Shown piece after piece: positions 1 through 64,000 of a stretch of DNA of 64,000 bases. The stretch spans positions 45,300,594 through 45,364,593 of the forward strand of contig NC_073307.1 of the NCBI RefSeq assembly GCF_027595985.1, written 5' to 3'. The position numbers were made by a program, and so were the translations under genes. Position 1 is the first letter of the stretch. The number at the start of each line of letters is the position of its first letter. The notes below the pieces were generated by a model, which was not told where the DNA came from, searched no databases, and saw only the letters and a list, made by a program, of their open reading frames with translations. The stretch comes from Sorex araneus (lineage: Eukaryota; Chordata; Mammalia; Eulipotyphla; Soricidae).

Positions 1-40
1 ATCGTTTTCTACTTCATTCATCATAGGACAAAATTTCAAT

Positions 41-211
41 TTTTGTTTCTTTTTTGGGTCATGCCAGCGATGCTCAGGAGTTACTCCTGGCTCTGCACTC
101 AGGAATTACTCCTGGCGGTGTTGGGGGGATCATATGGGATGTTGGGAATCAAACCTAGGTCTGTCGAGTGCAAGGCAAACACCCTACCCGCTGTACTATC
201 GTTCCAGCCTC
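41..211 (-). repeat. A-tailed SOR SINE
   Basis: Antisense copy: T run and tttgggtcATGCCAGCGATGC at left, GTACTATCGTTCCAGCC at right. The short ORF read through it is the usual SINE antisense frame. Confidence 0.88.
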
Positions 212-1143
212 AAAGTTTTGATTCTTACCAATTTAGGTAGTCTCTCTAAACACATTCCACTTTATAAATATCTCTTTCAATATAACCACAAGACACAAAC
301 ACAAACATAGCAAGCACAAATAGAGTAATTTTCATGATTTCTGATGGGTCTTAAACACAAGACTATGGGCCTAAAATGGAGTCTGCTATGTTAAGTCTCA
401 TGCTCAAAAATTAAGATTTAATTGCATTTTTCAGTTCTCCCCAGAAATGGAATCTGTTTTGTCTTGTCTTTTTTTTTTCCTCCTGTAGGTACTAGGGAGG
501 AAAGCCAGGTCTCCTGAGTACATGTCATGTACTTTACATCCCCAGCTCTCAGATATGGAATCTTCAACCAGATAATCAGAAATTACCTGATCGGCACTAA
601 CCAGGTTCTCTGTATGATAGCGACAAACCTGTTTTTCTGGCTTAATATACCATCCTCTTCCTGTTTCTTTTACCTATTATGACATTTATGTATAGTTCTT
701 CAGAGCTCCTTTGTCATCTGCTGGATTGGATGCTGCACTATTAAAATGGATTTTGTTTTGCTGCAATAAGCTCTTATATGTTTCGATATGCTCCAGTTTA
801 TTTTAGTACTTCAGGTTTGAGAGGAGAAAATCAGAATTGCCCCCATGAAAGAACGAGAAGGCATAAGTACCTGTTTAGCCTCTTGAGCTCACTGTTGTCC
901 TGCTGCCTCTGGTGGTTTGGGCTGAGTTCCTTTCAGTTCCCAGTTCTTGCATTATGAGCTTTCAGACATTATTTGAATATTGTTTTTTTTTTCCCCAGAC
1001 AGGTCTGGAACTTACGCAGACTCAGGTTGGGTCAAACTAAGAAATAGAACTAAATCTGGTGATGGACTTGATCCAGTTGAAAAACCAGACTAGGTCTGAT
1101 TTAAGTTGGGCTGTGTTCAGTGTAAGTCTTTAGGTTAATAAGT
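212..1143. other. no recognised feature
   Basis: Ordinary AT-rich flank between SINE copies. No splice-site-flanked open frame or repeat was recognised. Confidence 0.5.
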
Positions 1144-1310
1144 TCTTTTTCGGGGTCCTATCTGGCAATACTCCGGGGTTACTCCTGGCTCTGCATTCAT
1201 GAGTTAATGCTGGTGGTGCTTGGAGGCTATCTGGGATGTGGGGAATTGAATCAAGATCGGCCACTTTCAAGGCAAATGCCCTGCCCTCTGTACTATTGCT
1301 CTGGGCCCCA
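1144..1310 (-). repeat. A-tailed SOR SINE, diverged
   Basis: ggggtccTATCTGGCAATAC through GGAATTGAATCAAGATCGG to TACTATTGCTCTGGGCCCC. Confidence 0.8.
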
Positions 1311-3054
1311 AAATTTTCAGACTGAACCAGTAGGTTAGCCTTATCTGAGATAATCTTAGCGTGGTTATTATGGTGAACTTTAAAAAATGCCCTGGAAAAC
1401 TTGAAGGGGTCCCGGGCAAGTATTCTAATTGTAGGGTACTAAGAAAATTATCTTTCTTTCTCTAAGGTTTGCATGATGAGAAAGGAGAGAAAGGAGTGGG
1501 GATGGGGATCTGTGTCCATCCACAGTTCCCAGGTTCTTCAATATTTTCAAAAATGAAAATACTGAGTAATAAAGGTAGTCTCAAAGTTAGAATATATACA
1601 AGTTTATTGGGAAGTAAAAGAGAAAGAAACTTCCCAGCCAAGAAGGAACTTAGTATTGGTCTAAGTTAAATATGACTCATTTTGTGGGGATTCTATAGAA
1701 AAACTGGGTCTTTGTTACCTGTTGATTGACAAAATTGTTACAGAGAACGCCGGGATCATACAGAGTGGTCTGACTAGCCTAGGCCTTTTGCTTCTCTCTT
1801 TGACCATTAGGTGTTAATACCCATTTTCTCTTAGTAATTGATGAGCCTGAGCTCTGGGACACAATTTTTGGCCTTGGAAATTGCTAACTTCCTTGGAAGA
1901 GCCCAAGATTTTGCAGGGATGTTTAAAAAGTGGAATAGAGATAACTGAAATGGAGCTATCTGCTTGTAGCAGCTGCAAGGGGAAATAGCGGTTTCCTTTT
2001 TCAGAAGCAGGATGAGGCCCTCTGGGATACTCCAAACCTGCAAATCGATCCACATATTCTCCCCTGAATCTGTACTCCTAGTGAGAAAGTGAGACCTAGC
2101 AAAAAAGGAAGGTAAACGTTCACATTACCCCTTCTTTTTCAAATTTAGATTGGCAGGCAAAACCTTTTTAAAAATCTAGACCTTTGAATTGTGAATTCTC
2201 TGAATTTGCATGGGTACTAATCTTATGTCTCCTGGGGACAGCTGACATCTTCTTATCTATTTCATTTATGTTCTGAGAACTTGACTGGTGAAAGTCAGGC
2301 TTCAGAGCCCCAAAACAGAACTTAGAAGAAATTTGGATTGTCTCAGTTTATCTTTTTTTTTTTTTTTGAGGGGGTGGAGAAAACGGTAGGTTGTTGTTTT
2401 GAAGCCCCACCTAATGGTATTCAGGGGTAACGCCCTGTTTAGTGCTTGTGGGCTGCTCCTAGAAGTGCTCTGGGAATCATATAGTGCCTCAAACTGAACC
2501 CAGTTTCAGCTATCTTTGAGCTATCTTTCCAGCTCTCCAGGTCTTTTAACAAACGGGGGGCCAGGGAGAAAAGGGGAGAGAGAAATTAAAGACAGGCAAT
2601 GTATTGTTCCTGCCTATAATCTCCAATTCTCTTCTTTATAGACCTGTAATATGGTCCACTAAACATGACAGTTTTTAGCTTTCAATGGTTTAAATTGCTT
2701 AATTTAACAAAGTTATTAAATATTAGGAGTGTCCTTCAAGTGTCCGCTAACATATGATTTTGGAAGCCATTTTGCATCCTTGATTTATGTTAATATATTA
2801 TCCGGTGAACTGCTATGTGCTTGAGTTGCCTGGCAGAGCATAGCATCCTCTAGTGGTCAGACTGAAATATCAAGACATGTCCAGTTTGTATTTCACAAGC
2901 AATTAACTTGCCTTTGTATTAGGCAACCGTGTTTGGCAAGTGTGGGACAGATTTTGACTGGCTGTGTCTAGTTCACTGTGTGAGTGATCTATTTTCCACT
3001 ATGAATCAGGGAATCTGAAGCATCTCAGGCTTTTTTTTTCCTGCTCGCAGTCTT
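1311..3054. other. mostly unique flank downstream of SPINK1
   Basis: Only the old SINE at 2350-2540 is recognisable. Short minus-strand frames near 1814-2055 lack splice signals or family features. Confidence 0.5.
2350..2540 (-). repeat. old SOR-like SINE
   Basis: A T run at 2352-2366 is followed by degenerate SINE body (GGGCTGCTCCTAGAAGTGC, GCTATCTTTCCAGCTC). Confidence 0.55.
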
Positions 3055-3261
3055 CTTCTTCCCCCAAAGTAGAGAGAGAGTATGGGGAATATTGTCTGCC
3101 TTAGAGGCAGGGGAAGGGTGGGAAAGTGGGGGTATAACCGGGATATTGGTCGTGGGGAATGTGCACTGGTGGAGGGATGGGTGTTTGATCATTGTGAGAT
3201 TGTAACCCAAACATGAAAGTTTGTAACTATCTCACGGTGATTCAATAAAATTTTTTTAAAA
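3055..3261 (+). repeat. L1 3' UTR fragment
   Basis: It carries the G-rich block, then ACTGGTGGAGGGATGGGTG and a tail GGTGATTCAATAAAATTTT, the same 3' end as the L1 copy at 59641-59975. It lies about 210 bp beyond the predicted SPINK1 cleavage site. Confidence 0.8.
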
Positions 3262-3491
3262 AAATCTACTTCTTCATTCTAAGGCTAAGTTCTTCATATG
3301 AGCACAAACCTTAGGATAACTTCTCTTTTAGAAAACAACCTTGTTTCTATCTTAATTGCTGTTATGAAATATAAACACAGGGAGTTTGTAAAAAAGCATC
3401 TACTTTGAGTTTGCCTCAGGCCCCTGATCCCAGAATTAAATATATTCTGAATGAAAATCATAAGGTAAGAACAAGAAATATTTATATAAAT

Positions 3492-3497
3492 TTTATT
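3492..3497 (-). terminator. SPINK1 polyadenylation signal AATAAA
   Basis: The complement reads AATAAA at 3497-3492, 62 nt past the stop codon. Cleavage would fall near 3470-3480, giving a short 3' UTR as expected for this small mRNA. Confidence 0.8.
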
Positions 3498-3558
3498 CAA
3501 TAATCAAGCCAGCAAGAGATCCTGGTCACCTTATGGGATTTCAAACCCTTGGTTCTTC

Positions 3559-6500
3559 TCAGCAGGGCCCAGATTTTTTAATGAGGACAGGAATCTGGCG
3601 CTTCCTATGGAAGGAAATAAAAAAAGCAAATGAACATTTGTTGACAAAATATAATGATGATAGGAGGTAAGTAATGAAAAAGTTGAGTTTTATGAGAATC
3701 TTGTGATTTTTTCTGAAGTTCTCTTTTTATTTAATTGTTAGATGATTACATCAAAAACATTGAAAACTACTAACCATAGTAGGAATATGACAGAAAGGAA
3801 AAATGTGATATTAAAGTTTACAGATACAGTGGGGTCTCTGAAGTTGATCTTTAAAATCATTGCTTCTTTTACTCCTTGTGTCATTCTTCTACCACCAGAT
3901 TTTCATCTTAGCTTTGTTTGGGCTACTGCAGAAGTTTCTAATTGATTGAGTTTATTTTATTTCTTTGCAGTAGAACAGTGAGGGTCTATTAAAATTTACA
4001 TAAAGTTGAGTAATATTAAAAATTCAGCTTCTCAGTTGTAGCAGCTACATTTTTTATCATTGTACATATATATTTAAATTTTTTATTAGAGAATCACTGT
4101 GATGTACAGTTACAAACTTATGAACTTTTGTGTTTGCATTTCACACATACAGTGATCGTTACCCATCCCTCCACCAGTGCCCATTCACCTCCACCAATGA
4201 TCCCATTATCTCTCTCACCACCCCCACCCCACCCCCCACCATCCTATCCTGCCTCTGTGGCAGGGCATTCCCCTTTGTTCTCTCTCCTTTTGGGTGTTGT
4301 AGTTTGAAATAGAGGTATTGAACGGTCTTCATGTTTGGTCTATTGTCTCCTTTTAGTTTTCATCTTCCAACCTGAATGGGTCCTCCCAACATCCTCTACT
4401 TGGTGTTCCCTTCTCTATCTGAGCTGTCTTTTCCCCCAGCATCTGAGGCCAGTTTCCAAGCTGTGGGGCAGACCTCCTGGTCCTTATCTCTACTACTCTT
4501 GGTGTTAGTCTCCCACTCTGTAATTTTATATTCCACAGATGAGTGCACTCTTTCTATGTATATAGCAAATATATTCTAAGTGTCAGTAGTTAGTGCTTTC
4601 CATATTGAACAAAACAGATACAGAGCATTTACATTATTACAGAAAGTTCTACTGGAGAGTGCTAATTTCTAGCAAAGAATCTGAAAACATAGATTCCTTA
4701 AGAGGATGTAGAAAAAAATGGGGGGGGGGATGTTTGAACTGAATATATATGCCTGGAACGTAATGGGAGATGTAAGCTCTTGTTGGTCTATTTATCTCAA
4801 AACCCAGAATTCAGGATGCATAGTTTGGAGTTTTTAGCTGGCTTCAGAAAGGAAGGCAGCATTTGAAAATAATTCTATTTGAGAGAAGCACATTTTCTTT
4901 CTATACCTTTATTTCCCCTGATAAACATATAGAAAGCAAAGTTAAGCTTCCTGGCTTTCAAATGTTTTCTCCCATGTTTATATTTTTGAAAGAATAGAAA
5001 GATCGAGTAGGAAATAGCAGGCTTTAAAAACTAAGAAAATTGGGAGATTCAGCTCTATGCTGGTATTTTCCCAGAGTTTTACTCTAAATATTCAGCTTTT
5101 TGGTTTCGACAGTTGGAAGTTTCCCAAGTCTCATGACCAGTCTATGTTTTCTTTTTTCTCCCCTTGGATGGCAATTTGATGTTTAACCTTAATGTCAACA
5201 GCATAGGTCATGAGAAAATTAACAAGTGGTTTCAAGTTCCTTTTACAAATCTTTAATTTGGAAATAAATTTACCACAGTGGAGAAAACACCTCATATCTT
5301 GGCTCTAAAAGATCAAGATATTAGGTCTCTATCCTTTGGGACTAATTTCCTCAATCTCTGCTAAGCTTTGGTAATTTTCTGAAGTGATTTAAAGCAACTT
5401 GGGAAAAGGATTTGTGTTAGATGGAATTTATCCAGTGGAATAAAGGAAATCTGAGCCTAAATCAAAGTCCTTAAAACAAAATCAGCTCCGGAATAAGTTT
5501 TCTGGATCACTTCTATCATCTCCTTGGGTTGTTCACATCTTTATTTAGTGAGGAGTGCTTTTGCACAGCCACCAAATTCAGAGCCCTACTTAAATGACTC
5601 TTTTTCTTCAGTCATATGGCAAATTTTTCGCACTTCATTTCATGGCATTTGTCACAAGTTACAAGAATCTCTCCTGTTTGTGCTCATGACCTAATTTTTC
5701 TCTCAAGGAAAGTATAAGCACAAGGAAAGCAGAGGAGACAAACATAATACTTGGAACATGTTAAATAATTAATAGGTGAGTAATATGGATAATCTGTACA
5801 GATCTATTTCTCTAAATGCCTCAGTATGATTCTTAGCAAACACAAAGTCACTTCAAAAAATGAGCCATAAAGGTTTGCTCTCATATTCATGAATATATAT
5901 TACAAAATAAATTTTTGGTTACCCAAACTATGAAATTCATATTTGCATATTTTAGTTGTAAAGTAAATTGTTACTTTCACCAAAAATTACTTTGTAATTT
6001 GAAGGTATTTTACATGAGCTTTCAAAAAATCCAGACTATCCAATGTTTTGCTGGATTTTTAATCATACACATTTTAATTTATATTACTTGAAAAAATATT
6101 AAAATAAATTCCTATCTCTATTTTATTGTTCTTTCCCTAACACAATTTATGTTGCAGTTATCGACTTCATTCCCACTTTTGCTTACTTTTTTTGTTGTTA
6201 TTGAAATGCTTCTCTCGCCTTTGTGACCTAGTCAAAGCCTTCAAAAATCCAAGTTCTAGGAGGCATTATTATCATTTTGTGGTGTTGTTGTTATTGTTGT
6301 TTTTGTACCACAGAAGATTGTATTCAGGTCTTAGTCCTGGCTCTGCACTCAGGGATCATTTCCGGCGGGCTTGGGAGACTATATATGGTACTAGGGACTG
6401 AACCTGGCTTGGCCGTATACCAGGCAAGTACCCTACTAACTGTACTATCTCTCTGGCTTCATAATGAGCTTTAATTGCATGCTCAAAGCATTGTGTTCAT

Positions 6501-9330
6501 GGTTCCATTGAACAACCCCATGCTAGAATTTAGTAGCAGAGAGACAGTGCATGATGAATTTTCTTCTCTAATTCCACAATCTAATACTTTGAGCATAATG
6601 AAAAGAACAGAATTTCATCACATTGCTAAGTGATTTTAGCAAATTATTTAGGCTTTCTTATTAAAACCAGGCTTCAATTTCTTCATGTATACATAGGCTT
6701 GGTATATTTACCTCATGCACTCTTCGTAAATGCCTTGCACAATGCTTGACACAATATTTTATATTATTAGGAAAAAATAGAAGCACAGGTTTTATAAAAT
6801 TAGAGCTCATATATACTAAGGAAGAAAAAATATTGAGACTTATTTTTGGAAACATTTGATGCTTGTTTCTTTCATGATAGGCTCATGTTATTGATGCTTT
6901 AGTTGTGGCTTTAGAGTGATAAGATGTAAGAATTTTAAGATAACTAGCTTATATTTATTTTTTGAGATTTACATATTGTGTAGAAATTCAAGATTGTACT
7001 TACTTATTTTCAAGACATAACTGGCATTCATTAGGATAAGTAGTATCATCAGTCCCGCAGACTGGGTTATAGATCTTGGTACATCCTCTAACTTCACTAC
7101 CACATTTAGCCTAAAAATGAAATTAAACAGAATTATGAAAGGAAAAAGAGTCCTCTGATTTTAAAACTCAACGAAATTTCTCTTTTTTTTAATACAGGAA
7201 AGAGAAAATCCAGGACATATAGAACTTTTCTAGTTTATTAATTTCTTTTCTTTCTTTGTTTTCTTTGTTTTTTTTCCCCCTTGAGATTGGGAGAACTCTG
7301 CCAAGCTGGCTAACCTTGCAGTTATGAAAAGTCTACTTTGAGTGAAATTGAAAAGGCTGGAAACTTGTCCTGCCAGGTAGACTCATTCTACATAAAAACG
7401 CTTTCACAGTATTATATAGCTACTAGAAAATACCTGCAAGTCTCTGAATTTTCCTTCAAAGGAAGTGCTTGTGGGACAATGGCTATCACTATTCACATTT
7501 AATGGTTTAAGTCTTGCTAGCATTCATATTCTTTATTTTGACTTTAGGCTAAACTGAAAGACAAAATACTGCACACTGGTTGGAGTAAACTGTTCCAGTA
7601 TGAGAGATAAGAAATTATAAAATTATCTTTACCTCTCTTCCCAGGGAGTCAGCACCTGTATTACCTACAAAACATAAATCAGAAAATATTAAAATTGGGT
7701 CCTGAGTAGTTTGGGGATGACACTTGGCCATACTCGGGCCTCACTCCTTTTTTTTCCCTTTCTGGGTCACACCTGGCGATGCACAGGGGTTACTCCTGGC
7801 TCTGCACTCAGGAATTACTCCTGGCGGTGCTGGGGGACCATATGGGATGCTGAGAATCGAACCCGGGTTGGCTGTGTGCAAGGCAAAGGCCCTACCCACT
7901 GTGCTATCGCTCTAGCCCCTCAGGCCTTACTCCTGACTCTGCACTCTTACTTACTCTTAGTGGGAACTGGAGGACTCTGTGGGTTGAACCTGGGTAGTTC
8001 ACACCCAAGGCAAGCACCATACCTGCTGTACTATCACTCCAGTCTCTCCAGATTTACTCTTAATAGGTTGAATTCACCTTCTTGAATTTACAAATAATTT
8101 ACTTTGAATTGTAATACTGCATTTTCCAGAATAGAAGGTTTTGTTGATATTATGTATCGGATAGAAATTATGAAAGAACTAATTGAGGGAAAGGAAATAA
8201 TCTGACAGCAGCCAAAGGATAAAATATTCACCAGGTTTAATTTTGATATTAATAAGCTCTGAGGTGATGTAGGTAGGAGGCAGTTTTCCTCGGATAAATG
8301 TGATAATTAATGAGATGAGAGAATTCTTGAAGCAGTCAAAAATGATGCCAATGGGGTTATCCTAGATTTGGGAATTTAATTGAATTTAAAATCGATGAGG
8401 TATCTTAGCCATTCATGTGTTTAATCATAAAGCCTGGGAAGGGGAGAAAGGGATCACTTCTCCCATAAACATTTAACAAATATAAGATAGGACACTATAG
8501 CCCTTAGCAAAAGGCTGACTTGGCTCTTAGTAGTACTTTGTTAGATCTAATAGGAATATGGAATGCCTGTTTCTAATGATCCAAAGAAAGTTGACTCCAA
8601 TAATGTGGTTTTAAAAAGGTAGAAAGTTTGTGTATATACTCATCACATCTTTTTCAAGTCAAATATTTTCTGCTTAAATATATGGCAGGTCAAAATAACA
8701 ATCTTTTAATCAGTATTGCTTTACCTTTTATACTGAACAACTGGAAGCCATTGTTAAACATTATACAAATTTCCCTCATCAATGTCCTGCTTCTGACTAG
8801 AGGAAAACTAGTAGTTCTCACTCCCAGGATTATTTTCCCTTGTGCTTTGTTAGAATGATAGTAACAGAGATATTACTATAATTCTCACCCATTGATTTTA
8901 TTTCAGGTTATTGGGACAAGAAGAGCTGTTCGAGACTAGACTCAACTTGACAGTGCTGTGCTCAGTAAAGCAATGGATTAAAAAGTGTTTTACTGGGCAG
9001 CAGGGATCTAGCTCAAGAGCGTGAAGTGCCAAGTTTAATCTCAGTACGTAAGCATGGCTCCTGGCATGGTTCCTGTGGCCCTCGTGGCCCCCAACACCAC
9101 TGGGTTCACGCAACATCACTAACCAAACCATTAAACTCCTGCAGGTTGTCCAAGAATCTCTGAAAGTGGTCCCCTTCTGCTGAGCATTATTTGGGAATCC
9201 ACTCCCCCTCACTATAAATTTTGCTTATATCAGAATATATTTTGCTTATATCAGAAAATATGTAAAGATACTTACCAGACAAACATAAAATGACCAAGGC
9301 ACTCAAAAGGAAGATGCTTGTTACCTTCAT
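3559..9330 (-). CDS. SPINK1: SPINK1, pancreatic secretory trypsin inhibitor (Kazal type), four coding exons
   Basis: Coding exons on the complement are 9330-9276 (55 nt), 7664-7633 (32 nt), 7110-7004 (107 nt) and 3604-3559 (46 nt, TGA at 3561-3559). They total 240 nt, giving 79 aa, the human length. All introns have GT-AG ends (donors gtaag, gtaaag, gtaag). Residues 1-23 are a signal peptide ([19 protein letters not shown]...). The mature chain starts at Asp24 ([16 protein letters not shown]) and carries one Kazal domain with six cysteines at 32, 39, 47, 58, 61 and 79. The reactive bond is Lys41-Ile42 (CTKIYNPVC), as in trypsin-inhibiting SPINK1, and the C-terminus is KKSGPC. The family protein is made by pancreatic acinar cells and blocks prematurely active trypsin. 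Residue 34 is Ser where human has Asn. Introns hold old SINEs and an L1 fragment, but no exon is hit. SPINK1 was preferred over other SPINK genes on signal peptide, length and C-terminus. Confidence 0.97.
4075..4590 (-). repeat. L1 3' end fragment in SPINK1 intron 3
   Basis: On the plus strand it reads tcaccGTGA..cagttacaaactt, cccatccctccaccagtgcc and C-rich blocks, then CACTCTGTAATTTTATATTCC. This is the complement of the L1 3' UTR and the extreme end of ORF2. Confidence 0.8.
6280..6460 (-). repeat. A-tailed SOR SINE in SPINK1 intron 3
   Basis: GTCCTGGCTCTGCACTCAGG to GTACTATCTCTCTGGC. Moderately diverged. Confidence 0.8.
7697..8047 (-). repeat. nested SOR SINEs in SPINK1 intron 1
   Basis: A young copy (7749-7918) interrupts an older copy (7697-7748 plus 7919-8047). 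Direct repeats ctcgggcctcactcct (7733-7748) and ctcaggccttactcct (7919-7934) are the target site inside the older SINE. The older head ends TACTATCACTCCAGTC. Confidence 0.9.
9000..9165 (+). repeat. possible old tRNA-SINE in SPINK1 intron 1
   Basis: agggatCTAGCTCAAGAGCG, then GTTTAATCTCAGTACG and GGCCCCCAACACC, resembles a decayed A/B-box SINE about 110 bp from exon 1. Confidence 0.4.
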
Positions 9331-9412
9331 GACTGAAGTTCTATGTCCAGAGCGCCTCTGAGAACTGCACTGAGCTTATCACTTCTCTTCAAAGCTCAGG
9401 GACTACAAGGGT

Positions 9413-9418
9413 CTTATA
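9413..9418 (-). promoter_or_regulatory. SPINK1 TATA box
   Basis: The complement reads CCTATAAGACC, with TATAAG at 9418-9413. This is about 85 bp upstream of the start codon at 9330, which would put the cap site near 9385 and give a 5' UTR of about 55 nt. Human SPINK1 also has a short leader. The match and spacing are seen in the sequence; the start site is inferred. Confidence 0.65.
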
Positions 9419-9441
9419 GGCCGAGGAAGGCAGCTAGGCTC

Positions 9442-9447
9442 CACCTG
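9442..9447 (+). promoter_or_regulatory. CACCTG E-box upstream of SPINK1 TATA box
   Basis: CACCTG lies about 25 bp upstream of the TATA box. CACCTG is the E-box half of the PTF1 element used by acinar digestive genes. A TGGGAA word (RBPJ-like half) occurs at about 9575-9580, but about 130 bp away, too far for a classical bipartite PTF1 site. Functional use is inference only. Confidence 0.3.
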
Positions 9448-9459
9448 CTGCCCTGTATC

Positions 9460-10294
9460 ATACATCTCCTTGGTTACTGATTGACTCATTATGTAGCCTG
9501 GCCTTTAGGTTTTAGGAAGGTAAGAAGTGAAAGTTGCACCATGGTCTGAAATATACAAGGCCGTGATTCAGTTGGGAAAAGTTCTGACTGTTTTGGTTCT
9601 CTCCCCAACTTCTCTATGAATATCAGATCTCCTTTATCAAACCCTGTTTTTCTCATCTACTAAGTGAACTGAGAGATCCCTTTCATTCTTTAATTCCAGA
9701 TATACTAGGATAAGTTGATATATAGAATTAATTATATATTTGCATATAATTTAATATGTATGTAACATAAGTATCGCTATGTTATTATATATTTATATTG
9801 TATATACAGATTTATGTAGTGATAAATAATATATAAAGTATATATATCATATCTTTATTGTTGTCCTTTCTTAAACCTTTCCCTACTCTACTGTCTCTTT
9901 TTCTGTTCATAAAGCCTAAAGTAACTGATGGGGGTTAAGTTAGAGACAGGCTTTTGGTGCATAAACCGTGTGTGTGTTCTTAAGTGGCTGTGCTCAATGG
10001 TTTCATGTTTCCTACATGTCTGTTTATTTTGTGTGCTCATGGTCTTGGGTGCTGGATGCTGAATCTCAGTTACCCTAAGCATGAGTCACTCAGCTGGCTG
10101 CTCCTAATCTCAAGTCTCAGGTTCCCCTCCCCAGCCCCAGCCCATAGGTGAGGGTTTGACCCCTCCCCTCAGGCTTTGGTGTTAGATGCGGAGTTGAGGA
10201 GATTTGAATGGTGACCAATATTAGACTCCACCAGAGCAAGCTGTTCTGTTTTTCCCCCTTTATTTAAAAACTTTGGCTTATAAAGTTGTTCACA
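9460..10294. other. SPINK1 upstream region
   Basis: Beyond the promoter words listed separately, it contains a TA-rich stretch (9715-9860) and otherwise nothing recognised. Confidence 0.5.
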
Positions 10295-10472
10295 TTAGGA
10301 GGGAGGATGGAATGGAGTGGGGGTGGAGGGACGGATACTGGGAACATTGGTGGTGGAGAATGGGCACTGATGGAGGGATGGGTACTTTACCGTGGTATGA
10401 CTGAAACGTAATCATGAAAGTGTGTCTGCAATTGTATCTCACGATGTTTCATTAAAAATTTTTTTAAAAAAA
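10295..10472 (+). repeat. L1 3' UTR fragment
   Basis: It contains GGGAGGATGG, GAGAATGGGCACTGATGGAG and a terminal CACGATGTTTCATTAAAAATT with an A-rich end. It is about 0.9 kb upstream of the SPINK1 promoter. Confidence 0.75.
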
Positions 10473-10956
10473 TGTTGTTCACAATATAGTGGTTAGGGGG
10501 ATTCAATGCTACAAACCAATTCCACCACCAGAGTGATCTTTCCTCCACTTTGTCCCATTTCCCCAACCACTCTCCAAGCCTACCTTTGGAGCAGGCACAG
10601 AATAATTTATTTTATATTGTTTGTTGCAACTAAATGGCTCAAGGAATTATCAAAAAATATTCCAGTTAAAGAAAAATTTGTGAAAATTGTTATATCTCAT
10701 CTTAGGGTCACTAAGTCCATGTCTGAGAGTTTACTAAACTGTTAGTTGCTAATGAAGTCTCTGTGTTCCTGATTTTATTTATTGAGTTAGTTGACTTCTG
10801 TGTTTCTTTTCCATTGACTTTGCTGTGCCCTTACTTGGTTGTCAGTATTGTGAGTTTGGTGGAGCGTGGCCACACTCCAGGAACTCCAGGATCTGTCTGC
10901 CTAGATCTACAGGCCCACGGCAAAATCTTGGAAGAGACACAAACCAAACCACTAAA

Positions 10957-11130
10957 TTTTTTTTTTTGGCTGTTTGGGTCACACCCAGCAATGCTTACGT
11001 CTGACTCCTGGTTCTGCACTCAGGAATCACTCCTGGCGGTGCTCAGGGGATCATATGTCATGCTGGGAATCGAATCTGGGTTGGCTGCATGCAAGGCAAA
11101 CGCCCTACCCGTTGTGCTATCGCTCCAGCC
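10957..11130 (-). repeat. A-tailed SOR SINE
   Basis: Target repeats ccaaaccactaaa (10944-10956) and ccaagccactaaa (11131-11143), one mismatch. Confidence 0.92.
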
Positions 11131-11227
11131 CCAAGCCACTAAAATTCTTGGTACATCAGTCTTCTGCGTGAAAACTCTGGGGCACCCTAGGGAGGGGAGG
11201 TCTTTTTTTTTGTAGGGAAAAAAAAAG

Positions 11228-11436
11228 GACTGGATAGCACAGCTGGCAGGGTGTTTGCCTTGTATGTGGTGACCCGGGTTCGATTCCTCCGTCCCTCTTA
11301 GAGTGCCCGTCAAACTACCCATGGGGTATTCGATAGGCCAAAAACAGTAATAACAAGTCTCACAATGGAGATGCAACTGGTGCCTGCTGGAGCAAATCGA
11401 TGAACAACAGGATGACAGTGCTACTACAGTGCTATG
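11228..11436 (+). repeat. SOR-long SINE
   Basis: A-box-like gatagcacagctggcaggg and B-box GGTTCGATTCC at about 11278, then body, then RTE-like tail GGAGATGCAACTGG..GATGACAGTGCTACTACAGTGCT. Flanking gtaggg/gtagg plus A runs (11213 and 11437) form the target repeat. Confidence 0.88.
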
Positions 11437-11449
11437 GTAGGAAAAAAAG

Positions 11450-12690
11450 AAGTTTTATGAATACTTGAAATAACCTGAAATGTTGCTGTTTTGGTGTGAA
11501 CCATTGTTTAAATATATATTAAACCCATGTGTTTTGATAAATACACCACTAAAATAAAGCCCTTATTTATGTGGTTATCTATTTCTATAGGACTCCAGGG
11601 AGCCAGATGCTGAGTTTGGGAGCCCTGATGTTGAGTCATGAATCTTTGCCCGCATGTATCAAGCCTCTGGTATCAGGTCCTCCAGAGCAGATTCATGGGG
11701 CCTGCCTTCTGACCCCAACTCTAGCATCATCGCCCTAATGCCGGTGGTTTGCCAAAAGTTGTCAGAGATACCTTTTGTGTGTGTGTGTGTGTATGTGTGT
11801 GTGTGTGTGTGTGTGTTTCCTTGCTTTGTTTTTCAGAGACCCACTCATGCAAAGCATATGTTCTAAGTCAGAGCATGAGGTAGAACTCCGTACTGAGGAG
11901 GTTTGAGTAGCAATGTGGTCAGACCCTCTCTAGTCCTGCTGTCCCTTGGGATGGTGAAACTTGTCTGGAGTATCATAAAGAAATTGGAAAATGAAGCAAG
12001 AGTAGAGTCTATGATGAAACCCTGAAAAAACCAGTAAGATTCTCTCATTAGATAGTGGGACCAGATCAAGAGGAAAAAGGATGTGGCTTTGGAGAAGGTA
12101 TGAGGAAAAGAGAGAAACATGGAGCCATGGGTCCCAGGGAAAAGGATTCTATGGAGTGCACTTGTTCTTCGGTGTTAAAAAAAAGTAGAGGCTCTGTGCA
12201 CTGAAAAACATGTTAACCTTGGGGTTAAGCAACCTGAATTGATGGTCTCTGTTAGAGGAAGTTCCAGACCACAGTGAAGAATGGAGAAGCATAAATAGAA
12301 GTTGAGTAAGGGGCCCCCGTACACAAATGGTTTCAACAGTGTGTTGTGGGTTATTTAAGAAAAGGAGTTTTTTTTTGATCTTGCAATTTGAGGAGCTGGG
12401 GATTCACTGAGATTTTGTCACAACTCTCTAGGTAATAACACCAACCTCAATAACATTCAGATCATTCAGATTTAGTATTGTCTTATGGTAAAGGCTGGAC
12501 TGTTTCTGGCTTTAAACACTTAGTAAATTCAATGTTAAAAATAAACTTTGAGTTATGTCCTACTAAATGTATAAATATACAAGCAAAATTGTTAAATAGA
12601 AAAACATAGTACTATTATATGTGATAACTTGATTTCTTTTATTTTATTCTGACTTACAGCCTTAAAAATATTTCTCTACAGTGATATGCC
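11450..12690. other. unassigned intergenic sequence
   Basis: Contains the (GT)n tract only. No gene or clear transposon was recognised. Confidence 0.5.
11777..11817 (+). repeat. (GT)n microsatellite
   Basis: About 20 GT units with one TA interruption. Confidence 0.95.
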
Positions 12691-12706
12691 CTGGACCCCA
12701 TATAAT

Positions 12707-12880
12707 CTTTTTTTTTTGCTTTTGGGGTCACACCTGGCGATGCAAAAGGGTTACTCCCAGCTCATGCACACAGGAATCACCCCGGCGGTGCTCGGGGGAC
12801 CATATGGGATGCTGGGAATCGAACCTGGGCCGGCCGCGTGCAAGGCAAACGCCCTACCCGCTGTGCTATCATTCCAGCCC
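12707..12880 (-). repeat. A-tailed SOR SINE
   Basis: A perfect 16 bp target-site duplication, ctggaccccatataat, occurs at 12691-12706 and 12881-12896. The copy is CpG-rich and little diverged. Confidence 0.95.
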
Positions 12881-12896
12881 CTGGACCCCATATAAT

Positions 12897-13839
12897 TTTA
12901 TTTTCTTTCAATCACTATAAAACAAGAATATAATTCTATGTAGAAACTGACACAAATTTGTGAGGGGGCATGGTCTTTGAAGGCAGCAAGTTGAAGAGAC
13001 AAACTTGGCTCGAATCACAAAGCTGCCATTTTCACACTCTCTCAAATTAATATGAGAATAAACTTAGAAAAATAAATTAATGTGGTAAAAAAGTTATCTT
13101 CTCTTTCCCTTGGAATAATAATTTCCAGCTGGTAATAATATCACTTCTTTTATGAATTGAAATAATGTATTCAAGTTTTTTTGTGATCAATGTCTTGACA
13201 GATTATTGTTTGCCCTGGGGATAGGATGCGCATTGATTGAAACAACTCTTCCACTGTACTGGTCTGTAGTCATATTAAATGTGTTTGCATGACCTAACCT
13301 TGTGTAATTCTCTCCTTCCTTCTTTACCTTCTGGGTACATATCAACACACATATATCATTGGGAACTCAAGCAAACAGACTATGACCTATTACACTTCTT
13401 TTCAAGGACTAATTACTCACCTGAATAAAGAATTATGACAAAACTTAAGAAACCTGTTCTGGAATGGGGATATTGGTCACATCTGTTGATTTTCACATCC
13501 TGTACCCAAGGTTTGACTAATAAGAAAAATGATGGAAACAGATATAGAGCATAATATATTTAGCCTGACATTTAAAGTCTATTTTGACCTAGCTGCATCT
13601 CAACTTTTTCATCTAATTTTTTTATTTTTTAAATAGTTTTATGGCTTTACTTTAATTATTCTTTTTTATTAGGAATAATTCATTTTTAATGAATAATTCA
13701 TTTTTCCTAGGAATCACTAAGAAATTAGTTAGTAGGAACTATTAACTTTCCCCCAAAGTTCCAGTGATTATTAGTTGCATCCATTTTAGAAGTGTGGATA
13801 AAATAAACATGGTCCACAACTACAACATGCTGATATTTT
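12897..13839. other. unassigned AT-rich intergenic sequence
   Basis: A short aggaataattcatttTtaatgaataattc inverted/direct repeat near 13672-13702; otherwise nothing recognised. Confidence 0.5.
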
Positions 13840-13965
13840 TTAAAAGCTTCTCTCCCTCTAACCCATTTTACTAAGCATGATACTCTCCATGTCTATTTAT
13901 TTGTACATAAATTTCACTATTTCATTTTTCCTGGTGACAGCATATACTGTCATTAGATAGTGGGA
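13840..13965 (-). repeat. short old L1 3' fragment
   Basis: The words catttTACTAAGCATGATACT and cttcATTTTTCCTGGTGACAG correspond to the antisense of the L1 ORF2 end, as in the better preserved copy at 33390-33460. Confidence 0.5.
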
Positions 13966-14079
13966 AACTTTTTGCATCTTATTCTCTTATGGCTAATCTT
14001 GTTCAGTTACCAAATGGAACTTTTGGTAGAATGTATTTTTAATCTATAGCTTCTGCTTACCTTCAACAGATACATTAAT

Positions 14080-15155
14080 TTGTTATCAAAGCTCTAGCCA
14101 AACAGGGTGTTCAAACTCAGTACATCAAGATCCTTCTCGAACTGTATTACAGATTCATCACCAGGATCCCACCATTCTACAAGGAAGTGATCATTGATGT
14201 AAAGAGAGGGGTTTGGTAGGGTGATATCATTTCACTGAAACTCTTCAGTACCACCCTCGAGAACGTCAAGCGACAATTGGAATGGGAAGGAATGGAGTGA
14301 AGATAGATGGTCGGCAACTACACCACCTCTGCTTCTCATAACACCAAACATTAGCCAAGTGGCACAAATACTGGCCGACTTCGACCATGAGTGTGGAAAG
14401 GTTGGACTGCAGCTGAATCTCAGCAAAACAATGTTTATGCAAAATGAACTAGTCCCTGATGTTCCATTTGCTCTCAATGGAACGAACATTTCCAAATGCC
14501 GCAGCTATATGTACCTGGGTCGAGAACTCAACATGAGGAATGATTTGGCACCACAACTACGCAGGAGGAAGAGAGCAGCATAGAGCACCTTCAAGAGTGT
14601 CAAAGAAGTGGTTAAGAGGATGAAGAACCTCTGGCTCCAGGCACATCTTTTTGACTCCACCATTCCTCTTGCACTAACATACACCTCAGAGACCTAGGCC
14701 CTATGAAAACAGGATGAGAATGCTAGTATTTGTGTATCCCAAAGAGGAATCGAAAGCTATGCTAGGAGTATCATGTTTCACATAAGTGAGAGAAGGAATC
14801 CGGAGTTCCGACTTCCATCGATGGTCAAGAATCAGGGACGCTGTCTCCTTTGCCAAGTCGTAAAAAATCAGATGGGCTAGACATGTAATGTGATTCAGAG
14901 ATGATCGCTGGACTAGAGCTGTTATTGACTGGATTCCACAGGACGTCAAAAGACTACGTGGCCACCCACCTGCAAGAAAGAAGGTCAGACTTCTTTGTCA
15001 AAACCCTGAATGAATGGTTTGAGGCTCTTTCTGTTACTGGAGTGAGCAGATATCATTGGGGTACACTAGCACGCAACAGGGATGAATAGAGATGTTACTG
15101 ACACCTGCTTGAGCAAATCGAAGATCAATGGGATGACAAGTGATACAAGTGATGC
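14080..15155 (+). pseudogene. RTE-clade LINE fragment: decayed reverse transcriptase C-terminal half and 3' end
   Basis: Three-frame reading gives RTE-type reverse transcriptase motifs broken by stops and frameshifts: YIKILLELYYRFITRIP near 14130, VGLQLNLSKTMFM at about 14400-14440, LNGTNISKCRSYMYLGREL near 14470-14530, DWIPQDVKRLRG near 14925 and HWGTLARNRDE ending 15086. The catalytic F/YADD box is missing: CFS near 14332 runs straight into ITPNIS with the intervening bases deleted, so the copy is dead. The endonuclease half is absent (5' truncation). The last 65 bp (15083-15150) match the 3' tails of SOR-long and SOR-L and end in a GTGATACA-like repeat rather than poly(A). The RTE assignment rests on my recognition of the motifs. 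Confidence 0.8.
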
Positions 15156-15344
15156 TTATGATGGCAATATACAACATTTCCATGCTATTCACTAATGTTT
15201 GCCGACTTTATAAAGAGATATATTGCTCTGATGGAGAAAAGAATTCTACTCTGACTTACCTATCAGATGGCTTTGATCTCACTAAAATAGGTCTTTAGCT
15301 GAACCATTAAGATTTTAACAGAGTTGAAACATGATTCTCCTAAG

Positions 15345-15500
15345 TCATTTTTTTTTTTGTAACGTTGGTATTAAGGTGGGGGTTTACTCAGCCACTATTC
15401 CTGGCATGGTGCTGAAGGGACCATGCAGTGCTGTGAATCAAACATAGGGCTCTTGAATGCAAAGAATGTGCTCTAACCCTGGTTCCTGGACTTGCTTTTG
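15345..15500 (-). repeat. old SOR-like SINE
   Basis: T run at 15348-15358, body ATGGTGCTGAAGGGACCATG and AATGTGCTCTAACC. Confidence 0.5.
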
Positions 15501-15844
15501 GATAGTTAAAGAATGTTAAAGATAGTAAAGATAAGCACTTGCCATCTAAGTGTCAGTGTTGTGCTAAGCTTAAATGCTTTTCAAATATTTCAATCAGCTG
15601 TTAATCATCACTGAGAACATCTAGGTGTGGCCCCAAAAACAAAAAGTTAAAAAATCATGAGTTATCAGATTAAAAATTACATACTGCAAATATGCAGGCA
15701 GCTCTCACTCCCGTTTCAGTTATACAGATTTAAAATCCTAGTTTCTTTAATCACTCCAGGCCTAAAAAATGTTACTTTTCATGGGTACTTTTGACATGGT
15801 CAAAAGGAGGATTTTTTGCTCAAAATTCCTGCAATCCAGTGTAC

Positions 15845-15985
15845 ATTACCTGGAGTGATAGGACTGCAGGTCGTACATTTACCTTGCTTGCAGCTAACCC
15901 GGATTCAATCCCCGTGGCCCCCAACAGGTGTAGGCAGCCTCCTCACCCCCCCCCCCCCACCAACCCCTGCCAAAAAAAAAAGAAG
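15845..15985 (+). repeat. SOR-like SINE head with poly(C) and A tail
   Basis: TGGAGTGATAGGACTGCAGG, then CCCGGATTCAATCCCCGTG (B-box-like), a C run at 15944-15958 and an A run at 15971-15980. Confidence 0.6.
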
Positions 15986-16098
15986 AAAACACTTTCCACT
16001 ATGGCTACTTAGAGGATGAAAATTCCTTATATTGTATACTTTGAAGATGAAACAATTTCTTAGCAGTTTAGTAAAGTAAAAAAAAATTAAGTTTTCTC

Positions 16099-17997
16099 AC
16101 TATAAAACGCTACTCCATGAAATAAAAGAGGACATGAGGAAATGGAAACATATTCCCTGCTCATGGATAGGGAGAATCAACACTGTCAAAATGGCAATAC
16201 TCCCCAAAGAATTATACAGATTCAACACGATCCCTATAAAGATACCCATGGCATACTTCAAAGAAATGGATCAAGCAATCTTGAAATTCATATGAAACAA
16301 TAAATGTCCATGGATAGCTAAAACAATTCTGGGGAAAAAGATGATGGGCAGCATCACCCTCCCCAACCTTAAACTTTACGACAAAGTGGTAACAATTAAA
16401 ACAGCATAGTACTGGAACAAAGGCAGAGCCACTGACCAATGGAACAGATGGAATATCCCAACACACAACCCCAAATGTATGATCATCTAATCTTTGACAA
16501 GGGGGCAAGAAATGTGAAGTGGAGCAAGGAAAGCTTGTTCAACAAATGGTGCTGGCATAACTGGAAAACCACATGCAAAAGAATGGGCTCAGACCTCAAC
16601 CTGACACCATGCACAAAAATCAGACCAAAATGGATTAAAGACCTCAACATCAGACCATAATCCATAAGGTATATCGAATACAAGGTCAACAAAACCCTTC
16701 ACGATATTGAAGCTTAAGGTATCTTCAAAGATGACACGAAACTAAGCATAAACTGAGAAGTTTCTGCACTGCAAAAGACACAGGGATCAGAATACAAAGG
16801 CAATCTACAGAGTGGGAAAGGATATTCACCCATTACCCATCCGATAAAGGATTGATATCAAGGGTATACAAAGCACTCGTTGAACTCTACAAGAAGAAAA
16901 CATCCAACCCCATCAGAAAATGGACCAAAGAAATGAACAGAAACTTTTCCAAGAAAGAAATACAAATGGCTAAAAGGTACATGAAAAAATGCTCTGCGTT
17001 ACTAATCATCAGAGAGATGCAGATCAAAACAACCATGAGATACCATCTCACACCACAGAGAATGGCACACATCCAAAAGAACAAAAGCAACCGCTGTTGG
17101 AGAGGATGTGGAGAGAAAGGGACCCTTCTACACTGCTGGTGGGAATGCCGACTGGTCCAGCCCCTTTGGAAAACAATATGAATACTACTCAAAAAATTAG
17201 AAATTGAGCTTCCATCTCATCCAGCAATACCACTTCTGGGAATATATCCCTGAGAGGCAAAAAAGTATAGTCGAAATGACATCTGCACTCAAATGTTCAT
17301 TGCAGCACTGTTTACAATAGCCAGAATCTGGAAAAACCCAAGTGCCCTAGAACAGATGATTGGTTAAAGAAACTTTGGTAATCTATACAATGGAATACTA
17401 TGCAGCTGTTAGAAAAAATGAAGTCATAAACTTTGCATATAAGTGGATCAACATGGAAAGTATCATGCTAAGTGAAACATGAGCCAGAGAGAGAGGGACA
17501 TAGAAAGATTGCACTCATCTGTGGAATATAAAATGGCAGAGTAGGAAACTAATACCCGAGAATAGTAGTATATAATACCAGGAGGTTGGCTCCATGGCTT
17601 GGAACTTAGCCTCACACGCTGGGGGAAAGTCATCCCAGATAGAGAAGGAAGCACCAAGTAAAATGTGATTGGAAATCCCGAGCGGGGAGGGAGATGCACG
17701 CTGCAAGTGGACTAGAGACTGAACATGATGGCCACTCAATATCCCTATTGCAAACCACAACCCAAAAGAAGAGAGAGAGAACAGATTGGAATGCTCTGCC
17801 ACAGGCGAGCGGGGTGGGGGGGATGCGATAGGGGGGTGGGAGAGATACTGGGTTCATAAGTGGTGGAGAATTGACACTGGTGGAGGGATGGGCTCTGGAA
17901 CATTGCATGAGGGAAAAACAAGCACGAAAATGTGTGAATCTGTAACTGTACCGTCACTGTGATTCATCAATTTAAAAATAAATAAATTTTTTTAAAA
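16099..17997 (+). pseudogene. 5'-truncated L1 with ORF2 C-terminal remnants and 3' UTR
   Basis: The element is flanked by a 13 bp target-site duplication, attaagttttctc at 16086-16098 and attgagttttctc at 17998-18010 (one mismatch). ORF2 is split across frames. 16852-17181 reads [18 protein letters not shown] and then [20 protein letters not shown], the zinc-knuckle-like C-terminal segment. Upstream, 16439-16660 carries ANWNR-like late RT residues. Stops and frameshifts are scattered throughout. The 3' UTR is G-rich and ends in an AATAAATAAA tail before 17997. The whole copy lies in the SPINK1-SCGB3A2 intergenic space. Confidence 0.92.
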
Positions 17998-18010
17998 ATT
18001 GAGTTTTCTC

Positions 18011-19369
18011 TTTTTGGATACTTGAGGGTGTTATTTATTATTTAATAAAGAATTCACTTTTCCTCCTACTTCTCTTTCAAGAAAGGAAATTGAAACAGGG
18101 CAAAAGTACTCCAAAGGATAGGTATAAAACCTTTTCAAACTTAGAGAAAATGTTTATTTCTGTTTTGAGGAATTATATCGGACAAAGTGCAGGTCAAGAA
18201 TATTACTGAAAAAGCAAAAATCATGAACATTTGGTTGATTATTTTACTCCTTTCACTCAGATATAAATCCACCAATACCATGTAAAACAAACTGTTATGT
18301 GAGGCCTCAAAATACCATTCTCCAAAAGTTCTGTACTGGGTGTTTTCCCCACAAATAGTGATTTTTTTTCCCTGACATAATTCTGGTGCCACCTTTAGTA
18401 TAATCACATTTGTAGTACATTATCTAATGTTTGAACACCCAGTCTTCGGTCAACAGACCAGTTCAAATTTCTGTCTGTGTAACTTTTAGCTGAATTACAC
18501 AGACAAAACTTTATGACCAATAGTTTTCATGATATTTTCTCTAAAACCTTTGGTTTTAGATGAGTCTCAAGATTCATATTTTTAAATTTTTTAAGAAAAT
18601 TTATGAAAACACTGTTCATTAAAGAAGCTCAGTGGTGTCTAAATGAAACACACTAGTCATACTATACCACCCACTGAGCAGACTGACATATTTAGTGTTT
18701 TGAAACCTTATGCTCATACAAAAACTCTGCATGTGAGTGTTTATAGAAACTTATAATTCCTCCAGCTGGAAGTAAAAAAAAACCTCTATTATACAATGAA
18801 ATCTCATTCAATTTTCAGTGACTCAGACTGAAACATTTGAACACGCAAATAAGGTAGTATTGAGTTGAAACTCACAGCACAGAAAAAAGAAATAAAATCA
18901 TACTGATAAGAATGAATAATTTAATAAAATCACAGTATAAGGAAAATAAATGACCTTGAATCTCTTGACAGGTTTTTGTTATATATTGTTAATATTGCAA
19001 TATTGTTATAATTAATATAAAACATTAACATAAATGGAACACTATTCTACATTATATTGATAATATAATATATGAATACATTTATTTGTATATTTGTTGA
19101 GTTATAAGAAGTTATATATTTGTGTAAATTATAAGCATATATAGTTATAAAACAATACAAGTCTCATGAATGCATCTCTGAAAACAGTCGTGAGTCTTCC
19201 TTGTATGGATTAATGCCTCCCCTACCCATAACCCACCAACTCCCTGTCTCCTTTTATTTATTAATCACTAATCTCTCTTCTAGGTCTATTTTTAGTCTAT
19301 TTTTGCATTCTTTTTATTCTTCTAAAATATCTTTGCATTTCTTCTAGTCTATTTTTGTATACTTTACTT
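18011..19369. other. unassigned intergenic sequence
   Basis: AT-rich (notably 18960-19160). No recognisable element. Confidence 0.5.
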
Positions 19370-19700
19370 CATCCGTTTTCTCTTTTATAGCAGATATGAA
19401 TAAAATATTATGGTATTTGTCTTTCTACATTTGGCTTAATTCACTTAGTATAAAATCCTAGGTGTTATAGGGCTGGAGTGATAGCATAGGAGGTAGAGCG
19501 TTTGCTTTGCACGCAGCCGACCTCGGTTCAATTCCCAGCATGCCATTTGGTCCCCTGAGTACTGCCAGGAGTAATTCCTGAGTGCAGAGCCAGGAATTAC
19601 CCTTGTGCATTGCCAGGTGTGACCCAAAAAGCAAAAGAAACAAACAAAAATCTTAAGTGTTATATGGATCTTATGTTGTTTCAAGGTGCAGTATTTAATT
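19370..19700 (-). repeat. old L1 3' fragment split by a SOR SINE
   Basis: Antisense L1 words (TGGTATTTGTCTTTCTACAT, GGCTTAATTCACTTAGTATAA) run up to 19469 and resume after the SINE at 19665 with tggatcttatgttgtttcaagg. Confidence 0.55.
19470..19651 (+). repeat. A-tailed SOR SINE
   Basis: Target repeats cctaggtgttata (19457-19469) and cttaagtgttata (19652-19664). Sense orientation, B-box CGGTTCAATTCC. Confidence 0.9.
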
Positions 19701-19736
19701 TTTCTTTATTACTGATTTAATTCATTATTACTGATT

Positions 19737-19925
19737 AGTGGAATGATAGCGCAGCAGGTAGGGCGTTTGTCTTGCTCAAGGTGGACCCGGGTTCGATTCC
19801 TCTGCCCCTCTCAGGGAGCCTGGTAAGCTACCAAGACTATCTTGCCCGCATGGCAGAATCTGGCAAGCTACCCATGGCATATCCAATATGCCAAAGAACA
19901 GTAACAAGTCTCACGATGGAGACAA
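19737..19925 (+). repeat. SOR-long SINE, 3'-truncated
   Basis: tRNA-like head with GGGTTCGATTCC at about 19789 and body CCAAAGAACAGTAACAAG. It stops at GGAGACAAGA, before most of the RTE-like tail, where an L1 ORF2 piece begins. Confidence 0.85.
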
Positions 19926-20080
19926 GATACCTTTGAAGATACCTTTAGCGTCAATATCGTGGAGAGTTTTGCTGACCTTGTCTTCAATGTACCTTATGGA
20001 TTGTGGTCTGATGTTGAGGTCTTTAACCCATTTAGAATTCAGAGTCTTGTTTTTCCAGTAACTTTGCCCTTCTCACCTGA
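19926..20080 (-). repeat. L1 ORF2 fragment
   Basis: GATTGTGGTCTGATGTTGAGG followed by TCTTTAACCCATTTAGAATTC is the antisense of the L1 ORF2 segment that reads DLNIRP in the copy at 16640-16660. It abuts the truncated SOR-long SINE at 19737-19925. Confidence 0.7.
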
Positions 20081-20241
20081 TATCTTTTTTCCTTCAGCAA
20101 TGTTTAAACAAATACTCAAACAGAAGAGAAGGAAGCATTCCAGTTGAGAAATACAAATATTTACTGAAATGAAAGAAAATATTTTTCAGACACTTTGGGA
20201 GCAAAAATAGAAATTTTATAGATAAAGGTAGAAGAATATAT

Positions 20242-21362
20242 ATATATTTTTTCTAGCTTTTTTTAAAAATTTTTATTAAATCACCATGTGGAAAGTTACA
20301 AAGTTCTCAGGTTTATATGTCAGTTATACAATATTCAAACACCCATCCCTTCACCAGTGCCCATATTCCACCACCAGAAACCCCAGTATAACCCCCGCCC
20401 CCACCCCCTACCCCCTACTGTATAACTAATGAATTTCACTTCATTTTTTCTTTACCTTGATTACATTCCATAATTCAACACAAAACTCACTATAGTTGTT
20501 GGAGTTTCCAACCAAGAGAGACAGACCTACTACATTTGATAATTAGTTTTTCATTGCTGGAAATGAAGAGATATGTAGCCCCACTGCTACAAGTACATAA
20601 CTCTCTCTCTCTCTCTTTTTTTTTTCTTTTTCCTTTTCCCTTTTTTTTTTCTTTTTCCCCCTCATCCCCCTTCCTGCGCCTCATAGTATGGTGTACGCCA
20701 CGCCGCGTCGGCCAGCGTGGGGCTTTTGCTTAGTTCACAGTCCAGAGGTGGCTGCTACATTAAAAACCTTCAATATTTCAACAAAAACTTACTGTTATTA
20801 TTTGGAGTTTCCCCCCCCAAGTCAGACCTGTTCAAAAGGAACCGTTTCACATTGCTGACAATTATAAATATTAAGCTGCCGCGTCCGCGCGGTTTGGGAT
20901 TTCTGTATAAAGTCCAGGGAAAATTCTGCCAGAAATTACATAGCCCAGCTCACAGTCCCAGTGCATTGCTGTAAGAAGTCTCTGAATTCAAAGTCTTTAG
21001 GTGCAGAGGGTCTGATTCACGCTCAGCGGCTCCAGATTTATCTGGGCCGAGGGCATGCCGGTTACACCCCCTTCCCATGAGTTCCTGGGATCCCCAAAAG
21101 TAAAAACCGAATACCTGTGGGTTTGGAGTCACAGAAGATGGCGCCTGCCACATGGGTGCCGCCAGCCCGCTGCTTTCCGTGTAGGAAGACAGGGTGGGGA
21201 GGAAAAAAAATCCACCCCCGGCAGCACAGAGTTGTAGCCCAGTTCGGTGTCCCAGTGCATCGCTATCGGATGCTGCGCTGGATGCCCGAATGTGTTACAT
21301 CTTTGGAATCAAAGTCTTTAGGTGCAGAGGGTCCGATTCGTGCTCAGCGGCTCCGAATTTTC
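20242..21362 (-). repeat. family X copy 1: composite retroposon with L1-like 3' end
   Basis: A perfect 13 bp target-site duplication, tagaagaatatat, occurs at 20229-20241 and 21363-21375. On the minus strand the 3' end is L1-like (complement of caccatgtggaaagttacaa and cccatcccttcaccagtgcc). The 5' half is CpG-rich and unrelated to L1 ORFs. The 5' half holds two direct copies of an 80-110 bp block at about 20958-21040 and 21250-21358 (AAAGTCTTTAGGTGCAGAGGG in both). AAGATGGCG lies at 21135-21143. A CT-rich run (20601-20665) lies inside. Confidence 0.8.
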
Positions 21363-21375
21363 TAGAAGAATATAT

Positions 21376-22129
21376 TTTAGGCAAAATATCACAATAAAAC
21401 TAACCAAATTTCAAATAAGGACATACAGGGTGAGTATTATACAATTCAACAAGAGCGAGAATATATGACGAAAATTAAAACAATTGCAATAGGTTATGGC
21501 TTCTGGTCCTACCACATTTAAATGAACTTCTCATATTTTATTAAATGAATTCATTCTTACCAATTACAGTAATCTTTTCTTAGTTGTGTTACATTTCTCT
21601 TCATATGTGGTATGAACTAAACTTGATTTCATTTTACCATAGAGCATTTCTTTCGAATACCTGATAAAATTTATAATTTATATATAATTCATAATACCTG
21701 CATTATAAAATAAATCTGATCATGTCTTCTATCAATTCCCCTTTCCCAAACTTCTGTCCACTTGAGAACATTGTCAGTTTAATTTTTAGGCTTAAAATTG
21801 TCTTTTGACCCTATTTTCCCACTCTTCTTGGATTAATTAGAAAAAAATAGCAATTATTTAAATTAAATTTTTATATGCATTCCTCTTTCTATTCCTATTT
21901 TGTCACTTTGGCCCACAATGAATTATTCCTTCATATTTTTTTACCCCCAGAGAAATTTTCCTATTCTATGTATCAAATGGTCCTAAAGAGGTAGAGAACT
22001 TGTATTTGTGACTTCTTTTTTTCACTCACCAACAAGGTAACTTTTATTTCTCACCACTTTCCCTTGTCCCTTAACATAGTCACCAAGTTATGCTGAATCT
22101 ACGTTCTTGTCTTTTAAACATTTTTAATT
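21376..22129. other. unassigned AT-rich intergenic sequence
   Basis: No gene or transposon signature seen. Confidence 0.45.
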
Positions 22130-22330
22130 TTTAAAAAGTTTATCATATTTTAGGTATTAGGGTTACAATGGTTTTCAATTTTCTGGTATTGATGTACAAA
22201 GATGCTGCTTACCTTTGCTGTCGAAATGTCCACAACCCTCCGCCATCCCTATGTCATTCCCAGTTCAATATTCCTTCCCTCCCACCTTTGCCCTCATTGC
22301 TTGTAAATTGACAGAGTTTTAGTGAATACT
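22130..22330 (-). repeat. old LINE 3' fragment
   Basis: GGGTTACAATGGTTTTC, GCTTACC..TGTCC and C-rich pentamer-like blocks resemble the antisense of older L1 3' ends. It is too diverged to classify. Confidence 0.35.
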
Positions 22331-22498
22331 GTTAACGCTCCTTAGCACCACCCTGTGCTTGAGACCCTTCATCTATATTCTTATGTGACTTTCCAGCAAC
22401 CTATTCATTCCATTCCCAACCTTCCCACCAAATCTGACACTCTCAGGTCAGCAGGATCTGAGGAATACAATCCCTTAATACTGATATTTACAATCACT

Positions 22499-24000
22499 TA
22501 TGAAGATGTGGTATATAGACACAAAAGAGTACTTTACCATTGTGAAGATAAAATCATCTAATTTGCTGCAAGCTGCTTGGAATGTTTCTTAAGACTTCCC
22601 TGCTCTGTGATTATCTCTATTATCCATTATTAATTATCTTATTAATGTTCCTGAAAAGTTTAGTGGAGTACTCTCTAGGTATTTCCCCTATGTTCCTTTG
22701 GGTTCATATTTATTTTCAAGAGCTTATACCCTTGATTTTTTTTTCTCTCTATATTGCAGGTGACCATCATCTTGTTTATGCCATTTTGCTTCTGGATTTT
22801 TACATTCAGTGCAATACCTTCCAGTTCTGTCCAAGTTGACATGAACTAAAAATGTCTTGTCAATTATTTTCTACAGCAAATTTCCCTAATTTTGACCATT
22901 ACCAACTCAATGAAACTGTTGCCTCACAGTTCTCACTACATTCTGTTATTTTAAAAAATATATTTATTTTTAGGTTAGTTTTAGATTTACCCAAACACTG
23001 AAAAAATAGTAGATGGAGTTCATCCATGCTCCTCACCCAGTTTTTTTTCCTTACTGAGTTAAAATTTCTTGACACCTTAAGCACAGTTGCTGAATCAACC
23101 TAGGTGACCAATGACAGATGAATGGATTATGGAGAAGTGGTATATAGACACAAAGGAATACTTTACCATTGTGAAGATAAAACCATCTAATTTGCTGCAA
23201 CCTGCTTGGAACTGGAAGATGTCATGCTGAGTGATATAAGCCAGAAAAAGGACAGACATATTTATCTAACTTATAATTGGCATTTAAAATAACTCTATGA
23301 GGAAATGTAACATCATAAATGGAGGGATGCTTAGGTCACCCTTGGCCCCAGAGTATGGGGAGGAAAAGGATAGACAAGAGAAAGAAATCAAGAAGGGGAG
23401 GAATAAGAAGAGAAAGGAAAGTAATGGGAAACAGGGGTCAGGGGCCCCAGTCGTACCCGGGATGTACAGAGTGGCATAACTATCCAAAAGAACAGTTGCA
23501 ATATCATTGAAAAATAAATGATATCTAAACTACAACCACAGAACTTTGATATGTGCTTTACAAGGTGGTAGGTGTGTGTGTTGGGGGGTGGGGGGAGAGA
23601 GGGAACATGGGAACACTCACTAGGTGTAGGGAAGTTGACACTGATGGTAGGATTGAACTTGGAATATTGTATGCCTAAAACCCACCTAATCAATAACTTT
23701 GTAAATCATGGTTCTTTAAGTAATTTTTTAAAACTAAAGGACGAAGACTATTAATTTGGACTTCAGAGTTCATTTTGGTGTTTCCCCTGCCCCACCATTA
23801 ACGTCATTTGCTTGTTTCAGTGTCCCATCCAGGATACTGGTTTACATTTAGTAGGAATGTTTCTTAAGCCTTCCCTGCTCTGTGATTATCTCTATTACCC
23901 ATTATTAATTTACCTTGTTAATGTTCCTGAAAAGTTTAGTGGAGTACTCTCTAGGTATTTTCCCTATGTTCCTTTGGGTTTGTATTTATTTTCAAGTGGT
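22499..24000. repeat. local direct duplication of LINE-derived sequence, one copy internally deleted
   Basis: 22499-22580 matches 23128-23209 and 22581-22720 matches 23856-23996 in the same order and orientation, with few mismatches. The first copy therefore lacks the 646 bp at 23210-23855. That segment includes an L1-like 3' end (GCTGAGTGATATAAGCCAG through a G-rich block near 23585 to an A-rich end near 23740). Confidence 0.75.
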
Positions 24001-24337
24001 TATTTGGGTTTGTCTAGTGTTTTTCTCATGGTTAGATTTTCTCGTGGTCAGAGCTGTGAATTGGGGGGGGATGAACATTATAATTATACTTCTCACTATA
24101 CATCACAGGCAATGCCATTGATGACAAGATAACCTCGTTCAGGTGATGCTTTGTCAGATTCCTTAACTGCAATGTCACATTTTACCCCTTTCTCTATCAC
24201 TTGTAGAGAAGTCAGGAGGTGTACCTCCATGAAGGAGAAAGGGAGTTAAGTGTCGTCCTTCTGAGGGTAAGTGTTTGCATAGTCTTAATTCCTCTATAAA
24301 GAGGAGTTTTGTAATCTTATTTATTCACAAGTATAAT

Positions 24338-24877
24338 CCCGAATCATGAAATCCCATTAATCATCGATTTCTCAAGCGGGCTCAGTAACCTCTCCATTCG
24401 TCCTTACCCTGAGATCTTAGAAGTCTATCTCGACTCTGCCCTCCCAATGAAGTCAAACGGGAGGCTCTTTCAGGGTCAGGGGAATGAGATCCAGCTTGTT
24501 ACTAGATTTAGCATATGAATATACCATGGGAAGCTTGCAAGGCTGTCCCATGTGGGCAGGAAACTCTCAGAAGCTTGCCAGTTTCTCCCAGAGGGAAAGG
24601 TAGGCTACAAGATATCTAGCACAAAGGGGCCGCGCACTTCTGGGAGCTCACTTTGAAGTCTCTGGATGTTGGCCGTTGATGGGATTACACACACCTGGGT
24701 TCCTCTGCCGGTACCTTCATGCGTGAGGCCTGTCCGAACGTGTGGAGAGGGGCCTCGAGCATGGCTGTAGCTAGGTTCTGGTGGTCTTCGGCCAGCAGGA
24801 GCTCTGCTTGGGGTGGAGAGGGAAGCTGGAGCCCATCCCCTCAGAGGGACCCCAGGGAAGACAGCCAGGCCTTCGGG
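24338..24877 (-). repeat. SOR-L copy A (short subtype)
   Basis: Target-site duplication caagtataat at 24328-24337 and 24878-24887. Read on minus, it has a CpG-rich head (complement of CAGGCCTTCGGG), a body shared with SOR-long and an RTE-like tail (complement of ccattaatcatcgatttctc). It lacks the roughly 125 bp internal block of copies B and C, as does copy D. Confidence 0.85.
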
Positions 24878-24887
24878 CAAGTATAAT

Positions 24888-26224
24888 ACCTTATTTATAT
24901 CAGTAAAGCAACAATTGAAATAAGTACAAAGTCTCACGAATATTAAATTTATATTTTGGTTATAATCCAACACTATACTTCAAATTGTCCAGCTACTAGA
25001 ATAGGGACAGTGGTGGAGGGGTCTTGGGCACTTCGTGGAAGTAAAGTGCAATAACTTTGTATATCTTAAGTAGTGTCACTATTATGATTATGTTACTTAA
25101 ATTACAATAAAAATAAATTGGAAAAAACACTGAATTTGCCATATGAAAAAAACAACAACAACAAATCATTTCAGCCTTTGCCAATGGGGAGTCTTTCACA
25201 TTGACATATGTAGTTACATGGCCATCCCTCATTCTTCAATTTTTTGAGTAGTTGCTTAGTTTAAGCCACTAAAAAACAATTGAGACTCATTTTGATTTCC
25301 CTACCGTAGCCCAACAATCAGCCATTTATCTTATGCCAGTTTTTAAATTCTTTAATCCATTCTTTATTTGAAACCAGAAAGATCATGTAACTTCCTAATT
25401 AAAAGTTTTTATTAACTCCTTTTTGAAGTAATGATAAAATGCAAGTTTCTTAACATATGTGATCTTTTGTGATTGTTCCTTGTTAATGAACTTCCTTTGC
25501 TTCTTAATAAACTTTCCAATTCAACTGAATCTTAATTTAGATTTTAATTCTTCTGGGAAATGATCTTCCATCAACCCTCCAGGTCCGGAAACATGGTTTT
25601 TAGAAACCTGTGTGTTTCCATAGTGCTCTCACTACATGGGAGTAGACACTGAATGAACTGTTGAATGAATAATAGTCTTGTCTTTTACAATGACAGCTGG
25701 CCATAGCATACTCATTTAAAAATGGGCATGGGAAATCTTAGAGATTAGCAGTTTGAATATGATGAAGTAGTTTGGTAAACATTTAGATGAAATTTTATCG
25801 CCTCTATAAATTATGCATGAAAATGAGGATAAGCAATGAAATAAGCCGTAATGCTTTGGATCAGCCCCTTTCCCAATGCAAAGCTTAAAACAAATAGTTT
25901 TCTTGGCAGGGAACTGGAAGTGTGAAACAAAAAGGGAGAGAGAGGGATGCATTATTGGCCTTATTACCATGTGGACAATTGGAGGTTCTCAAGGAAATGC
26001 ATAGAAATTGTAATCAATTCCAGTAACGAACTCTGACTCCTATTGCTTAAGAGTGATTTCCTGGAGCACAAACATTTCTGCATTTGCCTAAACTTCCTGG
26101 AGGAGATAAGAGATTCTGAGGCAAAAGGCTGAATGACACAGTCATGTATTTAAAAAAAAATTCTTTGTATTTTATCATTTTATTCTTGCATTTCATTATT
26201 ATGCTTGATACAGATTCTTTTTTT
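24888..26224. other. unassigned, apparently unique intergenic sequence
   Basis: None of the repeat families of this window is visible here. No splice-like exon was found. Confidence 0.45.
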
Positions 26225-26925
26225 TCTTCTTCTTATGAGTGAATCACCGTGAGGTACAGTTACAGACTTACAAACTTTTGTGCTTGTGTTTCAGTCATAC
26301 AATGCTGAGTACCCAGTATGGAGACTTCTCAAAAAAATTAAAAATAGAAATATCCTATAACCCAGCAATTCTACTGTTTGGCAGCTATCCCATGAACACA
26401 AAAGCATTCATTTAAAAAGATACCTACGTTTACTTTAGTTACCATTTATAATAGCCAAGAGCGGAAAATAATCAAATGCCAAGCATATATAAGTGGAAAA
26501 AACATTTTTGTAATTTTACAAAATGGAATGCTATTCAGCTATAAGAAAATATAAAATTATGCTTTTTACTATAATTTCGATGAAACCAGAGGGGAATCAT
26601 TTTAAGAGAAATAAGTCAGTAGGAGGACAAATGCTACATGTTCTCAACTCATGTAGTATATATAAAGAAACAAATGAAGGAAATGAACAGTATCCAAATG
26701 AAAACAAGCCCTTGAACTCTGACAGCAGAACTACCAAGTGAGGTTGAGGAGGGAGTTATATTAGCAGTGATATTAGGGCAAGGTTAGAAGTGACGTAAGA
26801 AAAATGGTGGAGGCTCTTGGCATTTGGTGGTGGTGTAGGTGTATAACTTTATACACCAAAAGAATAAATATTAGCACTACTCTAAACCTTGTTACTTTAA
26901 TAATAAAAATATCTTACAAAACAGT
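26225..26925. repeat. head-to-head L1 fragments (minus 26225-26310, plus 26310-26925)
   Basis: The left piece is antisense L1 3' UTR (gtgaatcaccGTGAGGTACAG). It is followed directly by sense ORF2/3' sequence (CCCAGCAATTCTACTG near 26360, AATGGAATGCTATTCAGCTAT near 26524) ending in an AATAAAAAT tail near 26900. Both are degenerate. Confidence 0.65.
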
Positions 26926-26947
26926 GGGATTTTGATAGTGATTACAT

Positions 26948-27040
26948 TTAATATATATCCATATATGTGTATATATGGATATATACATATATGTATATTT
27001 ATCCATGTATATATATACATATATGTATATATATGGGAAG
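26948..27040 (+). repeat. TA-rich microsatellite with palindromic ATATGTATATA words
   Basis: Alternating atatat/tgtata blocks over about 90 bp, self-complementary. Confidence 0.8.
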
Positions 27041-27535
27041 AGAGTGTGAGAGAGAGCATGTTTTAGATTAGATGACCATTTTGACTATAATGATTATCCC
27101 CTTCATGAACATATCTTTCTATCTCTCAATATCTTCTTGTTCTATATCTTTTCATAATGTCTTGTGGTTTCAGTTGGTTTTTACTTAACTTTAGGTCTAT
27201 GAGTAGGTAATAGCTGATGATAATGGTCAGAAGGAGAATAAAGTTGAAGACAAAGTAATTGGCGATCAGGATAGTACTGTGAGATTGTGATCACTTTTCA
27301 CAGTTGATGACTTCCTTGACTTTCATTCCACAGCTCATATTTGAAGAAACAGATCACCCATTCTGTCACAATCTGGAAGATCAACTAGGGGTCACAGGAG
27401 ATTGCTAAAATTGTGGATTACAAATCCAGATGAACCATATGTGTCTAGCTGCTTGACCAGACCAACCAACAGAGCAGCCCATGGACATAAGTTTGCCAAG
27501 GAAGAAGAGGCTGGAAAGTTAAGAATAGAATAGGG

Positions 27536-27952
27536 TGAAATAAACACTGGAAGAGGAAGAGAGAAATACGCCACAGAGATGCCACCGGACCCCAAAGTAC
27601 CATCCGGTTAAAAGTTTAATTCTAGCTGTATCATCCTATCTAAAAACTTAGAATTCCTAAGAATTTATCTCTTACTCTATACAAGGGTTTTATGGCTCCT
27701 GGGTGATACAACAATCTTCACACACTAAGGAAACTTTTTTGGATCAGTTTTAGCAGATTATTCATAATAAGCAATAAAAAATAAATTATTATGTTATGCT
27801 TAGGGTGCAGGCTTTGGGGATCGGAATGAAATAATTTGAAATATGGTGGTAAGAAGGTGTCATAGTGGTGGGATTGGTGTTGGAATATTGAAGGCAATCA
27901 ATTATTGTGAGAAACTTAGTAAAAATACAATAAAATTTAAAATAAAAAAAGA
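27536..27952 (+). repeat. LINE-like retroposon with 15 bp target-site duplication
   Basis: Identical 15-mers aagaatagaataggg at 27521-27535 and 27953-27967 bracket 417 bp. The insert ends in an A-rich tail (AATAAAATTTAAAATAAAAA) preceded by old L1-like 3' UTR words (GTGGTGGGATTGGTGTTGGA). Its 5' half (27536-27780) is not recognised. Confidence 0.75.
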
Positions 27953-28249
27953 AAGAATAGAATAGGGCTATGAATAACAGATTATCTGGTCAAAGACCAG
28001 TGATAGCAATGAGCCTCCATGAGGAGTTGGAGAGGCAACCAGTGAAGCCTGCCACCAGCAGTCTGCCTCACTTGCTGGCTGTAGTATAGTGGCAGTAGAA
28101 AACCCACGTGAAAAAAACAGCATTGGATAAAAAACCTAAGAAAAAATTCAATGGACAAAACTGCTATAGAAAAGGGATCATAAGCAGTCTTTACATTCCC
28201 TAAAAGTCATTGTACTAATTGACACAAAGATGAAACTCTAAGTAGGTTG

Positions 28250-28960
28250 TTTTTCATTTCCCTCTGACTTTACTCAGGGTGTGTCCTTGCATTAGATATT
28301 CTCTGACCTAAAAATTATATGCCCAGGGATCGATTTTTTGCATTTGTGTTTAGCATTCATCCTTTTTGGTGTTCTCTAAGCTTCCAGTATCTGTGGCTTG
28401 GTGTCTTACACTAATCTAGAGATATTCTCAGTAATTATTATTTCAAGTATTTCTTAGGTTCCTTTCTCATTCTTCTATAATCTTCATGAAAGTATATTAT
28501 AGACCTTTGTGGTTTTCAGACAGTTCTTTAATTTTCTTTTTTTCTGTCTTTGCTGTCTTTGCTTTTCATTACAAGGATTGTATCCATACATTCTGTGGCT
28601 CAAGTTCTTTCCTAAACCTTGTCCAGTGTAGTAATAAGCTGCTGAATGAATTCACATTTTCTTTAGTTACAGGTTTTTTTTTTCAATAATGTAGGAGTAC
28701 TGCTATTTATTCAGCCATTGGTTAAGCTGATCGAATTGGGCATAAACTCCACATTACTTTTTTCTCTTGCCTTAGGTGGGTCCTGATAGCTAACAAGTGT
28801 TGGGTGTTTGCCCTTCCCCAGGTCAGTTAGGCCGTGCTAGTACACCAGCTGGTTAAACCTGGCTTCCTCAGTATTCTGACATATTTCAAGACGGATCCTT
28901 ACCCCTTCCTTTTATGAAAGCCTGTAGAAATTTCCCTATTCCTTGGGGGAATCTTGGGGA
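28250..28960 (-). repeat. probable old L1 5' region / LINE fragment
   Basis: TTATTATTTCAAGTATTTCTT with CTTTCTCATTCTTCTATAA and CAGCTGGTTAAACCTGG resemble the antisense of old mammalian L1 5' sequence. The match is weak and from memory. Confidence 0.35.
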
Positions 28961-29078
28961 GCTCCGAGGGTAAGTAAGATCTCATAATATTGTGGGGAAG
29001 TCATGACTGAGAGTCCCTAAAGTTTTTGCATTTTGTTTGTTTGCTTTGACTGTACTCTGCAGTGCCAGGGCATATTTT

Positions 29079-29130
<52 letters not shown>

Positions 29131-29861
29131 ATGTGTGTGGTGTTAGCCACATGCAAGACAAGTGTCTTAACCCTTGTGCTATGTCTCTGCCCAGGTTCCT
29201 GGACCTTCTCAGACTGTCTACAATGAGCCTCCAGTCGTTCATCAATTCAAGTTCAAGTTCTCCAATACACCTCTTGTTTCCCAAGTGGTTTCTTCTTGTG
29301 TGTCTTTGCTCTGAGACACCTGATCTCCCTGTATTCATCTGACCACTTCTCTAATTTTGGTTGACCTGTGTCCTCATAGCTGTTTTTTTTTAAATGTAGG
29401 AGTTCTGTTATTTATTCAGCCATTGGTTAAGCAAGTCCTCACAGTTTTATAAACCAAAATTAGTAACCAATTTTCCCTTTTTTCTATATTTTTGTCAAAA
29501 AAAAGAAACCAAATTGAATGTTTTTTCTAACCCATTGTTGGGCAGAGTGGCGATCCCCAAGCTCTTTAAAGTGGAACCAGGAAACAGCTCTACCTAAATG
29601 CTTTCTGCTATTGTTGACAATAATGTCGTAGAAGTTGGCTCTATGGACTGAGAGGTGTAGGGAGGATTGAATGTTCTGGACTCTGTTTGCTAGAAGGTTT
29701 GTTCATTTATGAAGGTTTTGGTACAGATAAAAGAATCTGAAAATCTTCCCATTAGACTGCTAAAAATTTAGGGCTGTTAGTAAGTCCAAGGATTAGAGGC
29801 TCCTAAGGTCTTTTCATAAATTTTTGATTTTTTAATTGATGTTTTATGGTTTATGATTGTC
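28961..29861. other. mixed old repeat and unassigned sequence
   Basis: Holds the SINE with (GT)n and the second copy (29393-29432) of a 40 bp direct repeat also at 28688-28727. Confidence 0.45.
29050..29200 (-). repeat. old SOR-like SINE expanded by a (GT)n microsatellite
   Basis: CAGTGCCAGGGCATATTTTG, then (GT) at about 29081-29128, then CCACATGCAAGACAAGTGTC and CTTGTGCTATGTCTCTGCCC. Confidence 0.65.
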
Positions 29862-30112
29862 AGCAGCACTGTCAGCACTGTCGTCCCGTTGCTCATCGAT
29901 TTGCTCGAGCAGGCACCAGTAACGTCTCAATTATGAGATTTGTTACTGTTTTGGCTATATCGAATACCCCATTGGTAGCTTGCCAGGCTCTGTCGTGGGG
30001 GGCGGTATACTCTCAGTAGCTTGCTGAGCTCTCTGAGAGGGATGGAGGAATTGAACTTGGGTCAGCTGCGTGCAAGGCAAACGCCTACCTGCTGTGCTAT
30101 CACTCAATTTAC
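29862..30112 (-). repeat. SOR-long SINE
   Basis: On the plus strand the tail complement comes first (cactgTCAGCACTGTCGTCCC, CATCGATTTGCTCGAGCAGG) and the tRNA-like head last (GTGCTATCACTCA). Confidence 0.85.
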
Positions 30113-30124
30113 ATGATTCATGAT

Positions 30125-30450
30125 AGAGGTAATAATGGTTTTTAGTTTACACAATTCTGACATCACAACCACCACCAGGGTAGTCTCTTCCTGTACCCTA
30201 ACACGTCTTTTTTGTACCCCTCTCCAACTCAATTGTATGAATCAGTTCTCCCGTTGTGTAGTTTTGGGATCTTGTGCTATTTTGCTGTGTATATTTAAAT
30301 CCCACCGAAATATGAGAGGGATCATTCTTTTTTTATTCCTTTGTTTCTGACTTACTTCAGTTAGCATAACATATGCATAATACCACAACTTCTTGGTTCA
30401 TCCTGGGAGTTTGTATATCAATTTCCTTTATTTATTTCTTTTTTTTGGTA
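30125..30450 (-). repeat. old L1 3' fragment
   Basis: The antisense L1 words TTTCTGACTTACTTCAGTTAG and CATAACATATGCATAATACC are preceded by a diverged 3' UTR. It lies between SOR-long (29862-30112) and SOR-L copy B. Confidence 0.5.
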
Positions 30451-30469
30451 GCAGCCTGACATTTCTCAC

Positions 30470-31143
30470 TGTATCACTGTATCACTGTCATCCCGTTGAT
30501 CATTGATTTCCTCTAGTGGGCTCCAGTAACGTCTCCATTCATCCTAGCCTGAGATTTAGCAGCCTCTCTTTACTCATTCTTCCCAGTGGTTCTGCATTGG
30601 AGGCTCTTTCAGGGCAAGGGGAATGGGACCCATCATTGTTACTGTATTTGGCATATCAAATACACCACGGAGAGCTTGCCAGCCTCTGTTGTGTGGGCAG
30701 GATGCTCTTGGTACCTGGCCAGGTTCTCCAAGAGGGAGAGCTAGGTGATAAGAGGATGCAAGGCTGCATGTACTTCCAGCAGTATTGTTTTATAATATTT
30801 GGATCTTGGCCGTTGATAGGATTACACGGCTACCAGGGGCAGCTTGTGGGTGTGGCTGTCAAGCTACTGGAAAATGGGGGATCTGGGTGGAGGAGGCCCA
30901 GTCCTGATCTGAGCAGGCTTGGAGATCTCAGCCACGGGTCCCACACACCTGGGTTCCTCTGCCGGTTCTTTCATGTGTGAGGCTTCTCCATACATCTGGA
31001 GAGTGGCCTTGAACATGGCTGTGGCGGAGTTCTGGAGGTCTTCAGCTGCTGGGGCTCTGCTTGGGCAGGTAGGGAAACTCAACCCACCTCCCTTTATGGG
31101 GCCCCAGTGAAGACAGCCAGGCTTGGGGGCAAAGTTTCTGCTT
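30470..31143 (-). repeat. SOR-L copy B (long subtype)
   Basis: Target-site duplication acatttctcac at 30459-30469 and 31144-31154. The tail shows repeated gtatcact units (30467-30488) before CCCGTTGATCATTGATTTCC. It includes the internal block (about 30825-30945) missing from A and D. A 154-codon plus-strand frame across it is fortuitous. Confidence 0.88.
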
Positions 31144-31489
31144 ACATTTCTCACCCATAGATTTTAAGTGTAAAAAAGCCAACCAACCAACCAAACAAAC
31201 AAACAACCAAATAATCTTTCTGTTAACCTCATCTGATGTCTGATGTTAACCTCATCAGACAAGGCAAGATTGGAGTTTAAGCCAGAGGAAACGATGAGAT
31301 TAGAGATATAAAACCACGTGAAGAAATGCAAACCAGGTCCATAGAAGTGCTCAGTGGATTGATTGGGTGCATATATGACTTTCTGACATTACTCTGAACA
31401 AAACCCTTTAAATCTCATACTTTTCAAACGTGCTATGTTTGATATTGTGTGCTTATATTATTATGTTATTATTGTGGTTCATGTTACAT

Positions 31490-31662
31490 TTTTTTTTTTT
31501 TTGCTTTTTGGGTCACATCCGATGATGCACAGGGGTTACTCCTGGCTCATGCACTCAGGAATTACTCCTGGCAGTGCTCAGGGGATCATATAAGATGCTG
31601 GGAATTGAACCCGGGTCGGTACAAGGCAAACACCCTACCTGCTATGCTATTGCTCCAGCCCC
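31490..31662 (-). repeat. A-tailed SOR SINE
   Basis: Target-site duplication catgttacat at 31480-31489 and 31664-31673. Confidence 0.92.
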
Positions 31663-31780
31663 ACATGTTACATCTTTTTAATAGTGTTGATATTTACGAT
31701 TTTTTGAGTTTTTTTTCCAGATATTACCAAATAGATGTGCTTGCTGAGTTTGCTCTCTTTTGATATAAAACCTATATTTG

Positions 31781-31987
31781 GGGGCTGGAGCGATAGCACA
31801 GCGGGTAGGGCATTTGCCTTGCATGCGGCTGATCTGGGTTCGATTCCCAGCATCCCCTATAGTTTCCTGAGCACCACCAGAAGTAATTCCTGAGTGTAGA
31901 GCTGGGAGTAACCTCTGTGCATTGCCAGGCGTGACTCAAAAAAGCAAATAAATAAATAAATAAACAAACAAAAATAAAAACAAAACA
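31781..31987 (+). repeat. A-tailed SOR SINE
   Basis: A perfect 14 bp target-site duplication, aaaacctatatttg, occurs at 31767-31780 and 31988-32001. The tail is an AAAT/AAAC repeat. It faces the opposite way to its neighbour 120 bp upstream. Confidence 0.95.
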
Positions 31988-32001
31988 AAAACCTATATTT
32001 G

Positions 32002-32808
32002 TGGTAAAGCAAGCACATAAATATTTTAATAAGAGCTACTCCAATAGAATCAGCATTTTTCCACGTTTATGGTTTTGGTGTACACAGTTCCTATACCTCA
32101 TCGCCACTGAAGTGCCCAGGATCCTCAATTAAAGTCTTGTAATTTCTAGTCCAATTCTTGCTTCTCCATCCCAACTACTGCTTGGTGAGATTGTTTTAAA
32201 ACTTATTATCTGAGATGTGAAAAAAGAGCAATCGCTATCCTCCCTTTTAAAGTTTTGCACAGAGCCTGACACAAAAATGGAATTCACTTGTCTGTTAAGC
32301 AGTTTTGCTTTGTTTTGCTCTGTAAAGGAATTAGCAAAAACAAAATCTCAGAACTCGCCACTAGAGGACGCCCGTGAATCATTTTGAAGCAAGGCAGCTG
32401 TTTTTGAGAAAAATTTCCTTAGACTTGAGGGAAGTGAAAGCAAGCTAGCACAGATAGTGTTCAAGAGGGAACACAAGCTTGAGCGACCAGGTCCTGGGTG
32501 TATTGGGGAGAAAAGTTTTTACAATTCCTCCACCTGATTTCTTCTAGAGTTCTCTGCAGATAGAAGCTAATCCAAGCATTCTTGCAAGGAAAGCCTTGCA
32601 CTGCTGGTGATCTTCCTTTGCACTATCATTTTTTAAAAATATAAACTCATAGAGTTTTCTTTAGCTTCACTATTTCTGATGGGTCCACCTGCTCTGAGTG
32701 GAGCCTTAGATTTCTACACCAGGCTGATGCCTCATTTTCTCCTCTCCAAAGATCTCAGGATCTGTGTGTTGAAGGGATGAGTTTTTCATATCTTGGCTAC
32801 CTAGGGCT
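32002..32808. other. unassigned intergenic sequence
   Basis: No recognisable element. GC-moderate, with no long frame. Confidence 0.45.
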
Positions 32809-32834
32809 GGGCAATTTCTTCTAGACCCATTTTT

Positions 32835-34047
32835 ATTTGTTTTTTTTTTTTTTGCATTTTTTTAAAAATTTATTTATTTTTAATTAGAGAATCACCGTGA
32901 GGGTACAGTTACAGATTTATACATTTTTGTGCTTATACTTCCCTCATACAAAGTTCGGGAACCCATCCCTTCACCAGTGCCCATTCTCCACCACCCGTAA
33001 ACCCAGCGTCCCTCCCACCCTCCCCAATCCCATCTCCCCCCCCCCCCACCCTGCCACTGTGGCAAGGCATTCCCTTCTGTTCTCTCTCTCTAATTAGCTG
33101 TTGTGGTTTGCAATAAAGGTGTTGAGTGGCCGCTGTGCTCAGTCTCTAGCCCTCATTCAGCCCGCAACTCCCTTCCCCCACATGGCCTTCAACTACAATG
33201 TAGTTGGTGATCGCTTCTCTGAGTTGACCTTTCCCCGGAACGTGAGGCCAGCCTCGAAGCCATGGAATCAACCTCCTGGTACTTATTTCTACAGTTCTTG
33301 GGTGTTAGTCTCCCACTCTGTTATTCTATATACCATAGATGAGTGCAATCTTTCTATGTCTGTCTCTCTCTTTCTGACTCATTTCACTCAGCATGAAACT
33401 TTTCATGCCCATCCACTTAACTACAAAATTCTTGACCTCCTTTTTTCTAACAGCTGCATAGTATTCCATTGTATAGATGTACCAAAGTTTCCTCAACCAG
33501 TCATCCGTTCTGGGGCATTCGGGTTTTTTCCAGATTCTGGCTATTGTAAACAGTGCTGCGATGAACATACATGTGCAGATGTTGTTTCGATTGTATTTTT
33601 TTGCCTCTCTGGGATATATTCCCAGCAGTGGTATTGCTGGGTCAAATGGGATCTCAACCTCTAATTTTTTGAGAGTCGTCCAAATTGTTTTCCAGAAGGG
33701 CTGAACCAGTCGGCATTCCCACCAGCAGTGAAGAAGGGTCCCTTTCTCCCCACATCCTCTCCAACAGCGGTTGCTTTCGTTCTTTTGGATGTGTGCTAGT
33801 CTCTGTGGTGTGAGGTGGTATCTCATGGTTGTTTTGATCTGCATCTCTCTGATGATTAGTGATGCAGAGCACTTTTTCATGTGCCTTTTGGCCATTCGTA
33901 TTTCTTCCTTGGTAAAGTTTCTGTTCATTTCTTCGCCCCATTTTTTGATGGGGTTGGATGTTTTCTTCTTGTAGAGTTCAACCAGTGCTTTATATACCAT
34001 TGATATCAACCCCTTATCTGATGGGTATTGTGTAAATATCCTTTCCA
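32835..34047 (-). pseudogene. 5'-truncated L1 with open ORF2 C-terminus (240 codons)
   Basis: Read on the minus strand, an open frame at 34048-33326 covers the ORF2 C-terminus: [54 protein letters not shown] and [17 protein letters not shown], then a stop. The 3' UTR and A-tail follow (T run near 32840-32853). The endonuclease and reverse transcriptase cores are missing. A perfect 13 bp target-site duplication, tagacccattttt, sits at 32822-32834 and 34048-34060. The intact frame and perfect TSD make this one of the younger L1 copies here. A plus-strand ORF of 187 codons over the same bases is an antisense shadow. Confidence 0.93.
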
Positions 34048-34060
34048 TAGACCCATTTTT

Positions 34061-34209
34061 GATTTTTTTTTTCTTTTTAGGTCACACCGGCGATTCACAG
34101 GCGTTACTCCTGGTGGTGTTCAGGGAACCATATGGGAAGCTGGGAATCAAACCTGGGTCAGTCGCGTGCAAGGCAAATGCCCTACCTGCTGAGTTATTAC
34201 TCCAGCCCC
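34061..34209 (-). repeat. A-tailed SOR SINE split from its left flank by an L1
   Basis: The body runs from gtcacaccGGCGATTCACAGG to TATTACTCCAGCCCC. Its likely target repeats, gggcaatttctt (32809-32820) and gagcaatttctt (34213-34224), lie outside the L1 at 32835-34047. Confidence 0.8.
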
Positions 34210-34684
34210 AAGGAGCAATTTCTTTTTTAAGTCTCAATTATTTCTCGAAAGTACATTACCAGGGATCCCCTCCTACATGCTTGCTATACACCAGAGATAT
34301 CACCCCCTTAAATCTTTAAGGGGTACCTGGGTGAAGTTACGTCTTCTGGAACTTCTTCATGCTGAGGAATGAGTGCAGACCCTGCCTATCTAAGAGTGAA
34401 ATTTTTCAGAAAGTCATTTTTGTTCAACAACTTTCTCAAATTCTCATGATTTCCCATGGTTTGCATCTATTATTTCATCCTTGAAGAAATACACTAAAAC
34501 ACTGTTAGGGTGCTCCTAGGATAGAAGATGTATCGTATATAACCCAGGGCAGCCTGTCAACCTCAAAGTTCCAGATCTTGGGCCTGTGAAAATAACACAT
34601 ATTGTTGAAGCATTGTGAGTTAAACATTTCAGAAATAAATACCTTAAGTTTCGATTTGGTGTTAAGGATCAAGTGCTTTCAAGT

Positions 34685-34852
34685 TTTGTTTTGTTTTGTT
34701 TTGTTTTAACTTGTGGACTATACTTGGCAGTGCCTGGACTATACTTCTGGCTTTATGCTCAGGGATCACTCCTGGAAGGGATTGAAGGGATTAAACCCAG
34801 GTTGGCTGCTTGTAAGGCAAGCCCCTTGACTCTGTGCCATCTCTACAGCCCC
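34685..34852 (-). repeat. old SOR SINE
   Basis: (GTTTT)n at 34683-34706, then GGACTATACTTGGCAGTGCC to GTGCCATCTCTACAGCCCC. Confidence 0.7.
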
Positions 34853-35039
34853 CTCAAGAGCTTCGAATTTAACTTACAATTTTATAGTTATATTTCCCAT
34901 TTGATTGTCAAACCTTAAAATATGTTGGAACCCATTAGAAAATTAAATCTGTGCCTTAGCATTCATGGAGTTAGAGACTTCTGTTTGTGACAGAGAACTG
35001 GAAATGGCACAAGAGAAGTTTAAATAAATGTTAAGTGAC

Positions 35040-35624
35040 TTGTAGTTGTTTTTGCGTATATATATACATATGGACACATCATCATAAAGGGAAATGTGTG
35101 TACATATATATACACACACATATATATATACATATATATATATGTATGTATATATATAAAACCAGACCACTTCCCACATGCTCGGGCCGAGCCTCATGCA
35201 TGAGCTATGTCCCACGGAACCCAGGTAATGTGGAACTTTGTAATCTTGGACTCTGGGCTCAACAGAACCCAAGAGCAGAAATCCTCTGCCTGCTTCCCCC
35301 AATCTCCAGCGATCTAGGGGTCACACCCATAAGCCACCTCCTGCTGGCGCCAGATAATCTCATCGGCCACCCTCCAAAACTCACAGTTGTTTCTCCCAGA
35401 AGGGAGCATAAAATGAGGCTCCCATAACCATGCCACCGGACTCTGTACCAGGGGTGCCCAAGAGAGCCCTCCCGACCCAAGGAACCCAGACCCAGCAGCC
35501 GACCTCCACTACCCCAGGCTGCTTTCCACACACTCGGGCCGAGCCTCACGCATGAACGCATGAATGAACATATTCCTGGACCCATCATCATAAAGGGAAA
35601 TGTACATATATGTATGTATGTATG

Positions 35625-35680
<56 letters not shown>

Positions 35681-35916
35681 TATCCCTCTACCAAGAGTAT
35701 CCCGCCCATATGGAAGAGCCTGGCAAGCTCCCTGTGACATATACGATATGCCAATACAGTAACAATAACAGGTCTCATTCCCCTGACCCTGAAAAGAACC
35801 TCCAATTGCTGGGAATAGCGAGTAAGGAGAGGCTGCTAAAATCTCAGGGCTGGGATGACTGGAGACGTTACTGGTGCCTGCTCGAGTAAATTGATGAACA
35901 ACAGGATGACATTGAC

Positions 35917-35947
<31 letters not shown>

Positions 35948-36000
35948 TGTACAGTAGTGATATATATGTATACACACACACACACATATGGGGGGGAGGT
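35040..36000 (+). repeat. SOR-L related composite with three microsatellites
   Basis: A SOR-L-like head word occurs twice (ctcgggccgagcctca at about 35181 and 35533), as does catcataaagggaaatgt (about 35081 and 35585), in opposite order. 35690-35915 has SOR body sequence and an RTE-like tail (GGAGACGTTACTGGTGCCTG). TA/CA (35049-35157), TA then GA (35603-35675), and TA then CA (35915-35990) tracts intervene. Confidence 0.65.
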
Positions 36001-36104
36001 GGCTACCAAGTAGCTCTCAGGACCTAAGGAGGGCTGCCCCTGGTACAATAAAATTTATCATGCAGGCCTGAGGAATAAGTGCTAGCCCCTGATATAATTC
36101 TGCT

Positions 36105-36273
36105 CAGCCCAGCTGTGTTGAGGGTGATTTGGTTCATGCCTGGTGGTGTTTGGAATCCCCAAGGCTATACCTAGAGGTGCTTGGGGGTAGGAGGAAATGC
36201 AGTCTTGAGGCCAGAACACAGGATTCATTGCATTCAGACCTATGCTTCAGTTCTTAAGCTATTTCCCCAGTCT
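36105..36273 (-). repeat. old SOR-like SINE
   Basis: GGTTCATGCCTGGTGGTG to AAGCTATTTCCCCAGTC; degenerate. Confidence 0.5.
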
Positions 36274-36699
36274 CAACTCTTTCTTTCTGAATTAACTTGA
36301 GGTTAAGGAAGTTGTCAGATAATGAGCTTGGCTCAAAGGTAATAAAAATACTCTAGTCCATCTCTTATTCATCAAAAGAACCTTTTCTACAGTAAACGTA
36401 GCTAACTTCTATTTGAGGGCTCAGTACTGAATTAGTATATTCTTGTCATTTCTAATCAAACCAAAATATTCTCCAAATCTGTTCTATATCCAAGTCTATT
36501 CTTCCTTCATTTTGTGGTAATCCAAACATTTACTTTTTTAATTTAAAAATTAAAAAAAATTATAGTGAATAACATTTTTAAACCTCCGTCATTCGTTTGA
36601 TTTCCAAGCTGATATTCCTATATTCACTAACAAGACTCTTATGGCACCTTTCATAGTCCTACACCCCTTTCTAATTTTTTAAAGAAATTAACTTTATTT

Positions 36700-36869
36700 A
36701 TTTATTTGCTTTTTGGGGTCACAACTGGTTCTCAGGGGTTCCTTCCGGCTCTGTACTCAGGAATTACTCCTGGCAGTGCTCAGGGAACCATACGGGGTAC
36801 CAGGAATCAAACCCGGGTCTGCCTTGTACAAGGCACACACCCTACCCACTGTACTCTAGCTCTGGTCCC
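36700..36869 (-). repeat. A-tailed SOR SINE
   Basis: GCTTTTTGGGGTCACAACTGG to GTACTCTAGCTCTGGTCCC. Confidence 0.85.
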
Positions 36870-36970
36870 TCTTAACATTTTTTACATTAAATGTGGTCAC
36901 ACATTCTCTGCAATAATTTCCACTAAGAAGAGGATTTTATTTACTTTCCCCTTGATCCAGATTGGAAGTT

Positions 36971-37148
36971 TTGTTTGTTTCTTTGTTTTGGAGGCCACAC
37001 TCAGCAGTCCTCAGGTTTTATTCCTGACTCTGTGCTCAAGTGTCATTCCTGGTAGGACTCAGGGGACCATGTGGGGCACTGGGAATCAAACCCAGATTGG
37101 CTGAGTGCAAGGCAACTGCCCTACCTGCTGGACTACATCTCCAGCCCC
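36971..37148 (-). repeat. A-tailed SOR SINE
   Basis: TTTGGAGGCCACACTCAGCAG to GGACTACATCTCCAGCCCC; 100 bp from the previous copy in the same orientation. Confidence 0.85.
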
Positions 37149-37191
37149 TGGACTTTAGATTGATTACAGGATGTAGCTTAAAGCTGCTATA

Positions 37192-37849
37192 TCATCATAA
37201 TCATCATCATCCGGTTGAATGTCAAATTTCTCGAGCAGTCTCAGTAACGCCTCCATTCATCCTAGCCCCTGAGATTTTAGAAGCCTCTCTTTACTCATCC
37301 TTCCCAATGGTGCTGCATCAGAGGTTCTTTCAGGGTCAGGGGAAGGAGACCCATCATTGTTATTGGTTTTGGCATATGAATGGGGAGTTTGCAAGGCTCT
37401 CCCATGTGGGCAGGAAACTCTTAGTAGCTTACCAGGTTCTCCTAGTAAGAGAACTAGGGAGAACTAGGCTATAAGATGTCCGGGAGCTTGGTATTATAAT
37501 CTCTGGATGTTGGCAATTGGTGGGATTATATGGCGCCAGGGGCAGTCCCTGGGTGTGACCGCCCAGCTACTGGAAATGGGGAATCTGGGCTGAAGAGGCC
37601 CAGTCACAATCGAAGCAGGCTTGGAGAGGTCTCAGCCCTGGGTCCCACACACCTGGGTTCCTCTGCCAGTTGCTTCATGGTTGAGGCTCATTTGAACATG
37701 TGGAGAGGGGCCTTGAGCATGGCTCTGGCTAGGCTCTGGAGGTCTTCAGCCCCGGGAACTCTGCTTGGGGTATGGAGGGAAACTGAAGCCCACCCGCTTT
37801 GAGGGGTCCTGGGGAAGATAGCCAGGCATGGGGGCAAGAGACTCTCTGC
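37192..37849 (-). repeat. SOR-L copy C (long subtype)
   Basis: A perfect target-site duplication, aaagctgctata, occurs at 37180-37191 and 37850-37861. The tail at 37192 is a catcat repeat. The internal block is present (about 37530-37650). Confidence 0.9.
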
Positions 37850-37889
37850 AAAGCTGCTATACATCCTTTAAAATTTAAAGTACTATGAT

Positions 37890-38900
37890 TTAAAATGGTA
37901 CTCATAACGGAGTTTCAGGTATACAATGTACTAAGACCAATCCCTCCACCAGTGTGAACTCCCTCTACTAATGTTTCCAGTTTCCTGATGACCCACCACC
38001 CACCTTATTTATTAACAGATACATTTTTAAGTTAGATTATTGTAGTTTGGGTCTCATGCTTAGAGTGCTGTATATCTTTTGAGGGTAAGCAGTTAAAGTT
38101 TTCATTTTTATACCTTGGATTCTAACATTCTATTTATTTTTTTTTAATTTTAGTCACTGTGATTTATGTTATAATAGTGTTTCATGCATACAACTTCCAA
38201 CCCCACACCTTCCACCAGAGTCCAGAGTGGGTGTTTGCCTCCACCGTAGTCTCAGGGTGTTTTTTTCCCCATGCTACCCACCTCCCCTGGACACCTGCCA
38301 TGGTAAGTAAGCTCAGCTCTGCACACTATTTCTCTGGTTCTCTTGTCTTTGGCTATTTGTTATTACCTAACTATGCTTCTTTATATTCTACACATGAGAG
38401 AGATCCTTTTGCATCTGTCCCTTTCATTCTTGCTGACTTCATGCAGCATGATACTCTTCGGACTCATCCCTTACGAGCAAACAGCGTGATTTCATCATTT
38501 CTGGTAGCTGAATAGTGTCCTATTGTGTCTCTGCACCATAGTTTTGTTATCTAGTCATGTGTTTGTCGACTCTTGGGTTGCCTCCAGATTTCAGTTACTG
38601 TGAAAAGTGCTGCAGTGAACATAGGAGGAGATGTCTTTGAAGAGTAGTTTTTGGGCCACGGGGAAGATACCCAGAAGCAAAATTGCTGGGTCACATGGAA
38701 GCTCAATTCTTAGTTATGTAAGGAATGTATACATTGTTTTCCAAAAAAGGTGGAACCAGTCAACATTCTCACCAGTAGTGGCTCCTCTCTCCCCCCCACC
38801 CCCTCCACCCCTGCATCACTGTTATCTTTGTTCTTTGTGATGTGTGCCAGTCTCACTGGTGTATGGTGATATCTTACTGTGGTAAAAGATTCTCCATTCC
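37890..38900 (-). repeat. two old L1 3' fragments, same strand
   Basis: The first piece (37890-38060) has cagGTATACAATG and CCCTCCACCAGTGTGAAC. The second (38140-38900) starts at CACTGTGATTTATG and runs through the antisense ORF2 end (ATTGCTGGGTCACATGG near 38680, CATTCTCACCAGTAGTGG near 38764) to about 38900. Confidence 0.65.
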
Positions 38901-38902
38901 TT

Positions 38903-39335
38903 GACTGCACTCATTTGTGGAATATAAAGTAACAGAGTGGGAGACTCACACCAAGGATAATAAAGATAGGGGCTAGGAGAACCGCTCCATGGCTTGGAAG
39001 CCAGCCTCACACTCTGGAGGAAAAGGCAGCTGTGATAGAGAAGGGATCACTAAGTGAATGATGCTTGGGAGATGCCTGCTGGAAGTAGACTATAAAGCAA
39101 ACATGATGGTCACTCACTACTTGTATTGCAAACCGTGACACCAAAAAGGAGAGAGGCAGGAGGGGGCTGGGGTGGGGGTGATGGGAGGGATCCTGAGAGC
39201 ATTGGTGGTTGAGAATGGGCACTGGAGGAGGGATGGGTACTCAATCATTGTAAGACTAAAACAAAATCACAAAAGTTTGTAAGTCTGTAACTATATCTCA
39301 TAGTGATTCATTTAAAAACACAAAAATTTAAAAAA
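38903..39335 (+). repeat. L1 3' UTR fragment
   Basis: CACTCATTTGTGGAATATAAA begins the sense piece. The G-rich 3' UTR and TAGTGATTCATTTAAAAACA tail end it. It abuts the minus-strand L1 piece ending near 38900, so the two are joined head to head. Confidence 0.75.
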
Positions 39336-39347
39336 GAGTTTTCATTC

Positions 39348-39481
39348 TTTTTATTAATTTTGGGCACACCTGGGTCTGTGATCACTCTTGGCAGGGCTTG
39401 GAGGAACATATGAAGTGCTGGGGATCAAACCTGCGTCTGCTGCATATAAGGCAAGTGCTCTAACCTCTGTATTCCAGCCCT
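39348..39481 (-). repeat. old SOR SINE
   Basis: TTTTGGGCACACCTGGGTCTG to CTCTGTATTCCAGCCC, with an internal deletion. Confidence 0.7.
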
Positions 39482-39805
39482 AAGATTTTACATCAGAAAT
39501 AAACAAAATTTATGGCAGTGAGCCTTGCTGAGCTCTTTGTCAGTCTCAATCACAAATGTCGGTATTTTGTGTAATAAGCTGTCCTGTTTCCCAGCACTTT
39601 AGGTTACTGTTGGAGCCAATTTGCAAATGGGTTAGTCAAATTTGTTGATTTTGACTAAAAACCAGATTTTTCTTCTTTGAATTTGATACCACTTTTGTAT
39701 AGTTATAAGTGATTTTTATGCCTGTTTTATCACAGCCTATGGAATCCAAAATCATTTCTGATATAATGCTTTGTGCTCATGTTTAATTGGAAAGATAAAT
39801 AGTTT

Positions 39806-40000
39806 ATGGAGCAATAAAGATAATACTGTGGTAAGGGCACGTGGTCGACTAGGGCTCAATCCCAGTACTTGGTATGTCCTTGGAGTGGGGTTGTGCCCTG
39901 AACTCAGAGCCAGGAGTAAGTCTTGAGCATTGTCAGGTGTAGCCCAAAAACAGAGAGAGGGGAGAGAGGGAAAGAAAGAGAGAGAAAGAGAGAGAGAGAG
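39806..40000 (+). repeat. old SOR SINE with GA-rich tail
   Basis: AGGGCTCAATCCCAGTAC, AGAGCCAGGAGTAAGTC and GCCCAAAAACAGAGAG, merging into a (GA)n tract to about 40000. Confidence 0.65.
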
Positions 40001-42136
40001 TATTTAAACAAGTGAGTTTAAATCTTGCCATAGGTTGACAAGAGGATAACAATGAAGAGAAGAAAATAGAGGAAAATCTGATATGACAAAAGATTCTGAC
40101 CTTCATCTTGTTGCTTTAGAATATTTTTGAGACATTTGGTAAAACTTTAAATGGGCCAAAGGTATTACTGCAGTAATACTTCAATATTAAATTCCTGATT
40201 ACATTTATGTAGGAAAATGGCATTCCATATAGTATATTCTAAAGCATTTGCAAGTGATGGAGATTCGTATAAGTGATTAAATTTTAAATGATTTTTAAAA
40301 AGTCTTAGTACTTATACTCAGATCTCTGTAATTTTGAAGGTGGCTTAAAATAAAAACATATTTACAGCAAAAATGACAAAAATGGTTTTCACTTGTTTAC
40401 TACACCCAGTGATTATACATTCTCCTATGCAGAGAACCACAGAAATATGTACTTATTAAAGAGAAATTATAATTAAAACTTTCCAAATACCAATTAAAAA
40501 TAAATACTTGGGTAGTGTTCATGAAATTGGCAATGGTGACTACAGCTGTGTATGGAGCTTGGTTAGGAAATAGGACAATATAGTAAAGATGAAGAAGATG
40601 GTGATTATAAAATCTAACACACTGATATGCATTCTGAGATACTAATTTTTGTTGGCTTTTTTTCCCTTTTGGGCCAACCCAACGATTCTCAGAGGTTACT
40701 CCTGCCTCTGCATTCAGAAATTACTCCTGGAGGCTTCAAAGGACCTTGTGGGATACTGGAGATTGAGTCTGAGTCAGCCATGTGCAAGGTAAGCGCCCTG
40801 TCTGTTGTACTATCTCTCAAGCTCCCATAGATAATAACTTTTATAAGCAATTTGCACATTCTGATTAATTCTTAGGACATCCTACAAAGAAGTTACTTCA
40901 GCTGTGTTCCTTCAATAAGCTGATAAAACTTTGACTCAGAAAGCTAAAATAGCAAACATATAAGAGTACATAGGAACTGTACTCTTAATCAAAAAAAAAA
41001 GAAGAAGAGTAAATATATTCAAGAAGCAGAAGTGTTTTCTCAATTAGGAAGACTTGTAAAAGCTGGAGATGTTGTTGGGCAAATGTCAGCAATAGTGCAT
41101 AATTGTCAAAGGCTTGCCAGAGCCATGGCCTCCGAGAAAGGCCTTCCCGCCCTGTACTACTCTTCAAGGGACTGTAATGTAAACATTTGTAAAGGGCGAC
41201 GTGACTGATAGTTAAGTATTAAGTGACAACCTAGAGCCTGTCAAAGTACCTGTGAACTTTAAATGTTCTTTGTGTCACATTCCTCAACTTGCAGGTTGGG
41301 TGTTTATTGAAAGGGTGTTTAAGTTCACACATACAGCTGCAAGGACACATTGAACCACGTTCAGGTAGTTTATCAACTCGCAGACAGTAAGAAGAAGAAT
41401 AAGCTTAAAGCAACAACTCCTGGTGATCTTTGTCCCGTCCATCAGAAAGGATGACACCTAGACCAAAGGGGTCTGATGATTACAGTATGCTGTGGATATC
41501 CTGGTGCTAAAGAGCTTGTTCTAGACTGCAGCTAAGAGGTGATGGTTTTGTATTCTACAGCTCCATTCTGAGGGAGCAAGCCCAGGCAACCCCAGTTTTT
41601 TTTTTCCTCAGGCAAGTGTAAGAAACTCTTGCAGGTTTTTTATTCTCTTGGATTCAAACAGAATGAGGTGTCCTCAAGATGCAGATAAACCACTGGTTAA
41701 TCCTTTGCTCATGTGGTTACCTGAGAAAGGCTTTAGGGTGACATAGTGAATCATTTCCCACAAAGGACAATTAGAAGGGAAGAGTTAGGAGATGATAAGG
41801 GCATGAATACCTGCTGGACAAGGATATGGAAGGGATGTCCTGTGTGAAGTCTTGGCATTTTTACTAGAATTAAACTCTCTTAGCAGATAATGCAGTTTCC
41901 TTAAAAAATAGTGACATTAGTTGTGACTGTGGGAGGAGCTGTGGATTGTGGCCTTCTGGGCCTTCAATCCTCCTGGTCTAAGGCAGGCCTTCCTGCCTCC
42001 CTTTGCCCTAAGCTACTTTATAAACAACCTCCTGTGACCAGATTGCTCTTTTCTCAAAAATACATATTTATCACTATTGACCGAATCTTAGTGGATCAAG
42101 TGTCAGTCAGGTAGTCAGAATTTAGCATTTTGTTGT
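40001..42136. other. largely unassigned intergenic sequence
   Basis: Apart from the SINE at 40655-40825, nothing is recognised. 41000-42110 is free of the local repeat families and moderately GC-rich. Confidence 0.45.
40655..40825 (-). repeat. A-tailed SOR SINE
   Basis: CCCTTTTGGGCCAACCCAACG to GTACTATCTCTCAAGC. Confidence 0.8.
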
Positions 42137-42271
42137 TGCTTGTTTGTTTTTGTTTTTGCTTTTTGGGCCATACAAAGTGACACTCGGGAATCACATGGGC
42201 TGCCAGGGATTGAATCCAGTTTGGGTGCACACAAGACAAGTGCCTTATCCATTGCACTATCACTCCAGTCC
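42137..42271 (-). repeat. A-tailed SOR SINE, internally deleted
   Basis: GCTTTTTGGGCCATACAAAG to GCACTATCACTCCAGTCCCC, lacking about 40 bp of the body. Confidence 0.8.
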
Positions 42272-43606
42272 CCAGATTTTAGTGTTTTATTGTTCTATTT
42301 TCCCATTTAACTCATCTGACACAGTAAACATTAGTTTCATTGGTTTAAAGTCTGCCATGGCCAGATGCTATGAATGAAAAGTGCTGCTCAAAAGAAAAGA
42401 AAAGAAAAAAGGTTTACATATTTTTCTTTCCAGTCCACCAAATTATTTCCATTGTGTTCTAAAAGAAAGGTGCAATGTCTAGTTCCCTTTCACATTTTCT
42501 GTTTCAAGGATCTCTTGTATTCCTGATAGCGCTGAAAGAATTCTGCCTAACTCAATCCTTTACCTCCACTTCTTATGCTTTCAGATTTTGTTTCCATTCA
42601 GTCTTTGCTTTACAGTCATTTCCAGTGTTTCATCTGCCTGAGGTCACATCTCATTTAGACTTTCCTATTGTAGCCTAAAATGGGCTCAGAGGAAGTTCAT
42701 GTGGCCTTGGACTGATTCTAAAATAGATAAAAAAACTGATCAGTATGGACCAGATCTAAAAACTGATTGGCTTTTGGTTCCTCTAAGTTTTATGAGTCTG
42801 ATATATTGACCTGAATAGTATTTGTATTCTTAGAAAATGTTTTAGACTATTTCTCCTTAAATAAGCTTAAATTTAGGCCACTTTTGACCATTCTGTTTAT
42901 AATATATGCAAAAAATAAAGTAATAGGCTCTGGTTTGGTGCTTCCAGTGTGACTCCCTAATGACTGGTGGCTTTTCAGTAGAAGGTAAATAATTAGATGA
43001 AGTATCTCTTTTCTTTCTTCCTATTGTCTTACACCTACACTTAGCTGGTTTATTTATAACTGTCATTCATTTTACAGAGGAAGAAAAAGACATACTGACT
43101 TGCTTATAACAAATTAATAATCAATAAATGCTTGAATGGCTAATTAAATTTTGACCCTCCATTATAAATTTAATTTCTTTAAAAAAATCCATTGAAATGC
43201 ACAATCAAAATTAATTTAGAAACATTAGCATTCATTTTATTCTTATTTAATTTCTTGTCATGAATTTAAGAAATGCTTAATGGAAATAAATGCTTAGTAA
43301 TTAAGCAATATAAAGGTAAAGAAATACAATTTTTGACTGTTTATTTACTATATAAATGAACTTGAAAAACACATCTTTTCCCTTTTTCTTCTCCTTTCTG
43401 AAATGGGATGAAAACCTCTAACTAGATGGATTTTATGAGAATGAAGTAGACACCACGTATAAAGCATAATGCCTATTCCTAATTAGTTTTTCTAATTAAT
43501 ATGATATATTGTGTAGAGCTAGTCCTATGATAGGATCTAAGGCTACAAAGGCATCCTTATCAAGATATTTGGAAATTATTTCTGGGAAAAAGGAATTAAT
43601 ATGAAT
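42272..43606. other. unassigned AT-rich intergenic sequence
   Basis: An AAAAG tract at about 42387-42410; otherwise nothing recognised. Confidence 0.45.
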
Positions 43607-43618
43607 AATTTTGCTACA

Positions 43619-43861
43619 TGGCTAGAGTTCATAGCACAGTGGGTAGGGCGTTTGCCTTGCTTGCAGCCGACCCGGATTCAATTCCTCCACCCCTCTCGGA
43701 GAGCCTAGCAAGCTGCCGAGAGTATCTAACCCGCACGGCAGAGCCTGGCAAGCTACCCGTGGCGTATTCCATATGGCAAAAACAGTAACAAGTCTCACAA
43801 TGGAGACGTTACTGGTGCCCGCTTGAGCAAATCGATGAGCAATTGGATGACAGTGATACAG
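43619..43861 (+). repeat. SOR-long SINE
   Basis: A perfect 12 bp target-site duplication, aattttgctaca, occurs at 43607-43618 and 43862-43873. Head, body and RTE-like tail GGAGACGTTACTGG..GGATGACAGTGATACAG are complete. Confidence 0.93.
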
Positions 43862-44279
43862 AATTTTGCTACAAATAAAGAATGGCAACAATATAAGAAA
43901 AGATGAGATGGTGGTTTTAAATTGTCTTATTGTTATTTTGGCCTATTTTTTTTTGGTGTGGTTTTCCTGAAAAGGGGTTTGGTAGTATAAGAAAAGTATG
44001 CTTAGGGTGAGCTAGTTGGAACAACTTCAGTTGCCAGTGAATTTTGAAATATTAGGGATCCTCTCCAATTACCTAGTTTTTGGGTAACTATGTCAGAAAG
44101 ACAGTGGCTAAAAGTATAAGACCTCTGTAAAGGAAGTGGTTGCCACCTGTACTTCAATGTAGTGGTCTGCATAAAGTGCTCTCGGAAGAATTTGCTATCT
44201 CCAGGAATCAGTTGGTCTTTGTAGGACGGGTTCTCCTGGGTCAGGAAGGTCCAAGATGTCAAAGCATCAAAGTAAATAT

Positions 44280-44400
44280 AGTGGGGCCAAGAGATGGCTC
44301 AAAGATCTGGAGAGCATGTTTTGTACAGGAACCCTTGGTTGGATCTCTAATACCAGATGGTCCCCTGATCTCCTCTGAGAGCAGTATGCCGAAGGAGGAA
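44280..44400 (+). repeat. possible old SOR-like SINE
   Basis: GGGGCCAAGAGATGGCTCAA, then GTTGGATCTCTAATACCAG and GATGGTCCCCTGATCTC. Weak. Confidence 0.4.
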
Positions 44401-44469
44401 CATTGCTAGGTATGGTTGAAAAAGGTAAAAGAAAGATAGAAATAGACTTCAATGGTATACATTAGGCAG

Positions 44470-44530
44470 TATATGGTGATGGTGATTTAATGATGATGGT
44501 GATTTATTGATAGTGATTTAATGATGCACA
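44470..44530 (+). repeat. minisatellite of TGGTGATTTAATGATGA units
   Basis: Three imperfect 20-25 bp units (tggtgatttaatgatga, tggtgatttattgata, gtgatttaatgatg). Confidence 0.7.
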
Positions 44531-44931
44531 ATTAAACATATAATGCTAGAATGCAGTGCAACTTTAATAGAATAAAAGTTAAACAGAATAAAATAATATG
44601 GTTAGTATCATGTCTAGAACATAGGAAGAATAGTTAAGGCAAATCTCTGAGAAGTCTTATTGTAGCCCCTATTCTCTAGTCCCTATCTCCTGGTTCCCTC
44701 TTCTTGCTTCCTCAGACAGTTTTCCACTAGTTATTTTGTTTGTTTAGTTTGATTTTTCAACAATCACACTATAAACTACATGAGGTTAGTAGATTTATCT
44801 GCCTGGTTTAAGCTTTTGTCCTTGTTACTGGAACAATGCCTGGTATATAGCAGCAAGTCAATACATATTTGTTGGGAAAATGAGTGACACAGTAGTGGTT
44901 GATGGTTTTGTATGTGTTATTTATGTGTGCA

Positions 44932-45466
44932 GAGAGTCTCTTGCCCGCACGCCTGGCTGTCTTCCCCAGGGCCCCTCGGAGGGGATGGGCTCCACCTTCC
45001 CTCCCCACCCCGAGCAGAGCTCCCGGCGGCCTAAGACCACTGGAACGTAGCTACAGCCATGCTGGAGGCCCCTCTTCACACATTCGGACAGGCCTCTTGC
45101 ATGAAGGTACCGGCAGAGGAACCCAGGTGTGTGTAATCCCATCAACGGCCAACATCCAGAGAGAGACTTAAAAGCAAGCTCTCAGAAGCGATATCTTTAG
45201 CCTACTTCTCCCTCTGGGAGAAACTGGCAAGCTTCTGAGAGTTTTCTGCCCACATGGGACAGCCTTGCAAACTTCCCATGGTGTATTCATATGCAAAATC
45301 CAGTAACAAGCTGGATCTCATTTCCCTGACCCTGAAGAGCCCCCAATGCAACATGGTTAGGAGGGCCGAGTCGAGATAGACTTCTAAGATCTCAGGGAAA
45401 GGACGAAATGAGATGTTACTGAGCCCACCCGAGAAATCGGTGATTAACGGGATTACGTGATACGTG
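44932..45466 (+). repeat. SOR-L copy D (short subtype)
   Basis: Target-site duplication atttatgtgtgca at 44919-44931 and 45467-45479. The head starts GCCCGCACGCCTGGCTGTC. The body contains CATGGTGTATTCATATGC and CCAGTAACAAG. The tail is GATGTTACTGAGCCC, then GATTACGTGATACGTG. It is an inverted relative of copy A, with the same internal deletion. Confidence 0.9.
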
Positions 45467-45618
45467 ATTTATGTGTGCACATGGATTTATTGCAGTTCAC
45501 ATACCTGTAAGTATATAAATATGTATTTGTTTTTGTATGTTTTGTGTGAAGTAGGCTCTGGCTTCCTTCACACAACACATATAATGACCCTGGAGAAAGA
45601 AATAAAAGACATGGGCCT

Positions 45619-45796
45619 CGGGGGCCGGAGCGATAGCACAGCGGGTAGGGCGTTTGCCTTGCACGCGGCCGACCCGGGTTCGATCCTCAGCATCCCATAT
45701 GGTCCTCCAAGCACCGCCAGGAGTAATTCCTGAGTGCAAAGCCAGGAGTAACCCCTGAGCATCGCTGAGTGTGACCCAAAAAGCAAAAAAAAAAAA
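45619..45796 (+). repeat. A-tailed SOR SINE, near-consensus
   Basis: A perfect 14 bp target-site duplication, aaagacatgggcct, occurs at 45605-45618 and 45797-45810. CpGs are retained throughout the head (GGGCCGGAGCGATAGCACAG), suggesting a recent insertion. Confidence 0.96.
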
Positions 45797-45872
45797 AAAG
45801 ACATGGGCCTGACAGACATATAGAGGGCTCTTCACTCCCCAGAAGTTCTCCAGTACTTAAGGGGTGTTTTCT

Positions 45873-46590
45873 TTTCTTTTACTTTTTTTAAAAACAAATT
45901 GAATGACTGAAATATAGTTACAAAGCTTTCATGTTTGAGTTTCAGTCATACAATGATCAAACACCCATTCCTCCACCAGTGCACATCTTCCACAACCAAT
46001 GTCCCCAGTATCCCCACACCCATCCCAACCCTCCCCCTGCCTCTATGGCAGGCAATTTACCCCATACTCTCTGTTTCTATGTTTGGACATTATGGTTTGC
46101 AATACAAATACTTAGAGGCTATCATGTTTGGTCTTTTATCTACTTTCAGCACACATGTCCCATCCCGACCCCTCCAACCATCATTGACTTAGCGATTCCT
46201 TCTCTATTCTAGAAGCCTTCTCCCCCAGCTCATGAGGCAGGCTTCCAACTATGAAACAATATTCCTAGCCCTTGTCTCTACTGTCCTTAGGTGTCATTCT
46301 CATTTTATATTATTATATATTCCACAAATGAGTGCAGTCATTCTATGTCTGTCTCTCTCCTTCTGACTCATTTCACTTAGCATGATAATCTCCATGACCA
46401 TCCCCTTGTAAGTAAATTTCATGACTTAATTTTTACTAACAGCTGCATAACAGCTGTGTAGATATACCAAAGTTTCTTTAACCAATCATCTGTTCTTGGG
46501 CACTTGTTTTTTTCCAGATTCTGGCTATTGTGAGTGCTGCAATAAACATACAATTGAGATGTTATTTCTACTGTGCTTTTTTGCACAAAA
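45873..46590 (-). repeat. L1 3' fragment with probable target-site duplication
   Basis: Antisense L1 3' UTR and ORF2 end (CCCATTCCTCCACCAGTGC, CTGACTCATTTCACTTAGCA, AGATATACCAAAGTTTC). Possible direct repeats ggtgttttct (45863-45872) and gatgttttct (46591-46600) flank it. Confidence 0.75.
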
Positions 46591-46600
46591 GATGTTTTCT

Positions 46601-47319
46601 AAAATAAATCACTTTCTTTCAAAAGCATCTTGTCATAAAATCAAGAAAATCAAGTAGTGGCCTCAGGTGTAACTGTGGGGTACTTTTTGATTGCTTTTTG
46701 GAAGAAGATAGATTTCTAGGGGGACAGTGAGTGATTATTTTTCTGAAAATTTGGAAATAGGCCAAATAAGTTTTAGAAACTCCGGTTTAAGCTATTGACG
46801 ATGATATTGGATTTGGCTAAGACTGTATGACTGGCAGAAGACCAGATAGACCACCCGACCACACAGATTTCTATTAATGTAAGAGTCTGAAGAGATTCCT
46901 AGAGTATTATTCTTCGGCACAGTCAACACATTTGAGCAGTAACAAACACTTTGGGGGTAAAAGGGAGCAATGTTTCTGTCTCTATATTATTCCATGTTTC
47001 TCTTGGTGAGTCTTGGTCCTGCTCTTTTGGAGTCACAATTTAACGCTTGTGAAAGAGAACTGAGCTTCGAAACTGAAAAACATGTTTTTACAAACACACT
47101 AAAATATTTTGTGGTGCTAGATTAGTCAGCATGTTCATAAAATCAAGTCCATGCCATAGTATAAAATAGGAATAATTTAACTACCTATTTTAAATGTAAA
47201 TTAAATTAAATGTGTTTAGTGCAACCAGTGAGATGAGGGGTGGGGTGGGAGTAGTGGTGAGAAAACCTTAAGATTAGAATTTTCAGGAAAGTACTACTGT
47301 TTATGTGGGTGTTTTCTTG
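46601..47319. other. unassigned intergenic sequence
   Basis: No recognisable element. Confidence 0.45.
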
Positions 47320-47700
47320 TTTCTATGATGAACTTTCCTCTTAATAATGCTTTCTCCCTGCCCCATATGTTTTGCTAGCTTCTATCTTTACTCTTGTTTG
47401 TTCCCAAGAAATATTAATTTCCTCTCTGATTCCCTTCTTAAACCACTGGTAGATCAGTAATAAGTTGTTTAATTTTCAATAGTTTCAGTTCACCCCCATT
47501 TCTATTGAAGATTAATTTTCATTTTCAAAGTCTCAGGACCTGAGAGGATAGCTGAAATGATTCAAATATTCTTGATTTTATGGAGATATGTTTTGTGACC
47601 CAGAATGTGGTCTATTTTAGAAAACATCCCTTATGTACTAGAGAAGAATGTGCACTCAACATTTTGGGACCCTCTATATTCTGTCAGGTCCATACCTTTT

Positions 47701-47880
47701 TTTTTTTGTTTTTTTTTGGGGGGGCCACATCCAGCAATGCTCAGGGGTCACTCCTGGCTCTGCACTCAGGAATTACCCCTGGCCATGCTCAGGGGACCAT
47801 ATGGGATGCTAGGAATCGATCCGGGTCGGCCGAGTGCAAGGCAAATGCCCTACCTGCTGTGCTATCACTCCAACCCCAAG
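47701..47880 (-). repeat. A-tailed SOR SINE inside old L1
   Basis: Target repeats gtccatacctttt (47688-47700) and gcccatatctttt (47881-47893). Confidence 0.88.
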
Positions 47881-48494
47881 GCCCATATCTTTTATTTCTT
47901 TCTTCAGGGACATTTATTCCTTCTTATATTGTTGCTTAGTATCCTACAATTTTTGTGCTATTGCCATTGTTTTCCTTTATACCTATTAGCATCTGTTTTA
48001 AATGTTTTGATGTAAGGTCATTGGGAACATATATATTTAGAAAAGTCAGTTCTTTTTTGGTGCACTGATTCATTGATCATTAATAGATGACTATCATGAT
48101 CCCTCATGCCCTTTTAAAACTTGAAGTCTGTTACCTGATATTAGTATGCCATTATTTTTTGTGTTGTTCATTTGTTTGAAACTTTTAAAATATCTTCTGT
48201 TCTTTTCAAAAGTTTTCTGGATCTCATCTTGGAACTGATTTTTTTTCTTCAACTGTTGGCACTTTGCCATTGGAGCCTTCCAGTGATTGTTTAAAAAAAT
48301 TATCTACCATAATCTTTACTTTTGTCACTTATGATTATAGTTTTATCATTTCTTCTCCTGCTTCCTTGTACTTGTACCATTGTTTTTTAAAAATCTTATT
48401 GGACATCTGCATTGCATTGTAGTGTCCTTAATGTTTTGCCTTAAAAGGTTGTAGAACTGACTTGTTCTGGTATAGTCTTCTGGGCTCCTATCTT

Positions 48495-49135
48495 TTTTTT
48501 TAATAAGAATTTTATTTTATTGAATCACCATGTGGAAAATTACAATGCTTTCAGGCTTAAGTCTCAATTATACAATGCTGAAACAACCATCCCTTCACCA
48601 GTGCCCATATCCCACCACCAAAAAAAAAGAAAAAACCCACACAGTACACCTCCCATCCCGCACCCTGCCCCTGCCTTGTAAATGATAAGTTTCACTTTAC
48701 TTTCTGTTTACTTTGGTTGCATTCAATATTTCAACACAAACCTCACTATTATTGTTTGGAGTACCCCACTAGAGTCAGACCTGTTATGAAGAGAAATGAT
48801 TTTGGTTTTGGATTTCTGTACTTTAACAACTAAGTCCAGGGAGATTTCTTCCAGATATTGGATCATTGCAAGCTTATAAACCCTATCTGTGGTCGTCATA
48901 ATATGGCGGTCACCATGCCCTTCATCCCTGGAAAGGAAGATGCAGAGAGAGAAATACCTTTCCCTTCCTGGGCAGGCATGGGGCCACGGCTTAGTTCTGA
49001 GGCTGGAGACATTCTGCGAGGAGCTACCCATGCCAAAAGTAGTTTATCTGGGTCTGGATTCACGCTCGTGCAGCTGCAAAGAGGCCACACACACACATGC
49101 AGCCCCCGGGGTCACATCACGGTGGCGGCCTGGGT
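48495..49135 (-). repeat. family X copy 2
   Basis: Short direct repeats tcctatctt (48486-48494 and 49136-49144) flank it. The 3' end matches copy 1, and the 5' part carries AATATGGCGG at 48900-48909. A frame of 102 codons on the complement is not recognised and differs from that of copy 4, so it is treated as non-coding. Confidence 0.75.
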
Positions 49136-49647
49136 TCCTATCTTGATTCTTTTGACTTAGTAGGTGTCCATTATTCTCTGGGATGAAGTTTTGATGTTTA
49201 GTCTTATAAGAACATTCTTAGTGATTCATATTCTAGAGGCAGTGAGGAATACCCTAGAACTGTGGATTTCCATGAGGGTATTGGTATCTTCAGAGGTTGA
49301 AGAAGTCTCACACCAGCGGCCACATGGTTCAGTATTCAGACAGTGTAGGTCAAGTTAGAGCTTCTTTCAATAACCTTTAGGCTTCTGTTAACTGGGACTT
49401 CATGACTGGGGTCCTTATATAACTCACAGGCACCCTCTCCATTGAACATTTACCTGAAAATTGGCAGGATTAGAGAAGCTGCTAGAATGCTGCAGGTAGG
49501 CTTGCCAACAACCTGGATTTGTCTGGGACTAGGGTTTGACTGAGTTTTAGGATAGGGTCCTGGTGTCCTTACCAGGTTGCAGGCTAACTCCACAAGGTAC
49601 CTGCTTCATGGGATGCTCACCTGATGATTAAATTCTACTGCTTCTTG

Positions 49648-49829
49648 GTTATTTTTTGCTTTTTGATTTTTGGGTCACACCTGGAGATGCACAGGGGTTA
49701 CTCCTGGCTCTGCACTCAGGTACCACTCCTGGTGGTGCTCAGGGGACCATATGGGATGCTGTGAATCAAAACTGGGTCAGCCGCGTGCAAGGCAAACGCC
49801 CAACCCGCTGTGCTATCGCTCCAGTCCCC
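49648..49829 (-). repeat. A-tailed SOR SINE
   Basis: Target repeats aattctactgcttcttg (49631-49647) and aattctactgtttcttg (49830-49846), one mismatch. Confidence 0.93.
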
Positions 49830-50230
49830 AATTCTACTGTTTCTTGACCAAACAGAATGAATTTAGGAGCTAGTGCCATATTGTAGAAAAGTCAGAAAAA
49901 TGGCGGGTCTAATCTATGTTAGATCTCAAATGTGGGTTCTCAGATCCGATATAGAATCTAAGATGAAGGGTTTTTCTTAAAGGATCTGGACCATGGAGAA
50001 GACAGCCATTGCTCCAGACACTCTGAAGATCAGAGAAGGAGGAACAGCCTTTCTCTTCCCTCCACTCTTCTACTAGTTTATCCTAATCAAACACAGGTGG
50101 CAAAGAAGTCTGGAAACAATTTTGAAAATGTGCCTTCCTATAGTACAAAACACTGAAGGGAAATATTAGAAATGGATTTGAAAGCAAACTGACAAATGCC
50201 AAGGACAGGTGAAGACACTGCTCTTTCAGT

Positions 50231-50465
50231 CACTGTCACTGTCACTGTCATTCTGTTGCTCATCGATTTGCTTGAGCGGGCACCAGTAATATCTTCATTG
50301 TGAGACTTGTTGTTACTGTTTTTGGCATATCGAATACGCCACGGGTAGCTTGCCAGCCTCTGGCGTGCAGGTGAAGTACTCTGGGTAGCTTGCTGGGTTC
50401 TCCGAGAGGGGCGGAGGAATTGAACCTGGGTCGGCCGCATGCAGGGCAAACGCCCCACCTTCTGG
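50231..50465 (-). repeat. SOR-long SINE
   Basis: Target-site duplication gctctttcagt at 50220-50230 and 50466-50476. The tail consists of repeated cactgt units (50231-50250), followed by CATCGATTTGCTTGAGCGGG. Confidence 0.93.
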
Positions 50466-50769
50466 GCTCTTTCAGTATTTTGTAAAAATGTCATAATGGA
50501 TCAAGGGAGGATGGTATCAACTCTCTACCTTTGTACTACACAAACTTGGCCCTATAAAGATTTTTGGCACATTAATGTTTCTGCTCTGGGACAGTACCTT
50601 GAAGAAACAGAAACAATTTCTGACAGATAAAACAATAGAAGTGGCAAAATTGAGTATACAAGGCAGTAATATGTATTCTTCTTAAACTAGTTGATGAAGT
50701 AGCAGGAAAATAATAAAATGGCAATTGCTAACCATGAACTCACAAAAATAAGTACTACATGACACAGAA

Positions 50770-51080
50770 AGTATTTATCTTAGTTTGGTAGAGTTATATC
50801 TTCTGTCTGCAATATTTTATCAAGTTCTCATAATAGCATCACTTCTTCAATTGGGGCCACAGTTTCTGATATTGGGTCATAAGAGGTCTTTGCATATTTC
50901 CTAAAAATATTTTGAGTCCCTCTTCAGTTGTGCAGAAACTATTCTCAAGTTTCTTTTTCACCATCTGGGCATGGGAGGCATCAGCAATTCTAAGAAATTC
51001 CATGACTCCTGCACACAGTAAGATCATCCTGGGGCCCATGTATGAGTCCTGGTTCTGGGTGCAACCCTGTCAGCATATTG
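50770..51080 (-). pseudogene. unrecognised protein-like frame, possible processed pseudogene or exon
   Basis: On the complement, a frame open from about 51075 to the TGA at 50839 reads as ordinary protein, with codon-like composition (QNQDSYMGPRMILLCAGVM, then MVKKKLENSFCTTEEGLKI and PLMTQYQKLWPQLKK). Another in-frame stop lies just 5' (near 51080), so no longer open frame exists here. No A-tail or target repeat was found. I do not recognise the family. It is about 1 kb upstream of SCGB3A2 on the opposite strand. Confidence 0.35.
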
Positions 51081-51278
51081 TTCCTGTCACTGGAATGAGC
51101 TACTGTTTATTATTATTATCACTATTATTATTTTGCTTGATTGCATGGGGTCAAACTGCCAGAATAGTTCAAAAAATGATATTCTAATGAGTCAACTAGT
51201 TTAAGTTGACAGGGTCTTGTAAAATTTTCTTCCTAAAGTCACATATCAAGGGACCATTAATTAATATTTCTATTTTAG

Positions 51279-51390
51279 ACGAAAATACCAATATTGTTGA
51301 TGAAAAGAGATCCGGAGCCACTGTTCAATGAGAGAGAACAGGGAGGCATACTCTGGGGTTCCCCCAAAGAACTGGAAGACACTGGAAAAG
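51279..51390 (+). other. exon-like segment upstream of SCGB3A2
   Basis: The acceptor-like tttctattttag ends at 51278 and the donor AAAAG|gtaagaa begins at 51391. The 112 bp between are open in one frame (TKIPILLMKRDPEPLFNERE and on to LEDTGK). It could be an alternative 5' exon or a chance pairing of sites. Confidence 0.3.
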
Positions 51391-51823
51391 GTAAGAAATC
51401 TTTCCATAGCACGTGTATAAATGAGGGTGTGGTGGACAAAGATGGATTCCAGAGAAATGTGGCACCAAATCCTTTCGTCTGAATCTGTATTATATCAGTG
51501 TGGATGTAGCCTCTGAATTACTTCTCTAACAGGGTAACTCTAAGGTAAGGTGGTTTTCCAAACTGTATAGAAAACACAGTAGGACAACAAAATTTTTATT
51601 CCTTTTAACCGCAATATGAAACAATAACTTCTATTTTTGACATGCTCCCAGGAAAAGTTTTAGAGCTGTTTGCCTCCCCTTTGACATGTCTGAAAGGGCT
51701 TGTGCAAGAGGCCCTTGAAAATGCTTTAAGTTCGGGGTTTGTTTCTCATGGGAAAATGAGGAAAGAAGAAAAGATCTACAATTTCTTTAGCAAAGTAGCG
51801 TGACTTTCATGTCTTTCACGGGG

Positions 51824-51878
51824 TGAGTCAAGTGGCTATGACTGAAACATGATTCCCCCCTCAGTGGGGCTATAATAT
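51824..51878 (+). promoter_or_regulatory. SCGB3A2 proximal promoter: AP-1-like site, TCAAGTG word and TATA-like box
   Basis: TGAGTCA at 51824-51830 is an exact AP-1 consensus. TCAAGTG at 51828-51834 overlaps it and contains the CAAG core bound by NKX2-1, a known activator of secretoglobin genes in lung. TATAATAT follows at 51871-51878, about 125 bp before the ATG, placing a cap site near 51900. The words are visible; their use is inferred from family knowledge. Confidence 0.4.
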
Positions 51879-52000
51879 GCCTGGGAGGTGAAGTGACTGC
51901 TGTACTTTGCACAGCAGGGGGACCTGTGGTTGGTGGATTCACTGGGTTTTCCACTTCAGTTTTAAACTCCAGGTTAATATAATATCACAGGTTATCTGTC

Positions 52001-55000
52001 ATGAAGCTGGTAACTGTGTTCGGGCTGGTAATGCTCAGCATTTGCACATACTCTGGTAAGTAGTTGGAATATATGGTTTTGCTACTTTTCTACTAGAAGG
52101 AATCTTACTAAGAAGCCAAAGTTCTCAGGGGACTATGGTAGAGGGAGTTTTAGAGCTGGTGAGCAGTAAAGTCAGAAGGAATTTGAGAGGCCCTCCCAAA
52201 CCAAATTCCAAGTGGTGAACCCATATAAATACCTCTGTTCATTCTACATAAGAAGTTGACCAACTCCCACTGGGGTGAACAAAGCACATTTTGTGGTTGA
52301 ATATCTGTGATTATAGTTTTATTGGTTTATTTTAAAATCTAAGTTGAAATTTTTGAATTTCTTTTACAAAAAAGTTTTAAAACGTTAGAATTTAAAAATT
52401 TTATGACTTTGAAACTATATGGAGTCCTTCCTGATTTGATTTCTAGTCAGGCATGTTTCTAAATTGATTCCCAATTTAAGATATAGTTACACTTAACTTT
52501 TCACTCACACTGGAGCGATAGCACAGCAGGTGGGGCATTTGTCTTGCATGCGGCCGGCCAACCCAGTTTAATTGGGAGAACCCAGCAAGCTACCGAGATT
52601 ATCCCACCTGCACGGCAGAGCCTGGCAAGCTACCTGTGGTATATTTGATATGTCAAAACCAATAACAACAAGTCTCACAATGGAGACGTTACTGGTGCCC
52701 ACTCGAGCAAATAGATGAACAATGGAATGACAGTGCTACAGTGCTGCCTTTTCACTCAATAGGTATTTATTAAATGGCTATAATATGCTGGGTGCTGAAA
52801 AGCAGAAGATGACTCTGGCTTGAATTAGTCATTACTAATTGTTTTCATGGTATGTATGTCAGAGGTAATGTGAATTCTATAGAAACCCTTATAATGCTAG
52901 ATTATTATAATGTATAATTTCATTTGAAAAAAAGAGAACTCTGTGAGGGTACAAAGAGGAAAACAGTTGAATTTCCAAGTGGAATATAGAACCTGGCTTA
53001 GTGGAACAGAAATGGGTATATTGTTTTGGGAAGGAGTCACTCTAACTATATGGAAATTATATTTGAATACATATTTAAAATGCATAATTCTGGCCACTAC
53101 TCATTCAGAGAAAGTTTTGAGAGTTTTGAATTGTACACCCAGAGCAGGCACTAACCATTTACAAAGTCAGGATATAAATAATGAGAACAAAGTGCTGCAA
53201 TGGAACTTTGGCTTGTTAACTTTTGTTGAACTTTTGAGCAAATTTGTGGCTTTATAAGTTTTGCTGCTTTTGTTATCTAGTATAATATTGATGTATAGAG
53301 GAGGCAGCAGAAGGGTGGGTAGAGAGAAAAACATATTTCCCTATTCAGAGAATTTTGTAAGGAAAACTGATAGTAGAAGATGAACGAAAGGTAGATATAT
53401 AGACTCTCTTTATTCTATGAATTGAGGAATAAAAAGATTCCAATGGAAAATAAACTCTGTACTCAGGGTTTTATTCAGCAGAACAATGTATGTAGTTATG
53501 TGTGTGCTTGTGTGCTTATACCTATATACATATATATGTACATCTATATACACAATAGATTTATATATACTATTGAGATTGAGAATAGGCTTCATAAAAA
53601 TATGCCAGAGTGGTACTTTAATTATTTAAAATTAAATTTTCTTAAGAGAGGGTCAGTGTAAGAGGAACACTCTAACCTTTCTCCATCCTGAGAGCAAGGA
53701 GCAAATCTCTCCTGTGAGAGTATTATGCTGTGACTGGAAGCTGAGAGATTTCCTTATTGGCAGAGATGGGGAATTAAGGGCTGAGAAAACTATGCTAACC
53801 AGACTGGATTTACTTGCTTGCTACAAAAACTTCACAAGTTTACTGTCTCTTTAGTTGTGTATAGACTAACTGCTTTGTTTATTTTGCAAGAATAATGTTC
53901 ATGGGGTCTCTGTGCACTCAAATTTCCTGTCACTTTCTCTGTTTATCTGTCTTGTATCAACTTAATTAACCATTAAAAACCAAGAGGCGTCTGGCTCTTT
54001 CCAGACAATAGGCAAACTGTGCCTTGTATAAAATATATATTACATGTATTTTGCTCATTCTCTACTCCTTTTCTCTGACTCACTATATATATAAAATTTC
54101 TCCTTCTAAATCCAGAAATATGGAATACAGTTGTTTTATATAAAAGCCTTACTAACACTTCAATGATCTCAGAAAAAAAAAAGACTAATTAGTATGGCAC
54201 TCAAAGCTTTGAAAACTCTTACCTCACTTGAATTTTGCAGCCTTTCTCTTCTTTTCCCTCTTTGCATGTCCAGGAATTCTTTTATTTTTTGGGGGGTCAC
54301 ACTTGGCAATGCACAGGGGTTACTCCTGGATCATGCATTCAGGAATCACTCCTGGCGGTGCTTGGGGGACTATGGGATGCTGGGAATCAAACCTGGGTCA
54401 GTAGTGTGCAAGGCAAATGCCCTACCCGCTGTGCTATAGCTTCAGCCCCATGTTCTGAAATTCTTTGCTGCAAAATATCTGTGAAAAAGGTTTCACCATC
54501 CGGCATATGTACTAACATCTTAGTGCTTTTGTTAAAAATATTTCTTCTTTTAAAAAATAGAGCTCATTTTTTGGACCTGATGATCCTGATGTTTATTTGA
54601 GATATAGCTCTAGAAAACTTCTACTAGGAAGATTCCTGCAACATTCTTTCACCCAATGGTTAGTCTTCCCTTCTTTTGTGTTCCCATTACATTTTATCCA
54701 TAATATTTGCACTGCACGTGCCTCTCTGTGACATGCACATATACCCACTTTGTTTTCTAGACTCTGTGAGTCATCTGAATTGAGAATCCTGTCCTTATTC
54801 ATCTAGAATAGGTGCTCCAAATTGGTATAAAGTCAGTGCTCAATTATGTTTGTCAAACTGAGTTGAATTGGTTAAGGACAGTTTTCTGAACCAGTAGGAT
54901 CACTCATGTCTTGAAGTAGAGGTTCAGTGTAGTATCACCTCATTTAGCTTCAAAATCATATTTTTGTGAACCAGCTACATGTCATATACATCCATTATAA

Positions 55001-57481
55001 GTCAACCACAGTTATATATGTATATGTATATGTGTATATATATGTAGAGAGAGAGTCTTACTATATGCCAAGGCTTGTCTGAGACATGAGTTCAAGTAAA
55101 ATAATGCACCTAGATTCTTTGTTATCCTGGAATCTATATTTCAGAGAGAAAAAGAAATAAAACAAAACGTTTAATGATTTTAGGTAGTTGTAATAAAAAT
55201 CTAAAAATAAAGGATAACTGATAGGGTCTTTTTGAAATGTAACATTTGAAGATAAATTAAATAAAGTTAGGAAGGTAAATATGTAGTTTCTGGGGGAGAG
55301 AGATTACAGGGAGAGTGGAACAATGGTACATAAGCTTGAGGCAAGAGTTCTCAGAGCAAATGGGAACAAAGATGGAGGGAAGGTCATTCAAATGATGGCA
55401 ATGGTGTTGGAACATCAAAAACCCATGACTGTATTATGAACAATCCTGTAAGCCATGGTGTTTAAGAAAAGGTTTTTTTCTTAAAAAAAAATGAAGATGA
55501 CTGGTGCTATAGTGCAGCTATGAAAGGACACAGTAGGAGAAGATGAATTACAGACAGGAGGGGAAGGTGCCTGCTCAAATGGATTTTTGTTTTTAATCCT
55601 GCAGCCACAGCCTTTTTCATCAACAGTTTGCCACTTCCTGTTGACAAAGTCTTACCTCTGGACACAATTCTCCCTTCCCTGGACCCATTAAGGAACCTAC
55701 TGAGAACTCTGGGAATTTCTGTTGAACACCTGGTGGCAGGATTGAAGAAATGTGTGGATGAGCTGGGACCAGAGGCATCTGAGTCTGTGAAGAAACTGCT
55801 GGTAACTACCGCTTGTGAGACTAGGTTGTTAAAGAATAGGACTTAGTCATTCTGAGTACTCCCACTCCCATCACTACATCCCCACCCCATCTTGTTCCCA
55901 CTTGTGAACAGATATCTCTCTTTATATTCATATCAACTTGCATGTCCTGAATATCAAGTAAGTGCAATAACTACACTTGGACAATGAATTTTTTTAATTA
56001 TAGGGACCACCCACAGTGAATGTAGGAGCCCCCCATGGGTAATATATGTGATCTACCACCTAAATAAAACCCCTGGGATCCTAAGACAAAGCTTGTTGGG
56101 TGGAGAGCTCCTCCCTCTGAGTTATGGAAACTCACAGGCCAGTCATGGTGATGGTTGGTCAACTGAAGGGAGAGTTCAATACTCAGGTCCAGAAGTGTTG
56201 GTGGGCACTAGGACCATGTCCTGTGATACTCAAAAAGGAATTTTTGTTTCAAAAATAGTTTTTTAGTTAAAGAACTGTGACATACTCAGTTATTGATAGT
56301 TGAGTTTTAGGCATATAATATTTCAATAACAGCCCCTCTAACAGTGCTTCCATACTCCATATCCCTGACGCCCTGTTCCATGCTCCACTCGACACCTTGA
56401 GAGGCACGTTGCAAAGTTGGTGGTTGCAGATTAGATTTCATGTTTTCAGTGTTGTTAAGTCTGTGCTTGGATATAACTATATCACTGTACCACATCACCA
56501 GTGTGGTGATCTGGAGCCCTGACTCCTGTTCCTGGTCCCATTTCTCAACTTATTCCCTTCCTCTTTGATTTCATTTTTAAGAAAAAATTTAAATTTAATA
56601 TCTGCGAGATAGATCATTACAAAGCTTTTATTACTGAGTTTCAGTCATACACCCACCCCTCCACCAGTGTACCTTTCCCACCACCAGTGAACTCCCTTGA
56701 TTCTTTCCCTGTCTGTCCTCCTCCCCTAAATTCTGGAGCCAAGGGTGCTCTATACACCACAGGTATGTGAGAAAATCCTGTGTTTTTTTTTTTAACTTCT
56801 CCTGGCTTACTACACTCAACATGATATCTTCTAGTTCCAACCATGTTGCAGCAAATTGCATGATTTCATTGTTCCTTATAGTTGCATAGTATTTCATTGT
56901 GTATATATTACCACATCTTCATAATTCATTCATCTAATATTGGATATATGGGTTGATTCCATATTTTAGCTATTATACTTTCATAAGTACAGTAAGTACA
57001 AAAGTGCAGAAATGAATAAGGGTGTGCCTATGTCCAAAAAAAAGCTTTTAATTAATTAATTAATTAATTAATTAATTAATTAATTAATTGAATTACTATG
57101 TGGAAAGTTACAAAGCTTTCGGGCTTAAGTCTCAGTTACACAATGCTCAAACACTTCACCAGTGCACATATTCCACCACCAAGAACCACAGTAAACCTCC
57201 CCCTCAGCCCCCACCCCTCAGCTCTCCACCCCGCCTGTGTAGCTGATAAATTTCGCTTTACTTTCTCTTTACCAAAAAAAGCTTTTCAATGAGTAATGTA
57301 ACTCAATGTTTCAGTGGTAACTTTGCCATTTTCCATTTTGGATTTCTGACAGGGAAATGGTGACAAAAATAGGTTGGTAAGAGGGTCTACTTTTGGAAAT
57401 AGGTTAATAACAAGTAAGCTAACCTTATTTTTCATTCTTGTGTTTTCTGTCTTTCAGGAGGCCTTATCATTTTTGGTGTGA
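52001..57481 (+). CDS. SCGB3A2: SCGB3A2, secretoglobin family 3A member 2 (UGRP1), three coding exons
   Basis: Coding exons are 52001-52055 (55 nt), 55605-55801 (197 nt) and 57458-57481 (24 nt, ending in TGA). They total 276 nt and encode 91 aa. Splice sites are TCTG|gtaag, gcag|CCAC, CTG|gtaac and ttcag|GAG. Residues 1-21 form a signal peptide (MKLVTVFGLVMLSICTYS plus ATA). The secretoglobin helical body follows, with DPLRNLLRTLGISVEHL, the single conserved body cysteine at position 68 (LKKCVDELGPEASESVKKLL) and the C-terminus EALSFLV. Human SCGB3A2 has 93 aa; the loss here is two residues in the proline-rich stretch before the first helix. The family protein is secreted by airway club cells as a disulfide-linked dimer. 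Intron 1 contains a TSD-flanked SOR-long SINE and an A-tailed SOR. Intron 2 contains an old L1 3' piece and family X copy 3. Confidence 0.97.
52508..52747 (+). repeat. SOR-long SINE in SCGB3A2 intron 1
   Basis: Target-site duplication cttttcactca at 52497-52507 and 52748-52758. The insertion is 450 bp downstream of SCGB3A2 exon 1. The B-box region is damaged (ccagtttaattggg). Confidence 0.92.
52759..54264. other. SCGB3A2 intron 1, unassigned part
   Basis: AT-rich intronic sequence with a short TA microsatellite near 53518-53570. No other element recognised. Confidence 0.5.
54283..54448 (-). repeat. A-tailed SOR SINE in SCGB3A2 intron 1
   Basis: Target repeats catgtccaggaattcttt (54265-54282) and catgttctgaaattcttt (54449-54466), three mismatches. 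Confidence 0.88.
54467..55604. other. SCGB3A2 intron 1, 3' part
   Basis: A TA tract at about 55010-55060 and an old A-rich retroposon-like end near 55470-55490; otherwise unassigned. Confidence 0.45.
56570..56965 (-). repeat. old L1 3' fragment in SCGB3A2 intron 2
   Basis: TCAGTCATACACCCACCCCTC, then CTTCTAGTTCCAACCATGTTG and GCATAGTATTTCATTGTGTA, is antisense L1 3' UTR plus ORF2 end (frame remnant MKYYATIRNNE on the complement). Confidence 0.7.
57050..57273 (-). repeat. family X copy 3, strongly 5'-truncated, with expanded (TTAA)n tail
   Basis: Target-site duplication aaaaaaagctttt at 57037-57049 and 57274-57286. Only the L1-like 3' 180 bp remain. The tail has become about ten attaattaa-type tetranucleotide repeats (57050-57090). 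It lies in SCGB3A2 intron 2, about 180 bp before exon 3. Confidence 0.85.
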
Positions 57482-57603
57482 TAGAAGCATAAAAGGAGAG
57501 TGGAGGTGGAATAAGGGTGATTCTCCCCTTCACTTTGGCTGATAGTTATTCTATATAATTATAAATCAACCATCATAGAATGTAGTGAACCCTGAAAGGA
57601 ATG

Positions 57604-57609
57604 AATAAA
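57604..57609 (+). terminator. SCGB3A2 polyadenylation signal AATAAA
   Basis: AATAAA lies 123 nt after the stop codon in a short 3' UTR (57482 to about 57625). No other canonical signal lies between it and the stop. Confidence 0.85.
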
Positions 57610-58414
57610 GCAATGAAAAGATGCATGGATTGTCTTCCTCTTATCTTTTTTGACCCTTACTTAGAAGACTTAGATATGTCTTTCCTTGGGTTACAAAGTC
57701 TAGAGTTGCTGTAGTTGCATAGATAACCTGGGCTTTTTATAAGAGATACCTTTCCCTTTCCTTAGCTCTGCATCTCATCAGTATTCTTTTCTCCACATGT
57801 GTTCTAGTTCAAACTCACTTTTCATGGAACCATTTGTTAGTTAGGAAAATATAACTAAATTTTCTTGCTGACAACAGTTTTATGCCTTAATTTAAAAATC
57901 AAGTTTCTTTCCACCTTTAATGCTTACAGCAATCTGCCTTTGCTGTTGTTGCTGTTTCAATGACCAGGTGTCACACATTTGGTTTTGGTGCTGATCTAGG
58001 GGTCCCATATCAGGTTGTAGTGCTCACTCAAGAGTAGTTATAACAGGACACTGGCATGTGGTATCACTCTGGGTGTGGCGCTTGCACACACTCAGGTTAT
58101 AGTACCTGGAAGGTGTCTATAACTTGCGTGTTTGCCAGCAGCGTTTATACATCTTATATTCTTGGAGTCAGAGGGCCCACGTTTAGTGCATGTGAATGGC
58201 ACCAAAGATTGTATTTGTTGCTTTACACTTCCAAGGCAGGTATTCTAGCCACTGAGGAATCCCTATGCTACAAGAAGGATGGTTTCATGTTTTCTTTCTT
58301 GGTGCTAAATAGAGAAGACTGGGGGAGAGAGTTCTGTGCCACTGAGATTAATAATAGATGTAATATGGCAATGTAATATGTTAATACAGAGAATGTTTAA
58401 GTTAAGAGGATTTT

Positions 58415-58605
58415 TTTAATTTTAATTTTAATTTTTTTGCTTTTTGGGTCACACCCAGCAATGCACAGGGGTCACTCCTGGCTCATGCACTCAGGAATCA
58501 CCCCTGGCGGTGCTCAGGGGACCATATGGGATGCTGGGATTTGAATCTGGGTCGGCCGCGTGCAAGGCAAATGCCCTACCCACTGTGCTATCACTCCAGC
58601 CCCGA
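58415..58605 (-). repeat. A-tailed SOR SINE
   Basis: Target-site duplication gttaagaggatttt at 58401-58414 and 58606-58619. Confidence 0.93.
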
Positions 58606-58729
58606 GTTAAGAGGATTTTGAATATAGATTCTTTTTGGGAAGCTAGAAAAAAGCTGATTATCAACATTATAGAAAAGCATAAAAGTTATCATAAAAGTGA
58701 AGCTATCAAGTTCTACTGAAGATGTTAAA

Positions 58730-59150
58730 AATCTGGTCACACACCACTTGTGTGAAAATAAAATGGTCCAGCTATTTTGGAAAAATAGTTTGGTAGGTTC
58801 TTAATAAAGTAAACATAAAAAAATGGAACTGCATGAAACTGAAAACCTTTACATAACAAAAGAAACTTCTATGAAAACAAACAATGCTAACTTTAGAAGA
58901 TGCACTACCAAATACGGGAAAATATTTGCATACAATAAATGAGATGAAAGGCTAATATCCAAGAAATATAAGGGCTATCACAAAGATTGACAACAAAAAA
59001 AATCCAGTAATCCCATGAAAAATGGGGAAAGGAGATAAGTCTCCTTCAAAGAAGACTTAGGAATGGCTAGCGGGTATCTGAAAAGGTATTCATCTCGCTC
59101 ACTATTAGAGAAATGCAAATCAATTCATTATATTCATAATACATTATGAG
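58730..59150 (+). repeat. old L1 ORF2 fragment
   Basis: CTATTTTGGAAAAATAGTTTG, AGGCTAATATCCAAGAAATAT and TATTAGAGAAATGCAAATCAA are sense words of the ORF2 C-terminal third. Part of the order appears rearranged. Confidence 0.6.
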
Positions 59151-59640
59151 AGAGGTTATTTTATTTATTTTTTGGAAGTGATTGTGGAGAGGGAGCCAAG
59201 GAGAACTCAGAACTCTGAATATACAAGGCATGTGCTATATTACTTATGACACATCCCTAGGCCAGAGGTGACCTTACTTTTGATGTTTGAAAATGCATGT
59301 TCCTAATTACTCATATATATTTTTGTATGGCCAGGAATTATGAAACAAACACCATTTCCCAGTTTTCATGCTGATTATTTTATAGTACTGTTAATGTCCA
59401 CTTCATTTCTCCCTGACCTGCTTGGTACGTCTGCTGTCAGTTCCATGTGTTTGATTTTATTTTCCATTGTGGACTTCCATTGATTGATTTTTGGTCAAAT
59501 TCAGGATATTTTATTTAAGAAAAGAAAAGGAAAAGGGCAAATGTGCACAAAGTCTCTCATAGTAGAGAGTCTCATGGCAGAGAGACTCAAATAGGAATCA
59601 GATTCCATTTTTGTTTCTTTATGTACCAAATGTGTGTGAG

Positions 59641-59975
59641 CCAAGTAAAGTGTGGATGGAGATCCCGCTCAGGAAGGGAAATGCATGCTGAAAGTAGACT
59701 AGAGACTGAACACGATGGCCACTCAAGACCTCTATTGCAAACCACAACACCCAAAAGGAGAGAAAAAACAAAATGGAATGCCCTGCCACAGAGCGGGGTG
59801 GGGTAGGGGGATGGGATTGGGGGGTGGGAGGGATACTGGGTTCATTGGTGGTGGAGAATGGGCACTGGTGGAGGGATGGGTTCTCGAACATTGTATGAGG
59901 GAAACACAAGCATGGAAATGTGTAAATCTGTAACTGTACCCTCATGGTGATTCACTAATTAAAAAATAAATAAAA
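59641..59975 (+). repeat. short young L1 3' end insertion
   Basis: A perfect 13 bp target-site duplication, aaatgtgtgtgag, at 59628-59640 and 59976-59988 brackets 335 bp of L1 3' UTR. The insert runs from GGATGGAGATCCCGCTC to the tail CTAATTAAAAAATAAATAAA. The insertion sits inside older antisense L1 sequence that resumes at 59989. Confidence 0.93.
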
Positions 59976-59988
59976 AAATGTGTGTGAG

Positions 59989-60590
59989 ATATTCTGGCAT
60001 TTGTCCTCCCTCTGATTTATTTCAGTTGGCATGACACCCTCTAGCTTCATCTGTGTTGTAGCAAAACCTAGGATTTCATCTGTCTTTCTGGCAAAATAAT
60101 GTTTCATTGTGTTTCAATAGTGTTCACAGACCATAGTTTCCTAATTGGGTACATGATGTTGAAGTTCCCTTTTGTTCTATTAAAAATGCTATGTTATAGA
60201 CACAGAATGGAATACCATGCAACTTTACGAAATGCAAAATCATGCAGGATGTAGTAATATTGATGGAACATTCTGTGAGATATGTCTGAGAGAGAAGGTC
60301 AAATATCAGATGCTCTTACTCATCCATAGTCTACAGATATACATAGACAAAACAAGTGAGTAGACAGTACTGAACATTGACAAACAAACCCTTGGCATTG
60401 GAACACAAAGTCAATTACCAAATAGTTGGGGAAAGGAAGGATGTGGCAAGACCAGACTGGAGGAGACTACTGACTGTGTTGTGGGACTGTAGGCACTTCC
60501 ATGGGATCATGTGTAGTAATTTTGTGTATTGATACCATAAACTTTAACCCTATTATAGTGACCTAAACAACAATAAATCTTTCTAAAAAA
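59989..60590. repeat. head-to-head old L1 pieces (minus to about 60175, plus from about 60180)
   Basis: The left part is antisense (TTTATTTCAGTTGGCATGAC, GCAAAATAATGTTTCATTGTG). The right part is sense (ATAGACACAGAATGGAATACC, then a diverged 3' UTR ending AACAACAATAAATCTTTC). Confidence 0.6.
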
Positions 60591-61140
60591 TTTTTTTTAA
60601 TTGAATCACCATGTGGAATGTTACAAAGCTTTCAGGCTTAAGTCTCAGTTATACAATGCTCGAACAACAATCCCTTCACCAGTGCACATATTCCACCACC
60701 ACCAAAAAAAAAAACACCAACCCAGTATATCTCCCACCCTCCCATACCCCCTTCCTCCCCAGCCCCGCCTGTGTGGCTGATAAATTTCACTTTACTTTCT
60801 CTTTACTTTGGTTGCATTAAATATTTCAACAAAAAAACTTACTATTATTGTTTGGAGTTCCCCCACCCCCAATATCAGGCCTGCTGAAAAGGAAGCATTC
60901 ATAATTTCTTTTTCATTGCTGAGAATGAAGAGATTTGTGGTTTTGGATTTCTGTATTTTAGTATTTTAGTAACTAACTCCAGGGAAATTTCTTCCAGAAA
61001 TTGCATCATTGCAAGCTCGTACCTCCCATTAGTGGTCCTCATAAGATGGCGGTTGCCACGCCGTGCCGCCCGGCAAGGAAAAGGGGAGAAAGAAAAACTT
61101 TCCCTTCCTGGGGTGGCATGGGGCCACAGCCACGCCCAGT
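60588..61140 (-). repeat. family X copy 4
   Basis: The 3' end (ttgaatcaccatgtggaatg) and body match copies 1 and 2, with AAGATGGCGG at 61043-61052. It was inserted at the tail of an old L1 (60180-60590). No clear target-site duplication was found. Confidence 0.75.
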
Positions 61141-61769
61141 TTCTCTTTTTTATTATATTTTCCTTAGCCAAAAGTTTGTATAAACTTTATTTTAAAGAAG
61201 GTGAATACTGAGGACAACACATACTTATTGATTTCTCTCTTCCAGACACGGTTCTAATAATTCACTGTTTTCTAGGAACATTGAATAAAAGATGCAAAAT
61301 ATGTGTCTTGTGGCATAGGCAGCAAAAAGAATGAAGTAAAGAAAATGAAAAAAATGCAGTAGCTAAAAGGGATAAGAACTGATGAGCAAAGATGCTACTT
61401 TAAGCAGACTGCTAATATAAACGTTTCTCTGAGAAGGTTATTGATAAAAAACTGAAATAAGAGAGGAGCAGGTCAGTGACTATCCTGGAACTGTAGATAG
61501 TAGGCAGAGTAAACGCTAGACTCTAAGGAAAGAATTTGACTACAGAATTTAAGAGGAGCAAGGATTCCAGATGGCTGGGTGCAGAAGTAGAGGATTGTTT
61601 GCAGAAAAAAGACGAAAAGCAAGTTGTTCTGGGAAAACCTCAGTCACCACAAGAGGAATTTGAACTGTACAGCTCAGCTCTGGCAGAGTGGGACATGGCA
61701 GAAGGATTTGATATGATTTGAAATTGCACTTTCAGATATGTTCTGTTTTGCAGGTCCTAATAAAGTACA

Positions 61770-61925
61770 AAGGTATTTGCCTTGCACATGGTTGCCTTGA
61801 GTTTGCTCTCTGGCACCCCTTATAGTCCTCTGAGCACTACCAGGAGTGATCTCTGAGCTCAGAGTTGTGGAGCTGGCGATGGACCCTGGTACTTGCCTGA
61901 CCTCCTCACTATCTCTCCAGCACCC
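61770..61925 (+). repeat. old SOR SINE
   Basis: GTATTTGCCTTGCACATGG, TATAGTCCTCTGAGCACTACC and AGGAGTGATCTCTGAGC. Confidence 0.65.
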
Positions 61926-62009
61926 TTTGTGCATTGTTGGTAGAAATATCAATTAGGCAATCCGTATGGACAAGAGTATAAAAGGTACTAAAAATAATTC
62001 AATAAAAAC

Positions 62010-62150
62010 AGGTCCAGGGATATGGCTCAAGTGGTAGAGCATATGCTTTGTGTATGTGAGATTCTTGGTTTAATTACTGGCATACACGGCCCCCTGGATC
62101 TTAACATCACTGTGTGTGTGGCCCCCAAGATTGCAACAGCTACAGCAAAT
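62010..62150 (+). repeat. old tRNA-SINE
   Basis: GGGATATGGCTCAAGTGGTAG (A-box-like) and TTGGTTTAATTACTGGC (decayed B box), then GGCCCCCAAG and an A-rich end. Confidence 0.55.
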
Positions 62151-62189
62151 ATATGGATAATGGCTAAAGAGCTGTGATCAATACCTTTA

Positions 62190-62760
62190 ATGGATATCTG
62201 TTATGAATAAAGCAATGCAGTGTATGTAAACTAATCTGTATACATATGATGGAATATTATCCAGTGTTTAAAAAGAAACCTGATATTCATAACAGTATGG
62301 AGAAATCTTGAGTAAAAACTGAATTATGCTATGAATTGTCAGGAAAAAATTGCTGCATTATATACTGTATTCTATAAACACTATGCCACCAATGGGATCA
62401 AGATGTAGAATCTAATAAAACTCAAACTCATAGAAACAGAGAGCATTTTGATGGTCCCTATAATGGATGGGTAGTGGGAAAAATATAAATGGTAAAAGGT
62501 AACAAGCTTTCAGTTATTAAACCATTAAGTACTGTGGATCTAACATATATAATGACCCCTCTGGTTTATAATATTGTATTGTTTCTAAGTTGATGAGAGT
62601 ATGTCTCAAAAGTTCTCACTAAAAATGGTAATTATGTGAGGTAATGGACGTGTTAATTAACTTTATTGTGGCAATCATTTCATAATGTATACATGTGTCA
62701 AATCATCACATTACAGCCTTTACACTTATGCAATGTTTATACCAATTATATTTCCATGAA
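62190..62760 (+). repeat. old L1 3' fragment
   Basis: ATATGATGGAATATTATCCAG marks the ORF2 end. Diverged 3' UTR words such as TGTGTCAAATCATCACATTA follow. Confidence 0.5.
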
Positions 62761-63183
62761 GCTGGAAAAATGAACTTTGATACAGTTTCTGGAAAATAAG
62801 GTAGGTAGTCCGATACCATTATGAAAAGTGATATCTATTTTTTAATATTCAATAGGTGTTCACTCTTTGGTTAGTCACCTGTATTATTAAAGATTCTTTG
62901 TGTTGTATGCAGATTTATTCTAAGCAAAAGGAGGAAGACAGGCAAACACACTTGAGATTTATTGAGAATACACTGCAGTTTATTTTCAGAGTCCAAAAGC
63001 TTGTGAGAGGCAGAGCCCAAAAGAGTAACTAAAAAAAACAAAAAACAGAAAACTTTTATTTTTCTTCACAAATTTAGAAAAAAAAAATTGGTTTTATTCT
63101 AAATTAGACCACTGTCTTAATGATACTGGGCTGCAAGAATTGATTCAGGTCTTCTTGCACAGATAAAGTGATTTGGGGAGATT

Positions 63184-63361
63184 TTTTTTTCTTTTTTTGC
63201 TTTTTGGGTCACCCCCGGTGATACGTAGGAGTTACTTCTGGCTCTGCACTCAGGAATTACCCCTAGGGGTGCTCAGGGGACCATACGGGATGCTGGGAAT
63301 TGAACCTGGGTTAGCCGAGTGCAGGGCAAACGCCCTCCCTGCCGTGCTATCGCTCCAGCCC
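63184..63361 (-). repeat. A-tailed SOR SINE
   Basis: Flanked by near repeats ttggggagatttttt (63174-63188) and ttgggagaattttt (63363-63376). It interrupts a minus-strand open frame discussed in the findings. Confidence 0.9.
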
Positions 63362-63376
63362 CTTGGGAGAATTTTT

Positions 63377-64000
63377 CAGAGTCACCTGGGTCAAGATTTA
63401 CAGAGGTGTAATCCTCTTTAACCTCACTGGGCAAGCATCATGGTCATGCTGCCGAAGCCTCCCTCTGCTGAAGGAGCGGAGAACAAACGACAGCCACACT
63501 GCATCCCCCTCCCTGACACTCAGGAATTAACTTTGTTACTTTTCTGAAAGGTCTGTTTCTAGTTTGGCGCCCAAGAAATCAGGTTCACATTTCCAAGAAG
63601 GCTGTAGGGCATGTTTTAACTCTGAAACCATTTTATTTTTATGGGTTAGGAACTTGCTTTCAGAGTGAGGCTCAGATCAACTTTCAGTCACTTACTGCTT
63701 GGGACCAAGACTTCAGACTGGCTATTTCATCTGGGTCTTAGTTTCTTTATTTTGAGCTCTTGTGTATTGGCTAACAATACTTTATTTTTTTTTTAGATTT
63801 GTCTTATTTTCTGTAGCAATAGAAATTTTAAACAGGCTCAGGAAAAAGTCCTGCCACTGGCAGAGTCATTCGAGAGAAGTGACTCCCAAAGAAGACACAT
63901 TTATTCTTCTTTCTAGAAACGAAATATCCGAGGCATGGTGTTCAAAAATTAAGCTGTACTTGGGAGATGACAGCGCCTGAATTCTGAGAACTTGTTAGGA
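63377..64000. other. right end of window, unassigned
   Basis: No confident exon. In human the next gene beyond SCGB3A2 is C5orf46 on the minus strand, but I could not match its protein here. Confidence 0.4.

Follow-up and report, generated by a model that had tools for sequence, protein, structure and literature searches.

Two families of retroposons of the shrew Sorex araneus, SOR-long and SOR-L, are very probably (at a probability of about 0.86) non-autonomous retroposons of a resident RTE-type LINE, and the A-tailed SOR family, which has the same tRNA-like head as SOR-long, would have been mobilised by L1. This reading was reached from a 64,000-nucleotide stretch of the genome (the window) and from searches of the genome (2.406 Gb in 65 contigs). 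According to the mechanism proposed here, the RTE element would have lost its interior, a segment of its 5'UTR becoming directly joined to its 3' end, and two promoters would have been attached at almost one RTE position (~122 in the longer RTE copy L019). Fused to this RTE remnant, the tRNA-like head of SOR, severed immediately past box B, would have given SOR-long, and a GC-rich head would have given SOR-L in the same manner. Transcription of the SINEs, presumably by Pol III and Pol II, would yield RNAs that terminate in the RTE 3' end and a tandem tail and that the reverse transcriptase of the RTE could thereby recognise; target-primed reverse transcription would insert these RNAs with duplications of ~8-22 bp. 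A-tailed SOR combines the same head with an A tail and with a 3' half whose similarity to RTE is not convincing. The initial annotation of the window had proposed that RTE mobilised both SOR-long and SOR-L, and the shared 3' end, the shared 5'UTR, the occurrence of RTE copies with a SINE-type end and the insertion-site signatures, all of them features of sequence, speak for such mobilisation in trans.

The RTE copy of the window (positions 14086-15153, forward strand) is 5'-truncated and decayed, and its alignment to the longer copies L016 and L019 identifies it as the 3' ~1.07 kb of an element of ~3.2 kb. Sister copies have Pfam matches to RVT_1 (4.5e-15) and Exo_endo_phos (3.1e-10), and the anatomy of the RTE clade is present, namely an apurinic-type endonuclease and a reverse transcriptase in one short element, followed by a non-A tandem tail. 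We take the element to be an RTE on the grounds of this anatomy. The stretch shared with SOR-L (from ~15080) and SOR-long (from ~15085) occupies positions 15080-15135 and corresponds to C-terminal codons, and the tail that follows it (15136-15153) is made of two ACAAGTGAT units. In fact, in one copy, L012 (4666-5547), a frame of 294 codons runs through the shared stretch (..RDEWRHYWHPLKQIEDQRDDK) to a stop that lies within the tail repeat, so that codons and tail overlap in this one copy; this leaves RTE practically without a 3'UTR. What the SINEs share at their 3' end is thus the last part of the RTE reading frame and not a 3'UTR. Close to the window RTE, L1 ORF2-like sequence was recognised by eye near 16060-16500, and in L014 (oriented, ~1064-1900) a tandem array creates long repetitive open frames near the RTE copy. 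No relatives of the RTE were found in viral contigs, and 23 stretches in prokaryote genome contigs fit a pattern, none of which encodes an RTE relative.

Ten other places of the window match the 3' end of the window RTE, over a stretch that starts at 15079-15085 and ends at 15136-15160, with 74-84% identity (E 1e-12 to 3e-6). The homology starts at 15085 in five SOR-long places and at 15079-15080 in five SOR-L places, in agreement with the earlier statement that SOR-L shares a few bases more. All 5 SOR-L copies of the window and 5 of its 6 SOR-long copies carry this end; as a correction to the earlier statement on SOR-long, the copy at 19739-19923 lacks it. Compared with the RTE 3' consensus, the 3' module scores 52 for the SOR-long consensus and 59 for that of SOR-L; with the single copy L019, the scores are 32 and 34, and the best of 100 shuffles there reached 18.5 and 15.8. 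Within RTE, this end is native. Among the best 40 candidates of the genome search that were scored, 37 (window copy included) are collinear with the query to its position 1064 or beyond, and the other three end at 1048, 1042 and 933. When the 3' ends of 40 RTE copies are aligned, they stop abruptly and are followed by (ACAAGTGAT)n in most copies and then by unrelated flanks, L117 being non-homologous there and the similarity of L099 and L115 fading before the tail. Since the tail is reached collinearly in 37 of the 40 scored copies, the tail of the window RTE is not an inserted SINE, and the insertion of a SOR-long into this LINE, which the initial annotation had named as a possible objection, is ruled out; a duplication search found no target-site duplication around the window RTE. 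An RNA fold was also considered as a signal common to the three 3' ends and was rejected, with z values of -1.52, 0.10 and 0.17 giving no clear excess over shuffles.

A second RTE-matching segment exists in SOR-long and SOR-L. It corresponds to the RTE 5'UTR, as seen in the longer copies L016 and L019, and is missing from the 5'-truncated window RTE. The SOR-long body matches L019 122-228 with a score of 79.0 and the SOR-L body L019 123-311 with one of 109.5, where the best of 100 shuffles reached 16.7 and 21.9, respectively. Compared with L019, the SOR-L head (13.0; best shuffle, 17.1) and the SOR head (8.0; best shuffle, 15.0) have no RTE similarity above shuffles, and the 3' half of A-tailed SOR (16.6) ties with its best shuffle (16.5). 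In all 40 genome copies scored, L019 among them, the 5'UTR of L019 runs directly into the ORF start. Taken with this native contiguity, the 5'UTR matches define the anatomy of both families: SOR-long consists of a tRNA-like head, ~107 bp of RTE 5'UTR, the RTE 3' end and a tail, and SOR-L of an unrelated GC-rich head of ~400 bases, ~190 bp of RTE 5'UTR, the RTE 3' end and a tail. The RTE interior is missing from both, the 5'UTR segment being joined directly to the 3' end. Between SOR-long and A-tailed SOR, the consensus heads agree at all but 2 of 66 positions, and the two families diverge immediately past box B. ARAGORN finds a tRNA-Ala in three A-tailed SOR heads of the window and in none of its SOR-long copies; the SOR-long head is of the small-RNA type and bears a predicted promoter. 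The idea that one promoter module has used two machineries thus fits A-tailed SOR and SOR-long and does not extend to SOR-L: the tRNA head formerly attributed to this family is absent, and the head that it has is unrelated to that of SOR.

This anatomy can be followed in individual copies of the window. For example, the SOR-long at 43620-43861 (forward strand) is composed of the head (43620-43684), the RTE 5'UTR (43685-43798), the RTE 3' end (43799-43850) and the tail (43851-43861), and is flanked by a 12-bp target-site duplication, AATTTTGCTACA (43607-43618 and 43862-43873). Another forward copy, at 52510-52743, has its head at 52510-52572, the 5'UTR segment at 52573-52678 and the 3' end at 52679-52730, followed by the tail, within an 11-bp duplication, CTTTTCACTCA (52497-52507 and 52748-52758). 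Both RTE segments are also present in the SOR-long copies at 50236-50468 and 29867-30105 (reverse strand) and in that at 11233-11434 (forward strand), which has an internal deletion; the copy at 19739-19923 (forward strand) is the one lacking the RTE 3' end and the tail. Among the SOR-L copies, that at 30472-31141 (reverse strand) has its head at 30752-31141, the 5'UTR at 30545-30743, the 3' end at 30488-30544 and the tail at 30472-30487, with an 11-bp duplication (30459-30469 and 31144-31154), and that at 37200-37845 (reverse strand) lies within a 12-bp duplication (37180-37191 and 37850-37861). The remaining ones are found at 24336-24881 (reverse strand), 44933-45468 (forward strand) and 35689-35915 (forward strand), the last aligning only from within the RTE-derived part. 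Long AT/GT simple repeats lie 5' of this last copy and after its tail. A-tailed SOR, the comparison family with the same head and an A-rich tail, is exemplified by the copy at 45621-45792 (forward strand), and we take it to be the published SOR SINE.

The SOR-L head is a lead of its own. It has 64% G+C, compared with 39% for the window, and neither Rfam, run on one SOR-L copy (30400-31250; no match at E 1 or below), nor ARAGORN, run on the SOR-L coordinates of the window (no tRNA), recognised it. A TATA-like string occurs within 60 nt upstream of 10 of 34 SOR-L copies. Two of these strings, in L054 and L058 (at distances of 13 and 7), look fortuitous. The upstream stretch of the remaining eight copies is at least partly the 3' end of the head itself, and seven of them have a TATAAAA-like box 30 nt ahead of the recurrent SOR-L 5' end, the eighth having it 28 nt ahead. 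In L055 and L085 the upstream piece is shorter and the box is missing. A spacing of ~30 nt is that expected of a Pol II TATA promoter, and the SOR-L head may therefore be a promoter monomer, a candidate suggested by the position of the box. A further (partial) head unit stands upstream of some SOR-L copies, e.g., L053:1168-1484, L050, L091, L092, L095 and L015:5007, an arrangement that resembles an array of Pol II promoter monomers.

The tail unit distinguishes the window RTE from the SINEs. The initial annotation had described a common tandem tail; a non-poly(A) tandem tail is indeed present in both, but the units differ by one base, the RTE having (ACAAGTGAT)n and the SINEs (ACAGTGAT)n, i.e., a 9-base and an 8-base unit. 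Among the 40 fetched RTE copies, GACAGTGAT occurs in none and CAAGTGA in 34. When the genome was searched with exact patterns tied to RTE coding sequence, the 9-base tail gave 2,071 matches and the 8-base tail 758. In the RTE context, the SINE-like string CGATGANYAAYGGGATGACAG has 333 exact matches genome-wide, the SOR-long string CGATGAGCAAY has 51 and the 9-base-type string CGAAGATCAAY has 14, the pattern with 333 matches being looser than that with 14 owing to its N and Y positions; reversed-pattern controls gave 0 each time. Of 100 listed places with the 8-base tail, 16 recur (by eye) among the 100 listed places with CGATGANYAAYGGGATGACAG. The 758, 333 and 51 matches indicate that an RTE subfamily with a SINE-type 3' end exists, as judged from exact patterns, and this subfamily, with its (ACAGTGAT)n tail, rather than that of the window copy, is most likely the direct partner of SOR-long. 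The consensus 3' string of SOR-L (CGATGATCAAC followed by ACAG) has 0 exact matches in the RTE context genome-wide, so the exact source RTE of SOR-L was not found.

Insertion sites separate the families as well. They were compared in 324 kb of non-redundant sequence, window included, using copies complete at both ends and with enough flank (49 of 104 rows for A-tailed SOR, 40 of 59 for SOR-long, 34 of 79 for SOR-L, in which some elements are split, and 21 of 41 for RTE); most SOR-long and SOR-L copies are the best matches to a window copy, so that the sample is not random. Duplications with a score of at least 9 were found in 27/49 A-tailed SOR, 23/40 SOR-long, 12/34 SOR-L and 4/21 RTE copies, and mispaired controls gave 1-2, 0-2, 0-1 and 0-2, respectively. 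At a score of at least 8, the duplication has at least three A among its first four bases in 24 of 30 A-tailed SOR copies, against 7 of 27 SOR-long and 1 of 15 SOR-L copies (A-tailed SOR vs the other two together, Fisher p 2.8e-7). L1-like hexamers, from a set chosen by us, fit 12/30, 1/27 and 0/15 of the sites; strict TT|AAA is rare in all three families (5/30, 1/27 and 0/15), and T before the nick fails to separate A-tailed SOR from SOR-long (50% vs 59% at -1, 57% vs 44% at -2). The median duplication length is 15 for A-tailed SOR, 11 for SOR-long and 12 for SOR-L (p 1.3e-6), a difference that is partly built in because the A tail lets A-tailed SOR duplications extend over As, this adjacency inflating both their length and their A content. 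That the flank was A-rich before insertion is no such built-in effect. In the tail, a run of at least eight A occurs in 26/49 A-tailed SOR, 0/40 SOR-long and 1/34 SOR-L copies. Therefore, the sites of A-tailed SOR are L1-like and those of SOR-long and SOR-L mostly are not, and the latter two families largely lack the marks of L1-mobilised SINEs, an A tail and TT|AAAA-type sites. The former claim that A-tailed SOR relied on L1 gains support from these L1-like sites and from the A tail, which suggest that L1 inserted it. Two of four RTE duplications start A-rich (at least three A in four), which does not yet match the SINE signature, four being too few to define a site preference of RTE itself.

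The activity periods of the four families overlap. At non-CpG-like sites, the median divergence is 0.042 for RTE (21 copies, picked because they resemble the window copy), 0.035 for 35 chosen and 0.062 for 12 incidental SOR-long copies, 0.061 for 34 chosen and 0.091 for 19 incidental SOR-L copies, and 0.088 for 88 incidental A-tailed SOR copies. Genome-wide junction patterns with up to two mismatches, which miss more diverged copies, gave 139,772 matches for SOR-long and 18,956 for SOR-L (controls, 0).

This age and abundance of SOR-long and SOR-L, with SOR-long at well over 100,000 junction matches, is what could favour a reversed borrowing, in which RTE would have captured its 3' tail (or its 5'UTR) from an earlier SOR-type SINE. 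We regard such a capture as highly improbable and reject it, because in all 40 scored copies the ORF follows on the 5'UTR segment and the 3' stretch is in frame as the RTE C-terminus, with its stop in the tail repeat (in one copy), an arrangement that a captured SINE tail would hardly give; RTE sequence upstream of position 122, besides, is not aligned by the SINE bodies. The borrowed sequence could otherwise be a passive filler, SOR-long and SOR-L being mobilised by L1 like A-tailed SOR. L1 seems to be present, to judge by the ORF2-like sequence next to the window RTE, the head is common to A-tailed SOR, and the A-rich starts of 7 of the 27 SOR-long duplications point the same way; however, the non-A tails, the mostly non-L1 sites and the shorter duplications of SOR-long and SOR-L leave this option with a very slim chance.

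Mobilisation by RTE, the reading that we prefer, has itself a variant, rather than an alternative, which we place only slightly below even odds. SOR-L would have come first, through a single internal deletion, and SOR-long would have arisen when the SOR head replaced that of SOR-L with partial loss of the 5'UTR. Bodies that begin at RTE 122 in SOR-long and 123 in SOR-L are in line with this order, as are the 3' variants common to both families (GTGCCCGC, GATGA and the 8-base tail) vs the 9-base RTE consensus. On the other hand, the 5'UTR of SOR-long is slightly nearer to RTE (22/126 differences, edge columns included) than to that of SOR-L (27/126), and RTE copies carry the SOR-long 3' string, which makes an independent derivation of the two families equally possible.

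Bipartite RTE-SINE architecture is already known from birds and hagfish. The AviRTE SINEs of birds (ManaSINE1, GymnSINE, BuceSINE, ManaSINE2 and MeloSINE) are described as having a bipartite RTE tail and tRNA, 5S, GC-rich or 28S heads, and their RTE as shared horizontally with nematodes (Suh et al., 2016; PMC4844689). Like them, SOR-long and SOR-L join a promoter head to part of the RTE 5'UTR and to the RTE 3' end, and tRNA-type and GC-rich heads occur on one RTE; unlike them, they involve another RTE and another host, and have an A-tailed sister with the same tRNA-type head and L1-like sites, a counterpart of which is not seen for AviRTE SINEs in the available text of that paper. In hagfish, SINE1-1_EBu and SINE2-9/10_EBu are bipartite RTE SINEs, and bipartite non-autonomous elements are called common for RTE-type LINEs (Kojima, 2020; PMC7245038). 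As described there, they are also RTE derivatives formed by internal deletion and acquisition of a head, but with 7SL or tRNA/UCON3 heads and other RTE families. At their 3' ends, which are the part compared, SOR-long and SOR-L resemble the SINEs linked to BovB in having an RTE-clade end. BovB, with its Bov-tA and Sauria SINEs, is a familiar case of SINEs ending in the 3' end of an RTE-clade element. BovB-mobilised SINEs are also cited in PMC4844689. The SOR SINE of shrews is listed as a T- SINE (PMC11240701), and a Soricidae SINE primer printed in PMC8608897 lies in the A-tailed SOR consensus; compared with the SOR SINE, SOR-long has its 3' half swapped for RTE sequence. For S. araneus, RTE1_Sar has been reported as abundant and as shared horizontally with strongylid (parasitic) nematodes (Dunemann and Wasmuth, 2019; PMC6542046), in a paper in whose main text the words SINE, UTR and tail are absent. 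The window RTE is probably RTE1_Sar, with which it has in common the RTE type and the abundance in a shrew. No paper on RTE-tailed shrew SINEs was found among the literature matches listed, and Repbase or SINEBase may catalogue the families.

The wider interest of these families lies in one tRNA-like head apparently served by two machineries in one genome, and in the recurrent two-ended RTE tail. Since the same head is joined to two 3' halves with two site signatures, the choice of machinery seems to depend on the 3' half and not on the promoter. A broader scenario, which we hold tentatively and with the odds leaning against it, is that a LINE acquired from a parasitic nematode was exploited at least twice in a shrew lineage, once by the L1-dependent SOR head of the host, which switched machinery when its 3' half was swapped immediately past box B, and once by SOR-L, a non-autonomous RTE under the control of a promoter monomer of the Pol II TATA type; the repeated retention of a 5'UTR segment in birds, in hagfish and here would then imply that two RNA signals, one per end, are required by RTE reverse transcriptases. 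The recurrent fusion of 5'UTR and 3' end makes this two-signal model of RTE RNA recognition testable. If RTE1_Sar is indeed the window RTE, well over 100,000 SINE insertions of a placental mammal would go back to a LINE acquired horizontally. As for A-tailed SOR, it yields 21 alignment rows in the 64 kb (e.g., 7749-7919, 10961-11132 and 45621-45792), which would amount to several hundred thousand per genome if the window is typical.
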